A stretch of 64,000 bases of DNA, from assembly GCA_903927615.1 (NCBI GenBank), contig CAIYNU010000011.1, forward strand, positions 1 through 64,000. The letters run 5' to 3'. The notes beneath the pieces were generated by a model. It was not told the origin of the DNA and did no database searches. It worked only from the letters and a program-made list of their open reading frames with translations. The translations under genes and the position numbers were made by a program. This document shows, in pieces, positions 1 through 64,000 of this stretch. Origin of the DNA: an uncultured Rhodospirillales bacterium. GTDB taxonomy: Bacteria; Pseudomonadota; Alphaproteobacteria; Azospirillales; Azospirillaceae. The stretch's first letter is position 1; each line of letters opens with the position of its first letter.

Positions 1-389
1 CGTAATGGGTGCTTGCTCGGAATCCGGGCCTCAAGGTTCACGTAGCTGAACAACTGCTCAGACCGCCGATCTTCCCCACGCATCCCAGGCCGCCATCATC
101 TTCGGTTCTCTCTATGCGCCGAATTATACGCACTGAATGCTCATTATACAACCGTATTCTTTGGCGTTTTTCCGCAGCCTGTTAGACGTAGCATCCGTCA
201 TCTTTTCGGAGCAGGGGGCAAATACCTTCAGAGCACGCACAACAAGCTATCGGCCCGACTTGACGGGCGGAGCCGGACATAACCGCCCCGAAACTGGCCC
301 GACGGGGCGACTTTCGTTCGCGTGGCTACCCGGTGGCTATCTGCGATGCGGTGGCTGTTGTAGCCAGTCCGCCAGGTGCTTGAAACGTT
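1..389. other. Left-edge region without a supported gene
   Basis: No reading frame here has a convincing start, ribosome binding site or recognisable protein pattern. The longest open frame, from about 137 into the tRNA, overlaps a structural RNA and is not believed. The part just outside the tRNA 3' end shows no clear terminator. Confidence 0.4.
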
Positions 390-465
390 TGGTGCCGCAG
401 ACAGGAATCGAACCCGTGACCTTCTGATTACAAATCAGTTGCTCTACCAACTGAGCTACTGCGGC
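390..465 (-). tRNA. tRNA-Thr (anticodon UGU)
   Basis: The reverse complement folds as a 76-nt cloverleaf. It has a GCCGCAG acceptor strand paired with CTGCGGC, a D-loop containing AGCTCAGTTGGTAGAGC, an anticodon arm around TTTGTAA, a T-arm with GGTTCGATTCC, discriminator A and an encoded CCA end. The anticodon TGT reads ACA threonine codons. Confidence 0.95.
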
Positions 466-619
466 ACCGTGGGGCAAAGTTCGGGCGATGGTAAAGGGCA
501 GTCGCGCCAAAGGCAAGGCCGAAAGCGCGCCGACGACGGGCGCTGACGGTGGTCATTTTGCCCGCTGTCGCCTGTGGATTTTCCCGGATTCCGGCGACGC
601 CTCCGTCGGAAAGGTGCCG

Positions 620-2920
620 TCAAGTGTCGGACGGTTGCCGGCCGGCAACGAGCTTTTCAAAATCGTCAACGGGTAGGGGGGGCGAGTACAGAAAACCCTG
701 GGCGAAATCACACCCGATTGCGCGGAGGAGGTCACGCTGCTCGACGGTCTCGACGCCTTCGGCAACCACCTTGATGCCGAGTTTGTGGGCCATCACGATG
801 ATAGCTTCGCAGAGCACCATGTCATTCGACCCTATGGTGGCCGATTTGACGAATGACTGGTCGATTTTGAGATAGTTCATCTTGAACGACCTCAGGTAAG
901 ACAGCGAGGAATATCCCGTCCCGAAGTCGTCGAGAGAGATCATGATGCCGGACTGAGCAAAGCTGTCGAGATGCCCGCGCACCACGTCGCTGTCTTCGAG
1001 CAATGTTCCCTCGGTGATCTCGACGACGATGCTGTCGCCCGGCAATCCCGCCTGCCGTATCTGTTCGACCCAACCGATCCGACAGCTCCCGTCGCCATGG
1101 AACTGGACGGGAGACTTGTTGACCGAGATCTGAAAATCCGCGTGAAGGCGCCGACGCCACAGCAAAACCTGTTGCACCGCCTGCCCGAAGACCCAGTTCC
1201 CGATATCGATGATCATCCCCGTTTCTTCGGCGACGGAAATGAAAATGGCCGGACTGACCATCCCCCGTGTCGGGTGTCGCCATCTCAACAGTGCTTCCGC
1301 CTTGGTGATCTGGCCGGTACCGAGATCGACAATGGGTTGGTAATAGACCATGAACTGTTCTTCTGCCAACGCCACCCGCAAGTCATTGATGAGCCGCATC
1401 CGCTCCTGCGCCACCATCTGTAGCTCGGGCGTAAAGTAGCTAATCCTGTTTCTGCCCTGGCTCTTGGCGGCATACATGGCCTGGTCCGCGTGCTTCATGA
1501 GCGTATCACCGTCACCGCCGTCGCGCGGATAGACCGCGATGCCCAGACTGGTCGTGATCCGAACGATGTTCTGTCCTAGGTTGAACGGTGTCGAAAGGCA
1601 TTGCAGCACGGCCACCGCCATGCGCTCGGTATCTCCGGAAGTGGCCGCTCTCCCCGGAATGATGACAAACTCGTCGCCGCCCAACCGGGCGACCGTATCG
1701 GATTCGCAGACACAGGCGGTCAGTCGCCCCGCAACCTCCCCAAGCAGTTCGTCGCCGATATTGTGTCCGAGCGTATCGTTGACCTCCTTGAACCCATCCA
1801 GATCGAGGAGCATCACCGTAAGTTCGCGTCTGGAACGGTGGGCATCTCTGATTTCCTGGTCTAACCGGTCCATCGCCATCTGGCGGTTCGGCAGACCTGT
1901 GAGCGTATCGAAGTTAGCCTGTCTCCAGATAATCTGCTCGGATTGCTTCCGTTCGGTGATGTCTTTGAACAGCGCGATGCATCTGGAGGCCGTTCCGTCC
2001 TGCGAGTAGACGGAATCGACGCTCAGGTTTGTCGGGTAGATTTCGCCATTCTTGCGGCGATTCCAGACCTCACCCTGCCATTTGCCTGTGCTGGTAATGT
2101 CATTCCACATCGACCGGTAGAACGGGTCGTCGTGGTGACCGGAGTGGAATATCCTAGGGTTCCGACCGATCACGTCATCGGCCGAATAGCCAGTAACACG
2201 CTCGAAAGCAGGGTTTACCGTCAATATCGATCCCCGTCCATCGGTGACCATCATGCATTCGCTGCTGTTTTGCCAGACCATGGCAGCCAATTCCATGGCC
2301 TTGGCGCGATCCTCGGACTCGCGGACCGCCAGCATCAGCTTCAATTCATTCTTGCGCTTCAGCGACAGCGCCGACATCAAGGAATTATTAAAGGCATGAA
2401 AGGTGACCAGGAGCGCCGTGGTGACCAGCAGAACAGCCGTGAACTCGTTCACCCATGCCGATGGGGAGGTTTCATACGCATACAGGTCGATCCTCGAAAT
2501 CGGCCCGGCCGACACGATCACTGCCCCGAGACAACCGATGCAGGCCAAAATACCGACCAGCAAAAAAGCGCCGCATCGCACGCCGAAGAAGACGGACGCC
2601 ATGACCGGCGCGATGACGAGATACAGGAAGGAGGGGGCGACCAGTCCAAACTGGACCGTGCCGGCGATACCGACCGCAAGGAGGAGGCCGAGGATGGTCC
2701 ATGCCCTGACCGGATACGGAAGTCGATCTCGGAGGTAAGCAACCATCGCGCAGATCAAGGCCAAGGCGACCTGAAAGGACATGACGGGTAGCCAGCCCAG
2801 TGTCGTAGCCCGGTAAATGCTCGCTAACAACGCCGGCAGCATGACAATGGCAATAGAGACAAGAAACCGATTCGCGATCGATGCCCTGATGCCCGCCAAT
2901 TCAGCAGTTATGTCGTCCAT
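620..2920 (-). CDS. Membrane-anchored PAS-GGDEF-EAL cyclic-di-GMP signalling protein
   Basis: A 766-residue protein for cyclic-di-GMP synthesis and/or breakdown at the inner membrane. Residues 1-200 hold about five or six hydrophobic helices, followed by a PAS domain (about 214-325), a GGDEF domain (about 337-500, motif RLGGDEFVII intact) and an EAL domain (about 515-760). The EAL part keeps EALLRW, EITEG and the DDFGTGYSS loop, so both activities look possible. The usual RxxD product-inhibition site before GGDEF reads CESD, so its arginine is missing. The ATG at 2920 is preferred over an upstream in-frame start because the membrane domain begins right after it and GGGAA precedes it. The input ligand of the membrane domain is unknown. 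Confidence 0.92.
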   Translation of the reverse strand: MDDITAELAGIRASIANRFLVSIAIVMLPALLASIYRATTLGWLPVMSFQVALALICAMVAYLRDRLPYPVRAWTILGLLLAVGIAGTVQFGLVAPSFLYLVIAPVMASVFFGVRCGAFLLVGILACIGCLGAVIVSAGPISRIDLYAYETSPSAWVNEFTAVLLVTTALLVTFHAFNNSLMSALSLKRKNELKLMLAVRESEDRAKAMELAAMVWQNSSECMMVTDGRGSILTVNPAFERVTGYSADDVIGRNPRIFHSGHHDDPFYRSMWNDITSTGKWQGEVWNRRKNGEIYPTNLSVDSVYSQDGTASRCIALFKDITERKQSEQIIWRQANFDTLTGLPNRQMAMDRLDQEIRDAHRSRRELTVMLLDLDGFKEVNDTLGHNIGDELLGEVAGRLTACVCESDTVARLGGDEFVIIPGRAATSGDTERMAVAVLQCLSTPFNLGQNIVRITTSLGIAVYPRDGGDGDTLMKHADQAMYAAKSQGRNRISYFTPELQMVAQERMRLINDLRVALAEEQFMVYYQPIVDLGTGQITKAEALLRWRHPTRGMVSPAIFISVAEETGMIIDIGNWVFGQAVQQVLLWRRRLHADFQISVNKSPVQFHGDGSCRIGWVEQIRQAGLPGDSIVVEITEGTLLEDSDVVRGHLDSFAQSGIMISLDDFGTGYSSLSYLRSFKMNYLKIDQSFVKSATIGSNDMVLCEAIIVMAHKLGIKVVAEGVETVEQRDLLRAIGCDFAQGFLYSPPLPVDDFEKLVAGRQPSDT

Positions 2921-3334
2921 TGAATTCCCGCACCACTGATGTGATTGCTTTGGATGTGATAACCTGTTTTGGCTTGGTCCGACACCCTGTTCGCCCGGAT
3001 TAACAGGCTCGGCCCAGGTTGCCAACCATTATGCGGTTGTCCGCGCGGAACTGGTGACAACACAGTGGCCGATGACGCTGTCGAGGCCGTTCCTTCGGTC
3101 GCGAAGTTCTTCGCCGAAACCCGCGCGACCAAGGCCTCGGCACCGGCTTCGCCGTCGCTCCACGAACACCGCGCAGACCCCGAGCGCATCACCGGCGGCC
3201 TCTGAGCAAATCGGGGTCGTGGCGCGACCGACCGTGCCCGGATTATGCTCGCATTCTGACTCGGACTGACGGGACCCGCCCGTCGGGCCGGGGCGCGGGC
3301 CTGTTATTGGTGCTGTGTTGTGACCGAGACACGA
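2921..3334. other. Intergenic region with half of a palindromic repeat
   Basis: No gene is supported here. The left part is probably the promoter region of the GGDEF-EAL gene. From about 3258 onward it contains copy 1 of the composite palindromic repeat described separately, which runs on into the 3' end of the Nudix gene. Confidence 0.5.
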
Positions 3335-3366
3335 TCAGAGGGTATCAGGCGTCTCGGTCACAACAC
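3258..3366 (+). repeat. Composite palindromic repeat, copy 1
   Basis: A two-hairpin element. Arms GTGTTGTGACCGAGAC (3315-3330) and its exact reverse complement (3351-3366) form a perfect 16-bp stem. To the left are a CCTGTTATTGGTG linker and a GC-rich hairpin around GACGGG/CCCGTC. The same modules occur in inverted orientation at 46007-46128. The loop of the 16-bp stem contains the stop codon of the Nudix gene. Confidence 0.85.
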
Positions 3367-4039
3367 GGGTCGCCGCCGGGAGAGCAGGCCTCACGCCCAG
3401 CACGTCCCGCAGGTTGACCAGCATGCCGGCGGTAGCTCCCCAAATACGGTGCTCCCCGTAGGGGAAGACGTAGAAAAGGCGGTCAATTCCACGCACTGGG
3501 TAAGTGTCACGGAGAGGCATGTGCGGGTCGAGGATCGTGGTGAGAGGTACCTCGAAGACTTCCGCCACCTCTTCGGGATCGGGTGTCAGCGCGAACGGCG
3601 GATAGACCAAGCCCACGACCGGGGTAACAAGGAAACCGGTGCGGGTGATGTAGGTATCCAGGCGCCCGATCGGTTCGACATGGGCGCGGGACAGGCCGAT
3701 CTCCTCTTCGGTCTCGCGTAAAGCCACCGCTTCGGCGTCGAGGTCTTCGTATTCGATCTGGCCACCGGGAAAGCTGACTTGCCCGCCGTGGGCGGCCAAG
3801 TGGGGGGTGCGCTTGGTGAAGATCACCGTGAAGCCTTCGGGGCGAACGACCAACGGCACCAACACCGCAGCCTCGCGCAGTTCCGAGGCTACCACCATGC
3901 CGGGATTCAGATCGTGATCGCCGCGCACCGACACGCAACGACCGGGATCATCGTCGATGCTCGACGCAAACCGATACCGCAACAAGGATGGAGTCGGCAT
4001 GGATATTTCCAGTGCCGGGGCGATCACGGCCTGATCCAT
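3335..4039 (-). CDS. Nudix hydrolase, CoA-pyrophosphatase-like
   Basis: A 234-residue protein of the NudL/YeaB-type Nudix group, which usually hydrolyses CoA or other nucleoside diphosphate derivatives. The region around residues 87-112 carries a PGGQIEYED segment followed by RETEEEIGL, matching the Nudix box with its metal-binding REXXEE glutamates. The start at 4039 has AAGGAAGG a few bases upstream. The final ten codons and the TGA stop lie inside the hairpin of a dispersed repeat, so the C-terminus was probably rewritten by insertion of that element. The substrate is inferred from the family only. Confidence 0.88.
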   Translation of the reverse strand: MDQAVIAPALEISMPTPSLLRYRFASSIDDDPGRCVSVRGDHDLNPGMVVASELREAAVLVPLVVRPEGFTVIFTKRTPHLAAHGGQVSFPGGQIEYEDLDAEAVALRETEEEIGLSRAHVEPIGRLDTYITRTGFLVTPVVGLVYPPFALTPDPEEVAEVFEVPLTTILDPHMPLRDTYPVRGIDRLFYVFPYGEHRIWGATAGMLVNLRDVLGVRPALPAATRVVTETPDTL

Positions 4040-4370
4040 GGGTACCTTCCTTCAGCTATCAGGGGCGCACGGAATTATGCGCCAAGCCGGCGGCGACGTC
4101 ACGGCTTCCGTAGATCCGCCACGACGGCCCCCGGCGTTACCGCCGTCAGTTGCCGCGGTGGTTCGACCAAGCTGGCTCCTTCCCCGGTTCCGTTGATTGA
4201 AGGCAAAGTTAAGAATGACCCATCAGCCGTTGTGGGGGCCTTGGCCCCATAGGCGCTCGGATAGGGCGATGGGTCTGATTTTTCAGGGCTCTGCCCTGCA
4301 CCCGCCGGGAGGCTCGGGCCAGAGTCGTACCGGCTGGGGAGTCGTGGACCTCACGTCTTTGGGGCGGACT
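4040..4370. other. Intergenic region with a 3'-end repeat
   Basis: No gene is supported. The region lies between the cysE stop and the Nudix start, both on the minus strand, so it holds the Nudix promoter and the cysE 3' end. It includes a GGGGGCCTTGGCCCC palindrome (about 4233-4248) and a copy of the CAGGGC-TCT-GCCCTG hairpin repeat (4284-4315). Confidence 0.5.
4284..4315 (+). repeat. CAGGGC/GCCCTG hairpin repeat, copy a
   Basis: CAGGGC-TCT-GCCCTG followed by CACCCGCCGGGAGG. Related copies lie at 46142-46167 and, inverted, at 46961-47000. This copy is about 55 bases downstream of the cysE stop. Confidence 0.7.
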
Positions 4371-5225
4371 TCAGATGCTATAGTCGGGTTCGGGCAGGCT
4401 CTGATCCATGGAAAGACCGGGCACCGAGGTGCCACGGCACCAGCCGACGATCTTGGCCGGTACGCCCGCGACGGTGGCGCAGGGCGGCACGCTCTTCAGC
4501 ACCACGCTGCCGGCCCCGATCTTGGCGCGGGCGCCAATCTCGATGTTGCCGAGCACCTTGGCCCCGACCGAGAGCAGGACACCGTCGCGGATCTTCGGGT
4601 GGCGGTCGCCGGTTTCCTTGCCGGTGCCGCCAAGGGTCACGCCCTGGAGGATCGAAACGTCGTTGCCGATCACGGCGGTCTCGCCGATGACGACGCCGGT
4701 GGCGTGGTCGATGAAGACCCCGCGCCCGATCGGCACCGCCGGATGGATGTCGACGGCGAACACCTCCGAGCAGCGGTTCTGGAGGAAGTACGCCAACTCC
4801 TTGCTCCGCCGTTGCCACAGCCAGTGGCTGATCCGCTGCCATTGCAGGGCGTGGTAACCCTTGTAATAGAGAAACGGCCCGAGATAGCTTCCGGCCGCCG
4901 GGTCACGGGTGAGCACCCCCATCAGGTCGGCGACGCCGCTGCGGATGAGTTCGGGATCGTCGGCCGAGGCGGTGCGCACGAGGTCTTCAAGCCGCTCGGC
5001 CGAGATGTGCGGCCCGCCGAGTTTGCGGGCCAGCAGGGCGGCCAGGGCCGAGGAGAAATCCTCGTGAGCCAGCACAGCGGTGTTAATAAAGCCGCGCAAC
5101 GCCTTTTCGTTGGCGATGGCCCGGAAGGCTTCGCCCCGCAGCGCCTCCCAGACATCGTTGCCAATATCGGTATTGTTCTGCCCGTCCGAAAGATAGCGGG
5201 TGGCCAGGGCGGAAATGTGGGACAT
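4371..5225 (-). CDS. cysE: Serine O-acetyltransferase (CysE/EpsC type)
   Basis: A 284-residue enzyme that acetylates L-serine with acetyl-CoA to O-acetylserine, the carbon skeleton for cysteine. The N-terminal half is the helical serine-acetyltransferase domain. The C-terminal half is a left-handed beta-helix with hexapeptide repeats, seen in DIHPAVPIGRGVFIDHATG, VIGETAVIGNDVSILQGVT and LGGTGKETGDRHPKI. The gene starts three bases after the desulfurase stop, and its GGAGG lies in the desulfurase tail, so the two are probably translationally coupled. Its place behind encapsulin and cysteine desulfurase links it to storage and re-use of sulfur taken from cysteine. Confidence 0.95.
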   Translation of the reverse strand: MSHISALATRYLSDGQNNTDIGNDVWEALRGEAFRAIANEKALRGFINTAVLAHEDFSSALAALLARKLGGPHISAERLEDLVRTASADDPELIRSGVADLMGVLTRDPAAGSYLGPFLYYKGYHALQWQRISHWLWQRRSKELAYFLQNRCSEVFAVDIHPAVPIGRGVFIDHATGVVIGETAVIGNDVSILQGVTLGGTGKETGDRHPKIRDGVLLSVGAKVLGNIEIGARAKIGAGSVVLKSVPPCATVAGVPAKIVGWCRGTSVPGLSMDQSLPEPDYSI

Positions 5226-5228
5226 GGA

Positions 5229-7076
5229 TCAGCCTCCACCGCCCTTGAGGCGCAGCAGCGCCGCCACCAGGGCATCGATATCTTCGCAGGTGTTGTAGAA
5301 GGCCAGCGACGGCCGCACCGTGCTCTCCAGGCCGAAGCGGCGCAGGATCGGCTGGGCGCAGTGATGGCCGGAGCGGACGGCGATGCCTTCGCGGTCAAGG
5401 GCCTGCCCGACATCCTCGGTGCGGTGGCCGTCGAGGACGAAGGACAGCACGCCGGCCTTTTCCTTGGCGGTCCCGATCAGGGTCAGGCCGGGCACGGTTT
5501 GCAGACCACGGGTGGCGTAGACCAACAACTCGTGCTCGTAGCGGGCGATGTTCTCCAGACCGACCCGCTCGACGTAATCGAGCGCGGCGCCCAGTCCCAC
5601 CGCGTCGGCAATATTGCCGGTGCCGGCCTCGAAACGGGCCGGGGCGGGCTGGTAGACCGTCTTCTCGAAGGTGACGTCGGCGATCATGTTGCCGCCGCCC
5701 TGCCAGGGCGGCATGGCGTCGAGCACGTCCTTCTTGCCGTAGACGGCGCCGATGCCGGTGGGACCGAACACCTTGTGCCCCGAAAAAGTGTAGAAGTCCG
5801 CATCCAGCGCCCGGACGTCGGTGCGCAGGTGCGACACCGCCTGGGCGCCGTCCACCAGCACCCGGGCGCCGTGGCGGTGGGCGATCTCCACCATCTCGCG
5901 CACCGGGGCCACCGTGCCCAGCGCGTTGGAGACCTGGGTGAAGGAGGCGATGCGGGTCCGTGGGGTGAAGAGCTTTTCGTATTCTTCCAGGATGATCTGG
6001 CCGCTGTCGTCCACCGGGGCCACCTTGAGGCGCGCCCCCTTCTCGGCGGCGAGCTGCTGCCAGGGCACGATGTTGGCGTGGTGCTCCAGCCAGGTGATCA
6101 CGATCTCGTCGCCGGGACCGACATTGCGCCGTCCCCAGCTTTGGGCAATCAGGTTGATGCCCTCGGTGGTGCCGCGCACGAAGACGATCTCTTCGGTGGA
6201 AGCGGCGCCGAGGAAGCGCCGGACCTTTTCCCGCGCCGCCTCGTAGGCGTCGGTGGAGCGGGCGGCCAGGGCGTGGGCAGCCCGGTGGATGTTGGAATTC
6301 TCGCGTTCGTAGAACTCCGAAAGGCGGTCGATCACCGCCCGCGGCTTCTGGGTGGTGGCGGCGTTGTCGAGCCAAATCAACGGCCGGCCGTGAACCGTCT
6401 GGTCCAGAATCGGGAAGTCCCGGCGGAGCGCCCGGGGGTCGAACGGGGCGACTCCGAGGGTGGGAATCGCCTCCGGCCGATGGTCCACGGGCAGCAGACC
6501 GAGGTCCAAATCCGCACCGGGAGAGGGCGCGGCGGTGCTGCCGCGGGGCACCGGCGGGACCGTCTCCGCGCCCGCCGGAGGCTTGAGTTGGTCGAGGAAA
6601 TAGTAAGACCCGCCGGGCACCGACGGCACCGCCTCCCGGGGCGGCGACAGGCTCAGCCCCTGGGGCACCAGCGCCAGCGCCCCGCCGAGGCTATGGGGCA
6701 CCGCCGCGAAATCGAGGCCGCCCGGTTGGCCCGGGTGGGCAAAGGACGCTGCCGCGACCGGTGGTCCCACCGGGGCCGCGACCGGTGGTCCCACCGGGGC
6801 CGCGACCGGTGGTCCCACCGGGGCCGCTGCCGGAGGGACCGTGGGCGGCGCGGGCGCGGGCGCGAGATTGGGAATGGCGGCCCCAACCGGCGCCACCGTC
6901 GGCGGTTCCGGGCGGACGCCGCCGGGCAGGTTGAGGCCTGCAATCGGCGACTCGCTTCCCGGCAGCGCGGTGAAGAAGGCGTTGGCGAGTTCGGCGATCA
7001 GCCCGGGATCGGGGGCGAACCCCGATCCCGGCGCCGTACCACCAAAACCGCCCGGAGCGAGGCGTTCAGCGGTCAT
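5229..7076 (-). CDS. SufS-like cysteine desulfurase with disordered N-terminal encapsulin-targeting extension
   Basis: A 615-residue PLP enzyme that converts cysteine to alanine plus an enzyme-bound persulfide. The catalytic domain spans about 210-615. The PLP lysine lies in FSGHKVFGPTG, the ligand motifs in LDNAATTQKP and EHHANIVPW, and the persulfide cysteine in RSGHHCAQP. Ordinary SufS proteins are about 400 residues; here about 200 Pro/Ala/Gly-rich residues precede the enzyme. They include a helix-like LIAELANAFFTALPG near the N-terminus, three PVGPPVAA octapeptide repeats, and SYYFLDQL shortly before the catalytic domain. In family 2A encapsulin systems such an extension is the cargo-loading domain. 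The ATG at 7076 is chosen because GGGAA precedes it; it overlaps the encapsulin gene end by 11 bases. An ATG at 7091 is the alternative. Confidence 0.95.
   Translation of the reverse strand: MTAERLAPGGFGGTAPGSGFAPDPGLIAELANAFFTALPGSESPIAGLNLPGGVRPEPPTVAPVGAAIPNLAPAPAPPTVPPAAAPVGPPVAAPVGPPVAAPVGPPVAAASFAHPGQPGGLDFAAVPHSLGGALALVPQGLSLSPPREAVPSVPGGSYYFLDQLKPPAGAETVPPVPRGSTAAPSPGADLDLGLLPVDHRPEAIPTLGVAPFDPRALRRDFPILDQTVHGRPLIWLDNAATTQKPRAVIDRLSEFYERENSNIHRAAHALAARSTDAYEAAREKVRRFLGAASTEEIVFVRGTTEGINLIAQSWGRRNVGPGDEIVITWLEHHANIVPWQQLAAEKGARLKVAPVDDSGQIILEEYEKLFTPRTRIASFTQVSNALGTVAPVREMVEIAHRHGARVLVDGAQAVSHLRTDVRALDADFYTFSGHKVFGPTGIGAVYGKKDVLDAMPPWQGGGNMIADVTFEKTVYQPAPARFEAGTGNIADAVGLGAALDYVERVGLENIARYEHELLVYATRGLQTVPGLTLIGTAKEKAGVLSFVLDGHRTEDVGQALDREGIAVRSGHHCAQPILRRFGLESTVRPSLAFYNTCEDIDALVAALLRLKGGGG
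6751..6822 (-). repeat. Three in-frame 24-bp tandem repeats in the desulfurase extension
   Basis: Three identical consecutive 24-bp units, at 6751, 6775 and 6799, encode PVGPPVAA repeats in the disordered N-terminal part of the desulfurase. Identity at the DNA level points to recent slippage or homogenisation. Because the unit length is a multiple of three, copy number can change without breaking the frame. Confidence 0.9.
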
Positions 7077-7983
7077 CGTAGTTCCCGACATAGACGTTTT
7101 CGAGCACTGCCAGCGAGTCGTCCGTGAGCAGGACTGCCGAGCAGTAAAGCGAGATCAGGTAGGAGGCGATGGCCTTGCGGCTAATGCCCATGAAGCGCAC
7201 CGACAGGCTGGGCGAAACTTCGCCGGGCACGCCGGGCTGGAACAGGCCGATGACGCCCTGTTTCTTTTCGCCCACGCGCAGAAGCAAAATGTTGGTCTTG
7301 CCCTCGGCGTCCACGGCCAGCTTGTCACTGGGAACCAATGGAATGCCGCGCCAGGTCAGGAACGGATTGCCGAATAGGGTGACGGTGGGCGGCGGCACGC
7401 CGCGCTTGGTGCATTCGCGGCCGAAGGCGGCGATGGCGCGGGGGTGAGCCAGGAAGAAGGCGGGCTCCTTCCACACCTTGGTGATCAACTCGTCCAGGTC
7501 GTGGGGTGTCGGCGGCCCGTTGAGGGTGCGGATCCGTTGGACGGGCGCGGCGTTGGGCAACAGTCCGTAGACCGGATTGTTGACCAGTTCGTTCTCCTGT
7601 TTCTCTTTGACCTTCTCAATGAGCAATCGGAGCTGCTCGCGGATCTGGTCATAGGGCTGGTTGTAGAGGTCCGAGACGCGGGTTTGAACGTCCAACACCG
7701 TGGTGACGGCATTGAGGGAATATTCCCGCGGGGTCTCCTCGTAATTAACGAAGGTCTCCGGCAAATCCGCGGCGGCACCCGGACTGCATTCGACGTCGTC
7801 ACGGGCCGATTCCTTGACCCGGTTAAGTCGATAGATGCCGGCCTCGACGGGAACCCAGGGCAGGAAGGTCACCAGCCAACGCGGCGTGATGCCGCCCCAT
7901 TGCGCCGGGGTCTTGGTGGCATTGGCCAGCTGACGGGCAGCCTTCTCACCCAATGTCCGTTGAAGTTCAATGGTTTCGCTCAT
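7066..7983 (-). CDS. Family 2A encapsulin shell protein (SrpI-type)
   Basis: A 305-residue HK97-fold shell protein that assembles into a protein nanocompartment. It closely resembles cyanobacterial SrpI over its whole length. Hallmarks are ARQLANATKTPAQ near the N-terminus, ITPRWLVTFLPWVPVEAGIY, DQIREQLRLLIE, the stretch DELITKVWKEPAFFLAHP, AIAAFGRECTKRGVPPPTV, LSVRFMGISRKAIASYL and a C-terminal LYCSAVLLTDD. The ATG at 7983 has AAGGA eight bases upstream and gives the family-typical N-terminus. The neighbouring cysteine desulfurase overlaps its 3' end and is the expected cargo. Family members are induced by sulfur limitation (SrpI), and some are reported to store elemental sulfur; those functions are transferred by homology. 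Confidence 0.96.
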   Translation of the reverse strand: MSETIELQRTLGEKAARQLANATKTPAQWGGITPRWLVTFLPWVPVEAGIYRLNRVKESARDDVECSPGAAADLPETFVNYEETPREYSLNAVTTVLDVQTRVSDLYNQPYDQIREQLRLLIEKVKEKQENELVNNPVYGLLPNAAPVQRIRTLNGPPTPHDLDELITKVWKEPAFFLAHPRAIAAFGRECTKRGVPPPTVTLFGNPFLTWRGIPLVPSDKLAVDAEGKTNILLLRVGEKKQGVIGLFQPGVPGEVSPSLSVRFMGISRKAIASYLISLYCSAVLLTDDSLAVLENVYVGNYDDR

Positions 7984-8316
7984 AAGGGGCGTCCTTGGAA
8001 TGATACGCGATGACTGTTCACGCAAGAGAAGTTTTCGATGACAAACCGTCCAATGCACCGGGGACGGCCGGCTTGACGAGAGGGCCGAGAGTTCTGCAAA
8101 TTGCCTCCTGTGTCAATATAAACTAACTAGGTTAACAGACTATTAGGACAATGTGCGACGATGTGTATCCAACAGAACCGACCACGCCGGTTGGGCCGTC
8201 CGTTGACGCACCCTCAAGCCAGGACCGGATCGCCAGCCCCACCGGCCACAGCCGTGCCCTGTTGCCGGTGGCGCCGACCAAGCCCTGGCTGAGGCGTCAC
8301 AGTCTTGCTCGGTGAC
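7984..8316. other. Promoter region of the encapsulin operon
   Basis: A non-coding gap of about 330 bp between rhodanese and encapsulin. It is AT-rich at 8110-8165, unlike its surroundings, and includes an imperfect TAAC-TAG-GTTA dyad. Together with the gap size, this suggests that encapsulin, desulfurase and cysE start from their own promoter. No established operator was recognised. Confidence 0.45.
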
Positions 8317-8718
8317 TCAATGGGTCCAAGGCAGACCCAAAGCCTTCCAGCCTGGGATCGCGTTACCGGGTTTGCCCTCGAAGCCATTGGCGACGTTGAA
8401 GGCGAGATAGCCTTGACGCGCCAGCACCTCACCGGCTGCCCGGGACCGGACCCCACTGCGGCAAATCAGGAACACCGGTTGTTCGGGTGTAATGCCGCTG
8501 GCCGCGAGTTCGGCACTGAACTGCCGCTCGCGCTCGGAAGGTGGGAACTTCTGCCAGTCCAACTTCACCAGCGGGCGGCCGAGACTGGAAATGTCCGGAA
8601 TCCCCACATGATTCCACTCGTCGGGGGTCCGCACATCAACGAGCACCGCCGCCGGATCGTCCGCCAGTTTCTGCCACGCCTGCTGAGGACTTACATCGCC
8701 TGCGAATTGCCCAGCCAT
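8317..8718 (-). CDS. Single-domain rhodanese (sulfurtransferase)
   Basis: A 133-residue single rhodanese domain that carries sulfane sulfur as a persulfide on its active-site cysteine. The signature features are VLVDVRTPDEW, the active-site loop CRSGVRS and the closing region VANGFEGKPG. The ATG at 8718 is chosen because GGAG lies six bases upstream; the ATG at 8724 would sit directly against that GGAG. The gene lies upstream of the encapsulin operon on the same strand and could pass sulfur to or from the compartment; that role is inferred from position. Confidence 0.92.
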   Translation of the reverse strand: MAGQFAGDVSPQQAWQKLADDPAAVLVDVRTPDEWNHVGIPDISSLGRPLVKLDWQKFPPSERERQFSAELAASGITPEQPVFLICRSGVRSRAAGEVLARQGYLAFNVANGFEGKPGNAIPGWKALGLPWTH

Positions 8719-8884
8719 TGCCATCTCCAATTAACATGATGCGATAGTAATATGTGAATTTAAACTACATCATATCAGTGGTCTTATCAAGAGCAATTCA
8801 CACTCAAATCCAGCTTCCCGCCCCGTCTCGCGCCTGGAACAGATGGAGGCGCCCTGCCGCCAAGGGCGGTACGGCGCGCACGGG

Positions 8885-9679
8885 TCAAGCGACGGTGGCA
8901 AGCGCCTCCAGCACGGCGTCGGGCGCCTCGAGGGGCAGCATGTGACCGATACCGGACAATTCGGCGACGGTGGCGCCGGGAATCGCCTGGGCCAGCTTGC
9001 GGCCGCACTCGGCGGAGGTCATCCGGTCGTGTTCGCCGATGACCAATACGGTCGGGCACCAGATGCGGTTGCCGGACTCGAGGCCGGCATCGTAGCCGGC
9101 GCAGGCCGTGAGGTCGGCGTGCAGTGTCCCCGGCCGTGAACGCAGCAGCACCTGTCGGGCAAGGCCGGTGAGGGACAGGCCTGGGCTGGGAGAGGCCCCG
9201 ACTGTGGCATGGGGTCCGAAGCTCCAGCCGACGATCATCGTCACCGCCGCCGGCAGGTTGGCGCGGGCGGCCTCGATCAGCGCAGGGTTGACGGGAATCT
9301 TGGCGGCGGCTCCCACCAGCCCCAGCGAGCGTACCCGTCCGGGCTGGCGGACCGCCACCTCCAGGGCAATCAGGGAACCGAGGGAGTGGCCGATCAGGGT
9401 GGCCTTGGCCGCGCCGGCGGCATCGAGCGCCTGGATCACCGCTTCGGCATAGCCGCCGATCGTGGCGGCGGCGGGGCTCCCGGACGCACCGTGGCCGGGC
9501 AAATCAAGGGCCAGGACGCCCCGACCATGATGGGCGAACCAGCGCGCATGCAAAGTCCAGGCGGTGTGGTCCATTCCGGCCCCGTGGAGGAAGACCACGG
9601 TCGGTAAGGCGGGGTCAAAGGGCTTGCCGCCGGTGAAGGCCCGGATCGTCCCTGCGGCGGTCTTGAGATCGACATGCAT
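8885..9679 (-). CDS. Alpha/beta-fold hydrolase
   Basis: A 264-residue single-domain alpha/beta hydrolase. It has the oxyanion region FLHGAGMDHT, the nucleophile elbow GHSLGS, an acid-bearing GEHDRMT and a C-terminal catalytic His in SGIGHMLPLEAPD, so the triad looks complete. There is no signal peptide, so it is cytosolic. It starts 15 bases after the sulfhydrylase stop and is surely cotranscribed with it. The substrate cannot be read from the sequence. Deacylation of an O-acyl amino acid or a thioester would fit the sulfur context, but this is a guess. Confidence 0.85.
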   Translation of the reverse strand: MHVDLKTAAGTIRAFTGGKPFDPALPTVVFLHGAGMDHTAWTLHARWFAHHGRGVLALDLPGHGASGSPAAATIGGYAEAVIQALDAAGAAKATLIGHSLGSLIALEVAVRQPGRVRSLGLVGAAAKIPVNPALIEAARANLPAAVTMIVGWSFGPHATVGASPSPGLSLTGLARQVLLRSRPGTLHADLTACAGYDAGLESGNRIWCPTVLVIGEHDRMTSAECGRKLAQAIPGATVAELSGIGHMLPLEAPDAVLEALATVA

Positions 9680-9694
9680 GGCGGAGGACTCCAA

Positions 9695-10987
9695 TCAGGG
9701 CTTCTGCGATACCCGGAGGGCACGATCGAGGTCGGAAATGATGTCGGCGACGCTCTCCAGTCCGACCGAGAGGCGCACCATGTCCTCCCCGACGCCGGAT
9801 GCGGCGAGTTGTTCCGCGCTCATCTGCTGGTGCGTGGTCGAAGCCGGATGAATCACCAGGGTCTTGGCGTCGCCGACATTGGCGAGATGCGATGCCAGGC
9901 GCAGGGCCTCGATGAACTTCCGTCCCGCCCGCCGGCCACCGCGGACGCCGAAGCTGACGATGGACCCGGCCCCGTGGGACAGCAGGCGCGCCACCAATTC
10001 GCGGTCCGGGTGGTCGGGCAGAGTGGGATGAACCACCCACGATACCGCCGGATGGGTCCTCAAGAACGCCAGCACCCGCGCCGTATTGGCCACATGGCGT
10101 TCGATCCGGAGCGGCAGGGTTTCAACCCCCTGAAGAAGGTGAAAGGCGTTGGTCGGGCTCAGGCAGGCGCCGAAGTCGCGCAGACCCTCGGCACGGGCGC
10201 GGGCGGCGAACGCGGCGGGGCCGTACTCTTCCGCGAACACGATCCCATGATAACCGTCATAAGGTTCCGACAGGGTGGGAAACTTGCCGGAGGCGGTCCA
10301 GTCGAACCGGCCGCCGTCGATCACCACACCGCCGATGGCGACGCCGTGCCCGCCGATCCACTTGGTGGTGGAGTGCATGACCAAATCGGCGCCATGATCC
10401 AGCGGTCGGCACAACACCGGAGAGGCGAAGGTGTTGTCGATCAGCAGCGGCACGCCGGCGTCGTGGGCGATGGCGGCCACCGCCGGAATGTCCAGCACCT
10501 CAAGGCCGGGGTTGCCGATGGTTTCGCCGAACACCAACCGCGTTTCAGACCGGATGGCGCGCCGGAGGCCTTCCAGATCGCGCGGCGGCACGAAACTGGT
10601 GGTGATGCCGAATCGGGGCAGCGTGTGGGCGAGCAGATTGACCGAGCCGCCATAAATGGAGGCCGAGGCGACGATGTGAGCGCCCGTTCCCATCAGGGTG
10701 GCGATGGCGAGATGCAGCGCGGCCTGGCCGCTCGCCGTTGCCACCGCGCCGACGCCCCCTTCCAACTGAGCCAGGCGCTCCTCGAGGACCGCCACCGTCG
10801 GGTTGGAGATGCGCGAATAGATGTGCCCCGGCCGTTCGAGATTGAACAGGGCGGCGGCATGGTCGGCATCACGGAAGACGTAAGAGGTGGTCTGATAGAT
10901 CGGCACCGCCCGGGCGCCGGTGGTGGGGTCCGGTTGTTGGCCGGCGTGCAGGCTGAGGGTTTCGATCCCGAACGATTCGGTCGCCAT
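9695..10987 (-). CDS. metY: O-acetylhomoserine (or O-acetylserine) sulfhydrylase
   Basis: A 430-residue PLP enzyme of the Cys/Met-metabolism family that replaces the acetyl group of O-acetylhomoserine with sulfide to give homocysteine. Features include HAGQQPDPTTGARAVPIYQT, YSRISNPTV, the substrate loop TASGQAALHLA, and the PLP lysine in HSTTKWIGGHG. Its length fits MetY rather than the shorter cystathionine enzymes. The ATG at 10987 has CGGAG five bases upstream; a start further upstream would add 28 unlikely residues. Placement beside cysE and the encapsulin system makes use of O-acetylserine a real alternative. Confidence 0.9.
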   Translation of the reverse strand: MATESFGIETLSLHAGQQPDPTTGARAVPIYQTTSYVFRDADHAAALFNLERPGHIYSRISNPTVAVLEERLAQLEGGVGAVATASGQAALHLAIATLMGTGAHIVASASIYGGSVNLLAHTLPRFGITTSFVPPRDLEGLRRAIRSETRLVFGETIGNPGLEVLDIPAVAAIAHDAGVPLLIDNTFASPVLCRPLDHGADLVMHSTTKWIGGHGVAIGGVVIDGGRFDWTASGKFPTLSEPYDGYHGIVFAEEYGPAAFAARARAEGLRDFGACLSPTNAFHLLQGVETLPLRIERHVANTARVLAFLRTHPAVSWVVHPTLPDHPDRELVARLLSHGAGSIVSFGVRGGRRAGRKFIEALRLASHLANVGDAKTLVIHPASTTHQQMSAEQLAASGVGEDMVRLSVGLESVADIISDLDRALRVSQKP

Positions 10988-11473
10988 GGGCACTCCGAAG
11001 TTACACATAATTGTTATGTGAAATAAGTTCAATACGTCCTCTTGATACCGAAAGGCGGAGGCGGTCGGCAAGTCTGATATCCTGCCAGGGAATATCGAAC
11101 GGCTCCGGAAGAAGGCCGAGTAGGGACCGAAGGTACTGTTCTATCGACTGATCCCGCCCGATGACCGTTCGATCGGGGGGGTGATATATAACAAATAAAT
11201 TATGTCAATAGTTGACAATACACCTTAATTTTAGTGGATTGATATTGACGCGTCACCCGAGTCTCTGGCAAGAGCTATCGCGGAGCTGGGATGTCGCGAG
11301 CGGTTTCCGATCACGTTGGATCGCCGTTGGGGAGCGCGGGCGTCTCTCCCGCTCCTGTGCGGCCGGGACGGCCGCGGTCCAGAGTCTGCAACCTGAACGA
11401 GCCGCCAGTTGCTGACCGAACATGAGAAGCGGTCTCGCCTTTGATCCGCCACACCATCAGGGAGACCGGGCCT
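10988..11473. other. Divergent promoter region between metY and the CoA ligase
   Basis: This 486-bp gap holds a 17-bp palindrome 17 bases before the metY start. On the minus strand it also holds an open frame of about 67 sense codons (11001-11204) with protein-like composition but no ATG, GTG or TTG. There is an AT-rich stretch at 11180-11250 with a TTGACA box, and GC-rich hairpins around 11325-11390, including GCGGCCG-GGA-CGGCCGC. Confidence 0.5.
11004..11020. promoter_or_regulatory. Perfect palindrome before metY, possible operator
   Basis: CACATAA-TTG-TTATGTG is a perfect 7-bp inverted repeat centred 25 bases upstream of the metY start codon. It is AT-rich in a GC-rich setting and well placed for a dimeric regulator. 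The regulator is unknown. Confidence 0.45.
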
Positions 11474-12829
11474 ATGACCGCAGCAGCACTCCGCTCATTG
11501 GATCACCGGGAGCGACCCTATTGGGCCGAGGGACTTGAAACCCAATCCCGCGCCGAGTGGGAAGTCCAGACCCTGGAGTCATTACGCCGACACCTGCGAC
11601 ATGCCTATCAAGGATCGCCCTATTACCGGGCTTCTTTCGATGCGGCGGGTGTGCGGCCGGACCACCTCCAGACCCTTGACGACCTCCGGCGCTTTCCCTT
11701 TATCGATAAGACCGTGCTGCGCGATCGCCAATGCGCGGTGCCGCCGTTCGGAGATCTGGTGGCGGTGCCCGAGGAAGAGATCGTCTACATCTCGGCTTCC
11801 AGCGGTTCCACCGGCGTGCCCACCGCCTCGCCCTTCACCGCCCGCGACTTTGACGATTGGATCGACTACGAGGCCCGGCAATTCTGGTCAAGCGGCTTGC
11901 GTCCCACCGACCGTTACGCCCATTCGCTGAACTTCTCCCTGTTCGTCGGCGGGCCATGCGTGCTGGGGGCTCAGAAGCTGGGAGCCCTCAGCATCCACGC
12001 CGGCACCTTGCCCTCGGAACGGCTGCTGGCCATTCTGAAGCAGTTCCAGGCGACCGCGATCTGGACCACACCGTCCTACGCCTGGTACCTGGGCGAGACG
12101 GCGGTCAAAGAGGGCATCGACCCGAAACGTGACCTCGCCGTGCGTCGCATCTTCGTGGCGGGCGAACCGGGCGGCTCGATCCCCGAGACCCGCGCCCGCA
12201 TCGAGGCCCTGTGGGGCGCCGGGGTCTACGACTATTACGGCCTTTCGGACATCTTCGGTTCCTGCGCCGGCATGTGCGAGGAGAAGGATGGCCTGCACTG
12301 GGCCGAGGATCACATCCATGTCGAGGTGCTGAACCCCGACACCGGCGAACCCGTGCCGGAAGGTGCACGCGGCGAGATGGTGCTGACCACCTTGAAGAAG
12401 GCAGCCCGCCCGATGGTCCGTTTCCGCACCGGCGATATCGTCTCGGTCACCACCACCCCCTGCCGCTGCGGGCGCACCTCGCTCCGGCTCCACGGCATCC
12501 ACGGCCGGCTCGACGATATGCTCATCATCAAGGGCGTCAACCTGTTCCCCAGCGATGTCGAGGCGGTGGCCCGCCAGGACCCGGCCCTGACCGGCGAATA
12601 CCGGCTGGTGGTCGAGCGCATCAACCATCTCGACCGCCTCACGGTGGAGGTGGAGCAGGTCCACGGTTTCAATGGCTCGTCCGAGGACTTGGCGCACCGC
12701 TTCGAAAAGCATCTCAAAGCCGTGACCGGCGTTCACGCCGAGGTGCGGTTGCTCGCCCCCGACACCCTGCCGCGCGCCACCCATAAGGCTAAGCGCGTGG
12801 ACGATCGTCGAGCCGGGGTGTGGGGATGA
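11474..12829 (+). CDS. Phenylacetate-CoA ligase-family adenylate-forming enzyme
   Basis: A 451-residue ANL-superfamily enzyme that activates a carboxylate as an acyl-adenylate and transfers it to CoA. The phosphate-binding motif is SASSGSTGVPT. Further motifs are FVAGEPGGS, YYGLSDIFG, the FRTGDI core motif and, in the C-terminal domain, GRLDDMLIIKGVNLFPS. A PaaK-like PCRCGRTS segment lies between them. The terminal PRATHKAKRV contains the conserved lysine region. The ATG at 11474 follows AGGGAG, whereas an upstream TTG lacks a clear site. No other phenylacetate-degradation gene is nearby, so the true acid substrate is uncertain. Confidence 0.88.
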   Translation: MTAAALRSLDHRERPYWAEGLETQSRAEWEVQTLESLRRHLRHAYQGSPYYRASFDAAGVRPDHLQTLDDLRRFPFIDKTVLRDRQCAVPPFGDLVAVPEEEIVYISASSGSTGVPTASPFTARDFDDWIDYEARQFWSSGLRPTDRYAHSLNFSLFVGGPCVLGAQKLGALSIHAGTLPSERLLAILKQFQATAIWTTPSYAWYLGETAVKEGIDPKRDLAVRRIFVAGEPGGSIPETRARIEALWGAGVYDYYGLSDIFGSCAGMCEEKDGLHWAEDHIHVEVLNPDTGEPVPEGARGEMVLTTLKKAARPMVRFRTGDIVSVTTTPCRCGRTSLRLHGIHGRLDDMLIIKGVNLFPSDVEAVARQDPALTGEYRLVVERINHLDRLTVEVEQVHGFNGSSEDLAHRFEKHLKAVTGVHAEVRLLAPDTLPRATHKAKRVDDRRAGVWG

Positions 12830-12847
12830 TGTTTTTTAACCGCAAGA

Positions 12848-13180
12848 TCAGAGAACAGCCGTGACACCATGATCCGATGGGTTACGCACCCTGTGGTTGA
12901 TTTGGCCTTCGTGCCAAAAATCCTGTTCCACTGTCAGCCGGCCGATCTTTTCACAAAGGTTGGACACCTTCGCTTCGTCGGCTTGATCCGGCGTTCCCTT
13001 GCCAGGTTCAAACAGCCCGGCCAGTCCCTTCTCCAAGGCGGCTTGCTTCCAGGTATGGGGCTGGCTGGCATGGACACCGAACCGGCTCGACAATACGGCG
13101 ACCGTCGCGTCGTCCTTGATGGCGGCCAGCGCGACCTTCGCCTTGAACTCTGCCGTGCCCTTCCTGCGCACTTGAGTCAT
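12848..13180 (-). pseudogene. IS3-type transposase OrfA remnant
   Basis: The first 85 or so residues match OrfA of IS3-family elements: RRKGTAEFKAKVALAAIKDD, then VLSSRFGVHASQPHTWK and GLAGLFEPG, then a coiled-coil end EKIGRLTVEQDF. The expected family ending is lost and the frame runs into unrelated residues (WHEGQINHRV). No OrfB is present, and the remnant ends 18 bases from the CoA-ligase stop, so the element is decayed. Confidence 0.8.
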
Positions 13181-13258
13181 GAAAGGCTCGTGTGGTTGTG
13201 CCACTAATCGGAGGGGGACCTCTCATCGCCCGTTGTCCGAAAATTGGGGTCCGCCTCA
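12848..13258 (-). mobile_element. Truncated insertion sequence remnant
   Basis: The orfA fragment plus an upstream segment ending near 13258, whose minus-strand sequence TGAGGCGGACCCCAATTTTC looks like an IS3-family terminal inverted repeat. Only one end and part of orfA remain. The other end and orfB are missing. Confidence 0.65.
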
Positions 13259-13592
13259 GTCGGCGGCTCCGTCCCCCTTTTCGCGGGGAAAACGAAAAGC
13301 ACAGGGAATCGGGGCGGTGCCCGTGTAACGGAAAGGGCCTGACCTGATCCTTGGCCGGGCCACGCACGGAAGAGAACCCGATCATGACGCTTGAGATTCA
13401 GGTGGGGCCCATGAACAGCGACCGAGCGTATACCGACCACAAGCCGGTGGCGGTCGGGGTGCCCGTGGGCTTACCCCTGGCCAGGCCGGTCGTTCTGGAA
13501 CTCGCACCGCGGGCCGGGGTGCCTCGGCGACCGGAATCCCTGTCCATTGCGTTGCCGTTATCCGACGGGGTGGTTGGTCACGGGGGTCCGCT
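13205..13592. other. Region right of the IS remnant
   Basis: It holds the IS terminal repeat up to about 13258 and then low-information sequence. The only candidate gene is the 70-codon plus-strand frame listed next. Confidence 0.4.
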
Positions 13593-13596
13593 TTAA
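13384..13596 (+). CDS. Possible small protein, unknown
   Basis: A 70-residue frame starting MTLEIQVGPMNSDRAYTDHK with GGAAGAGAA about five bases upstream of the ATG. The rest is rich in Pro, Val and Leu without a membrane helix or known motif. It overlaps the stop of the convergent amidotransferase gene by four bases. It may be real, or part of what the IS disrupted. Confidence 0.25.
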   Translation: MTLEIQVGPMNSDRAYTDHKPVAVGVPVGLPLARPVVLELAPRAGVPRRPESLSIALPLSDGVVGHGGPL

Positions 13597-14414
13597 ACTG
13601 TGGTCCGTCGTCCGGCCCGCGCGCGGGCCGCGGCGCCGAAGGCGTTAAGCAATGCCTGGGATGCCGGAGTATCCCGGAAGTTCCATTCCGGGTGCCACTG
13701 GACTGCCACCGCGAAAGTGCGTGCGGCGGTGACCGAAACCGCCTCGATCAGGTGATCAGGGGCGCGCGCTTCCACCTGAAGTCCGTCGGCAAGGCGGTTG
13801 ATGCCTTGCCAGTGCAATGAATTGACCTGAATTTCTCTGACACCAAGAACTCGCGCCAGAACCCCGCCGTCGACGATATGTACAGCATGGGCTGGCCCGT
13901 ACTGGACCTCGATGGGGTCGGCGTCGTCCCACCGATGGTCGTGCATTCCCGCCAATTCATGGACCTTTTGGTGCAAGGTCCCTCCCAACGCCACATTAAG
14001 TTCCTGAAGCCCGCGGCAAATGCCGAGAATGGGTAGACCGGTTGCCAGCCCGGCCCGGATCAAGGGCAGGGTGGTGGCGTCGCGGTCGGGGTCGTGGAGC
14101 GTGCCGGGTTCGCTCGGTTCTCCGCCATAGTGGTCGGGCAACACATTGGAAGGGCTGCCGGTAATCAGCAGGCCGTCCAGGCGTTCCACCAAGTGTACAA
14201 TGTCCAGGCTGTCGCCCAGGGCCGGGATCAACAACGGCACGCCGTCGGCACCGTCGGACACCGCCCGGACGTACTTGCCGCCGGCGACGTGATAGGGCAT
14301 GTCCGAGAGCCATCGGCAACACGCCGTAATCCCGATCAACGGCTTGGCCGAATGAGGCTGAACCTCGGTATCCGATATGAACTCGACCATTCCGCGCCCG
14401 CCGGTCCGGGTCAT
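13593..14414 (-). CDS. Class I glutamine-amidotransferase-like hydrolase (peptidase C26, PuuD-like)
   Basis: A 273-residue member of the family that contains gamma-glutamyl-gamma-aminobutyrate hydrolase. The nucleophile Cys sits in [10 protein letters not shown] and the catalytic His in VQWHPEWNF. The N-terminal PLIGIT and the loop [12 protein letters not shown] are family-typical. Its ATG overlaps the panD stop as ATGA, so the two are translationally coupled. Pairing with panD suggests work on beta-alanine or GABA conjugates, but no other putrescine genes are nearby, so the substrate is open. Confidence 0.88.
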
Positions 14415-14809
14415 GCGGCGGGCATGTTTTTCAGGTCATAGGTGGTAATCTGCCGGGACCGGTCGGTAATCCGGTTTTTTTCGTCGGGGAAGACCACGAT
14501 CGGCCGGTAGCTTCGCGCCGCGCTCTTGTCGATCAGCCCATAGGAAATCACGATCAGGATGTCGCCCACCTGCACCTTGCGGGCGGCGGCGCCATTTAAA
14601 CAGACGACGCCACTGCCGCGTTCGCCTTCGATGACGTAAGTCTCGAATCGCTCGCCATTATTGTTGTTGACGATTTGTACTTTTTCGCCCGGAATGAGAT
14701 CGGCTGCATCAACCAAGTCCATGTCGAGGGTGATGCTACCAATATAATTCAACTCTGATTGTGTCACATGAACGCGATGGATTTTTGATTTCAGAATGTG
14801 AATCTGCAT
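14411..14809 (-). CDS. panD: Aspartate 1-decarboxylase
   Basis: A 132-residue proenzyme that makes beta-alanine for pantothenate and CoA. Self-cleavage is expected between Gly24 and Ser25 in [11 protein letters not shown], which creates the pyruvoyl group. Further family segments are [26 protein letters not shown] and IVISYG. The ATG at 14809 has GGAG nine bases upstream and gives the standard [12 protein letters not shown] start. Confidence 0.95.
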
Positions 14810-14976
14810 ATCACAACACTCCAAGACCACTTCTTTGGTTGGACACCAAAAAAGGCTGGTGTTCAGCCTTCCAAACTCCCACACCCTATCTTAATGACAA
14901 AGGGCCGATGGCGCAAGTTTGACCTTCGTGCCATGGTTGGTGGTTCGGGGACGATGCGCGGACGGTTGGGTTCGGG

Positions 14977-16458
14977 TCAGGTCGTCAGCTGGCCAAGCGC
15001 CACCATGAACGCCGCGAGGGAATGTCCAACCTGATTGGTTGAACTGAGGGCGGTTTGCAGGGTCTGGAGCTTGGTCATTTCCGCCTGAAGGTCGATGCTC
15101 CCCGTGCCTTGAGTCTGGTTGGTCATCAGGGTGCTGGCGGCGTCGGCAACCTTGGCGTCGCGGGTGGCGGTGTTTGAAACCCGGCTCCAGGTATTGCCGA
15201 CGGTGGCGGTGAGCGCCCCATAGCTGGCTACCGGTGCGGGCAATCCGTCGGCAACGATCTGTCGGCGATTGGCGGTCAGACTGGCGGCGACCGTCGGAGC
15301 GGCGTCGGTTTTTAGCGTCGCGGTACCCGCTGTCAGCGCCGGGTTCACCATCAGGGTCTGGCGGTTGTTGCCGATAAAAAAGCCGTGGGCCAACTGGCCG
15401 CCGGCGGTGGGTGGGGTTGAATCGTAGGCGTCAGCGAAACTGGTCGGCTGGTTCAGGCGACTGCGGCCGAGAACGGTGTTGGCCACGGCATCGAGTTGAG
15501 ACCGGAGCTTGCGAATGACTTCGCAACCGGGGTCGGGATTGGGGCGCTGGGGCGGCATCTGTCGCGACCCGTCGGCGGTCAGGCGCAACAGGGCGCCAAG
15601 CCGGCCGCCGTCGATCCGGCCGTCGGCGGGAACCGCCGTGTTGGCGGCTGCGACGGGAACCGCCGTGTTGGCGGCTGCGGCGGCGACTGGCCCGGACGCG
15701 GCCCCGGTGACCGGGTTCGGTCCGGCCCCGGCCCGGGTAAATTGGACCGGCCGTTGATCAAGCAGGGCCTGGCCGTTGGGGGTAAACAGCGCGATGGTTT
15801 TGCTATCGCGCTGGAAAACACTGGCGCCGGTGAGGTCGACCACCTTGGCCACCAACTGGTCGCGTTGGGCTTCGGTCTGGTCGGTGGGGCGGTTGAGCGC
15901 AACCTGGCTGGCGATGGTCGCATTGGCGTGGTGGATGTCGGTCAGCGTCTGGTTAAGGTCCGACAGCCCTGTCGCGACCCGGTCATTGAGGCGGCCCGCG
16001 AGGTCCTCCACGCCGCGCGACAGGCTGCGGACGGTGGTCGCGAGGGTGTCGCCCTGATCGATGACCTGTTGCGGCCCGGCGGGATCGGCGGGGTTGGCCG
16101 CAAGCTGTTGCCAGGCCTGGGCGAAGGCGTCAAAGCCGCTGCCGAGGCCCGTCGCGCCGGCGTTGGAGCCGAACAGGGTGCCGATGTCCTGAAGCGCGCT
16201 GTCACGCACTTCGGCGGCGCTTTGACGCGCCGTAATATCGCCGACTTGGGCGCCGAGGGCCCCGGTCAGAGGGCGGAGGGTCGGGGTGGGAACGGGGGCC
16301 GGGACCAGGGTCGGTGCCGGGGCCGCGGGGATGGCGGTTGGATTGCCGGCGTCCGCCCCGGCGGTCGTCGGGGTGGTGGCATCGGGCACGCTCGAGGGTC
16401 CGGACGGGAAGATCCGGAACTCACTGGCGGTCGAGGCGATGGCACCGAAGAGGCCCAT
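14977..16458 (-). CDS. Divergent second FlgK-like hook-associated protein
   Basis: A 493-residue paralogue of the FlgK at 18355-20088. It matches FlgK in the middle (DQLVAKVVDLTGASVFQRDS, IALFTPNGQALLD) and at the helical C-terminus (SIDLQAEMTKLQTLQTALS). The N-terminus starts like FlgK (MGLFGAIASTASEF) but lacks the NISNA.NTPGY rod signature. A Pro/Ala/Thr-rich linker of about 45 residues stands in its place. Junction assembly may therefore differ, or the protein may be decaying. A sigma-54-type promoter lies just upstream, so it is probably still expressed. Confidence 0.75.
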   Translation of the reverse strand: MGLFGAIASTASEFRIFPSGPSSVPDATTPTTAGADAGNPTAIPAAPAPTLVPAPVPTPTLRPLTGALGAQVGDITARQSAAEVRDSALQDIGTLFGSNAGATGLGSGFDAFAQAWQQLAANPADPAGPQQVIDQGDTLATTVRSLSRGVEDLAGRLNDRVATGLSDLNQTLTDIHHANATIASQVALNRPTDQTEAQRDQLVAKVVDLTGASVFQRDSKTIALFTPNGQALLDQRPVQFTRAGAGPNPVTGAASGPVAAAAANTAVPVAAANTAVPADGRIDGGRLGALLRLTADGSRQMPPQRPNPDPGCEVIRKLRSQLDAVANTVLGRSRLNQPTSFADAYDSTPPTAGGQLAHGFFIGNNRQTLMVNPALTAGTATLKTDAAPTVAASLTANRRQIVADGLPAPVASYGALTATVGNTWSRVSNTATRDAKVADAASTLMTNQTQGTGSIDLQAEMTKLQTLQTALSSTNQVGHSLAAFMVALGQLTT

Positions 16459-16494
16459 GGTTGGTTGGTCCTGGCTGAAGGCGCAGCCGGGTTC

Positions 16495-16511
16495 AGCAAA
16501 CTTCGGGCCAA
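16495..16511 (-). promoter_or_regulatory. Sigma-54-type promoter for the divergent FlgK
   Basis: The minus strand reads TTGGCCCGAAGTTTGCT, one base off the YTGGCACGRNNNTTGCW consensus with correct -24/-12 spacing. It lies 37 bases from the start codon. Confidence 0.7.
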
Positions 16512-16600
16512 CGTAAAAATATTGGGGATTTCAAGAAGGTGAGCCCGGTCCCGGGCGTTCCTGCCGGGGGATCGGACCGGCAGCTTTTTCCCGGTCCCGG

Positions 16601-17053
16601 CTAGAGCTTCCGGGTGATCAGGACCGAAGTCGCGCGGTCGGAGGTCTTGGGAGCCTGCGCGCGGTTGCCGATCCGACTATAGCCGGAACTGGGCGGCGCG
16701 GCCTGTTGGCGCGCGGCCTTGATCACCAGATCGATCAATCGGCGGTTGGCATCCATGGCCCCCGCCAGTACCGCCGCATTGTGCTTTGCGGTGGCCATAA
16801 CCTGATCGTTGAGCCGCCGCAATTCAGCCAGTGCCGGCTCGGCGTCCGGCACCATCACCGCGTCACGGAGTTCTTCAAGCTTGTATGAATAGGCGGCGAC
16901 CAGCCGGGTCTTGGCTTCGGCAAAGCCGGCGGGGACCTTCGAGCACATCTTCGTGAGGGCTTCGGTCTCGGCGGTCAGGACCGCAAGCAGCTCCCGTGCC
17001 AGATCAGAGGTCTCGGTGATTGCGGTCAAGATCGGCGGTGGGGTCAGAGTCAT
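16601..17053 (-). CDS. FlgN-like flagellar export chaperone
   Basis: A 150-residue, mostly helical, acidic-to-neutral protein without signal peptide. It lies 22 bases after the flgL gene, within the hook-associated block. The heptad-like ELLAVLTAETEALTKM and KLEELRDAVMVPD segments, the length and the position fit FlgN, the cytosolic chaperone that delivers FlgK and FlgL to the export apparatus. Sequence conservation in FlgN is low, so the call rests largely on context. Confidence 0.65.
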   Translation of the reverse strand: MTLTPPPILTAITETSDLARELLAVLTAETEALTKMCSKVPAGFAEAKTRLVAAYSYKLEELRDAVMVPDAEPALAELRRLNDQVMATAKHNAAVLAGAMDANRRLIDLVIKAARQQAAPPSSGYSRIGNRAQAPKTSDRATSVLITRKL

Positions 17054-17075
17054 GAGAGGAAATCCAGCACGAGGC

Positions 17076-18299
17076 CTACTTCAGATAGCTTAACAGAGAC
17101 ATCCCCAACAAAGTCGATGTGACCTTGTATGACGATTGTAACTGGTTATTGACCGATGCCAGATCCGCCGTGACCGTGGTGGTATTAACGGAGACATCAG
17201 TATCGAGCTGGGTTGTCACCAACGACAGGGTGTCGTTGTGGGTTTGCGAGGCACTCTGAAACGCCAACTGGTGGATGCCGTTGGTCTGTTGCAGACCCTC
17301 AAGGCCCAGCACAGCCTTGCTGAGGCTTGAGTAGGACTCACTCAAAAAGGTGTCACGATCGGCGGTCGAATAATTGCCGGCCTGGTCGGCCGCGGTTTTG
17401 GCCGCGCGCAGGCCGTTGACCAGATTCTGGAACGCCGGATCACTCGCGGTGATGTTCAGGGTTTGGGTCTGGCCCTGGTTGATCGTTACCTTTTTGTTGC
17501 CCCAGGCCAGGGTCGAGGCATTGGCATAATTGCCGACCGGCGCCCCGGTGTTGTAGTCGGTGTCATAGAGCGGCAAAATCGGTGACGTCGTGACGGGATC
17601 CACCGCACCGGGATTGGCGGCCTGGGTCGCCGAGTAGCTGGGATTCGGCGACCCTGCGGCCGGGGTAAAACTGGCCACCGAGGTGGGATTGGCGGGGCTG
17701 GGCGCAGTCGCGCCCGGTAAAGTGCCGTCCGTGGAGGCAAAGTAGGGCAGTTTGGTCAGATCGGCCACCGGAGGCAGATTATACGCCGGGGTTCCGGCCG
17801 CGGTTTTTGGTGGATTGGCGGTCGGGTTGCGCAGTCCGGCATAAAGATAGGCGCCGGTCGGCGACTGTTCGTTCAGGCCGATGGTCGTTTCCGTCATCAT
17901 CTGACTGATGGATTGCCCCATCGACTGGAAGGCGGCATAGGCGTCGGCCTGGGTTTGTGAGGTCTGGGCGGCCGGCACCGGCGACGCCTGGCCGGTGTAG
18001 CTCCCCTGCATGCTTTGCACCGTCTTCAGCGCGTTCTGGGCGATGCCGAGGATGTTGCTCAGCGAATTTGAATAGAGTGATGTCGTGATGCCACCCAAGG
18101 TGCAGCTTGAAATATAGGAATTAAGCTGAGCCTTGGTCCCCGTCAGGTCGATCACCTGGGCCCGATTGGTGTTATCGGCCATGTCAATGCCCTGACTGTT
18201 GGTCGACAGTTGCAGGCTCAGCTTCTGCGAGAGCTGCGAAGTGGCATTCATGGTGTTGATTTGGGTCAGTATGGCCCCGTAGGTGGAAACCGGTTGCAT
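17076..18299 (-). CDS. flgL: Flagellar hook-filament junction protein FlgL
   Basis: A 407-residue protein with flagellin-like helical ends and a Pro/Thr/Ala-rich central domain. It forms the second ring (HAP3) between hook and filament. The N-terminus MQPVSTYGAILTQINTMNAT and the C-terminus, with LDTDVSVNTTTVTADLASVN ending in LLSYLK, are the coiled-coil parts. It follows flgK by 55 bases and has GGGAGG eight bases before the ATG. A divergent flagellin is the alternative, but order and ends favour FlgL. Confidence 0.82.
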   Translation of the reverse strand: MQPVSTYGAILTQINTMNATSQLSQKLSLQLSTNSQGIDMADNTNRAQVIDLTGTKAQLNSYISSCTLGGITTSLYSNSLSNILGIAQNALKTVQSMQGSYTGQASPVPAAQTSQTQADAYAAFQSMGQSISQMMTETTIGLNEQSPTGAYLYAGLRNPTANPPKTAAGTPAYNLPPVADLTKLPYFASTDGTLPGATAPSPANPTSVASFTPAAGSPNPSYSATQAANPGAVDPVTTSPILPLYDTDYNTGAPVGNYANASTLAWGNKKVTINQGQTQTLNITASDPAFQNLVNGLRAAKTAADQAGNYSTADRDTFLSESYSSLSKAVLGLEGLQQTNGIHQLAFQSASQTHNDTLSLVTTQLDTDVSVNTTTVTADLASVNNQLQSSYKVTSTLLGMSLLSYLK

Positions 18300-18354
18300 G
18301 GTCGTTACCTCCCGATCATGGGCTGACGGTGGAGTGCGGCGGATGTCATGATCG

Positions 18355-20088
18355 CTACGTTCCGATGCCCATCAGGGTGTCGAACATTGATTGTACGGTG
18401 GTGATGACCTTGGCATTGGCGGCGTAGGAATTCTGAAGCACCGTCAATTGTGCCAGTTCGGTGTCCATATTGACGCCCGTTTCTCCCGTCAAGCGGGTCT
18501 GGAGCGTTTGGGTCGTGGTGGTCAGTTGTGTCTGATGGGTGGCAGCATCAGCCTGACTGGTTGCCTGGTAATTGGTCACGGCGGCGGTCAGGCCGCCATA
18601 GCTCACATTGTTGGCGATCGGGGCCTGGAGGCTAAAGCTCAGTCCGGTTCCAGCCCCGGCCCCAGCCCCGGCTTTGGCGCTCAACACGAGGGTGGTGGCG
18701 TTGGCGGCTTGGGCGGGATTGGTAATCGGATTGCCATTGGCGTCGGTGCCGAACGACAGAATCGTGGTGCCCGCGGGGATGCCGTTGCCGGTCACGGTCA
18801 TCCCAACCTTAAGCCCGGAATTCTGGCTGAGCCCGGTGACGGTGGCGCTGCCGTTGGTGGTGGTCCCGGTCTGGGCGATGGAGACACTCCGGGTGGTTGT
18901 GGTCAGCGCCGCCACCACCGCCGTTGCGGACTGGCCCTTGACCGTAGCGGTTCCGTTGGCGAGGGACGGATTGATCTGGATCGACGCTGCCGGGGACACG
19001 GTGGCCGGGTTGCCGTTGTCGACCGTGAAGAAGGACGTCATGGCGTTGCCGGCGGCGGTCGGCCCGTAGGCGCTGCCGGCGTTTCCGGAACCGCCTTGCA
19101 AGTCGGTGGTCTGGGTGGACGTTGCGCCGTAATAGGCACCGCCGAAAGTGCCGGCGGTATTGTCGGCCAGTTGCGACGCCACGATATCGAGTTGGGCCTG
19201 CGCTTTGGCAAGCGTCCCGATGGTGGGGTCGGGGGATGCGACGCTGGGATTGAGAAAGTCCAGGGCGGCGCCAAGCTTGCCGCCCTGGAACGCATTGTTC
19301 ATGCCGGGCGCGCTTTTGCCCGATGGGGCAGGGGGCGCCAGAGACAACCAGGCCTGGGTGCCGCCGGTGGGATTGTTCCACGAGAATTGCGCGGCGGTTT
19401 TGTCCACCAGCGCCGTGCCGTTCTGGGTGTAAAGCGCGATGCTGTTATCGTTATGAACAATCACATTTACGCCGACAATACTCGAAATGTTATTGACGAT
19501 ACTGTCCCTTGTATCCAGCAGGTCCGGTTGCGTGGTGGCGGCCAGCGGGTTAGCATTGAGCTGCTTGTTGATGCCGTCAAGCTGCTGCAAATTGGTGTTC
19601 AGGCTCGTGATCATCGAGCCGATGCTGTCGCCGGTTTCGATTCCCATCTGGCTCAGCGAATAGCTGGTTTGACTGATATTCTGTGCCAGCGACTGACCGG
19701 TCGCGATCACCTGGGATTCCGCCGTGGTATCGGTCGTGTCGGTTTCAAACGCCTGCCAGGAAGCGGTGAAGTTGCTCATGGATTGTTGCAGATAGGGTGT
19801 CGACTGGGTGGTCCCCAGGACGTTGTTGATCTGCTGAAGGTAGCCGGTTTTGGCGCTGGCTCCCGACGACAGCGAGTTGGAATTCAGATACTGGGTTTGC
19901 AATCCCTGATCGGCGGCACGCTGGATGGTGGCCGTTATCGTATTGGCCGTGAGGCTGAGCGTGATGGGGGTCCGTTCGGCATAGTTGGTGTTCGAGGCGT
20001 TGGAAATGTTATCGCTACGCGACTGCATCTCGGTCTGAACCGCTTGGATGCTGCCAAGGCTGGATGAGAGGATTCCCGATAGGCCCAT
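18355..20088 (-). CDS. flgK: Flagellar hook-associated protein FlgK
   Basis: A 577-residue HAP1, the first junction ring on the hook. The N-terminus has the rod/hook signature as NISNASNTNYAERTP. The C-terminus MDTELAQLTVLQNSYAANAK ending in VQSMFDTLMGIG is the conserved helical tail. The core includes LDTRDSIVNNISSIVGV and ALYTQNGTALVD. GGAG lies seven bases before the start. It follows flgE in the same direction and is the canonical copy of the two FlgK-type genes here. Confidence 0.92.
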   Translation of the reverse strand: MGLSGILSSSLGSIQAVQTEMQSRSDNISNASNTNYAERTPITLSLTANTITATIQRAADQGLQTQYLNSNSLSSGASAKTGYLQQINNVLGTTQSTPYLQQSMSNFTASWQAFETDTTDTTAESQVIATGQSLAQNISQTSYSLSQMGIETGDSIGSMITSLNTNLQQLDGINKQLNANPLAATTQPDLLDTRDSIVNNISSIVGVNVIVHNDNSIALYTQNGTALVDKTAAQFSWNNPTGGTQAWLSLAPPAPSGKSAPGMNNAFQGGKLGAALDFLNPSVASPDPTIGTLAKAQAQLDIVASQLADNTAGTFGGAYYGATSTQTTDLQGGSGNAGSAYGPTAAGNAMTSFFTVDNGNPATVSPAASIQINPSLANGTATVKGQSATAVVAALTTTTRSVSIAQTGTTTNGSATVTGLSQNSGLKVGMTVTGNGIPAGTTILSFGTDANGNPITNPAQAANATTLVLSAKAGAGAGAGTGLSFSLQAPIANNVSYGGLTAAVTNYQATSQADAATHQTQLTTTTQTLQTRLTGETGVNMDTELAQLTVLQNSYAANAKVITTVQSMFDTLMGIGT

Positions 20089-20161
20089 GACACGCTCCTG
20101 TTCCTCGATCTCGCTTCCAGCCCGCCCATCAGGTTCGCGGGTTTACCACTGTTCGTCAAAC

Positions 20162-21502
20162 CTAATGGACCAGTTGCAGCGCGTCCTGGATCATCTGGTC
20201 GGCTGCGGAGATGACCTTGCTGTTCGACGTATAGGCTCGTTGCGCGACAATCATCTGGGTCAGTTCGGTGGCAATATCGACGTTGGAGCCTTCGATCGAA
20301 CTGGGGGTGATGGTTCCGGCGTTGCCCTGTCCGGCCCATTGGACCGACGGCGTGCCGGCTTGAATATTGTTTCCAGAGAAGGTTGCGCCGGTTACCCGTT
20401 GCAGTTCATTGGGATTGGCGAAAGTGACCAGAGGAACACGGTACGGCTTTAACTGTTCACCATTGGAGTAATTGAACACCACAAAGCCGTTGTTGTCAAT
20501 CGCGGCACTTTGGAACGCGCCGGGGGCCTGGCCGGTGAGGTCGGCCACCGAGCGGACTTCCAGACTGGTGCCGGTGTATTGGGTGGACCCGCTGGCGGCG
20601 ACCGCCGGCGGGCCGGCGGCGGCGGCCGTACCATAGGCCAGTGTCAGGGCGGTGGCGCCGGTCATTTGGGCGGCGCCGTCGGCGAAGGCTGCCGACGGCG
20701 TGAAGGTGACGTTGCCGTTTGCCGGGGTCAGGAGCGCGCCGCTGGTGGTGAAGGTGAGTGACCCGGGATTGATGGCGACGGTGAGTGCCGGGACGGTGGT
20801 ATCGCTGGGAATCGTGGCGCTGGTGATGGTCCAGGTGTTGGCGGCGGCCGCCTTGGTGTAGACGATATTCAGCGTTTGGGCCGTGCCCAGACTGTCATAG
20901 AACTGGACCTGGGAGGTGGCGGTGGAACCGCTGGCGGCGCTGGCCGGGAAATTGGCGTTGTAGTTGATGGTCGAACTGGCCTTGCCCGGAATCGTGCTGT
21001 ACACGGCGGGGTCGACCCGCACACCGGTAAGGTTGCCCAGCGACGGCGTCCCCGGGATGTCGCCCAGATACGCCGTCTGTTCTTTGACCCCCATCAGGTA
21101 ATCACCCGCACTGTTGACCAGATAGCCATTGTTGTTGACCGTGAAATCGCAGGCCTGGGTGTATAACTGGGCCGAACCCGAGAAGTTGGCAACCGTGCCG
21201 TTGATCGTGCTGGGGGTTGCCACTGGAGCAAAGCCGGTGCCGTTGGCGATGGCAAAGTTGGTGGCCACACTGGTGCTGGTCACCTGGCCGGCGGTGGTGT
21301 TTTGATAGATCGGCGTGACGGCCACACCGCCCGGGCTTTCGAAGCTCGCCGACGATTGGGTGACGTAGGACTGAAAGTTCGACTGCACTCCCTTGTAACC
21401 GGTTGTGCTGACATTGGCGAGATTCTCGGAAATGTAGCCGATCTGCGTGGCAAAAGCGGTCATGCCGCTCAGTGCCGTATTCAATGCGTTGCCGACGCCC
21501 AT
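20162..21502 (-). CDS. flgE: Flagellar hook protein FlgE
   Basis: A 446-residue hook subunit. The N-terminus MGVGNALNTALSGMTAFAT followed by ENLANVSTTGYKG, and the C-terminus SNVDIATELTQMIVAQRAY followed by SKVISAADQMIQDALQL, are the FlgE/FlgF/FlgG-family ends; the large central domain and length indicate the hook. The start at 21502 has AAGGA eight bases upstream. It is the first gene of the block, which reads flgE-flgK-flgL-flgN-like. Confidence 0.95.
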   Translation of the reverse strand: MGVGNALNTALSGMTAFATQIGYISENLANVSTTGYKGVQSNFQSYVTQSSASFESPGGVAVTPIYQNTTAGQVTSTSVATNFAIANGTGFAPVATPSTINGTVANFSGSAQLYTQACDFTVNNNGYLVNSAGDYLMGVKEQTAYLGDIPGTPSLGNLTGVRVDPAVYSTIPGKASSTINYNANFPASAASGSTATSQVQFYDSLGTAQTLNIVYTKAAAANTWTITSATIPSDTTVPALTVAINPGSLTFTTSGALLTPANGNVTFTPSAAFADGAAQMTGATALTLAYGTAAAAGPPAVAASGSTQYTGTSLEVRSVADLTGQAPGAFQSAAIDNNGFVVFNYSNGEQLKPYRVPLVTFANPNELQRVTGATFSGNNIQAGTPSVQWAGQGNAGTITPSSIEGSNVDIATELTQMIVAQRAYTSNSKVISAADQMIQDALQLVH

Positions 21503-21568
21503 GTTCGTCGTCCTTTTGAAGTCCGCTGCCCCGCGTCGGGCGCGGGGAACACTGGTCGCCACAGTTAA

Positions 21569-21585
21569 AGCAAAGGCCGTGCCAG
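21569..21585 (-). promoter_or_regulatory. Sigma-54 promoter of flgE
   Basis: The minus strand reads CTGGCACGGCCTTTGCT, a full match to YTGGCACGRNNNTTGCW. It ends 67 bases before the flgE start codon, as expected for a class II/III flagellar promoter under RpoN. Confidence 0.88.
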
Positions 21586-21777
21586 AAGCCCGGGCGGTGT
21601 GCGCTCGCCGTTTCGGCTTCGGTGTTGGGGAGGCGCACCGTGGGAGGCCGGCGAAGGCGGCAGCCTTTGCCCCAAGGGGGCAGAGTGCCCGGCAAAATTT
21701 TCCCGGCAGCTTCCGCCCGGCGGGGCAAGGGGCTATGCTATGGTTTTAACGTCCCGTTCCCTGGAGGCGCCGCCGCC

Positions 21778-22428
21778 ATGCATACTCAGCCTGATTTCCC
21801 CAACCTGTTTGTCCTCGACCACCCGCTGATCCAGCACAAGCTGAGCCTGATGCGCGATCAAAGCCGGTCGACCATGGGATTTCGCCAACTGCTGAAGGAG
21901 GTGTCGCTGCTGATGGGCTATGAACTCACCCGCGACTTGCCGCTGGTCAGCGAACGGGTCGAGACGCCGCTGGCGCGCATGGAGGCGCCGGTACTGGCCG
22001 GCAAGAAGCTGGTCATCGTGCCGATTCTGCGGGCCGGGTTGGGCATGGCCCAAGGCCTGCATGAACTGGTGCCGTCGGCCCGGGAAGGCCATATCGGCCT
22101 CTATCGTGACCCTGTGACCAAACAGACCGGGGACTATCTGGTCAAATTGCCGGAACCCGAGGGCCGGTTGTTCATCCTGGCCGATATGATGCTGGCGACC
22201 GGTAATTCGGCGGTGTGTGCCGCCGACATCCTCAATCGCCAGGGGGTCGAAGACACACAAATCCGCTTTATGGCCCTGGTCGCGGCGCCCGAAGGGGTGC
22301 GCGCTTTCCATGCCGCGCATCCGCGCATCCCGATTTATCTGGCCGCGCTCGATAGCCATCTTGACGATGATGGTTTCATCGTGCCGGGCCTGGGGGACGC
22401 CGGCGATCGGTTGTTCGGCGTAAAATAA
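21778..22428 (+). CDS. upp: Uracil phosphoribosyltransferase
   Basis: A 216-residue salvage enzyme that joins uracil and PRPP to give UMP. It has the conserved [14 protein letters not shown] near the N-terminus, [14 protein letters not shown], and the PRPP loop [13 protein letters not shown], where the usual Pro after the Asp is Met. The C-terminal uracil site is [12 protein letters not shown]. The ATG at 21778 is preceded by GGAGG. It diverges from flgE. Confidence 0.95.
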
Positions 22429-22652
22429 GGTCGCGCTTTGCGGCATTTTTCGTTTTGGCGTCAGGGGGCAGGCCGGGGTCAGGGGAGGGCAGGGCGCCGC
22501 ACCCTTCCGGCCGGCACGTCCCGCCGGCCCAGCGTTGGTGGCGGTGGACCGGGGTCGTGGGCGTGGTGTACAATGAGTTCACCGGCATTCGTTCGGACCG
22601 CAAGGCTGCGGTCTCACCGCAGGACAGGACAGGGAAGGCGCGGCTGAAGGCC

Positions 22653-23540
22653 ATGTCCAATTTTGATCTGCCAACGAGGCATCATTTAAAGCCTGTCGTC
22701 ACCACGGGTGACGGTTCGGGATCGCCTGTGCCCAAACGGAAGCCGGCGGTGCCTGTCGATGCGGCGGAGGAGGTTTTCGTGCCCATGCCGGGCCGAAAGC
22801 CGATGGCGCCGCCCCAAGCGGCATCATCGACGCCGTCATCGGTGTCCACGACATCGTCCGGACGGGCGGCAACCCTGGATGATTTCGCCGAGAGTGCCCG
22901 CTCGGCGGCCCGGATCGCCAATGTGTCCTTTGCCGATGTCATGGCGCACGCCGCACAGGAAAGCAACTTCAACCCCAATCTCCACTCCCATCAAAGCAGC
23001 GCCGCCGGGCCGTTCCAATTTGTCGAACATACCTGGCTGGAATTGATCAAGCGCCACGGGGCCGCCTATGGTCTGGGCCGGGAGGCGGCACAGATCAAAA
23101 TGCATAACGGCGTGGCGTCGGTGGCGGATCCGGCGTTGCGCAAACGGTTGCTGGATTTGCGCAGCGACGTCGGCCTGTCGTCGGGAATGGCGGCCCGCTA
23201 TCTGGATGAATCCAGCCACGATCTGGGGCATGCGCTGAAGCGCAAACCCACCGTGACCGAGAGCCGTATCGCCTATTTGCTGGGGCCGGGCGGCGCCGCC
23301 AAGCTGATTCGGGCGGTGCAGCAAAACCCCGAAGGTTCGGCCGCGGCGTCGCTGCCCCAGGCCGCCGCCGCCAACCGGCCCTTGTTCTACGGCAACCAGG
23401 GACCGCTGAGCAATCGGGAGGCCATGACCAAGATTTCCCATTTTGTCAACCGGCACCTTGCGGATTTTGCCGCCTTGGGCAAGGAACAGGCGCCGTTGAC
23501 CACCGATCGGTTGGCGCTGGTCAATCCCAACGTCGGCTGA
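22653..23540 (+). CDS. Lytic transglycosylase-like (SLT fold) protein
   Basis: A 295-residue protein with a disordered, Pro-rich first 90 residues. A lysozyme-like domain follows: VMAHAAQESNFNPNLHSHQS carries the catalytic Glu, then AAGPFQFVEHTWLELIKRHG, then AYLLGPGGAAKLI. These are the core motifs of soluble lytic transglycosylases that cleave peptidoglycan. No signal peptide is visible, so export is unclear; passage through the flagellar apparatus is possible given the neighbouring flagellar block. The start at 22653 is the first ATG after an upstream extension that looks non-coding. Confidence 0.75.
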   Translation: MSNFDLPTRHHLKPVVTTGDGSGSPVPKRKPAVPVDAAEEVFVPMPGRKPMAPPQAASSTPSSVSTTSSGRAATLDDFAESARSAARIANVSFADVMAHAAQESNFNPNLHSHQSSAAGPFQFVEHTWLELIKRHGAAYGLGREAAQIKMHNGVASVADPALRKRLLDLRSDVGLSSGMAARYLDESSHDLGHALKRKPTVTESRIAYLLGPGGAAKLIRAVQQNPEGSAAASLPQAAAANRPLFYGNQGPLSNREAMTKISHFVNRHLADFAALGKEQAPLTTDRLALVNPNVG

Positions 23541-23695
23541 CGGCCCCAATGTCGGCTGACGGCCGACCGGTTGCGGCGGTCACGGCGACGGTGGCGCAAA
23601 ATTTTATTGCTTCGGTCAGGTAAAGATTGACCGGAAAGAACGCTTTCCGCATTTTGCCGGTCATTCCTTGACCCGCGAGTGCTGGAGCGTTGCCC

Positions 23696-25393
23696 ATGAC
23701 CGATGCTGTCCCTTCGTCCGCCGCCGAGTCTGCTGGCTTGGTGTTTGCCGATCTGGTTCCAACCACTGCCCAGGCCCTGGCCGCGGTGGGCAAACTGGTT
23801 GAGGCGGCGCGCCAGTCGGTGCTGGACCGGGTCACCGCTGCCAACGGCAAAATCGATGCCGGGCTGGTGGATCGCCATCAGTTGGCGGCCCACGGCTTCG
23901 CTTGGCTCAGTACCTATGCCGAAGGTTTGCGCCAGATGCACGGATGGGCCGAGGGACTGATTGCCTCCGGCGAATTCAGCGAACTGGAACAGCTCATGCT
24001 CCAGTTGGTGTTTGGCGAGTACCTGTCCCAGATGGCCGGTGGCATCCCGCTGTCCCAGTCCGAAATGGTGCGGCCGGTGGACTTGGGCCTGACCCCGGCG
24101 ACGGTGTCGGCCTTCACCGGTGACGGTGCGGTGGCGCGGCTGGTGGCCGAGGGAGGGGCGGCCGGGGTGCGCTACCGGCTGGCGGAGGTGATCGCCGAGC
24201 GCCATGATTTCGGCAAGTTCGGGTTCGCCGACGAGACTCTGGAGATGGTGCGCGAGCAGTTCTCGCGGTTTGCCGCCGATCAGGTGGTGCCGTTTGCCCA
24301 CGAGTGGCATCTCAAGGATCAACTGATCCCGATGTCGATCATCGAGCAGATGGCCGAAATGGGCGTGTTCGGCCTGACCGTGCCCGAGGAGTATGGCGGG
24401 TTGGGCATGGGCAAGACCGCCATGTGCGTGGTCTCGGAGGTCTTGAGCGCCGCTTATATCGGTGTCGGCTCGCTGGGCACCCGTTCGGAGATCGCCGCCG
24501 AGCTGATCCGGCTGGGTGGCACCGAGGAGCAAAAGGACAAGTGGCTGCCCAAGCTCTGCTCCGGTGAAATCCTGCCCACCGCCGTCTTCACCGAACCCAA
24601 TAGCGGTTCGGACCTCGGCTCGCTGCGCACCCGGGCCGTGCGCGACGGTGACACCTATCGGGTATCGGGGGGCAAGACCTGGATCACCCACGCCGCCCGC
24701 ACGGATCTGATGACCTTGCTGGTCCGCACCGACCCCACCACCACCGACCATCGGGGCCTGTCGATGCTGCTGGCCGAAAAGCCGCGCGGCACCGTGGAGG
24801 ACCCGTTCCCGGTCGAAGGCCTGTCCGGCGGCGAGATCAAGGTGCTCGGCTACCGGGGCATGAAGGAATACGAGATGGGCTTTGACGGCTTTACCGTTCC
24901 AGTAGAAAATCTGTTGGGCGGCGTCGAAGGCCTGGGCTTCAAGCAGTTGATGGAGACTTTCGAGAGCGCGCGCATCCAGACCGCCGCCCGGGCCACCGGC
25001 GTTGCCCAGAATGCCCTGGAGTTGGGCCTGAAATACGCCCTGGAGCGGTGCCAGTTCGGCAAGGCGCTGATCAAGTTTCCCCGGGTGGCCCATAAGATCG
25101 CCTGGATGGCGGCCGAAACCATGCTGGCCCGTCAGCTCACCTACTTTGCCGCCCGGGAAAAGGATCAGGACATTCGCTGCGATATCGAAGCGGGCATGGC
25201 CAAGCTGCTGGCCGCCCGGGTGGCCTGGTCCAACGCCGACTGCGCCTTGCAGATTCATGGCGGCAACGGTTATGCCGAGGAATACCAGATCAGCCGGGTC
25301 CTGTGCGACGCCCGCATCCTGAGCGTCTTCGAGGGCGCTGCGGAAATTCAAGCCCAGGTTATCGCCCGCGGTCTGCTCGGCCGCCGGGGATAA
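23696..25393 (+). CDS. mcd: (2S)-methylsuccinyl-CoA dehydrogenase
   Basis: A 565-residue FAD flavoenzyme of the acyl-CoA dehydrogenase family. It oxidises methylsuccinyl-CoA to mesaconyl-CoA in the ethylmalonyl-CoA pathway of acetate assimilation. It carries the approximately 150-residue N-terminal extension typical of Mcd and missing from ordinary acyl-CoA dehydrogenases. Core motifs are GVFGLTVPEEYGGLGMGKTA, VFTEPNSGSDLGSLRT, RGMKEYEMGF and QIHGGNGYAEEYQISR. The strong match around GYIGVGSLGTRSEIA-type sequence (here AYIGVGSLGTRSEIA) fits Mcd specifically. GGAG lies nine bases before the ATG at 23696. Confidence 0.9.
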   Translation: MTDAVPSSAAESAGLVFADLVPTTAQALAAVGKLVEAARQSVLDRVTAANGKIDAGLVDRHQLAAHGFAWLSTYAEGLRQMHGWAEGLIASGEFSELEQLMLQLVFGEYLSQMAGGIPLSQSEMVRPVDLGLTPATVSAFTGDGAVARLVAEGGAAGVRYRLAEVIAERHDFGKFGFADETLEMVREQFSRFAADQVVPFAHEWHLKDQLIPMSIIEQMAEMGVFGLTVPEEYGGLGMGKTAMCVVSEVLSAAYIGVGSLGTRSEIAAELIRLGGTEEQKDKWLPKLCSGEILPTAVFTEPNSGSDLGSLRTRAVRDGDTYRVSGGKTWITHAARTDLMTLLVRTDPTTTDHRGLSMLLAEKPRGTVEDPFPVEGLSGGEIKVLGYRGMKEYEMGFDGFTVPVENLLGGVEGLGFKQLMETFESARIQTAARATGVAQNALELGLKYALERCQFGKALIKFPRVAHKIAWMAAETMLARQLTYFAAREKDQDIRCDIEAGMAKLLAARVAWSNADCALQIHGGNGYAEEYQISRVLCDARILSVFEGAAEIQAQVIARGLLGRRG

Positions 25394-25756
25394 ACGTCAT
25401 CGGTGCATGTCATCGGCGCTTGGATATAAGCCCGGAACGCCATCCCTTGGGATGGCGTTCCGGAAAGCCGCGGTCCCAGGACCGGCCGCTCCGTTACACA
25501 GGTTACGTCGTATGCCCAGGTTACGCCGGAATCGGTTTGTGGGACGATCCCGCATCGCAAAAGCTGGGAAAAGGTGGACATTTGTCCCATATCTATGAGG
25601 TCCCGGTGAGCGGGTGGCCGGCGGTGCGGCGTCACTGGATAGTCACGGAAGTTTGGTAGACTGACAGCGTCGGTCGGACCGGAAAGCGAAAGGATCATCA
25701 GGGCTGCTGGATCGACCGGTCGGGGTTGCACGGAATTGCCAGGAGGAACAGGCAGG
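25394..25756. other. Intergenic region with a 32-bp perfect palindrome
   Basis: No gene is supported. Its main feature is the strong hairpin at 25432-25463; the rest is ordinary sequence that leads up to the AGGAGG ribosome binding site of the next gene. Confidence 0.45.
25432..25463. repeat. Perfect 15-bp-arm hairpin after mcd
   Basis: Arms CCGGAACGCCATCCC and GGGATGGCGTTCCGG are separated by TT. There is no T-run, so it is not a classical intrinsic terminator. It may still stabilise or end the mcd transcript, whose stop is about 40 bases upstream. Confidence 0.6.
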
Positions 25757-26152
25757 ATGCCGAGCGACAAATTCATCGCTTACTATTGCGTCAATGCCGG
25801 GCGCAATGGTCGGAAGAGTGAGGGACTCGAGCGCCAGCGGACGGTGGTCATGTCTTACCTGAACGGCGGTCACTGGACGCTGTTGGAACGGCACACCGAA
25901 ACCAAAACCGATGAGCATGGTGGTGGCAAACGTGGCCAGCGACCGGCGTTGGCGCATGCCTTGGCCGCCTGCCGTCAGCACCAGGCCGCGCTGGTGGTGG
26001 CCGATCCCGGACACCTGGAGCGGGATGATGACTTCATGACCGAACTGACCAAGGCCGGGGTCGAATGCTGGGGGGTGGAAGCCGGGCCGTATGATCGGCC
26101 CCTGGCCAAGCCGTTGGGCCGGCTCGAGAGTCGTGTCGGCGGACGTCATTGA
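25757..26152 (+). CDS. Resolvase-fold protein lacking catalytic residues
   Basis: A 131-residue protein that follows the N-terminal domain of serine recombinases. FIAYYCVNAG is strand 1, GLERQRTVVMSYL the first helix, RPALAHALAACRQHQAALVV the second, and then ADPGHLERDDDFMTELTKAG. In active enzymes strand 1 ends in YxRVS with the nucleophilic Ser and a key Arg; here the segment reads YYCVNAG, and the usual LDRLxRD reads PGHLERD. There is no DNA-binding domain. Catalysis is therefore unlikely and a regulatory or structural role is more plausible. AGGAGG lies upstream. Confidence 0.7.
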   Translation: MPSDKFIAYYCVNAGRNGRKSEGLERQRTVVMSYLNGGHWTLLERHTETKTDEHGGGKRGQRPALAHALAACRQHQAALVVADPGHLERDDDFMTELTKAGVECWGVEAGPYDRPLAKPLGRLESRVGGRH

Positions 26153-26273
26153 TCGCGGCCCCCCGTGGGGGGGCCGGTGACGGGCGATGGCATTGGCCGA
26201 TTTTATTGGACGGTGGTCGGAGGTTTCGCTTAAATACCGCCCGGATGGTGGTTGAAGGGTCGAGGCAGTGGCA

Positions 26274-26657
26274 ATGGTCAGAGTTTTTTCCGTCATGGCG
26301 GCGATGGCGCTGGCCGTCGGTGGCTGTGCGATGGATACCAAGCCTTACGTCTGGCCGACGCCGGTCTATGGCGTGCCCTTTATTCAAACCAGTTTTACCC
26401 TGCGCTACAGCAAGCTGTTGAACAGCGAGGATGAAATTCGGGAAGTGGTGGCCCGGTATTGTGGGCCAGGCTATGATGTGGCCCGGGTGACGCCCGTGGA
26501 CTGGGTTGGTACCGCCGTTCATCCGGACGCGCTTTCGGTCGCGTGCGGTCCGTCGCCCCAGCCCCTGCCGAAATTCCGCGGCCATGATGTCAGCCTCACC
26601 TATATGATTTCCCTGCGACCGCCGGCAAACGTCCCCGCGGTCTCCGCGGCGCCATAA
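26274..26657 (+). CDS. Small predicted lipoprotein, unknown
   Basis: A 127-residue protein with an N-terminal helix and the lipobox AVGGC, so it should be lipid-modified at Cys18 or thereabouts and face the periplasm. The mature part has KPYVWPTPVYGVPFIQ, DEIREVVARYCGPGYDVARV and a Pro-rich tail; no known domain was recognised. GAGG lies eight bases before the ATG at 26274. It converges with the next gene, with ten bases between the two stops. Confidence 0.65.
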   Translation: MVRVFSVMAAMALAVGGCAMDTKPYVWPTPVYGVPFIQTSFTLRYSKLLNSEDEIREVVARYCGPGYDVARVTPVDWVGTAVHPDALSVACGPSPQPLPKFRGHDVSLTYMISLRPPANVPAVSAAP

Positions 26658-26667
26658 GGGGCACTGA

Positions 26668-27939
26668 TCAAGCCGTGGCGATGGTCACCAGGCGGGTCAG
26701 GGCGCGCATCAGGTCGGTGCCGTCCCAGACGGTGGTGAACGACAGGGCTTGACCGAGTGGAACCAGGCGGTCGATGCCGCGGCCATTGAGCGCGCGGGCA
26801 AACCCGGCGAGTGTTTCGGGGCCGAAGCCGAAGTGAGCCAGGGTTTGAACCCGTCGCGTCACCAGCGGCAGGCCGTCGGTCAGCGTGTCGACCTCAGCCT
26901 CCAGCAGCACGCCGGTACCGGTGGCGGTCAGGGTGTCCCGGTCGGCCGGGGCCAGGGTTGCCAACCGGATCACGGTCAGACGGTCGCCGTGGTGGTCGAC
27001 TCGAGCCACCGGCAAATCCAGTACCGCCCGGTGCCAGCCGGCCAGCCGGTCCAACCGGGCCGCCGGTCCGGGCTCGGGGAAACGGGTGGCGGCCTGGGCC
27101 GCGACCCGGGGGTGAAAGTCGGCGGCGGCGTCGTCGGCGGTTCCGGCCTTGCCGCACCACAGCAGCAGACGCGGTGACGCGCAGGCCTGCTGGTTAAACC
27201 AGAACAGATCATTGCAGAATGCGTCGGCCACACTCTGGCGCTGCTCGGGGCTGAGGGCCAGATACGGCCCGGTGGCGAGGGCTGCCCACGAGACCCGATC
27301 GGGGAAGGTCAGGTCCACGGTATGGGGCCGAGCGGGCAGGGCGCGCAACGATGACACGGTCGCGTCGCCACCCCACAGCATCCGGGCATCGGCGGCCTGT
27401 GACAGGGCGGCGGTGACGGCATCATCCCGGGGATAGTGGACAAAGGCGGTGGCGGCGGCCAGCGCCGCAGCGTCGGGGCTCGCCAGCAACCCGCCCAGAA
27501 TCTCCAGCAACACCTGGGTGGCTGGCCCTGTCCCCCGTTCCGAAAGCCGGATCAGGTTGCGGTTGCCGGCCAGCAGCGCCGGCACCCAGGAATAGACGAA
27601 CTGGGTGTCAACATTGGCGGGCGGGACATGCAGCACCAAGCCACGCGGCACCGCCAGGGTACCGGCCGGCAGTCCGGCCAGGAAATCCCGGGCCAACCGG
27701 GTCAGGGCTGCCGGGCGCAGCCAGAAAGCGAGGGCCTGGAGGTCCGGCCGGTGCCGGGCGGCGGCATGGGTCCCCAGGCGGCGGTGCAATTCACCGAGGA
27801 AAGCCAGAATTTCGGGGGCGAAAGGGGGCAGTTCGGGGGGCAGGGTCAGGGTCGTCAGCAGCTCCGGCACCGTCACCGGGCCGGCGGTGGGTGCCAGGCG
27901 GGTGACGGGCGTCATGGCCTTTGGCGACCAGGCGGCCAT
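26668..27939 (-). CDS. LuxC-like acyl-CoA reductase
   Basis: A 423-residue protein of the LuxC group within the aldehyde-dehydrogenase superfamily, which reduces acyl groups to aldehydes with NADPH. Recognisable parts are VLHVPPANVDTQFVYSWVPA, LLAGNRNLIRLS, and the active-site cysteine region LFWFNQQACASPRLLLW. No LuxD or LuxE gene is adjacent, although a PaaK-type ligase lies 15 kb away. The start is uncertain (27939 or 27915). It begins 12 bases after the GATase stop and is likely cotranscribed with that gene. Confidence 0.75.
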   Translation of the reverse strand: MAAWSPKAMTPVTRLAPTAGPVTVPELLTTLTLPPELPPFAPEILAFLGELHRRLGTHAAARHRPDLQALAFWLRPAALTRLARDFLAGLPAGTLAVPRGLVLHVPPANVDTQFVYSWVPALLAGNRNLIRLSERGTGPATQVLLEILGGLLASPDAAALAAATAFVHYPRDDAVTAALSQAADARMLWGGDATVSSLRALPARPHTVDLTFPDRVSWAALATGPYLALSPEQRQSVADAFCNDLFWFNQQACASPRLLLWCGKAGTADDAAADFHPRVAAQAATRFPEPGPAARLDRLAGWHRAVLDLPVARVDHHGDRLTVIRLATLAPADRDTLTATGTGVLLEAEVDTLTDGLPLVTRRVQTLAHFGFGPETLAGFARALNGRGIDRLVPLGQALSFTTVWDGTDLMRALTRLVTIATA

Positions 27940-27952
27940 CCGTGGGGGCCGG

Positions 27953-28660
27953 TCATGGTTCTCGCTCGGACAGCCAGCGCCGGAAACAATTGGCGGCATG
28001 GGGCGCCAGGCCGGGCGCCCAGCGGTGGGTGTCCGCCCGCAGGGTCGTGACGGTGACGCCCGAATGGGGGGCGGCGATCTCGCAGGCGTGGCCGATCAGC
28101 CAGCGTTCGATCTCCGACGCGACCACTTCCAGGTGGAATTGCAAGCCCAGCGCCGCCGGTCCCCAGGCGAACGCCTGGTTCGGGCAGACCTCGGTGGAGG
28201 CCAGCCGCGTCGCGCCGTCCGGCAGGTCGAAGGTGTCGCCATGCCAGTGCAGCACCGGCACGGCGCCGTCGATGTGTCGGAGCATCGAGCCCCGGCCGGC
28301 CTCGCTGAGGCTGACCGGCGCCCAGCCGATTTCCTTGTGCCCGGCCGGATAGACCCGGGCGCCAAGGGCCGCCGCCATCAATTGTGCCCCCAGGCAAATG
28401 CCGAGGGTGGGCCGGCCGGCCCTGAGCCGGGCCTCCAGACAGCGCAGCTCGTCGGTCAGAAACGGATAGAGCGACGATTCATAGGCGCCGATCGGGCCGC
28501 CCAGCACCACCAGCAGATCGGGCTGATGGGGGTTCAGCGCCGCCAGATCGTCGACCCCGGCGTCGGCATAGCTGACCTGATAATCGTGCTCGGCCAACAC
28601 GTCACCCAGCAGCCCCAGTCCCTCGAAGGACACATGACGAATAGCCAGAGCAGATTTCAT
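27953..28660 (-). CDS. Class I glutamine amidotransferase-like protein
   Basis: A 235-residue stand-alone GATase domain. The triad is visible: Cys in LGICLGAQLMA, His and Glu in GLQFHLEVV. The oxyanion loop is LVVLGGPIGAYE, and VLHWHGDTFDLPDGA is typical of the GMP-synthase-like family. The partner synthetase is not encoded nearby. Its own substrate could be a gamma-glutamyl compound. Close spacing suggests an operon with the LuxC-like reductase. Confidence 0.82.
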   Translation of the reverse strand: MKSALAIRHVSFEGLGLLGDVLAEHDYQVSYADAGVDDLAALNPHQPDLLVVLGGPIGAYESSLYPFLTDELRCLEARLRAGRPTLGICLGAQLMAAALGARVYPAGHKEIGWAPVSLSEAGRGSMLRHIDGAVPVLHWHGDTFDLPDGATRLASTEVCPNQAFAWGPAALGLQFHLEVVASEIERWLIGHACEIAAPHSGVTVTTLRADTHRWAPGLAPHAANCFRRWLSEREP

Positions 28661-28718
28661 TGTGACCGGGACGTTATTATGGCGGGGTGAGCGAAGGATA
28701 TCACGACCGACGGCCGGA

Positions 28719-30083
28719 TCAAACCGCCCGGGAATGGCGGGCGGTGCCGTTTTGCTGACTGGCCATCAAATAGCGATCGAACACCGCCGCCACGATGCGG
28801 ACCAGCGGCCGGGCGCCCGCGGGAATGGTCAGCCGCCGACCGTCGCGTTTTACCAGGCCGTCGGCGACAAGGTCGTCCAACGCCGGCAGTTCGGGGTCGA
28901 AATGGTCGCTGCCGAGGCCGTGGCGGGTGGCCACCTGTTCCAGGTCCACCGCCAGGTCGGACATCAGGCGCTCGATCAGGTCCCGGCGCAGGCGGTCGTC
29001 GGCGCTGAGCGGGAGGCCCCGGGTGACGGGCAAGCCGCCGGCCTCGATGGCCGCGGCGTATGCGTGGAAGTCCGGGGCGTTCTGAACATAGCCCTGGGGC
29101 AGGGCGCCGATGGCCGAGGCCCCGAAACCGATCAGCACCGGCGAGCCGTCGGGGGTGTACCCCTGAAAGTTGCGGCGCAACCGGCCGGCGCGTTGGGCCA
29201 CCGCCAGTTCATCGTGGGGGGCCGCGAAATGATCCAGGCCGATGGCTTCGAACCCGGCACCGGTCAGCCGGTCGGCGATGGCGGCGAACTGGCGCCACCG
29301 GGCCGGGCCGTCGGGCAGGGCGGCCTCGTCGATCAACTTCTGGTGGGACTTCATCCACGGCACATGGGCATAGCCGAACACCGCCAGCCGGTCGGGTTTG
29401 AGCGACAGCGCCAGGTCGGCGCTGTCCCGGCAGTGGTCGACGGTCTGACCGGGCAGGCCGTACATCAGGTCCAGGTTGATGGCGGCGATGCCGGCGGCGC
29501 GCAGCCGCGCCACCGCTTCGGCGGTCATGGCATAAGGCTGGACGCGGTTGACCGCCCGCTGAATCCCCGGGTCGAAGTCCTGCACGCCCAGACTGGCCCG
29601 GTTGACCCCGGCCCCGGCCATCGCCCGCACATGCTCCGGGGTCAGGGTCCGCGGGTCGATTTCCACGGCGATCTCGGCGCCGGCGGTCAGGTCGAAGCGG
29701 TCACCCAGCACCGCCATGACCCCGGCGAAGTCGTCGGGTGCGACCATGTTGGGCGTGCCGCCGCCCCAATGCAGATGGCGCACCCGCAGCCGCCCGGGAA
29801 TGACGTCCGCCACCCGATGAATCTCGCGCCGAAGGTGCTCCAGATACGCCGCCACCGGCTGGTAGCGCGCCACCACCTTGGTGTGGCAACCGCAATACCA
29901 GCACATGCTCTCGCAAAACGGGATGTGCAGATAGAGCGAAATCTCGGTGTCGGTGGCCAGACTGCCCAGCCAGTCCTGATAGCGGACGGCGTCCACGGCG
30001 GCGGTGAAGTGGGGCGCGGTGGGATAGCTGGTGTAACGGGGCACCCGCACGCCGTCGTAGCGGGCCAGAAGCTCGGGAGTCAT
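28719..30083 (-). CDS. hemN: Oxygen-independent coproporphyrinogen III dehydrogenase
   Basis: A 454-residue radical-SAM enzyme that oxidatively decarboxylates coproporphyrinogen III to protoporphyrinogen IX without O2, for anaerobic or microaerobic heme synthesis. The 4Fe-4S motif lies in HIPFCESMCWYCGCHT. Further motifs are RHLHWGGGTPN, SLGVQDFDPGIQRAVNRVQ and NLDLMYGLPGQT. Length and the extra N-terminal segment RYTSYPTAPHF mark true HemN rather than HemW. Confidence 0.95.
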   Translation of the reverse strand: MTPELLARYDGVRVPRYTSYPTAPHFTAAVDAVRYQDWLGSLATDTEISLYLHIPFCESMCWYCGCHTKVVARYQPVAAYLEHLRREIHRVADVIPGRLRVRHLHWGGGTPNMVAPDDFAGVMAVLGDRFDLTAGAEIAVEIDPRTLTPEHVRAMAGAGVNRASLGVQDFDPGIQRAVNRVQPYAMTAEAVARLRAAGIAAINLDLMYGLPGQTVDHCRDSADLALSLKPDRLAVFGYAHVPWMKSHQKLIDEAALPDGPARWRQFAAIADRLTGAGFEAIGLDHFAAPHDELAVAQRAGRLRRNFQGYTPDGSPVLIGFGASAIGALPQGYVQNAPDFHAYAAAIEAGGLPVTRGLPLSADDRLRRDLIERLMSDLAVDLEQVATRHGLGSDHFDPELPALDDLVADGLVKRDGRRLTIPAGARPLVRIVAAVFDRYLMASQQNGTARHSRAV

Positions 30084-30128
30084 GGGATCACCTTGACCCG
30101 GCCGGGGCCGGGGGTGCGTTGCTGCGGG

Positions 30129-32006
30129 TCAGGCCGAAAGCGTTGGCGTCTCATCATACAGACCGAAGGCCGCCGGCGGCACCCGTAAGAATGTCACCGG
30201 CTCGGCAAAACCCTTGACCCGGGCTTGCTCGGCAAGCGCACCCAGGGGGGCCAACCGGGCGGCGACGCCGGGGTCGGCGGCCAGGGTTGCCGACAGCACC
30301 ACGTCGCCGCCGGTGCTTTGACCCTGAAGCCGGGCCGCCAGATTGACCGTGCTGCCGAAATAATCGAGCCGGCCATTGAGCGTCACCGCCACGCACGGCC
30401 CGCCATGCAGGCCAAGCTTGATCACCAGGGCCTGGTCGCCGGTCTGGGTCGCGTTGAAACGGGCGATGTGGGTTTGAACCGCGATGGCGGCGGCCACGGC
30501 GTGTTCGGGATCATGGAACGCCGCCATCACCGCGTCGCCGATGGTCTTGACGATGCCGCCGTCATGGAGACGAATCTGTTCCGCCAGGAAGGCGAAATGG
30601 TTGCGCACCAACTGGTAGGCGCGGGCATCGCCGACCTGGGTGTACAGGGCGGTTGAGGCCTTGAGGTCCGTGAACATCAGGGTGACGTGGCCGATGGCCA
30701 CCTCGTCACCGGGGCGCAGCACCGCGTCCGAGAACAGTTCCCGGAACGCCTCGAGGGTGGTGACGTGGTGAGCGGTCAGGGCGTCGGTGATCCAGCTCCG
30801 GTCCTCGATCATGAAGGTCAGGGCGTGGCCGGTGTGATTTTCCAGGGCGACCTGACCGGCCGGGGCCGGCGGACCGGCGACCACGGCCTGACCGTCGGCC
30901 ACCGCCGTCGGCAGCCCCCAGCCGGGTTCCGGGCCGTCGATGTCGGTTCCGGTGCCGGGTTCCAGGGTGCGCAATCGCCAGGGGCCGGTTGGCAGATCGG
31001 CCGCCACCAGCCGCCGCTCTCCCGCCGCCAGGGTTTGCTGGACGGCGACATGCGGGGTCAGCCCGGGGCCGCTGAGGCAGAACCCGCCGGGCGCCACCGG
31101 GCGGATCGCTTCGGCGGGATGGAAGGTCAGTTCGACGTTGCGGCTGAAGTCGGCGTCGTAAGGGACATTGCAGGACGGGCAGTGGACGCCGTGGGGTAAC
31201 CGGTCGAGCGAGGTCACGGCCGTCTTGGCGCCGCGGCAGCGCGGGCACAGAATGTCCCAGTTCATGGCCAGCAGGCCGTTCTTGACCGCCGCCAGACAGG
31301 TTTCCACGGCATGGCGCGGCGGCACCGCCCACCGCCGGGCCAGGGCCAGCGGCCTGATGCGCGCCAGATCGGTTTCGGGGCCGGTCAGCACCAGTTCGGC
31401 CAGCCGGCGGGCGAGGCCGTGGCCGTTGCCGCTGGCCTCGATGGCGTCGACCATGCCGTCCACCCGCTGCGCCCGGCTGGAGGCCGGCGCCGGGCCGGTG
31501 CTCCCGGTCGGTTCGGGAAACGGGGGTGAGCGGTACCCTCCGATCGTCGCGATTTCCCGGGCCGCGCGTTCCATGGCCCGCCCGGCGCGGTCGAGAAACC
31601 CCGGGGGCAGCAGCAACCCGCTGAGCCACGAGGCCGGTTCGATCTCGAGCACAAAGGTCGCCCGGGTGCCGCCGGCATCGCCCGGCTGCAATTCCGTGGC
31701 TTGACTCAAGCGACGGAGCGGTCCCCGGGTGAACAGCCGTTCCTGCCGGAAACTGCGGCCCGCCACCCACTGACAGGGTTGTTCGTCCCATTCCAGGATC
31801 GTTTGCCCGCCCAGAATGTTCCGTCGGATCGCCCGCGCCAGCCGCAGCAGCGAGCCGTCGGCCCGGAACACCTCTTCCACCTGATATTTCGGAACGCCCA
31901 CCGCCTCGTTGAGGTGGGGGGTGTCGGCCAGGATGGTCCAGACGGTTTCGGGAGGTTGGGTGAACTGCCAAACCCAGGCGCGCCGTACCGTCTTCGCCAT
32001 GACCAT
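30129..32006 (-). CDS. SRPBCC domain, zinc-ribbon and class III nucleotide cyclase fusion
   Basis: A 625-residue soluble protein. Residues 1-160 resemble the SRPBCC/START ligand-binding fold (VWQFTQPPETVWTILADTP). A middle region has CPRCRGAKTA and CPSCNVPYDADF, a probable zinc ribbon. The C-terminus is a class III cyclase domain with metal Asp in LMFTDLKAST, KTIGDAVMAAF and DYFGSTVNLAARLQ. It should make cAMP or cGMP under control of a ligand bound by the N-terminal domain; the ligand is unknown. Two ATGs six bases apart both have AAGGA at good distance; 32006 is the upstream one. Confidence 0.85.
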   Translation of the reverse strand: MVMAKTVRRAWVWQFTQPPETVWTILADTPHLNEAVGVPKYQVEEVFRADGSLLRLARAIRRNILGGQTILEWDEQPCQWVAGRSFRQERLFTRGPLRRLSQATELQPGDAGGTRATFVLEIEPASWLSGLLLPPGFLDRAGRAMERAAREIATIGGYRSPPFPEPTGSTGPAPASSRAQRVDGMVDAIEASGNGHGLARRLAELVLTGPETDLARIRPLALARRWAVPPRHAVETCLAAVKNGLLAMNWDILCPRCRGAKTAVTSLDRLPHGVHCPSCNVPYDADFSRNVELTFHPAEAIRPVAPGGFCLSGPGLTPHVAVQQTLAAGERRLVAADLPTGPWRLRTLEPGTGTDIDGPEPGWGLPTAVADGQAVVAGPPAPAGQVALENHTGHALTFMIEDRSWITDALTAHHVTTLEAFRELFSDAVLRPGDEVAIGHVTLMFTDLKASTALYTQVGDARAYQLVRNHFAFLAEQIRLHDGGIVKTIGDAVMAAFHDPEHAVAAAIAVQTHIARFNATQTGDQALVIKLGLHGGPCVAVTLNGRLDYFGSTVNLAARLQGQSTGGDVVLSATLAADPGVAARLAPLGALAEQARVKGFAEPVTFLRVPPAAFGLYDETPTLSA

Positions 32007-32335
32007 TCCTTTTCCTTCGGCCCGCCGGTCGGGCGCCCGCACAGAAAGTGGGGTCGGCGAGGCGCCCCGCCAAGCCGTGAGCGGGCCCGATCACTCTATA
32101 CCCGGCTGGGCGGCGGACGGCGACGATGTTTTTTCGGGTCGGGGATGGCGCCGTTCCGGTGATCGCCTGTGGTCGGCGCAACCGTGACGCCGGCGGATGA
32201 TTGCATACAAATGTATGCTTACTCTTATTTGATCGCCGATGTTATGATTCCATCGAATTTGTTCCACTACCATGATAAATATGCAGGGATTACGCTTGGG
32301 CGTGGCGCGCCGCGGCGATTGCGGGAGGGGACGGG
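32007..32335. other. Divergent intergenic region
   Basis: It separates the cyclase and kinase genes. It contains the 16-bp palindrome at 32203-32218 in an AT-rich stretch (32195-32280), which probably carries the kinase promoter, and a strong GGGAGGGG ribosome binding site before the kinase. Confidence 0.5.
32203..32218. promoter_or_regulatory. Palindrome upstream of the Sel1-repeat kinase, possible operator
   Basis: GCATACA-AA-TGTATGC is a perfect 7-bp inverted repeat about 120 bases before the kinase start. Its placement and composition suggest a regulator site; no family is assigned. Confidence 0.4.
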
Positions 32336-34129
32336 ATGTCGGACACGTTGGAACTGGACGATGACTCACACGCCGAGGCGCTGCCGGTCGGCTTTCAACT
32401 TAACAACTTTCGGTTGGTCAAGGTCCTGGGGCGGGGTGGCTTCGGGATCACCTATCAGGCGGAAGAGATCCGGCATGGTAAGGTGGTTGCGATTAAGGAG
32501 TTTTTCCCGATCCAACTTGCTCGTCGCGACGGCGTCAGCGTTCGGGCACTGAGCGGAGGAACTAAAAAAGACTTCGATCAGTACTTAAAGAAATTTTTTG
32601 ATGAAGCGACAACCCTGTTGCGCTTTGGTCACCTCAATCATATTGTCAGTGTTCGAAGTTACTTCCCGGCGAATGGTACCGGCTACCTCATGATGGATTT
32701 CGAGACGGGTCAACCGCTCGACCGCCATCTCGCTACCCTCGGGCGAGCCTTGACCGAGGCGGAGGTCTTGGCGATTTTGATCCCGCTGCTGGAGGACCTT
32801 GAGCAGGTGCATGCCACCAATATTCTTCACCGCGACATCAAGCCCCAGAATATCATCATCCGGCCCGACGGTTCACCGGTGTTGGTCGATTTCGGCGCGG
32901 CCCGGTACTGGAGCGACGAGGCCTCAGATCCCACCAGGACGGCTTTTCACAGTGAAGGCTATACGCCGTGGGAGCAGTACTCGCGTGACGGTCGTCAGGG
33001 ACCGTGGACCGATCTCTATGCTCTGGGCGCGACCGCGTATCAAATGGTGACGGGTTACAGGCTTCAAGGCGGGCTGGATCGAAAAATATCCACAGACCGC
33101 CACGTCAGTGTCGCCCAAGAGACTGCGCCCGGAGCGTACAGTTCCGAGTTTCTGAAGGCCATCGATTGGGCACTACAGTTAGACATGGCCCAGCGACCGC
33201 AAAGTGCAGCAGCGTGGCGTCGTCTGTTCGAATCTCCTGTGCCGAAGCCGCCGGTTGTGTTGGAGCCGCCGGTTTCCCCATCGACTTGGCAGATGGGAAA
33301 GGACGCCTATGATCAGAATGATTACGCGACGGCCATCAAGGTATGGCGACCATTGGCTGATGAGGGCGACGCAATAGCACAGTATTGGCTCGGAGTGATG
33401 TACGACGATGGCGAGGGCGTCGACCAGGACGATGCCGAGGCGCTCAAGTGGTATCTTAAGTCTGCCGGGCAGGGCTATGCTGCTGCACAGTATTGGCTCG
33501 GAGTGATGTACGACGATGGCGAGGGCGTCGACCAGGACGATGACGAGGCGCTCAAATGGTATCGTAAGGCTGCCAGGCAGGGCGATGCTGCTGCACAGTA
33601 CAGTCTTGGGATTATGTACCAGGAGGGCCAGGGCGTCGAGCAGGACGATGCCGAGGCTCTCAAATGGTATCGTAGGGCTGCCAGGCAGGGCTATGCTCAT
33701 GCGCAGTACCGTCTTGGGGTTATGTACCAGGAGGGCCAGGGCGTCGAGCAGGACGATGACGAGGCGCTCAAGTGGTATCGTAAGGCGGCCGAGCAGGGCG
33801 ACCCTGACGCGCAGCACGCCCTCGGGGTTATGTATCATGAGGGCCAGGGCGTCGAGCGGGATGATGCCGAGGCGGTCAAGTGGCATCGTAAGGCTGCGGA
33901 ACAGGGCGACGCCGCCGCGCAGTACAGACTTGGATTACAGTACAAGAATGGCTGGGGCGTGACCAAGGATTATGTCCAGGCCTATATTTGGTTCATGGTG
34001 GCCGCTGATCAAGGTCATGGGAGAGCGCCCAGAAGCCGCGATGCCGTGGCCAAACAATTGACCCGCGCCCAGATCGCTGAAGCAAAAAAGCAGGCGGCGA
34101 CGTTACCCAAAGCCGATGGCCCGTCATAA
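32336..34129 (+). CDS. Hanks-type Ser/Thr protein kinase with C-terminal Sel1 repeats
   Basis: A 597-residue protein. Residues 25-290 form a complete kinase domain: glycine loop GRGGFG (32-37), Lys54 in VAIKE, HRDIKPQN with Asp167, and DFGAAR with Asp185. The activation segment ends in YTPWEQYSRDG. Six 36-residue Sel1 repeats follow, each around AQYxLGVMYxxGxGVxxDDxEALKWY, forming a protein-binding solenoid. No membrane helix is seen. It is a close paralogue of the kinase at 60493, which has an FGE domain instead, so kinase heads and recognition modules have been swapped. Partner and substrate are unknown. Confidence 0.92.
   Translation: MSDTLELDDDSHAEALPVGFQLNNFRLVKVLGRGGFGITYQAEEIRHGKVVAIKEFFPIQLARRDGVSVRALSGGTKKDFDQYLKKFFDEATTLLRFGHLNHIVSVRSYFPANGTGYLMMDFETGQPLDRHLATLGRALTEAEVLAILIPLLEDLEQVHATNILHRDIKPQNIIIRPDGSPVLVDFGAARYWSDEASDPTRTAFHSEGYTPWEQYSRDGRQGPWTDLYALGATAYQMVTGYRLQGGLDRKISTDRHVSVAQETAPGAYSSEFLKAIDWALQLDMAQRPQSAAAWRRLFESPVPKPPVVLEPPVSPSTWQMGKDAYDQNDYATAIKVWRPLADEGDAIAQYWLGVMYDDGEGVDQDDAEALKWYLKSAGQGYAAAQYWLGVMYDDGEGVDQDDDEALKWYRKAARQGDAAAQYSLGIMYQEGQGVEQDDAEALKWYRRAARQGYAHAQYRLGVMYQEGQGVEQDDDEALKWYRKAAEQGDPDAQHALGVMYHEGQGVERDDAEAVKWHRKAAEQGDAAAQYRLGLQYKNGWGVTKDYVQAYIWFMVAADQGHGRAPRSRDAVAKQLTRAQIAEAKKQAATLPKADGPS
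33363..34010 (+). repeat. Six tandem 108-bp Sel1 coding repeats
   Basis: Six in-frame 108-bp units encode the Sel1 solenoid. The first two share nearly identical DNA, for example GGAGTGATGTACGACGATGG at a spacing of 108. This suggests recent duplication and possible copy-number change between strains. Confidence 0.85.
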
Positions 34130-34457
34130 GCGGAAGGGATAGGCCTGTCCTGGGAACGCAGGCGTCTTGCCCGCCGGATGGCCGAAAGATCACAAGGGGG
34201 AGCCGTTCTTAAGAGGCTTGCCAAGGGCGGGCAGGATGCCCGCGGTCCGCCCTACCCCTATCCAGGACGGCATAACCGGCCCGGACTCCAGTTCCCGGCC
34301 GGGGAGTGGATTTGCCCTGGCCCGCCGGTTATGATCCGGTCTGGGGATTGGGGTGAGTCCCGGCCGGTGCTGGTGCGCCGACGCCTGAACGGGTCCCGGA
34401 CCCCGCCACCAAAGGCCGCAGGTCTTTGGGAGCGGCGACTTTGGGGGGTGTTTGGCC
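34130..34457. other. Intergenic region with REP-like inverted repeats
   Basis: No gene is supported. It contains AGGCGTCTTGCCCGCCGG near 34162 and GGGCGGGCAGGATGCCCGCG near 34225. These are inverted, related palindromic units like the common dispersed REP sequences of GC-rich proteobacteria. The plus-strand frame that starts at 34178 is not believed. Confidence 0.45.
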
Positions 34458-35972
34458 ATGGCGGGTGTGACCGGGGCGGGGTATCCGTGGGCGGCGGTGC
34501 GGTTGGCTCTGGGGGATCGTGCCGCGCTGGCGGTGGTGGGGGTCGCGACCCTGGCCAAGCTGCTGATCGTGCTGGTGCTGGTCCATCCGGTGTTGTCCAC
34601 CGAAGGCGACGCGCCGGGCTATTTCGCCTTTGCCCAGTCCATGGTCGGCGACGGTCAATGGCGGCATCCGCCCTCGTGGGTCGGCGATCCGCTGCCGACC
34701 TTCCTGATCCGGCTGGCCGGCTATCCCCTGGTGATGGCCGGGGCCATGGCGGTGGGTGGCGATCATTTCGTGTCGGTGTTGCTGCTGGTTCAGATCGCGG
34801 TCAGCACCGTGGCGCTGCTGGTGGTGATCGGGTTGGCGGCGGCGGTGATCGGCTCCCGCGCTCTTCGCGTGGTCTTGGCGGTGGCGGTCTGTTTCGGCTC
34901 GCCGTTTCTCTATGACCTGATCGCGCTCAGCGACGGGTTGTATGCGGCGCTGTTCACCCTGGTGGTGTTCGGCATCGCCGGCGAGATCGCCGGAGTCTGG
35001 CGCCTGGGCCTCAAGGCCCTGGTGGTTTTGGGCCTGCTGTGGGGCTATTCGGTCCTGGTGCGCGATGCCGGGCTGTATTTCACGCTGTTGCCGCTGGCCG
35101 GCTTGCTGGTGCGGGGCGCCCGTGTGCAGCGGACGGCGGTGTTTCTGCTGCCGGTGGCGGTGATCCTGACCGCCTATGCCGGGTTCAACCAAATCCGCAC
35201 CGGCCATTACTTTCTGAGCGTGGCCGGCGTCGTCAACTACCTGTACCCGGTGTTCCGGATCACCGAAACCGGCACCGCCAACCCGCTGGACGGCGACGAT
35301 CCGGTGTCGGTGACCTATCACCGGATCGGCGCCCAGCCGGATCTGGCCGGCATGGTCGCGACCGTGGCGGCGCTGATGCAGGACCGGCAGTTGAACACCC
35401 TGGAGGCCGCCGCGCTCACCAAGGCCAAACTGGCCGACACCATCCGGCGCTTTCCGCGCGCCTATGCCCGGCTGGTGCTGGTCAACCTCAAGCTCGACAA
35501 ACAGGCTTTCAACCTCACCAACCCCACCTATATTCTCAACGACCTGCTGGCCTTCGGGCCGTTTGTGGGCGCCCGGACCATGCCGGGCTTCCAGCAAACC
35601 TTCCGGGAACTGCGGCACCATTTCTCGGTGGGCATTCTGTTGACCTTCGTGGCCACCGAATTCTTTGATCTGCCGTCGCTCGCGCTGTTCGCGCTGTTCG
35701 CCCTGGGGGTGCCGGCGGCGGTGCTGGCACGCGGACTCCGCCGCCGCCCGGTGACGCCGCCCTTGTGGCTTGCGCTCTATCTATGGCTGGGCTATGGCGG
35801 CCTGGTCTTGGCTTATGCTTCGGTTCATTTCGAAATTCGTTACATGCTGCCCGTGGTTCCATCGGCCCTGCTTGCGCTGACCATCATGGTCGAAACCGTC
35901 CGGGAGGGCTATCGCCACCGCCACCACCCCCAGCCGCTGTCCGGAGACCGGTCGCCATGTCAAAATCACTGA
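34458..35972 (+). CDS. Polytopic membrane protein, GT-C glycosyltransferase-like
   Basis: A 504-residue inner-membrane protein with around ten or more hydrophobic helices. A first periplasmic loop carries STEGDAPGYFAFAQSMVGDG. An acidic residue in this position is typical of GT-C (ArnT/PMT-like) transferases that use polyprenyl-phosphate sugars. No precise family was recognised, so substrate and product are unknown. Its 3' end overlaps the next gene by 16 bases, and that gene overlaps the channel homologue, so the three form one transcript. Confidence 0.65.
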   Translation: MAGVTGAGYPWAAVRLALGDRAALAVVGVATLAKLLIVLVLVHPVLSTEGDAPGYFAFAQSMVGDGQWRHPPSWVGDPLPTFLIRLAGYPLVMAGAMAVGGDHFVSVLLLVQIAVSTVALLVVIGLAAAVIGSRALRVVLAVAVCFGSPFLYDLIALSDGLYAALFTLVVFGIAGEIAGVWRLGLKALVVLGLLWGYSVLVRDAGLYFTLLPLAGLLVRGARVQRTAVFLLPVAVILTAYAGFNQIRTGHYFLSVAGVVNYLYPVFRITETGTANPLDGDDPVSVTYHRIGAQPDLAGMVATVAALMQDRQLNTLEAAALTKAKLADTIRRFPRAYARLVLVNLKLDKQAFNLTNPTYILNDLLAFGPFVGARTMPGFQQTFRELRHHFSVGILLTFVATEFFDLPSLALFALFALGVPAAVLARGLRRRPVTPPLWLALYLWLGYGGLVLAYASVHFEIRYMLPVVPSALLALTIMVETVREGYRHRHHPQPLSGDRSPCQNH

Positions 35973-36310
35973 TTACCACACTAATGATCCTGGTTCTGGG
36001 GTTTGCCGCCGGTCTGCGGCCCACCGGGGCGACAGCCCAGACTCCGGCCCAACCCCAAAGCCAACAACCCCTGTCGTCGGTTGAAATCGAGACTTTACTG
36101 AGGGATAAGAACCAGTTAGCCCTTTACCACTACGGCAGCCGCTACGCCTTCGATACCCTGCTGGGCGGCATTAGCGGCGGTGTGGTCGGTGCGGTGTTCC
36201 GGGGCGGTCCAGTGGCTACAATAACAGGCTCGACACTGGGCTCGTTGCTTGGCATTCTGTGGTTCCTCGACGGCTATGCCGGTGAGATGATCGACAAGCA
36301 TGGTTGGTAA
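35957..36310 (+). CDS. Small exported or membrane protein with glycine-rich helices, unknown
   Basis: A 117-residue protein with an N-terminal signal-like segment (LITTLMILVLGFAAG, then ATAQTPAQ). A second hydrophobic part, LLGGISGGVVGAVF followed by STLGSLLGILWFL, resembles a glycine-zipper hairpin. It overlaps both neighbours, and its TAA stop touches the ATG of the channel gene. It may be an accessory subunit of that channel; this is inferred only from gene order. Confidence 0.6.
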   Translation: MSKSLITTLMILVLGFAAGLRPTGATAQTPAQPQSQQPLSSVEIETLLRDKNQLALYHYGSRYAFDTLLGGISGGVVGAVFRGGPVATITGSTLGSLLGILWFLDGYAGEMIDKHGW

Positions 36311-37425
36311 TGATGATGGGTGGTTCACGTGCATGGCGCCAACGGGTGTGGCGGCGCCAAGGAGTGTTGACTCTGGGGTTTCTGGTGTTGTTGGGCTGGC
36401 TGGTGGCCCATCCGGCCCTGGCCGAGCCGCCGGGCGCCACCGCGCCGCCCGCCGTTACGGAACCCGTTACGGCACCGGTTGTGACGATACCGGCCGCTGC
36501 GGTCCCGGCTGCCGCGAAGACCGGGACGGTCAAGGTTGGGCTGTTCATTACCCAACTCTACGACTTGGACATGCCCCGGCGGTCGTTTAATGCCACCTTC
36601 TGGGCCTGGTTTCTGCATAACGATGAAGCCTACAAGCCCGTCGACACGGTCGAAATTGTCAACGCCAAGACGTCGACGCTCCGCTTTCCGTCGGTCACGC
36701 CCGAATACAATATTCCCTGGCAAACGGGAAACAGTCGGGTATTTTGGACGCAGGGCAAGTATGCTGCGACCTTGTCCCAGGATTTTGACGTCACTAAGTT
36801 CCCATTCGATCGTCAAACATTGCTTATTATGATCGAAGACGCGCAAAATGATGTGGATCAGACGATCTTCCTGGCCGATTCAGATAATAGCAAAATTGAT
36901 AAGGCGGTCAAAATTCCGGGATGGCAAATTGAGTCCTTTAATATTCAATCCGGTCATGCGGTTTATGATACCACCTATGGCGACCCCAGTCTTCAGGGCT
37001 CCAGCACCTATTCGCGGGTGACCGCCAGCATCGTTGTCAAGCGCGATGGCCTGCGCCTGCTGGGCAGCATGTTCATCGGCTTCTTCGTGGCCTTCGCCCT
37101 GACCTTCCTGACCTATTTCCTTGATACCGAGTTTATGGCGGGCTCTCGCATCGGCCTGTGCGGCGGCGCCATTTTTGCCTCGGTCGGTAACAAGTTCGTG
37201 GTCGACACATCGTTGCCGCCGGCGTCGACGTTTACGCTGTCGGACGCCATCGAAGCGTCGACCTTTTGCGCCATCGTGATGGCCATCTTGATTGTGGTGC
37301 TGGTAAGGGCCACCCAGAGTCAGCGTCCCCGGCTTGCCAAGGGGATCAATGCCGGCGGTGCGGTTCTGAGCGCCGGCAGCTACCTGACCTACAACAGCCT
37401 GATGATTTTCCAGGCCATGAAGTGA
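36310..37425 (+). CDS. Pentameric ligand-gated ion channel homologue
   Basis: A 371-residue protein with signal peptide (ending about HPALAEPPG), a Pro/Ala/Thr-rich spacer and a beta-rich extracellular domain starting VKVGLFITQLYDLDMPRRSF. The Cys-loop-equivalent motif is FDVTKFPFDRQTLLI, the FPFD hallmark of GLIC/ELIC-type channels. Four C-terminal helices follow, with M1 at LLGSMFIGFFVAFALTFLTY and M3 at STFCAIVMAILIVVLV. It probably sits in the inner membrane as a pentamer and gates ions in response to an unknown ligand. M2 is unusual, with Cys and Asn (GLCGGAIFASVGNKFVVD), so ion selectivity cannot be predicted. Confidence 0.8.
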   Translation: MMMGGSRAWRQRVWRRQGVLTLGFLVLLGWLVAHPALAEPPGATAPPAVTEPVTAPVVTIPAAAVPAAAKTGTVKVGLFITQLYDLDMPRRSFNATFWAWFLHNDEAYKPVDTVEIVNAKTSTLRFPSVTPEYNIPWQTGNSRVFWTQGKYAATLSQDFDVTKFPFDRQTLLIMIEDAQNDVDQTIFLADSDNSKIDKAVKIPGWQIESFNIQSGHAVYDTTYGDPSLQGSSTYSRVTASIVVKRDGLRLLGSMFIGFFVAFALTFLTYFLDTEFMAGSRIGLCGGAIFASVGNKFVVDTSLPPASTFTLSDAIEASTFCAIVMAILIVVLVRATQSQRPRLAKGINAGGAVLSAGSYLTYNSLMIFQAMK

Positions 37426-37451
37426 TCGGGGCGACCACAAACCCTGGGCGC

Positions 37452-38021
37452 TTAACCCTGGCTCATGAACGCCCGCGCCAGAAAGACCGCGCCGAGTATG
37501 GTAAAGCCGATGACGGCCCCGACATGGATCGTCTTGATCGGGAGGCGGTCGGCAAAGGCTTTGCCCAGAAACACCACCGGAATCACCGCGGCCATCAGGC
37601 CACAAGTGGTTCCGGCGATGACCACCGGCAGGTTGGCGTAGGCCGCGGCCAGGGCGATGGCGGCGATTTGGGTTTTGTCGCCTATTTCGGCCACAAAAAA
37701 AGCGACCAGCGTCGCCGTGAAGGCGTTGGTGCGGCGCAACTCGGCCCCGTCCTCCAGGGTATCGGGGCACAGGGTCCAAAGCCCCATGCCGATCATGCCG
37801 ACACCCACCGCGGCGTCGACAATCGTCGGCGTCAGAAACGAGCCGAAACTGGCACCGATCAGCCCGGCGGCGCTGTGGCTGGCGAGGGTGGCCAAAAAGA
37901 CGCCGGCCAGGATCGGCCAGGGTTGGCCGTAGCGCGCGACCAGCACCAGGGATAGAAGCTGCGTGCGGTCGCCCATTTCGGCGGCGGCAACGGTGGTGAT
38001 GGAGACGAGAAAAGTTTCCAC
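37452..38021 (-). CDS. GDT1/TMEM165 (UPF0016) family cation exporter, probably Mn2+
   Basis: A 189-residue membrane protein of six predicted helices. It carries the two signature motifs of the family: AAEMGDRTQLLS near residue 15 and AEIGDKTQIAAIA near residue 105. Family members export Mn2+ or Ca2+. A yybP-ykoY riboswitch directly upstream strongly supports manganese. The likely start is the GTG at 38021 (reading VETFLVS), since no ATG precedes the first helix in frame close by; the ribosome binding site is poor. Confidence 0.88.
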   Translation of the reverse strand: METFLVSITTVAAAEMGDRTQLLSLVLVARYGQPWPILAGVFLATLASHSAAGLIGASFGSFLTPTIVDAAVGVGMIGMGLWTLCPDTLEDGAELRRTNAFTATLVAFFVAEIGDKTQIAAIALAAAYANLPVVIAGTTCGLMAAVIPVVFLGKAFADRLPIKTIHVGAVIGFTILGAVFLARAFMSQG

Positions 38022-38094
38022 GCGGGGCTTTCTGACCGGGCGGACACAAGACAACGGTGAACCCCGCCCCGCCCGGTTGCGGAGAGGTCCAACC

Positions 38095-38202
38095 GTTGGT
38101 CTTGCCATGCCGTAAAGGCCCCGTGCGCCATGGCGACTTCGCCAAGCCTGTTGACGCACGGCCCGATCACCATCGTCGGGCGGCTACTCCCCAAGGGACG
38201 AG
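38095..38202 (-). promoter_or_regulatory. yybP-ykoY manganese riboswitch
   Basis: The minus strand upstream of the GDT1-family gene has the conserved pieces of this aptamer in order: CCCTTGGGGAGTAGCC, CGTCAACAGGCTTGGC, and GGCATGGCAAGACC, joined by pairing arms. A CCAACGGTTGG palindrome and a GC-rich stretch follow as a possible expression platform before the GTG start. High Mn2+ should raise expression. The ends are approximate. Confidence 0.85.
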
Positions 38203-38484
38203 AAAAAGATATCGGAAGGCGGGGCGTCGGGCAATAGCTCTTACCATCCTCTAACCATCCTGTTACGGTCTTGTGGTCGCGGTTGGGACCGGTCGGGGAC
38301 GTCCGTGTCGTGGGCGGGCGGCCGTTTTGACCTGCGGTCGGGGCTTGCGTTACAGCTACGCCGGGTTCACATTTCTGGTGCCGGGCGCTGAGTCGGTCGG
38401 GTCCGGCGCCGGTGCAGCGTTTCGGCAGTGCCGACCGGGGCGCGGGCCGGGATGGATCGACTGTTGCTCGCCATGAGGACAGCC
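38203..38484. other. Divergent gap between the riboswitch and a small membrane gene
   Basis: No gene is supported in this stretch of about 280 bases. It should hold the promoters for the riboswitch transcript (minus strand) and the small membrane protein (plus strand). Confidence 0.4.
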
Positions 38485-38838
38485 ATGGAAAAGTTACCTT
38501 CGCCCCAAGGCTCGATCCGCAACGGACCGCAGCCGGACTTTGCGACGCTGAATCGTTATAGCCTCACCCGTTTTTCCATGGCGGTGGCGGTGTCGCTGCT
38601 GATGGCATCCGTGGCCCCGCCGGGGCTGATTCTGGCCACGTTCAACGGGCTGCTGTTTTTGTGCGCGCTGGCCGCGGCCGGGGCGGCGATTGTGCTGAAG
38701 GATCGCCTGTTTGCCGGCCATTTTACCCGTTGGGACGAAGCCGCGGCGCTGGCGACCACCAGCCAGGTGGTGGGCTGGTTTATTGACCCCGCGGCGGTGC
38801 AGGCGGCCCTGGAGGCTGCCGGTGCGGTGGGGCCATGA
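38485..38838 (+). CDS. Small membrane protein, unknown
   Basis: A 117-residue protein with two hydrophobic helices (SMAVAVSLLMASVAPP and LFLCALAAAGAAIVL) between an N-terminal cytosolic tail and a helical C-terminus (DEAAALATTSQVVGWFIDPA). No domain was recognised. GAGGA precedes the ATG at 38485. It stands alone upstream of pgk, 144 bases away. Confidence 0.55.
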   Translation: MEKLPSPQGSIRNGPQPDFATLNRYSLTRFSMAVAVSLLMASVAPPGLILATFNGLLFLCALAAAGAAIVLKDRLFAGHFTRWDEAAALATTSQVVGWFIDPAAVQAALEAAGAVGP

Positions 38839-38982
38839 GCTGCGCCCGGAGTCCGGGCGCGGGGGCTCGCGGGGATTGAATCCCAGGCGGGCTTGTGATT
38901 GGCTGACGGAAAATCAACCCCCAAGGCGGCGACGCCGGGCGCGTTCGGGCGACGGGGCAAATCTCGAAATCGGAAACGCGGA

Positions 38983-40182
38983 ATGACTCGATTCAGAAGC
39001 ATGGATGATCTTGACGTGACCGGCCGGATCGTGCTGGTCCGGGGTGACCTGAATGTGCCCGTTCGGGATGGGCTGGTGACCGATTCGACTCGCATCGACC
39101 GGTTGGCGCCGACTCTGACCGAATTGGCGGCCAAGGGCGCCATCGTGGTGGTCATGTCTCACTTCGGCCGGCCCACCGGCGGACCGGACACCGCCAATTC
39201 CCTGCGGCAAGTGATTCCGGCCCTGGAGCGGGCCTTGGGTCGGCCGGTGACCTTCGCCACCGACTGCATCGGCCCCCGGGCTAAAGTCGCCATTGGCCGC
39301 GCCAGGTCGGGCGATGTGGTCTTGTTGGAGAATTTGCGGTTTCATGCCGGAGAGGAAAAGAACGACAGGAAATTCGCCGCGGCGCTGGCCGAATTGGGCG
39401 ATATCTACGTCAATGACGCCTTTTCCTGTGCCCATCGCGCCCATGCGTCGACCGAGGCGGTGGCGCGGATGTTGCCCGCGGCGGCCGGCCGGTTGATGCA
39501 GGCGGAACTGGAGGCTTTGGCGCGGGCGCTGGACAAGCCCGAGCGACCGGTGGCGGCGGTGGTCGGCGGCGCCAAAATTTCCACCAAACTTGATCTGTTG
39601 GGCAATCTGGTTCGTCGCGTGGATCGGTTGGTGTTGGGCGGTGGCATGGCCAACACCTTTCTCTTTGCCCAGGACGTCGCAGTGGGCAAGAGCCTGTGCG
39701 AGCGGGAGATGGCGGAACAGGCGCGCGCGATCGCGGCGGTTGCCCGGGACTCGGGATGCACCTTGATCCTGCCTGTTGACGCCGTGGTTGCAACTGAATT
39801 CAAGGCTGGGGCCAAGAGCCGGGTGGTGACGGTGGATGCGATTCCGGAGGATGGCTTGATGCTCGATATCGGGCCAGCTTCGGTGGAGCTTATTGACCAG
39901 GAGTTGCGGGCGTGCAAGACGGTGGTGTGGAACGGGCCGTTGGGGGCCTTTGAAATTGAACCGTTCGATCGCGGCACCAACGCCGTCTCGAGGATCGTCG
40001 CGGGGCTGACCCGAGATCGGGTGGTGTTGAGCGTGGCTGGTGGCGGCGATACGGTGGCGGCCCTGGGGCATGCCGGAGTCGTGGCTGATTTCAGTTACGT
40101 CTCAACCGCTGGCGGTGCTTTCCTGGAGTGGCTGGAGGGCAAGAGCTTGCCGGGCGTTGCGGCCTTGGGATGGCATGGGTGA
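38983..40182 (+). CDS. pgk: Phosphoglycerate kinase
   Basis: A 399-residue two-domain enzyme that interconverts 1,3-bisphosphoglycerate plus ADP and 3-phosphoglycerate plus ATP. Motifs are [20 protein letters not shown], the [11 protein letters not shown] region, [12 protein letters not shown], the nucleotide loop [12 protein letters not shown], and the C-terminal [18 protein letters not shown]. The ATG at 38983 gives the standard alphaproteobacterial N-terminus. The usual partner gap is not adjacent. Confidence 0.96.
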
Positions 40183-40285
40183 CGGGCAGGGCGCCGGATG
40201 GTTGTTAGAGGACGCCGTTCGGCGCTGATCTCTGCGTAACAGGTCGCCGGCTCTTGACGGGATTGACGGTTTCGCTCATTGTCGC

Positions 40286-41380
40286 GTGCAATGGTTGGGA
40301 CACTATCACTATCACGATAGGTGGTCGCTCTTGGCCGCAACGGTGACCGATACGCCGTCGAGAGGGTTTAACCCGTTCGAATACGAAGACGGCATTTTGG
40401 AGCAAGCGACCCAAGCATTGGGTCAGCCGGATTTCGGCTGCGGCCAAAGCCGCGGTGCCGTGGAGCGTTTGGTCGAGGCCTATCGTCAGCATCTTGAGGC
40501 GCAGCGGACGTGGCTGGGGCGATATGATCAGCGTCCGGTTGAGGTGCGGGAGCTTTTTGACGAGATCGCCCGGCAGTCCGCCGAGATCGAGCGCACCGGC
40601 GAAGAGTTGAAAAGGGCCCAAAGAAGTCTGATTCAGGCTGAACAGATGGCGGTTCTGGGCGGTTTGGTGGCCGGTGTGGCCCACGAGGTCAGCACTCCGA
40701 TGGGGATTGCGTTGACCGCCGCCTCTTATCTGGCCGAGCAGACTCAGGCGTTGCGTCGGGTCGTCTCTGAGGGACGCATCCGCAAATCGGAATTCGACGA
40801 CTATTTGAAGGTGGCGAGCGAGGCCACCGAAGTGATCCAGATCAACGCCCGCCGGGCTGCCGAGTTGATGCATGGTTTCAAGCAGATGGCGGCCGATCAG
40901 ACCTCGTCTGAACGGCGTGTGTTCAATCTCAAACGCCTGCTTGAAGAGGTTTTGATCAGTCTCAGTCCACGTTTGCGCCAGAGCGGCCATCAGGTGAGGA
41001 CCCAGTGTCCAGAGACACTGTTGGTTGATAGTTATCCCGGTGCATTGTCGCAGGTCTTGACCAATCTGATCATTAACTCGATTCAACATGGTTATGACCG
41101 CGATCAAACCGGTATCCTGATGATTCGGATTCAGGAAGCGGGTAATAATCAATTGGAACTTTACTATGCCGATGATGGCAAAGGCATCTCTGCCGATCAT
41201 CGGCCCTATATTTTCAATCCCTTTTTTACCACCCGCCGCAGCGAAGGCGGGACTGGGCTGGGTCTTCACATCGTCAGCACCATCGTCACCAATCTCTTGA
41301 AAGGGGACATCCGGTTGTATCCGCTGGAACAGGGGACGGCCTTTCGGATCCATTTCCTTCGTGCGCTGGGGCCGTCGTGA
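40286..41380 (+). CDS. Sensor histidine kinase without membrane segments
   Basis: A 364-residue cytosolic kinase. Residues 1-100 are of unknown fold. A coiled coil (IERTGEELKRAQRSLIQAEQ) leads into the H-box VAGVAHEVSTPMGIALT. Then come the N-box LTNLIINSIQHG, YADDGKGIS, FNPFFTTRR and GGTGLGLHIVS. The GTG at 40286 lacks a good ribosome binding site, so the exact start is uncertain. It lies 225 bases before the hybrid kinase on the same strand, and the two may act in one phosphorelay. Confidence 0.85.
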   Translation: MQWLGHYHYHDRWSLLAATVTDTPSRGFNPFEYEDGILEQATQALGQPDFGCGQSRGAVERLVEAYRQHLEAQRTWLGRYDQRPVEVRELFDEIARQSAEIERTGEELKRAQRSLIQAEQMAVLGGLVAGVAHEVSTPMGIALTAASYLAEQTQALRRVVSEGRIRKSEFDDYLKVASEATEVIQINARRAAELMHGFKQMAADQTSSERRVFNLKRLLEEVLISLSPRLRQSGHQVRTQCPETLLVDSYPGALSQVLTNLIINSIQHGYDRDQTGILMIRIQEAGNNQLELYYADDGKGISADHRPYIFNPFFTTRRSEGGTGLGLHIVSTIVTNLLKGDIRLYPLEQGTAFRIHFLRALGPS

Positions 41381-41605
41381 TCGCGGCGCGGTCAGGAGCG
41401 CCACGGTCAGCGTCCGGTGGCGGACGCCCGCCGTTGGTGGGGGATCAGGAAGGTGCCGGTTCAGGGGGACAGCGCTTTCGGTCCCTTGCCGGAACCATGA
41501 AGGTCCTGGACCTGCCGGCCTGTCCGGGGGCAGCCCAGTGAGGCCTCTTCAGCGGTTTTTCTGCCGAAGAAGGCCAGCCGCGATCTGGTGGAAGACGGGT
41601 TGGTA

Positions 41606-44600
41606 ATGAGCGAAGAGTTTCTCTTTGTTGACGAGTCTGAAGATACGCTTGAGCCCCTGAGTGTGGCTGAGGTCCCCGTTGCGCCTTGGACAGTGCTCAT
41701 CGTCGATGACGATCCGTCGATCCACGCCGCGACTCGCATGGTGCTGCGCGGAGTCACGTTTCAGGGTCGGCCGCTTGACTGCCTCAGTGCTGTTTCGGCT
41801 GAAACGGCGTGTCAGACATTGCGGGAGCAACCGGACATTGCCCTGGTTTTGCTCGACGTGGTCATGGAATCCGACGATGCCGGTTTGCGTCTGGTCCATT
41901 TCATTCGTCACGAGTTGGGGAATAAGCGGGTTAGGATTATTCTGCGTACTGGGCAACCGGGGCAGGCGCCGGAGCGTGATGTCATTCTTAACTACGACAT
42001 TAACGACTACAAATCCAAGACGGAGTTGACGACCCAAAAGCTGTTTACGTCGGTCGTGGCGGCCTTGCGCAGCTTTCAGGATATTTCCGCGATTGAACAG
42101 CACCGTGATCAGGTGGAGCGGATTCTGCGGGCTTCGGCCGCCCTGTTCGGTAAGCGTGACCTGGCTGAGTTCTCCCGCGGTGTGGTGGCCGAACTGGCCG
42201 ATTTGCTGAAAGGGGGCGAAGGGTCGCTGCTGTGTTGCTGGGGTGCCGGCGCCGCGTCGCGACTAGGTGACGAGGTGATGGTGCTGGCCGGCAGCGGTCT
42301 GTTTAGCGGTCTGGCCGGGCGGCCCGTTCGTAACTTTTTGCCCGCCGAGGTTTGCCGGCTGCTGGATCAAGCCCTTTCCGAGGGTCAGTGCCGGATCGTG
42401 GGCGAGCACACCGTGCTGGTTTTTCCCTCGGGCATCCACCAACCGACGGCCTTATACCTTCGGGTTCCCGAGTCCATGGCGATCGACCAGCGGCGGCTTT
42501 TGGACCTGCTTTCGGTCCAGATTGGCGTCGGCTTCGACAATGTTCACCTCTACAACGAATTGGCCGGGTTGAACCGAAGCCTTGAAGCCCAAGTCCTGAC
42601 CCGCACCGAGGAGGCGCGGGCGGCGACCGTTGCGGCAGAGGCGGCGCGGTCCGAGGCCGAGACCGCCAATCGGGCCAAATCACTGTTCCTGGCCACCATG
42701 AGCCACGAGATTCGCACCCCGATGAACGGCGTGCAGGGTATGCTGGAGCTGTTGGAGTATACGCCGCTGGCCCCAGACCAGCGCGAACTGATCCGGGTGG
42801 TCCGCGAGTCGTCTGGCACGTTACTGACCATTATCAACGATATCCTGGACTTTTCCAAGATCGAGGCCGGCAAGCTGGAGTTGGAACGGGTTCCGGTGGC
42901 GTTGGACTCGCTGGTTGAGGGGGTTGCCGAGACGCTGGCGCCCGGGGCCCACAAGAAAGGTCTTTTGATTCACGTCGGGATCGATCCGGCGCTGCCCGTT
43001 CCGGTGTTGGCGGATCCGGTGCGTTTGCGCCAGGTGTTGTTCAATATCGGCGGCAACGCCGTGAAGTTTACCGAACGTGGCTCGGTGACCTTGCAGGTGG
43101 ACGTGGAGGCGATCGCGGGGGGCTGGGCGACCATTTGTCTGACCGTTACGGATACCGGGATCGGTCTCTCCGAAAAGGCCCGGCAGCGGCTGTTTGAACC
43201 TTTTACCCAGGCCGAAGCGTCCACCGCGCGCCGGTACGGCGGAACCGGGCTGGGGCTTTCGATCTGCCGGCGCATTGCGGAATTGATGGGCGGCGGGATC
43301 GGAGTCGACAGTCAGCTCGGACGGGGCTCGACCTTCTGGTTTCGGTGCAATCTGGAATTGGTGGGGGGCGCGATGGCGCTGGCGGAGAAAGGCCCCAGGC
43401 TGGATGGTGAGCGGGTCTTGCTGGTGGGCGGCGACGGCAAACGCCGGGCGATGCTGAGCCGGACGCTCACGGCCGCCGGTGCTCAGGTCATGACGGCGGC
43501 GACGATGGCCGAGGGCGAGGCACTGGCGGCTTATGGCGGCCCGGCCCTGGTGCCTGGCGTGGTGGTGGCCGACTCGGACGAGGGCGTCGAAGATGTGCGT
43601 GACGAGGTTCGGCGCGGCCGGGTGCTGGCCACCTTGCCATTGGTGCTGATAACCCGGCGGCCCCAGTGGGTCGAGCCCGCCGCCGAAGGCCCCAAGCTGC
43701 TGACCGTCGGCCAACCGGTTCGGCGCACCCATTTGCTGCAAGCTGTGCTGGTGGCGACCGGGCGGGCGACCCAGGTCACCGGGTTCGGGCAACCGGACTT
43801 GGCGGATGCGGACGCCCCTGCGGTCGTGGCGCGGTCGGACGCAGTGCCCAGCGTCGATGAGGTGGAACAGGACCGCCGGTTAATTCTGGTGGCCGAGGAC
43901 CATCCGATCAACCGGCAGGTGTTGCGGCATCAATTGGAATTGCTGGGTTACGCCGCCGAAATGGTCGAGAATGGCCGGCAGGCCTTGGAGGCCTGGCGCA
44001 GCGGGCGCTTTGACCTGTTGCTGACCGATTGCCAGATGCCGGAGATGGATGGCTACACGGTGGCCCGGGAAATTCGCCGTGCCGAGTCGGGCACCGGCGG
44101 TCATCTGCCGATCGTCGCCATTACAGCGGGCGTTATGGCCGAAGACCTTCAGCAGTGCCTCGCCGCCGGCATGGATGTGTGCCTGGCCAAGCCCATCGGG
44201 CTGGCGGAACTGCGGGAAGAACTCGAGCGTTTTCTGTCGCCCCGGCGTTCGGGTGTCGCGTCTTGGCCCCGGGCCCAGGCACCGGCCGCTGTAGCCGACG
44301 AACCGCCCCTGGATCGGGCGGCGCTGTTCGGCTTGTTCGGAGAGGACGACCGGTTGATCGGGCAGTTGCTGGCCGAGTACGTGTCGTGCAATCGGCGAAT
44401 CGAACAGGATCTGGTCACCGCCCTTGGCCGTCGTGATTGGGAAGAGGTTCGGCAGGCTGCCCACAAATTGGCGGGCTCATCGCGCACTCTTGGTGCTCGC
44501 CGGCTGGCCGATTTGAGCAGCACCGTCGAGCATGCTGTGCTGGTGCATGATTTCGCCGAAGCCGAACGTTCGGTCGTGGATGCGCTGGTGGAGGTGCGGC

Positions 44601-44632
44601 GGGTTGCCGACTATGTGTCTGCAATCGGGTGA
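41606..44632 (+). CDS. Hybrid histidine kinase: REC-DUF3369-HisKA-HATPase-REC-REC-HPt
   Basis: A 1008-residue soluble multi-domain protein. An N-terminal receiver ([13 protein letters not shown]) continues into a DUF3369-type sensory region and a coiled coil. The kinase core follows ([36 protein letters not shown]). The next segment is receiver-like, but its acidic pocket reads [10 protein letters not shown], so it is probably inactive. A full receiver ([21 protein letters not shown]) and a C-terminal HPt domain ([15 protein letters not shown]) complete the phosphorelay. No output regulator is adjacent. Confidence 0.92.
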
Positions 44633-44664
44633 TAGTGTCCCTGAGTTTTCCACTGGACAGTCAG

Positions 44665-45798
44665 ATGATAAAGTTAATGCAAAGAGCAAGCTATCCCACA
44701 CTGGCATTTTTTGTCGGCCTGTCGCTGACCATATTGATCAGCTACCAGATGTTCTGGATTAATTATACATATGGCATTCCCCAGAAGGGTTGGAACGATT
44801 TCTTTCGTTACAGCAATATGGTTGGAAATACCGGAAACTTTGAGGTCACCATATCTCCTTTCATATATCGGCAGCTAACCCCGGCATTGGTAACCATCGT
44901 TCAGAAACTCGGTTTATTTTATAATAAAGATATTATGTTCGATTATTTTAATAATTATCAAGGTATAGTGTACAGTAAAAATATATATTTTTCATACTTA
45001 TTTGTTAATTGGTTGGCGCTGTGTCTGACGGGTGCAACGATTTATCTGCATTTTTTCTTGAAAGAACGATCCTTGCTGTCTATTGGAGGAATTCTGGGCA
45101 TCGCTTTTTTATTACTTTCATGGGGAGCGCAGGTTTTTGCTCTATCGCCCGAAAATGAAGGAGTCTCGTGGCTGATTATAATATTGATTTATGTGCTTGC
45201 TTTTCATGGAATCAAGAAGGCGGAAATATTGATATCAATACTATTGATCATATCTTTATTTCAGCGAGAACTGATATCCATTATGTTCTTTGTGATCTTT
45301 GCGACGCAGCTTTTATATAATACGGCATCGCCATCATTTGCGATCTTGAATGCTCGGCGATCTTTGATCTGTTCGTTAATGTGCGCCGTGACTATGACAG
45401 TATACTTTCTGTTTTTCTACATTATAGATCCTCATCCCGGCTACGCCAATCAGAGACACTTATCGGCAATCATCAAGGGGATATTGTCCATTCCCAGTTT
45501 ATTGACGAGCGTAGAGTATGTGCGTAATGCGTTCCTGACCTTGAATGCTGTTTTTATTTGGTCTATTATTTCCGTCATCGCTATAGTTAAATTTAAGCTG
45601 AAAACCGATATCGGAGTCGTAATTTCCATTCTCATTACGCTGACGGCATTGTTCATCATCGGCAATGCTGCGCAAATTGGCAACAACATTGGGCGCATAC
45701 TTTCGTTGGTGACGCCAATCTTGGCACTTCAGACGTCCGTTCAGATATTACGGGTCGCCCCCAGCCTTTCCGTTTGCGAGCGCGCTCGCCTCCCGTGA
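44665..45798 (+). CDS. AT-rich polytopic membrane protein, unknown
   Basis: A 377-residue protein with about nine or ten hydrophobic helices and a first loop with YGIPQKGWNDFFRYSNMVGN. Base composition is strikingly AT-rich and codon use (many ATA, AAT and TTA) differs from every neighbour, which points to recent transfer. The pattern recalls membrane enzymes of polysaccharide biosynthesis, but no family was recognised. A GTG at 44629 that overlaps the kinase stop is an alternative start. It is followed by repeats rather than by a gene of the same type. Confidence 0.7.
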   Translation: MIKLMQRASYPTLAFFVGLSLTILISYQMFWINYTYGIPQKGWNDFFRYSNMVGNTGNFEVTISPFIYRQLTPALVTIVQKLGLFYNKDIMFDYFNNYQGIVYSKNIYFSYLFVNWLALCLTGATIYLHFFLKERSLLSIGGILGIAFLLLSWGAQVFALSPENEGVSWLIIILIYVLAFHGIKKAEILISILLIISLFQRELISIMFFVIFATQLLYNTASPSFAILNARRSLICSLMCAVTMTVYFLFFYIIDPHPGYANQRHLSAIIKGILSIPSLLTSVEYVRNAFLTLNAVFIWSIISVIAIVKFKLKTDIGVVISILITLTALFIIGNAAQIGNNIGRILSLVTPILALQTSVQILRVAPSLSVCERARLP

Positions 45799-45799
45799 C

Positions 45800-45834
45800 A
45801 AAAAAAGAGGCCGCCCGAACCCGGTCGGACGGCC
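45800..45834 (-). terminator. Rho-independent terminator for the rpe transcript
   Basis: On the minus strand GGCCGTCCGA pairs with TCGGGCGGCC, with one G:U-type mismatch, and is followed by TCTTTTTTT. It lies about 350 bases downstream of rpe. Confidence 0.75.
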
Positions 45835-46006
45835 CTGATAAGGCGTCAGGAGGAAGCATTCGGAAATGCCTGAGAACTAGTCTATGCCGCAGTGCAGCAT
45901 CAGGGAAGGGAAAACTTGTCGCAGCCAGAGGTTTTTGCGGGGGACGCCGGGAGCCCGGCGTTGCGGGTATCGATCAGGTTGGACGCTGCGGGACGCCCGC
46001 ATGGGC

Positions 46007-46128
46007 GCTAGTGTTGTGACCGAGACGCTTCATACCCAATGATCGTGTCCCGGTCACAACACAACACCAATAACAAGCTCGTGTTCCGGCCCGACGGGGA
46101 GGATCATCCGTCGGGGTCGGAACACTAG
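46007..46128 (-). repeat. Composite palindromic repeat, copy 2 (complete)
   Basis: A 122-bp element bounded by CTAGTGTT and its inverse AACACTAG. Hairpin A has arms 46011-46026 and 46047-46062, with one mismatch. The linker AACACCAATAACAAGC joins it to hairpin B at 46081-46125. In reverse complement it aligns with 3258-3366. The terminal inverted repeats suggest a small mobile or once-mobile element. Confidence 0.85.
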
Positions 46129-46141
46129 ACTACTGATTTTG

Positions 46142-46167
46142 CAGGGCTCTGCCCTATACCCGCCAGG
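46142..46167 (+). repeat. CAGGGC/GCCCTG hairpin repeat, copy b
   Basis: CAGGGC-TCT-GCCCTA followed by TACCCGCCAGG, 18 bases beyond the rpe stop. Confidence 0.7.
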
Positions 46168-46185
46168 AACCGTGCCTCCTGCACC

Positions 46186-46845
46186 TCATGACGTGGCGGC
46201 CTCCGCGGCGGCGCGGAGGCTGGCGATGGCCGAGGCGTAGCTTGAGGCCGAGAACACGGCGTTGCCGGCGACCAGGACCCGGGCTCCGGCGGCGGCGATG
46301 GTGCCGGCATTGTCCGCGGTGACGCCCCCATCCACCTGAAGTTCGATGGGCCGGTCGCCGATCAGGGTCCGCAGGCGGCGGAGCTTGTCCAATTGGGCGG
46401 GTATGAATTTCTGGCCGCCAAAGCCCGGATTGACCGACATCACCAGAATCAGGTCAAGCCGGTCCAGCAAGTAGGTCACGGCCTCGGGCGGGGTGGCCGG
46501 GTTGAGCGACAGTCCGGCTTTTTTGCCCAAACCCCGGATCACCTGAAGGGTGCGGTCCAAATGGTATCCGGCCTCGGCATGGACGGTGATGATATCGCTG
46601 CCGGCGGTGGCGAAGGCTTCCAGATAGGGGTCCACCGGATCGATCATCAGGTGAACGTCCAGGACCTTGCGGGTGTGCGGGCGCAAGGCCCGGACCACCG
46701 CCGGCCCGATGGTGATGTTGGGCACAAAGTGACCGTCCATCACGTCAATATGGATGTAATCGGCACCGGCTTCGTCGATGGCCCGGGTTTCCTCGCCCAG
46801 TCGGGCGAAATCGGCCGAGAGAATCGACGGCGCAATCTTGATCAT
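46186..46845 (-). CDS. rpe: Ribulose-phosphate 3-epimerase
   Basis: A 219-residue TIM-barrel enzyme that interconverts ribulose-5-phosphate and xylulose-5-phosphate in the pentose-phosphate and Calvin cycles. Motifs are [59 protein letters not shown] and [12 protein letters not shown], which include the metal-binding His and Asp residues. It lies directly downstream of transketolase on the same strand. Confidence 0.96.
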
Positions 46846-46960
46846 GGCGACGCCCCCAAGGGAACGGAGTTTGGGGCATCAAGGCCCCGGTGGGGTACTG
46901 GGTCCAGACCCATCGGCGCGAGCCTCCTGAAGGGACGTCTTGACGTTTTGCGGTCCGGAG

Positions 46961-47000
46961 GCTCACCGCCTTGCGGGGGCAGGGCAGAACCCTGCAAAAT
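46961..47000 (-). repeat. CAGGGC/GCCCTG hairpin repeat, copy c
   Basis: On the minus strand GCAGGGTTCTGCCCTGCCCC follows the transketolase stop by about five bases. It may act as a transcript end or processing hairpin. Confidence 0.65.
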
Positions 47001-47002
47001 CC

Positions 47003-49006
47003 CTAGCCCAGCCGTGCCTTCGCAGCGGCCACGATGGCGTCGGGCGTGATGCCGAAGTGGGCATAGACCTGATCGGGCGGTGCCGAGATGCCGAACCCGG
47101 GCATGCCGATCATCGCACCGTCGGTACCGACATGGCGTTCCCAACCGAACGCGCCGGCCGCTTCCACGGCAATCCGGACGGTGGCGGGGTTGATCACGGC
47201 GGTCCGGTAATCGGCGGGCTGTTGGGCGAACAGCTCCCAGGACGGCATCGAGACCACGGCGGTGCCGATGCCCTCGGCTTCCAACCGGGTTCGGGCGGTC
47301 AGGGCCAGGGTCACTTCGGAACCGGTGGCGATCACCGTGACCCGGCGGGGTCCGGCTTCGGCCTCGGCCAACACATAGGCTCCCTGGGCCGAGCGGTTTT
47401 CCGGGGTGTCGGTGCGGACGGTGGGCAGCGGTTGGCGCGACAGGGACAGCACGCTCGGCCCGGACCGGTGGCCAAGGGCGATGGCCCAGCATTCGGCGGT
47501 TTCGACGCCGTCGCAGGGTCGCAGCACCAGCAGATTGGGCATGGCCCGCAGGGAGGCCAGATGCTCGATGGGCTGGTGGGTCGGGCCGTCCTCGCCGACG
47601 CCGATGGAATCGTGGGTCAGAACGTGAATGACCCGCAGGGACATCAGCGCCGCCAACCGAATAGCGTTGCGCATGTAGTCGGAAAACACCAGGAAGGTGC
47701 CGCCATAGGGAATGAATCCACCATGAAGGGCGATCCCGTTCATGATCGCCGCCATGGCGAATTCCCGGATGCCGTAATGCAGGTAGGTTCCCGAGAAGTC
47801 GGTGGGCGTGACCGGCTTCATGCCCTTGGCGATGGTCAGGTTGGAATGGGTGAGGTCGGCGGAGCCGCCCACCAGTTCGGGAATGGTGGCGGCCAGCACG
47901 TCGAGCACGTCCTGGGACGACTTGCGGGCGGCGTTGGTCGGCTTGGTCTGGGCGACGGTGCGCTTGAAGCGGTCAAGCGCCTCGGGCAGGGCCAGGGGCA
48001 GGGTCCCGGCCATCACGCGCTCGAACTCTGTCCGTCGGGCCGGATCCGAGGCGGCGAATCGGGCGTCCCAGCTGTGACGGGTCGGGGTGCCGCGGCGGCC
48101 GGCGTTGCGCCAGGTGGCCAGGATCGGCTCGGGGACCTCGAACGGCGGATAGCCCCAGTCGAGGCGGTCACGCATGGCGGCGATTTCCGCGGCCCCCAGC
48201 GGCGCCCCATGAGTCTTTTCGCTGCCGGCCTTGGACGGCGCGCCATAACCGATGGTGGTCCGGCAGGCGATCATGGTCGGACGGTCGCTGTGACGGGCGG
48301 CCGTGATGGCTTGGGCGATGGCCTCGGGGTCATGCCCGTTCACCGCCGCGGTGTTCCAGCCGCTGGCTTGAAAGCGCAACCGCTGGTCATCCGAGACGGT
48401 CAGGTCGGTGGCGCCGTCGATGCTGATGCGGTTATCATCCCACAACAGGATCAGTTTGTTCAGCCGCAGATGGCCACCCAGCGAAATCGCTTCGTGGCTG
48501 ATGCCCTCCATCAGGCAGCCATCGCCGGCAATGACGTAGGTGTAATGGTCCACCAGATCCTGGCCGAAGCGGGCTTGGAGCATCCGTTCGGCCAGGGCGA
48601 AGCCAACGGCGTTGGCCAGGCCCTGGCCCAGAGGGCCGGTGGTGGTCTCGGCAATCAGCGGGTGGCCGACTTCGGGGTGGCCGGGGGTCTTGCTGCCCAA
48701 CTGCCGGAACGCGCGCACCTGATCCAGGTCCAGGTCCGGAAAACCGGCAAGAGCGCCCACCGCATAAAGCAGCATGGAGCCATGACCGGCCGACAGCACG
48801 AAGCGGTCGCGATCGTGCCAACGGGGCGCCGTCACGTCGTATTTCAGGAACCGGCTGAACAGCACGGTGGCGACGTCGGCCATGCCCAACGGCATGCCGG
48901 GGTGGCCGGATTTCGCCTTTTCGACCGCATCGGCGGCGAGCATGCGGACGGCGGTCGCCATGCGCTCGTGGCTGACAAGGGCCGAACCCTGTGCTTGGGC
49001 GGTCAT
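47003..49006 (-). CDS. tkt: Transketolase
   Basis: A 667-residue ThDP enzyme that moves two-carbon units between sugar phosphates. Features are [13 protein letters not shown], the GHGSMLLYA region, the ThDP motif [10 protein letters not shown] ending in LLWDDN, and [20 protein letters not shown] with LRPCDGVET in the pyrimidine domain. The ATG at 49006 has GAGG seven bases upstream. With rpe it forms a non-oxidative pentose-phosphate unit. Confidence 0.96.
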
Positions 49007-49063
49007 TGGTATCCTCTTTTGGCAACACACACGAAAACCACAAAGAAGCGGTATGGCATCCGC

Positions 49064-50143
49064 TCACTTTCGATTGAGCATCCAGGCGCACGGAAAAACC
49101 GGAGCCAGATAAAGCAAGTACATCAGCGGAATGGCGATCGAAGCCTTGCCCGCCAGACCGGTCAGGCCCAAGGACGCGCTTTGCAGCACCACCACCAGCA
49201 CCGCGGCCACAGCGATGCGGCGGGTCTGGCCCCGGCGATTGTAGTCGCCGCACAGCAAGGCGGTCAGCGCGATCATGGTATAGGCCAGCGCCAGCAGCGG
49301 CGTCGACAACCGCATGTGCAGTTCGGCGTCGTATTGCCGCAACATGTAGGGGCTGTCCTGGACCTCGGGGGGAGGGTTGAGCAATTCCTCCATGGAACGT
49401 TCGCGGGGATCGGCCTGCCGGTCCTGGGGCTTGTCATCCGACACCTGGAAGTCCACCAGATAGCGGTCGAAATACAATTCCGACATTTTCGCGGTTTTGG
49501 TTTCGACCTCTTGTCTCAGGCCGTCGAGCATGATCACCTTGATGCCGCCCGGCGAGTCGGCCATCACCCCGCGCTGGGCCAGGATCGAGATATCTTTGCC
49601 GGGCTGGCGGGTGTCATGGACCAGCAGGCCTTGCATCTCGCCATTGTCCAGGCGCTTGCGCAAATAGACGGTCAGACCGTCGGAGATGTCGTTGAAGGCG
49701 CCCTCGCGGATGAGTACGGTGGCGAATTCGTGGCGAACGGCGTATTGCAGGCGAACCAGTTCGCGGTTGGCATACGGACTGGCGTAGACATTCAGAAAGT
49801 AGACGACCAGGACCACGAACAACGCCAGGACGATCGCCGGGTTGGCCAGTCGCCAGGGGCCCATGCCGACCGCCCGCATCACCACCAGTTCGCTGTCCAC
49901 GGTCAGCTTGTTGTAAGAAAACAACACCGCGCCGACCAGTGCAATCGGCATGATCACACCGAGGAAGGTCGGCACCGTCAGCACCATCATCCACAGGAAC
50001 ACGGTGAACGGAGCGCCGGCGTTGATTACCATGTCGATCAGCTTGAGCGACTGTGTGACCCAGATGGTCATGGTCACCGCCAGCGTCGAAAACAGGGCGG
50101 TGAGAAACAGGTTGCGGAACAGGTATCGGCCGATACGATTCAT
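49064..50143 (-). CDS. LPS export permease, LptF/LptG family
   Basis: A 359-residue inner-membrane permease with three N-terminal helices, a periplasmic beta-jellyroll domain and three C-terminal helices, the LptF/LptG topology. It works with the LptB ATPase to extract lipopolysaccharide. The region FSYNKLTVDSELVVMRAVGM corresponds to the coupling helix and resembles LptF more than LptG; only one of the pair is present here. Its ATG overlaps the GT9 stop as ATGA, with AAGGA six bases upstream, which ties it to lipopolysaccharide sugar transfer. Confidence 0.88.
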   Translation of the reverse strand: MNRIGRYLFRNLFLTALFSTLAVTMTIWVTQSLKLIDMVINAGAPFTVFLWMMVLTVPTFLGVIMPIALVGAVLFSYNKLTVDSELVVMRAVGMGPWRLANPAIVLALFVVLVVYFLNVYASPYANRELVRLQYAVRHEFATVLIREGAFNDISDGLTVYLRKRLDNGEMQGLLVHDTRQPGKDISILAQRGVMADSPGGIKVIMLDGLRQEVETKTAKMSELYFDRYLVDFQVSDDKPQDRQADPRERSMEELLNPPPEVQDSPYMLRQYDAELHMRLSTPLLALAYTMIALTALLCGDYNRRGQTRRIAVAAVLVVVLQSASLGLTGLAGKASIAIPLMYLLYLAPVFPCAWMLNRK

Positions 50144-51117
50144 CGCTGGTCCTTCGGGAAGGCGGGCTCGCGGGCCGGGGCGCTGGCGTCACGCAGCCTC
50201 AGGGCCGCTTCGACCTCGTCCACCGTGAGGTCGGCAAGATGCGGGCGCTGGAGCCAGGTTGCCGCCGGGCCGAGGGGCGCCATGCGCTCGGCAATGGTAT
50301 GATGGGACATCAGCATCAGGGTCGGCGTTCCCACGGCGGCTGTAATGAAAATCGGTCCGGTGTCGTTGCCGATGGCCCCCAGCGCCGCCCGGGCAACACC
50401 TGCCACCTCCAACAGACTGGTCTTGCCGGTCAGATCACGGATTGCCGGCGCCCTTGCCCGCAGTTCGGCCACCGCTTCCCGGTCGGCGCCGGTGCCGATC
50501 ACCACGGTGGCGATGCCGCGCCGCTCCAACCGGCAAGCCAGGTCCGCATAATGGTTGGCCGGCCAGCGCTTGTAAAGGCGATGGGGTGAGCAACCCGGGA
50601 CCATCACCACGAACCGGTCCGGCAGGTTGAATCCGGCAATGTCGGCATCCAGCCAGGCAAGGTCGGCCGAACCGGCCGGCGGCAGGCCGGCCGACGCCAC
50701 ATGAGCCAGCAGACGGTCGCGATTGTGGCCGGACAGGCTGTGGAAGTCGGGGCGCGGGTGAGAGCAGCCGCGGACCGCTCCCGACCATTCGGGCCGCCGG
50801 GGACCGGCCAGCAGTCGGAAATACAGGCTGGTCCGTTGATTGCTTTGCAGATCATAAATCCGGGACAGCGATTCCCGCCGCAGCCGGCGCACCAGATCCG
50901 CCCAGGCGGCGAATTGCCACGCCTTGGCACGGGAATCGATCCAGACCTCGTCGAACCAAGGCATCGACGCGCCGAACGCCGCAAAAGGACGTGACGTCAT
51001 CAGGATCAACCGGCTGGCGGGATGGTGGGCACGGATGGCGTGGAACGCATCCAGGCTTTGCATGAGGTCGCCGAGCGCACCAAGCTTGATCACCAGCACT
51101 GAGCGGGACGTGGACAA
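50140..51117 (-). CDS. Glycosyltransferase family 9, heptosyltransferase-like
   Basis: A 325-residue (approximate) GT9 enzyme, the family of ADP-heptose:LPS heptosyltransferases. The N-terminus SVLVIKLGALGDLMQSLDA is the donor-domain signature. The C-terminal domain has MVPGCSPHRLYKRWPANHY and GNDTGPIFITAAVGTPTL. A TTG at 51117 is a tentative start, because the longer frame to 51264 reads as non-protein-like sequence and no good ribosome binding site is visible. Coupling to the Lpt permease supports a role in lipopolysaccharide core assembly. Confidence 0.85.
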   Translation of the reverse strand: MSTSRSVLVIKLGALGDLMQSLDAFHAIRAHHPASRLILMTSRPFAAFGASMPWFDEVWIDSRAKAWQFAAWADLVRRLRRESLSRIYDLQSNQRTSLYFRLLAGPRRPEWSGAVRGCSHPRPDFHSLSGHNRDRLLAHVASAGLPPAGSADLAWLDADIAGFNLPDRFVVMVPGCSPHRLYKRWPANHYADLACRLERRGIATVVIGTGADREAVAELRARAPAIRDLTGKTSLLEVAGVARAALGAIGNDTGPIFITAAVGTPTLMLMSHHTIAERMAPLGPAATWLQRPHLADLTVDEVEAALRLRDASAPAREPAFPKDQR

Positions 51118-51290
51118 GGGGCGCGATACCGTCGTGGCGGAAGAGAGGGCAGGCGAGGGGATACAGGCCGGACGACCGCAAAAACTGCTCGCCGCCGTTC
51201 GACCCCAATATGTCCTCCGGAACGCCCCGGATGTCAAAGCCCTTTTCCCGACACCGGCGGGCACCCGGCGGTTTTCCCGAAGGCTATGGC

Positions 51291-51659
51291 CTAAGATTTC
51301 AGCAGTTGAGTGATCTTGTCGCTCAACTCTTCGTTCCGGAACGGTTTCATCAGGGTCGCATCAGCCTTGAGCCGGGCCAGATGCAGCGCCATGTACGCCG
51401 GCACGGTGGGCGCCCCGCCGGACATCGCGAGAACCTTAGGACGGCTTTCCAGGCTGGCGAGGTGCATGATCACCTCGGTTCCGTCCTGCTCGGGCATCAT
51501 GATGTCGGTGATGACCAGATCGAACCGCCGGGCGTTGAGCATCGAGATCGCCTCGCGGCCATCCCGCGCCTCGGCGACGGCGTAGCCGGCGGCCTGGAGA
51601 AACTCAACAATGCCTTCGCGAAGGTCGTCGACATCGTCAACCACAAGAATATCAGCCAT
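51291..51659 (-). CDS. Stand-alone response-regulator receiver protein
   Basis: A 122-residue single receiver domain. The acidic pocket is VVDDVDD, the phosphoacceptor Asp52 lies in LVITDIMMPEQDG, and the switch residues are Ser in LAMSGG and Lys in LMKPF. No output domain is present, so it works by protein contact or as a phosphorelay intermediate. GGAG lies eight bases upstream. Its kinase partner is not adjacent. Confidence 0.9.
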   Translation of the reverse strand: MADILVVDDVDDLREGIVEFLQAAGYAVAEARDGREAISMLNARRFDLVITDIMMPEQDGTEVIMHLASLESRPKVLAMSGGAPTVPAYMALHLARLKADATLMKPFRNEELSDKITQLLKS

Positions 51660-51977
51660 GAAGCCAGCTCCGGTCAGGATGGGGGTGGGGGGGGCTAACG
51701 CTGTCGGGCAAACCTTAGTGCATGTCCGGTGGAAAATGGATCGAAAAGAGCAGTCCCATCCTCTTGGGATCAAAGTCCACCAAATGAGATCGGTAAGCCA
51801 TAATACCGACCCATCGCCGGTTTCCGACCGCGACTGCGGGCGTGCGCCTCCGTGGGCGCGAAGCCAAGGGCGTTCAACACACAAGGGGAGCTTTTGCGGA
51901 GGCATCATCAAAGTGCGATGGCTATGACGCCTTCCAGCCCTGGCCAAGGGCCGTCGCCGTTGCTATGGTCAGCCGCC

Positions 51978-53210
51978 ATGACCGAACCCGCTCTCATCCC
52001 GCCGCCCGTCGAGTCTGCCGAAGCCCAGGCCCGCCCCGAAATTCATTTGATGGCGGGGCGGGATAAACGTCTGCGGTTGGGACATCCCTGGGTTTATTCC
52101 AACGAAATTCGGATGAGCGAGGCGGCCAAGGCCTTGCCGGTCGGTGGGCTGGTGCGGCTGGTGGCGCCCGATGGGGCCGGTCTCGGCACCGCCATGTTCA
52201 ATCCCCATACGTTGATCGCGGCCCGCCGGTTGACCACCGAAGGCGAGGCGGTGATCGACCGGGCGTTCTTCGCCCGGCACCTCCGGCGGGCGCTGGCGCT
52301 GCGCAGCCGGCTGTTCGACCGGCCCTTTTACCGGCTGATCCATGCCGAGGCGGACGGGTTGCCGGCCCTGGTGGTCGATCGCTTCGGCGATGTGGTGGTG
52401 GTTCAGGCCAATGCCGCCGGGATGGACCGGTTGCTACCGGAACTGGTCGATGCGCTGGACTTGGTGTTGGCGCCGTCGGCGATGGTGCTGCGCAACGATA
52501 GCCCGACGCGCGCGCTGGAAGGGTTGGTCACCGAGACCCGACTGATCAAGGGCAGTCTCGACGGACCGGTTCGTCTGGAGGAAAACGGCACGGTGTTCTT
52601 CGCCGATCCGCTGGGCGGTCAGAAAACCGGCTGGTTTTATGATCAGCGGGACAATCGCGGTTTCATCGCCCGTCTGGCCGGCGGCGCCCGGGTGCTCGAC
52701 CTTTACACTTATCATGGCGGCTTCGCGGTCCAGGCGGCCTGCGCCGGGGCGGCCCGGGTCGAAGCGGTGGACCGTTCCGAAGCCGCTTTGGCCTATGCGG
52801 CTCGAGCCGCCGGGGCGAATGGCGTTGCGGCGGTGTGCGACTTTCGCCGGGCGGATGCCTTCACCGAACTGGAGCGGCTGGCCGAAGCCGGCGAACGCTT
52901 TGATGTGGTGGTGGCAGACCCGCCGCCATTCGCCCGGGCCAAGAAGGACGTGGCGGCAGCCAGCCGCGCCTATCGCAAGCTGGCGCGGCTCGGCGCGCGC
53001 GTCACGGCGCGCGGCGGGGTGTTGCTGGTGGCGTCATGCAGCCACAACATCGACCCCGGGACCTTCGTCGATCTGGTGGCCTATGGGGTGGCGGACGCCC
53101 AACGTAACGGTCGGATCCTGCGCCAGGCCGGTGCCGCGCCCGATCACCCGGTCCATCCGCTGTTGCCGGAAACCGCCTATCTCAAGGCGGTGGTGGTGCA
53201 TCTGGATTGA
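51978..53210 (+). CDS. Class I rRNA methyltransferase, RlmI/RlmK-like
   Basis: A 410-residue protein with an N-terminal PUA-like domain (MAGRDKRLRLGHPWVYSNEI) and a Rossmann SAM-dependent methyltransferase domain. Family motifs are TGWFYDQRDNR, VLDLYTYHGGFAVQAA (SAM loop), FDVVVADPPPFARAKKD and LLVASCSHN with the catalytic cysteine. It probably makes m5C in 23S rRNA; the exact site is unknown. Confidence 0.9.
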   Translation: MTEPALIPPPVESAEAQARPEIHLMAGRDKRLRLGHPWVYSNEIRMSEAAKALPVGGLVRLVAPDGAGLGTAMFNPHTLIAARRLTTEGEAVIDRAFFARHLRRALALRSRLFDRPFYRLIHAEADGLPALVVDRFGDVVVVQANAAGMDRLLPELVDALDLVLAPSAMVLRNDSPTRALEGLVTETRLIKGSLDGPVRLEENGTVFFADPLGGQKTGWFYDQRDNRGFIARLAGGARVLDLYTYHGGFAVQAACAGAARVEAVDRSEAALAYAARAAGANGVAAVCDFRRADAFTELERLAEAGERFDVVVADPPPFARAKKDVAAASRAYRKLARLGARVTARGGVLLVASCSHNIDPGTFVDLVAYGVADAQRNGRILRQAGAAPDHPVHPLLPETAYLKAVVVHLD

Positions 53211-53303
53211 AACCGGCGCTTCCATCGGGGCATATGGGGTCCACGCAACCCGCTTTCCGGCCGGGCCGGGCGGTTACGGGTGTGTACAGCGCCAAAAAAA
53301 GAG

Positions 53304-54416
53304 TCAGGCGACCAGGGCGTCGCGGCCGCGCAGGCTGGTGCTCTTGAGCTGGCCGCAAGCCGCCATAATGTCCTGGCCACGGGGGGTTCTGACCGGGCTC
53401 GCATAGCCGGCGGCATTCACCAAGTCACCGAAGGTCTGGATGGCGTCCGGCGTCGAGCATTCATACGGCGCGCCCGGCCAGGGATTGAACGGGATGAGAT
53501 TGATCTTGGCGGGAATCCCCTGGAGCAGGCGCACCAGGGCGCGGGCGTCGGCAGGACTGTCGTTGACGCCCCGGAGCATCACATATTCAAAGGTGATTCG
53601 GCGGGCATTGGTGGCGCCGGGGTAGGACCGGCAGGCGGCCAGCAGGTCGGCCAGCGGATACTTGCGGTTGATCGGCACCAACTGGTCGCGAATTTCGTCG
53701 GTGACGGCGTGCAGGCTGACCGCCAGATTGACGCCCAATTCCTCGCCACAGCGTTTCATCACCGGGACCACGCCGGAGGTCGACAGGGTGATGCGGCGCT
53801 TGGAGATGGCGATGCCGTCACCGTCCATGACGATCTTGAGCGCGGTGGCCACATGTTCAAAATTCAATAACGGCTCGCCCATTCCCATCATGACGATGTT
53901 GGACAGCAGGCGACCGTCGGGCGGCGCCGGCCATTCGGCCAACGCATCCCGGGCCAGCATGATCTGGCCCAAAATCTCGGCAGCATCCAGATTCCGCACC
54001 AATCGTTGGGTCCCGGTATGACAGAACCGGCAGGTCAGGGAGCACCCCACCTGGGACGACACGCACAAGGTGCCGCGGTCTTCTTCGGGAATATGGACGG
54101 TCTCGATTTCGTGGCGGTCTGCCATGCGGAGCAGCCACTTACGGGTGCCGTCGGCGGACTGGAGGTCGCGGGCCACCTCGGGGCGCCGAATCACGTACGC
54201 TTCGGCCAGGCGCTCGCGAACCGCCTTTGCCAGCGTCGTCATCACGGCGAACGAGGTTGCGCCCCGGTGATAAATCCAATGCCAGAGCTGTCGCGTCCGG
54301 AAGGGCTCCAGCCCAAAGGCAGCCAATTCGGCGGCCAGGGCTTCCCGACTGAGTCCAACCAACGCCTTGCGGCCGTCGGCGACAGCGGCAACGGCGTCCG
54401 TCTCACCTGGGGTCAT
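53304..54416 (-). CDS. rlmN: Dual-specificity rRNA/tRNA adenine-C2 methyltransferase RlmN
   Basis: A 370-residue radical-SAM enzyme that methylates A2503 of 23S rRNA and A37 of some tRNAs. The cluster motif is [13 protein letters not shown]. Others are [44 protein letters not shown] and the C-terminal [14 protein letters not shown] with the methyl-carrying Cys. It converges with the RlmI-like gene. Confidence 0.95.
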
Positions 54417-54520
54417 GACGACTCACGCGACCTGCGGCTCCCATCAAGCAAATGGCGTTCCCCGCCCCGGGTGGCAACGCCACCGCCCGGGCTGCGGGGC
54501 CGATCCAGTCCCTATCAAGA

Positions 54521-55063
54521 CTATTTTTTTCCACAGGCCTTGTTGATGGCGGAGAAAGCATCCCCGGTTCCGGACAGGCTATAGCTGTCGGTGGTGTTGG
54601 TTCCCCGCTCGGAGATGCCCTTGACCACCATAGAGTCGCCGGTCCGGATCGCGGCCGCGATATCCCGGTCGGTGGACTCGTCCTTGGCCCAGGCGGTGTC
54701 ACCGTCGGTAAACAAAGTGAAGGAGCGGCGATCGATCTTGAGGATCACCTCACTCTTCTTCTTATAGGTATACCCGGCGGTGATGCTGACGACGTTAAAG
54801 CTTTTCTCGGCGGGCCGATGGGTTATCAGGACATAGACGCCGCCTCGAGGCTTGTTCTTCGGTTCCATCTTCCCGGGCTGGGACGACATGTAACAGACCT
54901 TGTGGCCGTTCTCTTCATAGGAGAACGCCTTCCAGTCGTCGAAGTTGCCAAGCAGTTTGGTGTTGGCCTTGGCAGCGGGCGCGGCAACGGTCGGTCCGGC
55001 CATGCCCGCCAGCACCACGGCAAGCAGGAGGATGAGCAATCGGGAGGGGGCAAAGGCGATCAT
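54521..55063 (-). CDS. Invasion-associated locus B (IalB) family protein
   Basis: A 180-residue exported protein with signal peptide ending near TVAAPAAKA. The mature part has NFDDWKAFSYEENGHKVCYM and the C-terminal SGTGDAFSAINKACGKK, with two cysteines that can form a disulfide. IalB proteins are common alphaproteobacterial envelope proteins of poorly known function. It is divergent from the ECF sigma gene. Confidence 0.82.
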   Translation of the reverse strand: MIAFAPSRLLILLLAVVLAGMAGPTVAAPAAKANTKLLGNFDDWKAFSYEENGHKVCYMSSQPGKMEPKNKPRGGVYVLITHRPAEKSFNVVSITAGYTYKKKSEVILKIDRRSFTLFTDGDTAWAKDESTDRDIAAAIRTGDSMVVKGISERGTNTTDSYSLSGTGDAFSAINKACGKK

Positions 55064-55346
55064 GAGAAGACAGGGGGTTCGTTTCGGAACGGCCGGAGGT
55101 TACCCCAGATCGGGGCGCCAATTCCAGCGTTGCGCCACGGCGGCACGCATCTTGTTCCGGAGCGGCCAAGGCTGCCGTCGGGTTCGGCGATTTCCGCAGA
55201 ATTCCTCGGTGGTCCAATGACGGCGAATTTGCGTACTGACATCCGATATGATAAACGCCCTCCGCCAAGCCTTGCCTTCTGCCGGAGCGACGGTGTGCCA
55301 ATGGTGGCACCCGCCGTTGGTGGCGGATATCGCTACGCTGTGGGTC

Positions 55347-55925
55347 ATGGTTGAAATCGATCTGACTGATCGGGCTGTTTTGGGGCAGAATCTTGATGAA
55401 CTGGTGTTGGCGGTTGGCCGCGAGCGCAGTCGTCGGGCTTTTGGTGCCTTGTTCGGGCATTTTGCCCCGCGCCTGAAATCCTATCTGAAGCGCCTGGGCA
55501 CGGAGTCCAGCCAGGCCGAGGAACTGGTGCAGGAGGTGATGCTGCTGGTCTGGCATCGGGCAGAGACCTTTGATCCGACTCAGGCGAACGCCAGCACCTG
55601 GGTGTTCACGATTGCCCGCAACAGGCGAATCGACGCGATTCGCCGCGAACGTCGGCCCGAGTTCGACCCCAACGACCCGGCATTGGTACCGCAAGCGGCA
55701 GAAGCCGCTGACCGTGTTGTCGAGACCGGGCAGGAGACCGCGCGCCTGCGCGCCGCCATCGGTGCGCTGCCCCGAGAGCAAGCTGATCTGCTGCGTCTTG
55801 CGTATTTCGACGACAAGCCGCACAGCGTCATTTCCGCGGAACGGGGCATTCCGCTGGGAACCGTCAAGTCCCGCCTGCGACTGGCGCTTGACCGGTTGCG
55901 AAGACTTTTGAGGGAACCGGTATGA
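55347..55925 (+). CDS. ECF sigma factor, RpoE/ECF11-like (singlet-oxygen response)
   Basis: A 192-residue group IV sigma factor. Region 2 is seen in GALFGHFAPRLKSYLKRLG through ELVQEVMLLVWHRAETFDP and TFTIARNRRIDAIRRERRP-type sequence (here VFTIARNRRIDAIRRERRP). Region 4 reads LPREQADLLRLAYFDDKPHS and GIPLGTVKSRLRLAL. It resembles Rhodobacter RpoE, which responds to singlet oxygen. The ATG at 55347 matches that family's N-terminus; an upstream ATG at 55248 would add 33 unusual residues. The stop overlaps the anti-sigma gene as ATGA. Confidence 0.92.
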   Translation: MVEIDLTDRAVLGQNLDELVLAVGRERSRRAFGALFGHFAPRLKSYLKRLGTESSQAEELVQEVMLLVWHRAETFDPTQANASTWVFTIARNRRIDAIRRERRPEFDPNDPALVPQAAEAADRVVETGQETARLRAAIGALPREQADLLRLAYFDDKPHSVISAERGIPLGTVKSRLRLALDRLRRLLREPV

Positions 55926-56587
55926 TTGAGCCCAAGTTTCATCCGGGAGAGGAGATACTCCTGGATTACGCCGGCGGTAGTCTGGCCGAGCCGCTGGCTT
56001 TGGTGGTTGCGACTCACCTGGCTTTTTGTCCCTGGTGCCGCCGTCAGGTGGCCGAGTTGGAGGCCATCGGCGGCGCCCTCCTTGAGGACGAGGAACCCGA
56101 ACCGCTATCGCCGAATTGCCTGGCCGAGATGATGGCGCGCCTGGATGAGGGCGGCGGTCCGGGCAAGGGCCAGCGGGGAGAGTGCCGGGCCGATCCGGAT
56201 CCGGTTCCGATTCCCGAACCTTTGCGCAGCTATCTGGGGGGGGCGCTGGCCAGTCTGAACTGGCGGCCGGTAGGGCGCGGCCTTGACCAAGTCGATCTGG
56301 GGCTGGGGCGGGGGCCGGTCAAGGCTTGCCTGGTGCGTCTCCGGGCCGGTGCCGCGGTCCCCCGCCACAGCCACCAGGGTCTTGAAATGAATCTGGTGCT
56401 GGTCGGCGGATACTGGGACCAACGCGGGCACTACCACCGGGGGGATGTGGTGATCGACGACGACACCGTGGATCATCGCCCGGTTGCCGAGTGCGGCGGC
56501 GATTGCGTCTGCCTTAACGTTACCGACGCGCCGCTGCTGATGACCGGCGGCCTCATGCGGTTGCTGCCGTCCAGACTTCGCTGGTAG
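55922..56587 (+). CDS. chrR: ChrR-type zinc-binding anti-sigma factor
   Basis: A 221-residue cytosolic anti-sigma factor. The N-terminal ASD has the zinc ligands His7, His32, Cys36 and Cys39 (THLAFCPWC), the same arrangement as in Rhodobacter ChrR. The C-terminal cupin has RHSHQGLEMNLVLVGGYW and a later His in TVDHRPV. It should hold the sigma factor until singlet oxygen acts on it, and it is translationally coupled to the sigma gene. Confidence 0.93.
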   Translation: MIEPKFHPGEEILLDYAGGSLAEPLALVVATHLAFCPWCRRQVAELEAIGGALLEDEEPEPLSPNCLAEMMARLDEGGGPGKGQRGECRADPDPVPIPEPLRSYLGGALASLNWRPVGRGLDQVDLGLGRGPVKACLVRLRAGAAVPRHSHQGLEMNLVLVGGYWDQRGHYHRGDVVIDDDTVDHRPVAECGGDCVCLNVTDAPLLMTGGLMRLLPSRLRW

Positions 56588-56674
56588 GACCGCCGCGACC
56601 GTTCAGGGGATGCGCGTAGTCTGGCCGCAGATACCGTGCGGGAGTGAGTCTTCAAAGCCTTTGCATTCCTCAGA

Positions 56675-59600
56675 GTGCCTCACTATGCTGCTTCGCTGGT
56701 TCGCGCGCTGACGGGCTGTCGGCGGGCGAGCAAGCCCTGCTCCTTTCATTCTGGCGGCGTTTCGATCGAACCCGTGGTTGACCTCTGTGACGTGCGTGCT
56801 CAGGACCGGGTCGGGTGCTCCCGATGGCGGAGCTTGGTCTACGTTATGCTTCTGGCCATGGTGTCGTTGGTTGCGTTGGTGTTTTCCCTAAGACAGAACA
56901 GTTGGGAAGATAACGGCCATCAACGTATCATTGCTGAAGAGCAGGCGATCGGCGTCACTATGGTGGTCGCGACTAAAGTCGCCGATGGTCTTGGCGATCT
57001 CCGGCGATTCCTTGACCGGCTGGCGGTGATGGCGGCGCCGGGGTTAGTCCCGTTGCGCGACATGATGGACCGTTTGCCGTTGGACCGGGCGATGGTCCGG
57101 GGCTTGGTGCTGCTGGATGAAACCGGGGCGGTGACGGCTGGCGTCGGTGCGACGGACTGGGTGTCGTCGGCGGCACCCGGACGTCTCTTGCTTGCGGCGG
57201 CGTCCGCGCCGCCGGGCGGCGTGGCCCTGACCAGCCTGGCGCCCGGAACGGCGGTGTTAACCCGTGTTGTGACGGCGGCTGACGGCGGCACGGTCGGGGT
57301 CATTGCCGTCGCGTTGGACTTGGGGATGGTGCGCGGGGCGCTGGAGGGTTTGCCCGGGATCGCGAACCGGCAAGTGCTGGTGTTCGACCAGACGGGGGCG
57401 GTGCTGTTTCGGGATGGTGCCCGGGAGGGCGCCCGATTCGCCGCGCTTGAGGTGGCACGCCTGTTGAGTGCGGCGCCCCGGTCGGGCCGGCCGGTGGTGA
57501 CGTGGGCGGCACTGGGCAATGCCGACGAGAGCTTGGAGGTAATGGTCCATCTGGCCGATTTCCCCGTGTTGGTGGCCGTGGACTGGCCGACCGAAGCCCT
57601 GGCCGCCCATCGGCGCGCACGGGCCTGGCATAACTGGCTGGTCGGGGTCGGGGTCGGTTTGCTGCTGATTGGTTTATCCGTCCTGCACATCCGGGAGCAG
57701 GGACGCGCCCGGCGGGCCTTGCAGCGACGGGTTCGGGAACGGACCGAGGAGTTGGCTCAAGTCAACGGGCGGTTGGTCGATGCCGAGCGGATTGCTCATC
57801 TTGGCCATTGGGAACGCGACCTGGCCACCGGCCAGGGGATTTGGTCGACCGAGACCTTTCGCATCTTTGGCCTGCCGATTGGTTCGGCCTCACCCGACTT
57901 CGACCGGTTCCTGGCCTGCCTGCACGAAGACGACCGGGAGACGGCGCGTCGGAGGCGCATGGAGGTAGGCGCGGGCAAAGACGGTTACGAGGCGCGTTAC
58001 CGGGTAGTCCGTCCCGACGGCGGCATTCGCCACATCCATACCCAGGCCGAGGTGGTTCGGGATGGTCACGGTCGGGCGGTGCGCCTGATGGGGACCACGC
58101 TGGATATTACCGATCTGGTCGAAGCGGAATCAAAGCTGCGGGAAAACGAGCAAAAATATCGCACCGTATTTGAAGTCGCGCATGAAGCCATCTGTCTGTT
58201 GGATATGGATCGTTACGCCATTCTGGAGGCCAACCAGGCCGCCCGGCGCATCTATGGTTATAGCGGTGACGAGTTTCGCGACCTGACCATTACCGACCTG
58301 TCCGCGGAGCCTGAGCGCACCCTGGAGACGGTGCGGGCTGGCTTGGCGTTTGTGGCGCTCCGCCGCCATCGGCGCAAGGACGGCCGGGAAATCTATGTGG
58401 AAGTCAATTTGGCGCGTGCGCCGGTGGGGGAGCGCACGCTGCTGGTGATGGCAGTGCGGGACGTCACCGAACGGGTGGCGACCGAGACCCGGCTGGCCAC
58501 GGCCAAGGCGCGACTGATCGAAGCGGAACGGATCGGCCATCTGGGCCACTGGGAATGGCTGCCGCTTCAGGATAGCCATTTCTGGTCCGAAGAACTGTAT
58601 CGCATCTTTGGGGTGTCCAGGGACAAAATACAACCGGGTTGGTTGACTTTGCTTGATCGGCTTCATCCGGACGAGCGGGTGGCGGTGTCGTCGTTACCTG
58701 AGATGATGGCGGGCGGCAATGTTCCGGTCGCCCGGGAAGTGCGGGTGGTCAGGCCCGATGGCGAGGTGCGAAGGGTTCATGTAACCCTGGAGGTTACGAG
58801 AAATGCCGCCGGCATGATCACCTGTGTCTTTGGGACTGCCCTGGATATTTCGGACCGGTATGCCGCTCAGCAGGCGTTGCTGGAGAGTCACGCCTCGCTG
58901 TCGGCGGTGATCAACGCCACCGAGCATGACATGGTGCTGTTGGTCAATCCCGACGGTAACGTCACGGTGGCCAACGGTAAGTTCGCTGAAATTTATGGCC
59001 GGCCGGTCGCGGAAATCATCGGCCAGCGGCTTGAAGCATTCATGCCCGTCGACGCGGCCCGGCGCTGGCAGGCCTTGTTCGATCAAGTGGCGGCGACCGG
59101 GGCTTCGGTTCACCTGGAAGAAACCGTTCAGGGCGAGGCGGCCGGGGCCGAACTGATCTTCGATACCCATTGCGCCCCAGCCCCCGGGCCGGACGGCCGC
59201 CCGATCGGCGTGGCGGTGTTCGCCCGCAACATCACCAGCCGCAAGCGTGTCGAGAACAATCTGCGGAAGCTCAATCGGGCCATCGAACAGACGCCACTAT
59301 CGGTCGTTATCACTGACCTTGACGGCTTCATCGAATACGTGAACCCCCATTTTACTGCTGCTACGGGTTATCGGGCCGACGAAGTGATCGGACGGAATTC
59401 GCGCCTCTTCAAGTCCGGTTACACGTCCCCTTCGGAGTACCGGGTGATGTGGCGCGTTATCGCCGCGGGTGATGTCTGGCATGGCGAGTTCCATAATCGT
59501 CGTCGGGACGGTCAGCTCTTTTGGGAACGGGCAACCATCGCGCCGGTGCGCAATGATCAGGGGGCGGTCACCCATTATGTCGCCATCAAAGAAGATATCA

Positions 59601-60403
59601 CCGAGCGAAAGCGGGTGGAAAATGAGTTGCTGACGGCCAAAGAGCGAGCCGAAGCTGCAAATATTGCCAAATCGCAGTTTCTTGCCACGGTCAGTCATGA
59701 GTTGCGTACACCGTTGAACGCTATTATCGGCTTTTCCGACTGTATTCTGACCGCACCGTTCGGGCCGATCGGCGATGGTCGCTATCAGAAGTATGTGGAA
59801 AATATTTTCGAGGCGGGAAACCATCTCTTGAAGCTGATTAACGACATTATTGATTTGGCTAATGCCGAATCCGGTACCTTTGAATTGGTCGAAACCATTG
59901 TTGATCCGCAAATGGAAATCAACGAAGCGGTCGCCGCGGTGGCCGAAACGGCGCGTCTGCGGGGCTTGACCATCGAGGTGCATATGCCCCGAGACCTGCC
60001 GCTGCTGTGCGCCGATCCGCGGGCGATCCGCGGGATTGCCGGCAACTTGCTGTCCAACGCCGTGAAATTCACGCCGCACAACGGCGACATTGCGATTTCG
60101 GCCGGGCTTGACGAAACCGGTTTGTTCATCCTGCGGGTCGCTGACACCGGGATTGGCATTCCGGCCGATCAACTCGACCATGTCCTTCAGCCATTCCATC
60201 AACTTTCCGGCGACTTTGCCCGGGAACATGATGGCACCGGGTTAGGGCTGGCGTTATCCCGCTCGCTGGCGGAGCTTCACGGGGGGCATCTGGAAATCGA
60301 GAGTACACCCGGTGTCGGAACCACCGTCACTGTTCGCTTCCCCAAGAGTCGGGTGTACCGGCCGGGGAAAGACCCGATGCCGGCGCTCACCGGTCTGGTC
60401 TGA
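56675..60403 (+). CDS. Membrane PAS-rich sensor histidine kinase
   Basis: A protein of up to 1242 residues. Two membrane helices (VYVMLLAMVSLVALVFSL and WLVGVGVGLLLIGLSVL) flank a periplasmic domain of about 250 residues. About five PAS domains follow, for example GHWERDLATGQGIWSTETFR and GHWEWLPLQDSHFWSEELYR. The kinase core is FLATVSHELRTPLNAIIGFS, GNLLSNAVKFTP, VADTGIGIP and GTGLGLALSRSL. There is no receiver, so it phosphorylates an unlinked regulator. The GTG at 56675 is uncertain; a later start before the first helix is possible. Confidence 0.9.
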   Translation: MPHYAASLVRALTGCRRASKPCSFHSGGVSIEPVVDLCDVRAQDRVGCSRWRSLVYVMLLAMVSLVALVFSLRQNSWEDNGHQRIIAEEQAIGVTMVVATKVADGLGDLRRFLDRLAVMAAPGLVPLRDMMDRLPLDRAMVRGLVLLDETGAVTAGVGATDWVSSAAPGRLLLAAASAPPGGVALTSLAPGTAVLTRVVTAADGGTVGVIAVALDLGMVRGALEGLPGIANRQVLVFDQTGAVLFRDGAREGARFAALEVARLLSAAPRSGRPVVTWAALGNADESLEVMVHLADFPVLVAVDWPTEALAAHRRARAWHNWLVGVGVGLLLIGLSVLHIREQGRARRALQRRVRERTEELAQVNGRLVDAERIAHLGHWERDLATGQGIWSTETFRIFGLPIGSASPDFDRFLACLHEDDRETARRRRMEVGAGKDGYEARYRVVRPDGGIRHIHTQAEVVRDGHGRAVRLMGTTLDITDLVEAESKLRENEQKYRTVFEVAHEAICLLDMDRYAILEANQAARRIYGYSGDEFRDLTITDLSAEPERTLETVRAGLAFVALRRHRRKDGREIYVEVNLARAPVGERTLLVMAVRDVTERVATETRLATAKARLIEAERIGHLGHWEWLPLQDSHFWSEELYRIFGVSRDKIQPGWLTLLDRLHPDERVAVSSLPEMMAGGNVPVAREVRVVRPDGEVRRVHVTLEVTRNAAGMITCVFGTALDISDRYAAQQALLESHASLSAVINATEHDMVLLVNPDGNVTVANGKFAEIYGRPVAEIIGQRLEAFMPVDAARRWQALFDQVAATGASVHLEETVQGEAAGAELIFDTHCAPAPGPDGRPIGVAVFARNITSRKRVENNLRKLNRAIEQTPLSVVITDLDGFIEYVNPHFTAATGYRADEVIGRNSRLFKSGYTSPSEYRVMWRVIAAGDVWHGEFHNRRRDGQLFWERATIAPVRNDQGAVTHYVAIKEDITERKRVENELLTAKERAEAANIAKSQFLATVSHELRTPLNAIIGFSDCILTAPFGPIGDGRYQKYVENIFEAGNHLLKLINDIIDLANAESGTFELVETIVDPQMEINEAVAAVAETARLRGLTIEVHMPRDLPLLCADPRAIRGIAGNLLSNAVKFTPHNGDIAISAGLDETGLFILRVADTGIGIPADQLDHVLQPFHQLSGDFAREHDGTGLGLALSRSLAELHGGHLEIESTPGVGTTVTVRFPKSRVYRPGKDPMPALTGLV

Positions 60404-60492
60404 TATCGCTTGCGATCGCGGGCGGTCTGAGTAGAGTTTGCCGGATTAAGTCCGGCGCGCCAGCGTCGTTGGCGCAGGGGAGAGCGGCAAGG

Positions 60493-62409
60493 ATGTCTGA
60501 GAAGCAGGAAGGTGCCCAGGGCGACGCGCTGCCGCCCGGTTATCAGCTTCGGAACTTTCGCCTGGTCAGAGTTCTGGGGCGGGGTGGTTTTGGCATCACC
60601 TACCGGGCGGAAGACACCAGGCGCGGTGGCTTTGTCGCGATCAAGGAATTTATGCCAACCGCTTTCGCCGGCCGTGACGGTGCCACCGTGCGGTCCTATT
60701 CGCCCGAGGGCAAGCAGGAGTTTAACCGTTTTCTGCAAAGGTTCTTCGACGAAGCGACGACCATGCTGCGGTTTGGCCATCTGGACAATATCGTCAATGT
60801 CCGGGGTTATTTCGAAGCGAACGGCACCGGTTATATCGTGATGGATTTCGAGACCGGCCCCAGTCTTGAGCGCCTGCTGACTGATCTTGGGCGGCCGACC
60901 ACCGAAACCGAGGCCCGGGCGATCCTGCTGCCGCTGCTCGATGACCTGGAAGAGGTGCATGCGACGGGCTTTCTCCATCGCGATATCAAGCCCCAGAATA
61001 TCATTATCCGGGCTGATGGCTCTCCGGTGCTGATCGACTTCGGCGCCGCCCGTTTCGCGGCCAGCGAGGTGGCGGAACAAGCCATGACCGCTTTCGTCAG
61101 TGCCGGCTACACCCCTTGGGAACAGTATTCGCGCGACGGTCATCAAGGGGCCTGGAGCGACCTTTACGCGCTGGGCGCGACCGCTTACCGGATGGTCACC
61201 GGCAACAAGCCGCCGGATTGCCTGCAACGGCGAATGTTCCGCGACCGTTATCTCAGCGTGACCCAGGCGGTCCCGTCCGGTCGGTACAGTCCTGGCTTTC
61301 TGGCCGCCATTGACTGGGTGCTGCGGCTGGAACCGGACCAGCGACCCCAAACCGCGGCGGCGTGGCGAGCGGCTTTTGAGTCCGGACGGGTGGTGGTGGA
61401 ACCGCCGGCGGTGCCCGCCCCACCGGAATCGGCCAAACCCGAGCCGCCCAAACCCGAGCCCGCCAAACCCTTGGGCCAGACCGAACGGGTCGCGGCGGAG
61501 GCGGAGACCTTTATCGCGCCGCGTGTTCCGACCGGACAAGATACGGCCGTGTCGACCCGGGTTCGCCCCACCGTGGCGGCGGTGTCCCGGCCGCCGGTGC
61601 GCCTGCTTGCCGGGACATGGCCCCAACCCCAGTCGGTGTTCCGGGATTTTTGTGCCGACGGTAGCGAGTGTTCGGATTTTCCCGAAATGGTGGTGGTTCC
61701 CAAGGGCACCTTTCTGATGGGCTCTGGGGTGAAAGAGCCCGAGCGGTTGGTCCAGGAAGGACCGCAGCATCCGGTGCTGATCGGTACCGATTTCGCGGTC
61801 GGGCGGTATACCGTTACGTTTGCCGAATGGGATGCTTGCGTCGCCGATGGCGGCGGCAATGGCCATCAGCCGTCTGATGCCGGCTGGGGTCGGGGTCGCC
61901 GTCCGGTGATCAATGTCAGTTGGCATGATGCTCAGGCTTACGTGCAGTGGCTGAGGCAAAAGACCGGAAAACGATATAGATTGTTGAGCGAAGCCGAATG
62001 GGAATATGCAGCGCGCGCTGGAACCCGGACTCCGTTTTGGTGGGGCAGCACCATTACCCCGAGACAGGCGAATTATGACGGCACCAGCGCCTATAATGGG
62101 GGAGATCGGGGGATGTTTCGCCAGAAGACGGTGGATGTCGGAAGTTTCCGGCCCAATCCGTTCGGCCTGTGCGAGATGGCCGGCAATGTCTGGCAGTGGG
62201 TTGAGGATAGTTGGCACAACGATTACAAGGGCGCGCCGAACGACGGCAGCGTCTGGACCGCGGGCGGGAGCGGCACCGCCCGGGTGGTTCGCGGCGGCTG
62301 TTGGTACTTTGTCCCCAGCGGATTGCGCTCGGCTTACCGCTTCAGCGGCACCGCCGACGTTCGCAGCGGCGACATCGGGTTTCGGGTCGCCAGGGATTTG
62401 TCGCCCTGA
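60493..62409 (+). CDS. Ser/Thr protein kinase fused to an FGE-sulfatase (C-type-lectin-fold) domain
   Basis: A 638-residue protein. Kinase motifs are GRGGFG, Lys51 in VAIKE, LHRDIKPQN with Asp164, and IDFGAAR. A Pro/Glu/Lys-rich linker (about 305-385) leads to an FGE-type domain (about 395-638) with [52 protein letters not shown] and EMAGNVWQWVEDSW. The end, RGGCWYFVPSGLRSAYR through GFRVA, has the layout of variable regions in diversity-generating retroelement targets, but ordinary FGE proteins end similarly. GGAG lies upstream of the ATG at 60493. The FGE domain is nearly the same as that of the next gene. Confidence 0.93.
   Translation: MSEKQEGAQGDALPPGYQLRNFRLVRVLGRGGFGITYRAEDTRRGGFVAIKEFMPTAFAGRDGATVRSYSPEGKQEFNRFLQRFFDEATTMLRFGHLDNIVNVRGYFEANGTGYIVMDFETGPSLERLLTDLGRPTTETEARAILLPLLDDLEEVHATGFLHRDIKPQNIIIRADGSPVLIDFGAARFAASEVAEQAMTAFVSAGYTPWEQYSRDGHQGAWSDLYALGATAYRMVTGNKPPDCLQRRMFRDRYLSVTQAVPSGRYSPGFLAAIDWVLRLEPDQRPQTAAAWRAAFESGRVVVEPPAVPAPPESAKPEPPKPEPAKPLGQTERVAAEAETFIAPRVPTGQDTAVSTRVRPTVAAVSRPPVRLLAGTWPQPQSVFRDFCADGSECSDFPEMVVVPKGTFLMGSGVKEPERLVQEGPQHPVLIGTDFAVGRYTVTFAEWDACVADGGGNGHQPSDAGWGRGRRPVINVSWHDAQAYVQWLRQKTGKRYRLLSEAEWEYAARAGTRTPFWWGSTITPRQANYDGTSAYNGGDRGMFRQKTVDVGSFRPNPFGLCEMAGNVWQWVEDSWHNDYKGAPNDGSVWTAGGSGTARVVRGGCWYFVPSGLRSAYRFSGTADVRSGDIGFRVARDLSP
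62285..62400 (+). other. Candidate variable region of a diversity-generating retroelement
   Basis: The last part of the FGE domain, after RGGCW, has codons that could come from AAC/AAT templates by adenine mutation: TAC, TTT, GTC, then AGC, then TAC, TTC, AGC, GGC, then GTT, AGC, GGC, GAC. The constant frame LRSA and IGFRVAR lies between and after them. No template repeat or reverse transcriptase lies in the window, so this is a hypothesis. Confidence 0.35.
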
Positions 62410-62586
62410 TGTGTTGTGGAAGCGCCCCCATGTCCTGACCGGCGTGTCGGGGTTGCGCGTGGTGAGGCATATCGGAGTAGGTATAAGAGTGAAAAAGTAG
62501 AAGGTCGAGGTGATCTTCAGCCGGAAAGGCTTGATCCCTGGCTGACTTCGGGTTACGCACGTCCCAAAGCCAGCAGGGACAAAACA

Positions 62587-64000
62587 ATGAGGCGTGTGGC
62601 TCTTGTGGTCGGCAACGGCGCCTATCAGGCGGCACCGGCCTTGGCCAATCCGAAGAACGATGCCGAGGCGGTGGCGAAGGTTCTGACGTCTTTGGATTTT
62701 GAAGTCGATTTGGTGGTGGATGCCGACCGGGTTGGTTTGGAGAAAGCGATCCTGCGATTTGCCAAACTGTCCGAGGCCGATGCCGGATTGTTCTTTTATG
62801 CGGGCCACGGCCTCCAGGTAAACGGTCATAACTATCTGATGCCGGTCGATGCGGAGATCGAGAGCGAACAGGATTTGTTGTTCGCCGCCATCGAAGTTGC
62901 AAAGGTGCTGCGACTGATAGAACGGGTATCGCCGATCAAACTGGTGGTGTTGGACGCCTGCCGCGACAACCCCATAGCGCGAACCCTGGCTGCCCGGATG
63001 GGCACCCGATCCATTTTGGTCGGTCGGGGCCTGTCCCGCATGGATGATGCTCCGAAGGGGACGTTGATCGTGTACTCGACGGCGCCGGGTGAGGTGGCCG
63101 AGGACGGAGCGGGGGCGAACAGCTCGTTCACGGCGGCCCTGGTCAAGCACTTGCCGACGCCGGGATTGTCGGTCCATCAGGTGCTGATCCAGGTTCGCCG
63201 GTCGGTGATGGACGCCACCCGCAACCAGCAGGTGCCGTGGGAACATTCGTCACTGACCAGTGACTTTTATTTCGTCAAGTCGCTACCGCTGAAGGTTGAC
63301 CCGGTGCCAAAGTCGGCACCGACCGTGGAATCGGAACTGCTCTTTTGGCAGACCATCAAGGATAGTGCCAATCCGGCAGACTTCCAGGCCTATCTCAAGC
63401 AGTTTCCCAATGGTACCTTTGCCGATCTGGCGCGTATCCGGATGGGCTCGAAGCGTCAGTATACGGTCCATTCGCCCGTCCTCCGAGCGGTCCCGACCCA
63501 ACCGGGCCAAGTGTTTTGGGAAGTTCCCAACGGCCCCGGGATGGTGGTGATTCCGGCCGGACGTTTCATGATGGGCTCGTCGGAGGGTGAGGAGGGCGGG
63601 TTGGAGGAGGAACGTCCCCGACAACGGGTCATCATCGCCCGCCCGTTTGCGCTTGGCATTTATCCCGTGACGTTCGACCAATGGGACGCCTGTGTTGCGG
63701 ATGGGGGCGGTAACGGCTATTCGCCAGCCGATGAAGGGTGGGGTCGGGGCCGGCGTCCGGTCATCCATGTCTCTTGGAACGAGGCTCAGGCTTATCTTCA
63801 ATGGCTGAACGGCAAAGTCGAACCGACCGGGAAGGAAGGGCCTTATCGCCTGCCCAGTGAGGCGGAATGGGAGTACGCGGCCAGGGCAGGAACGACGACC
63901 CGGTATTGGTGGGGCGATGACAAAGGTCGAAACATGGCCAATTGCATTGGCGGCGGCAGTCCGTGGGACGGCAAGCAGACCGCGCCCGTCGGGAGTTTTA
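62587..64000 (+). CDS. Caspase-like (peptidase C14) protein with FGE domain, cut by the window end
   Basis: An open frame of 471 codons running off the right edge. Residues 1-230 form a metacaspase-type domain with catalytic His74 in FYAGHGLQ and Cys125 in [10 protein letters not shown] short helical linker ([20 protein letters not shown]) follows, then an FGE domain with [38 protein letters not shown] and [18 protein letters not shown] lies seven bases before the ATG. It follows the kinase-FGE gene by 177 bases and shares its lectin-like domain, so protease and kinase probably sense the same type of ligand or act together. Confidence 0.92.

Follow-up and report, generated by a model that had tools for sequence, protein, structure and literature searches.

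According to Jaiteh et al. 2016 (PMC4795631), no unicellular pentameric ligand-gated ion channel (pLGIC) has a known biological role, and in prokaryotes the charge selectivity of such channels cannot be predicted from the motif at M2 positions –1′/0′ (PMC4795631). The same work defines Pro-loop receptors by an F/YPxD motif with an invariant Pro in the β6–β7 loop and gives superfamily frequencies for other landmarks: pre-M1 Arg (94%), M2–M3 Pro (88%), a basic residue at M2 0′ (79%), Leu or Phe at 9′, and Pro at M1 14′ (77%), a position where Pro is not obligatory and Gly is a minority state (5%). A sensory role was suggested by Tasneem et al. 2004 (PMC549065), who took the fusion or linkage of prokaryotic ART-LGICs to PBP, Cache and MCP-N domains, an indirect context, as grounds for proposing chemotactic receptors; MscS is not mentioned anywhere in that paper. 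Our literature search, with most subscription papers outside its coverage, returned no report of a pLGIC with type VI secretion or chemotaxis, Azospirillum included.

The window analysed here is a 64,000-nucleotide stretch of a contig from an uncultured Rhodospirillales bacterium. The product of its frame 36304–37425 is a divergent pLGIC, a Pro-loop receptor and thereby a bacterial relative of the channels that serve nerves as neurotransmitter receptors, and on this point sequence matches, structural model and conservation in relatives agree with the earlier note, which had read the gene as a ligand-gated ion channel. Its best phmmer match in the PDB has an E-value of 4.5e-07 and falls on bacterial pLGICs, the best-matching chains (9ftg, 6v4a) being 609–642 aa long. 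The NCBIfam model LGIC_1 matches at 9.2e-11, under its curated cut-off. Pfam PF02931 likewise stays below its curated cut-off (18.6 of 26 bits, with only the latter half of the profile matched); this score fits with the missing loop A segment described below, and the cut-off is a rule for detecting pLGICs rather than a defining trait.

Table 1. Coordinates of the features of the channel locus in the window
Feature	Position	Strand	Remarks
Polytopic membrane protein, possibly GT-C-like glycosyltransferase	34458..35972	+	GT-C identity unconfirmed
Small exported glycine-zipper protein	35957..36310	+	overlaps GT-C-like gene by 16 nt
pLGIC gene	36310..37425	+	reading frame open from TTG 36304; ATG 36310 is the likely start
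Ligand-binding domain	36523..37044	+	beta-sandwich, model residues 3–176
Pro-loop (Cys-loop) tip FPFD	36799..36810	+	motif defined in PMC4795631
Loop C motif Y-x-T-x-Y-G-D	36964..36984	+	candidate ligand site
M2 pore helix, 0′ to 20′	37147..37209	+	R0′, G2′, C4′, F9′, G13′, N14′, K15′, D19′

The likely start codon sits in a TAATG junction with the stop of the preceding small-protein gene. It is followed by a Sec-type signal peptide ending ...HPALA (read by eye), an Ala/Pro-rich linker, an extracellular beta-sandwich ligand-binding domain and four transmembrane helices. G+C content falls to 40% at 36784–36903, within the ligand-binding domain, against 63% for the window. An AlphaFold monomer model built from a 12-sequence alignment reached a pLDDT of 88.6 and a pTM of 0.77. 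Its top Foldseek matches in the PDB are GLIC structures (E about 1e-21), and VIA-align superimposes it equally well on GLIC, GluCl, GABA-A and GlyR, with Z about 25 over 277–281 residues. The match to GLIC, GluCl and GABA-A receptors runs over the full length of the model. The protein is a pLGIC and not the alternative named in the earlier note, a monomeric beta-protein whose helices have nothing to do with such channels.

Nearly every landmark residue of the superfamily was found. FPFD occupies channel residues 166–169, its Pro and Asp being invariant across the 12 aligned relatives, and the β9 Trp position holds an aromatic residue. In model numbering the pre-M1 Arg is R176, the 0′ Arg is R211, the 9′ Phe is F220 and the M2–M3 Pro is P234. 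The whole subfamily lacks the W-x-P loop A segment seen in GLIC, and at M1 14′ Pro is replaced by Gly 188, which, as a listed minority substitution, does not exclude the channel from the pLGICs. A chance reading frame or a wrong fold, considered as candidates, were ruled out by structure, conservation and family landmarks.

We surveyed 82 genomes of the family, taken as Azospirillaceae, and found channels of the close clade in 12 of them, clade membership being read from alignment and tree. The window channel pairs with that of a sibling species (G004), then with those of G001 and G003, then with an Azospirillum group. The earlier note had stressed the rarity of prokaryotic pLGICs; here the channel is not a single oddity, as at least two more pLGICs are present in the window genome, one of which (632–644 aa) groups apart from it. 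One genome, G009, carries tandem duplicate channel genes (contig C88; L027 6067–7182 and 7630–8745), and a heteromeric pair is possible there.

Gene order in relatives places the channel beside a chemosensory module. In five Azospirillum-type genomes (L100, L102, L104, L105, L140) the closest homologues, 44–52% identical, head a tight operon in which overlapping or narrowly spaced genes follow on one strand: channel, CheW-like protein (PF01584), methyl-accepting receptor (MCP), MscS with a cyclic-nucleotide domain, and TPR. The MCP contains four-helix-bundle, HAMP and MCPsignal domains. The channel stop overlaps the CheW-like gene or lies within about 30 nt of it in all five, and this arrangement is kept among genomes whose CheW-like proteins are as little as 34% identical. 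No such adjacency of channel and module is seen in the window genome or elsewhere in its genus: the window genome's copy lies unlinked on another contig (L146, G000:C77; CheW-like 3699–5111, MCP 5090–7105, MscS-cNMP 7113–8570). The unit was also found without an adjoining channel in G001, G429, G451, G002 and G014. A second CheW-like/MCP/MscS-cNMP module of the window genome (L149 2197–7163, G000:C15) is more diverged, at about 43%, and modules of that type also occur in genomes without a close-clade channel.

Co-occurrence was scored on MCP and MscS-cNMP; the CheW-like protein evolves fast, and a search with it had overlooked the copy in the window genome. The module was counted as present where both proteins reached 62% identity or more to their G001 counterparts, which served as queries. 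This threshold lies at a clear gap in the 82 genomes, with copies at 62–100% in 13 genomes and all others at or below 49%. Channel and module occur together in 11 genomes, the channel alone in one (G009, no module match), the module alone in two (G002, G014) and neither in 68; thus 11 of 12 genomes with a close-clade channel hold the module, compared with 2 of 70 without. Fisher's test gives P = 6.5e-11 over the 82 genomes and P = 1.8e-07 when restricted to the main genus; both values ignore kinship, so that vertical co-inheritance could inflate them, and they are to be read as indications, not as probabilities.

The computation establishes the fold, the membership in the family, the gene order of the relatives and the co-occurrence with the module. 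On these data rests a working model in which the pentamer, its conduction, the class of ligand, the periplasmic orientation and the joint action of channel and module are inferred. Five copies of the protein would form an inner-membrane homopentamer whose ligand-binding domains face the periplasm. There a small molecule would bind between subunits under loop C and thereby open the central M2 pore, and the resulting ion flux may be read by the chemosensory module, namely the CheW-like protein, the methyl-accepting receptor and the MscS-type channel with its cyclic-nucleotide domain. The module is encoded on another contig in the window genome and in the channel's own operon in the five relatives. 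We give about even confidence to the reading that the channel is a periplasmic ligand sensor feeding this module, with the GT-C-like and glycine-zipper genes a lineage-specific arrangement; confidence in the coupling is held at that level because channel and module are unlinked in the window genome. More broadly, and only tentatively, the channels of this subfamily may truly supply ion-flux input to a chemosensory/MscS signalling unit in bacteria, and a sister clade may have been adapted to type VI secretion.

Alternatively, the channel may be a sensory pLGIC that works on its own, gated by protons, amines or ions in the manner of GLIC or ELIC, and may co-occur with the module through common ancestry or position in the genome rather than through a joint function. 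We regard this as less likely than the working model; it is in keeping with the lack of an established role for any unicellular pLGIC noted at the outset. In G001 and G003 the channel gene apparently forms a transcription unit by itself and the module is found on other contigs, and G009 has its tandem duplicate and no module. Against it stand the five-genome operon, tight despite the divergence of its CheW-like genes, and the presence of the module in all channel genomes except one. It may also be that the MCP really works with the MscS channel, the pLGIC being a passenger.

The earlier note had placed the channel in a different unit, an operon with a GT-C-like gene and a small glycine-zipper gene whose product could be an accessory subunit. 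The three frames do overlap on one strand; cotranscription is deduced from these overlaps, and a scan for promoters and terminators gave no more than shuffled sequence. As for the labels, the GT-C assignment stays unconfirmed: the product of 34458–35972 has no Pfam match, its model (pLDDT 50) is too poor to decide the fold, and the top Foldseek matches, GT-C enzymes (AftA, OST), are not significant (best E 0.12). The small frame is present and resembles glycine-zipper families, all matches being below cut-off (PF05433, 21.3 of 24.2 bits). Directly upstream of the cluster, 32336–34129 combines a Ser/Thr protein kinase with Sel1 repeats in one fusion, and the C-terminal end of 30129–32042 resembles, by eye, a class III nucleotide cyclase.

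Comparative data give no support to the small protein as an accessory subunit, or to the three genes as a functional unit. The gene order is not unique to the window genome: it recurs in the sibling species G004, as does a downstream GDT1-family gene, and it was found in these two only. Adjacent or overlapping same-strand genes in two sibling species, and two neighbours that both look exported or membrane-bound, speak for a shared function. Yet the neighbours occur without the channel and the channel without both neighbours. The GT-C-like and small-protein genes are adjacent in G002, of the same genus, which has no close-clade channel; the small protein and the channel lie on different contigs in G001; G013 and G011 carry diverged forms of the small protein with no channel alongside. 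Conversely, the channel stands with neither gene in G003, in G009 and in every Azospirillum-type relative. A functional three-gene cluster is therefore quite improbable, and judging from gene order, the cluster is probably a recent, lineage-specific arrangement with the neighbours incidental rather than functional partners of the channel.

A separate branch of the channel tree comprises channels about 30% identical to the window channel (L073–L088, L091, L095, L116–L118); their genes lie beside hcp in type VI secretion clusters of Azospirillum-type genomes and beside hcp-like genes in G007. Of the 18 loci of this clade that were examined, all have hcp just upstream of the channel and 17 also have TssA and a UPF0114 membrane protein. 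The order is TssM, TssA, Hcp, UPF0114 and channel, often followed by SIMPL. The clusters read further (L116, with L098 for IcmF and ImpA) also contain TssM (IcmF), TssK and TssB. This position could suggest that the window channel, too, serves type VI secretion or contact signalling, all the more as the loop C motif is common to both clades. We consider this very unlikely, given that the window channel belongs to another branch of the tree and that none of the loci examined for its clade matched type VI secretion genes.

The loop C motif Y-x-T-x-Y-G-D is essentially invariant across the close clade and the type VI-linked clade, and its aromatic pair with the Asp would suit an amine ligand. In the pore, R0′, F9′, G13′, N14′, K15′, D19′ and P23′ are invariant in 17 close sequences, and no acidic residue stands at –1′ or –2′. 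The earlier note had pointed to Cys and Asn in M2. Both are there, Cys at 4′ (37159) and Asn at 14′ (37189), the former variable and the latter invariant within the close clade; neither was retained as a pore feature, for in the standard register 4′ and 14′ point away from the pore. Nor was anion selectivity adopted from the S-R motif, as such motifs are non-predictive in prokaryotes (PMC4795631). A degenerate, non-conducting pLGIC acting as a ligand-binding membrane anchor, as the M1 Pro-to-Gly change, the missing loop A segment, the glycine-rich pore and the invariant Phe 9′ might be taken to mean, is highly improbable, because the transmembrane landmarks are kept across the clade, M2 is strongly conserved, and Phe 9′ and M1 Gly are known minority states in the superfamily (PMC4795631).

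Compared with GLIC and ELIC, the window channel has the same subunit fold and topology, lacks the Cys-loop cysteines, has a short M3–M4 linker, and keeps the F/YPFD Pro-loop, the pre-M1 Arg and the M2–M3 Pro; its identity to GLIC is 16–18% in the structure alignment. It differs in the absent W-x-P loop A segment, Gly for Pro in M1, no Glu at –2′/–1′, the residues R0′, G2′, F9′ and G13′, and a loop C motif of its own. The pore and loop C signatures define a subfamily for testing gating and charge selectivity against GLIC and ELIC. With DeCLIC and the multidomain bacterial pLGICs it shares the core ligand-binding domain and four transmembrane helices, and it is without their extra N-terminal sensor domain. 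GlyR, GABA-A and GluCl resemble it in a neutral residue followed by Arg at –1′/0′, with a structural Z equal to that of GLIC, and differ, as anion-selective Cys-loop receptors, in having the Cys-loop. After its neutral residue and Arg, the M2 of GlyR has Gly at 2′, as does the window channel.

A further combination of these domains was seen in a protein of about 1040 aa consisting of PBP (PF13458), then a region that matches the first half of the pLGIC ligand-binding domain, then an MscS channel domain. Its loci are L112 377–3031 (G000:C28), L113 1192–4314, L114 3743–6937 and L115 4660–7767, with G002:C71 and G439:C27. The ligand-binding-like region aligns in hhalign at 94.7% (E 6e-8) and has lost the Pro-loop; an MscS pore carrying a Cys-loop-like sensor domain would be an unusual design.

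Azospirillum is a plant-associated genus, culturable and genetically workable. If the coupling proposed here is true, a bacterial pLGIC would for the first time be given a physiological role. Whereas the ART-LGICs of Tasneem et al. 2004 were linked to PBP, Cache or MCP-N domains, the present channel is linked to a complete MCP together with a CheW-like protein and MscS-cNMP. The operon is more direct contextual evidence for their chemoreceptor idea than the PBP and Cache linkages, and with the pLGIC placed first, ahead of a CheW-like protein, a chemoreceptor and MscS, it makes the 2004 proposal testable by deletion.
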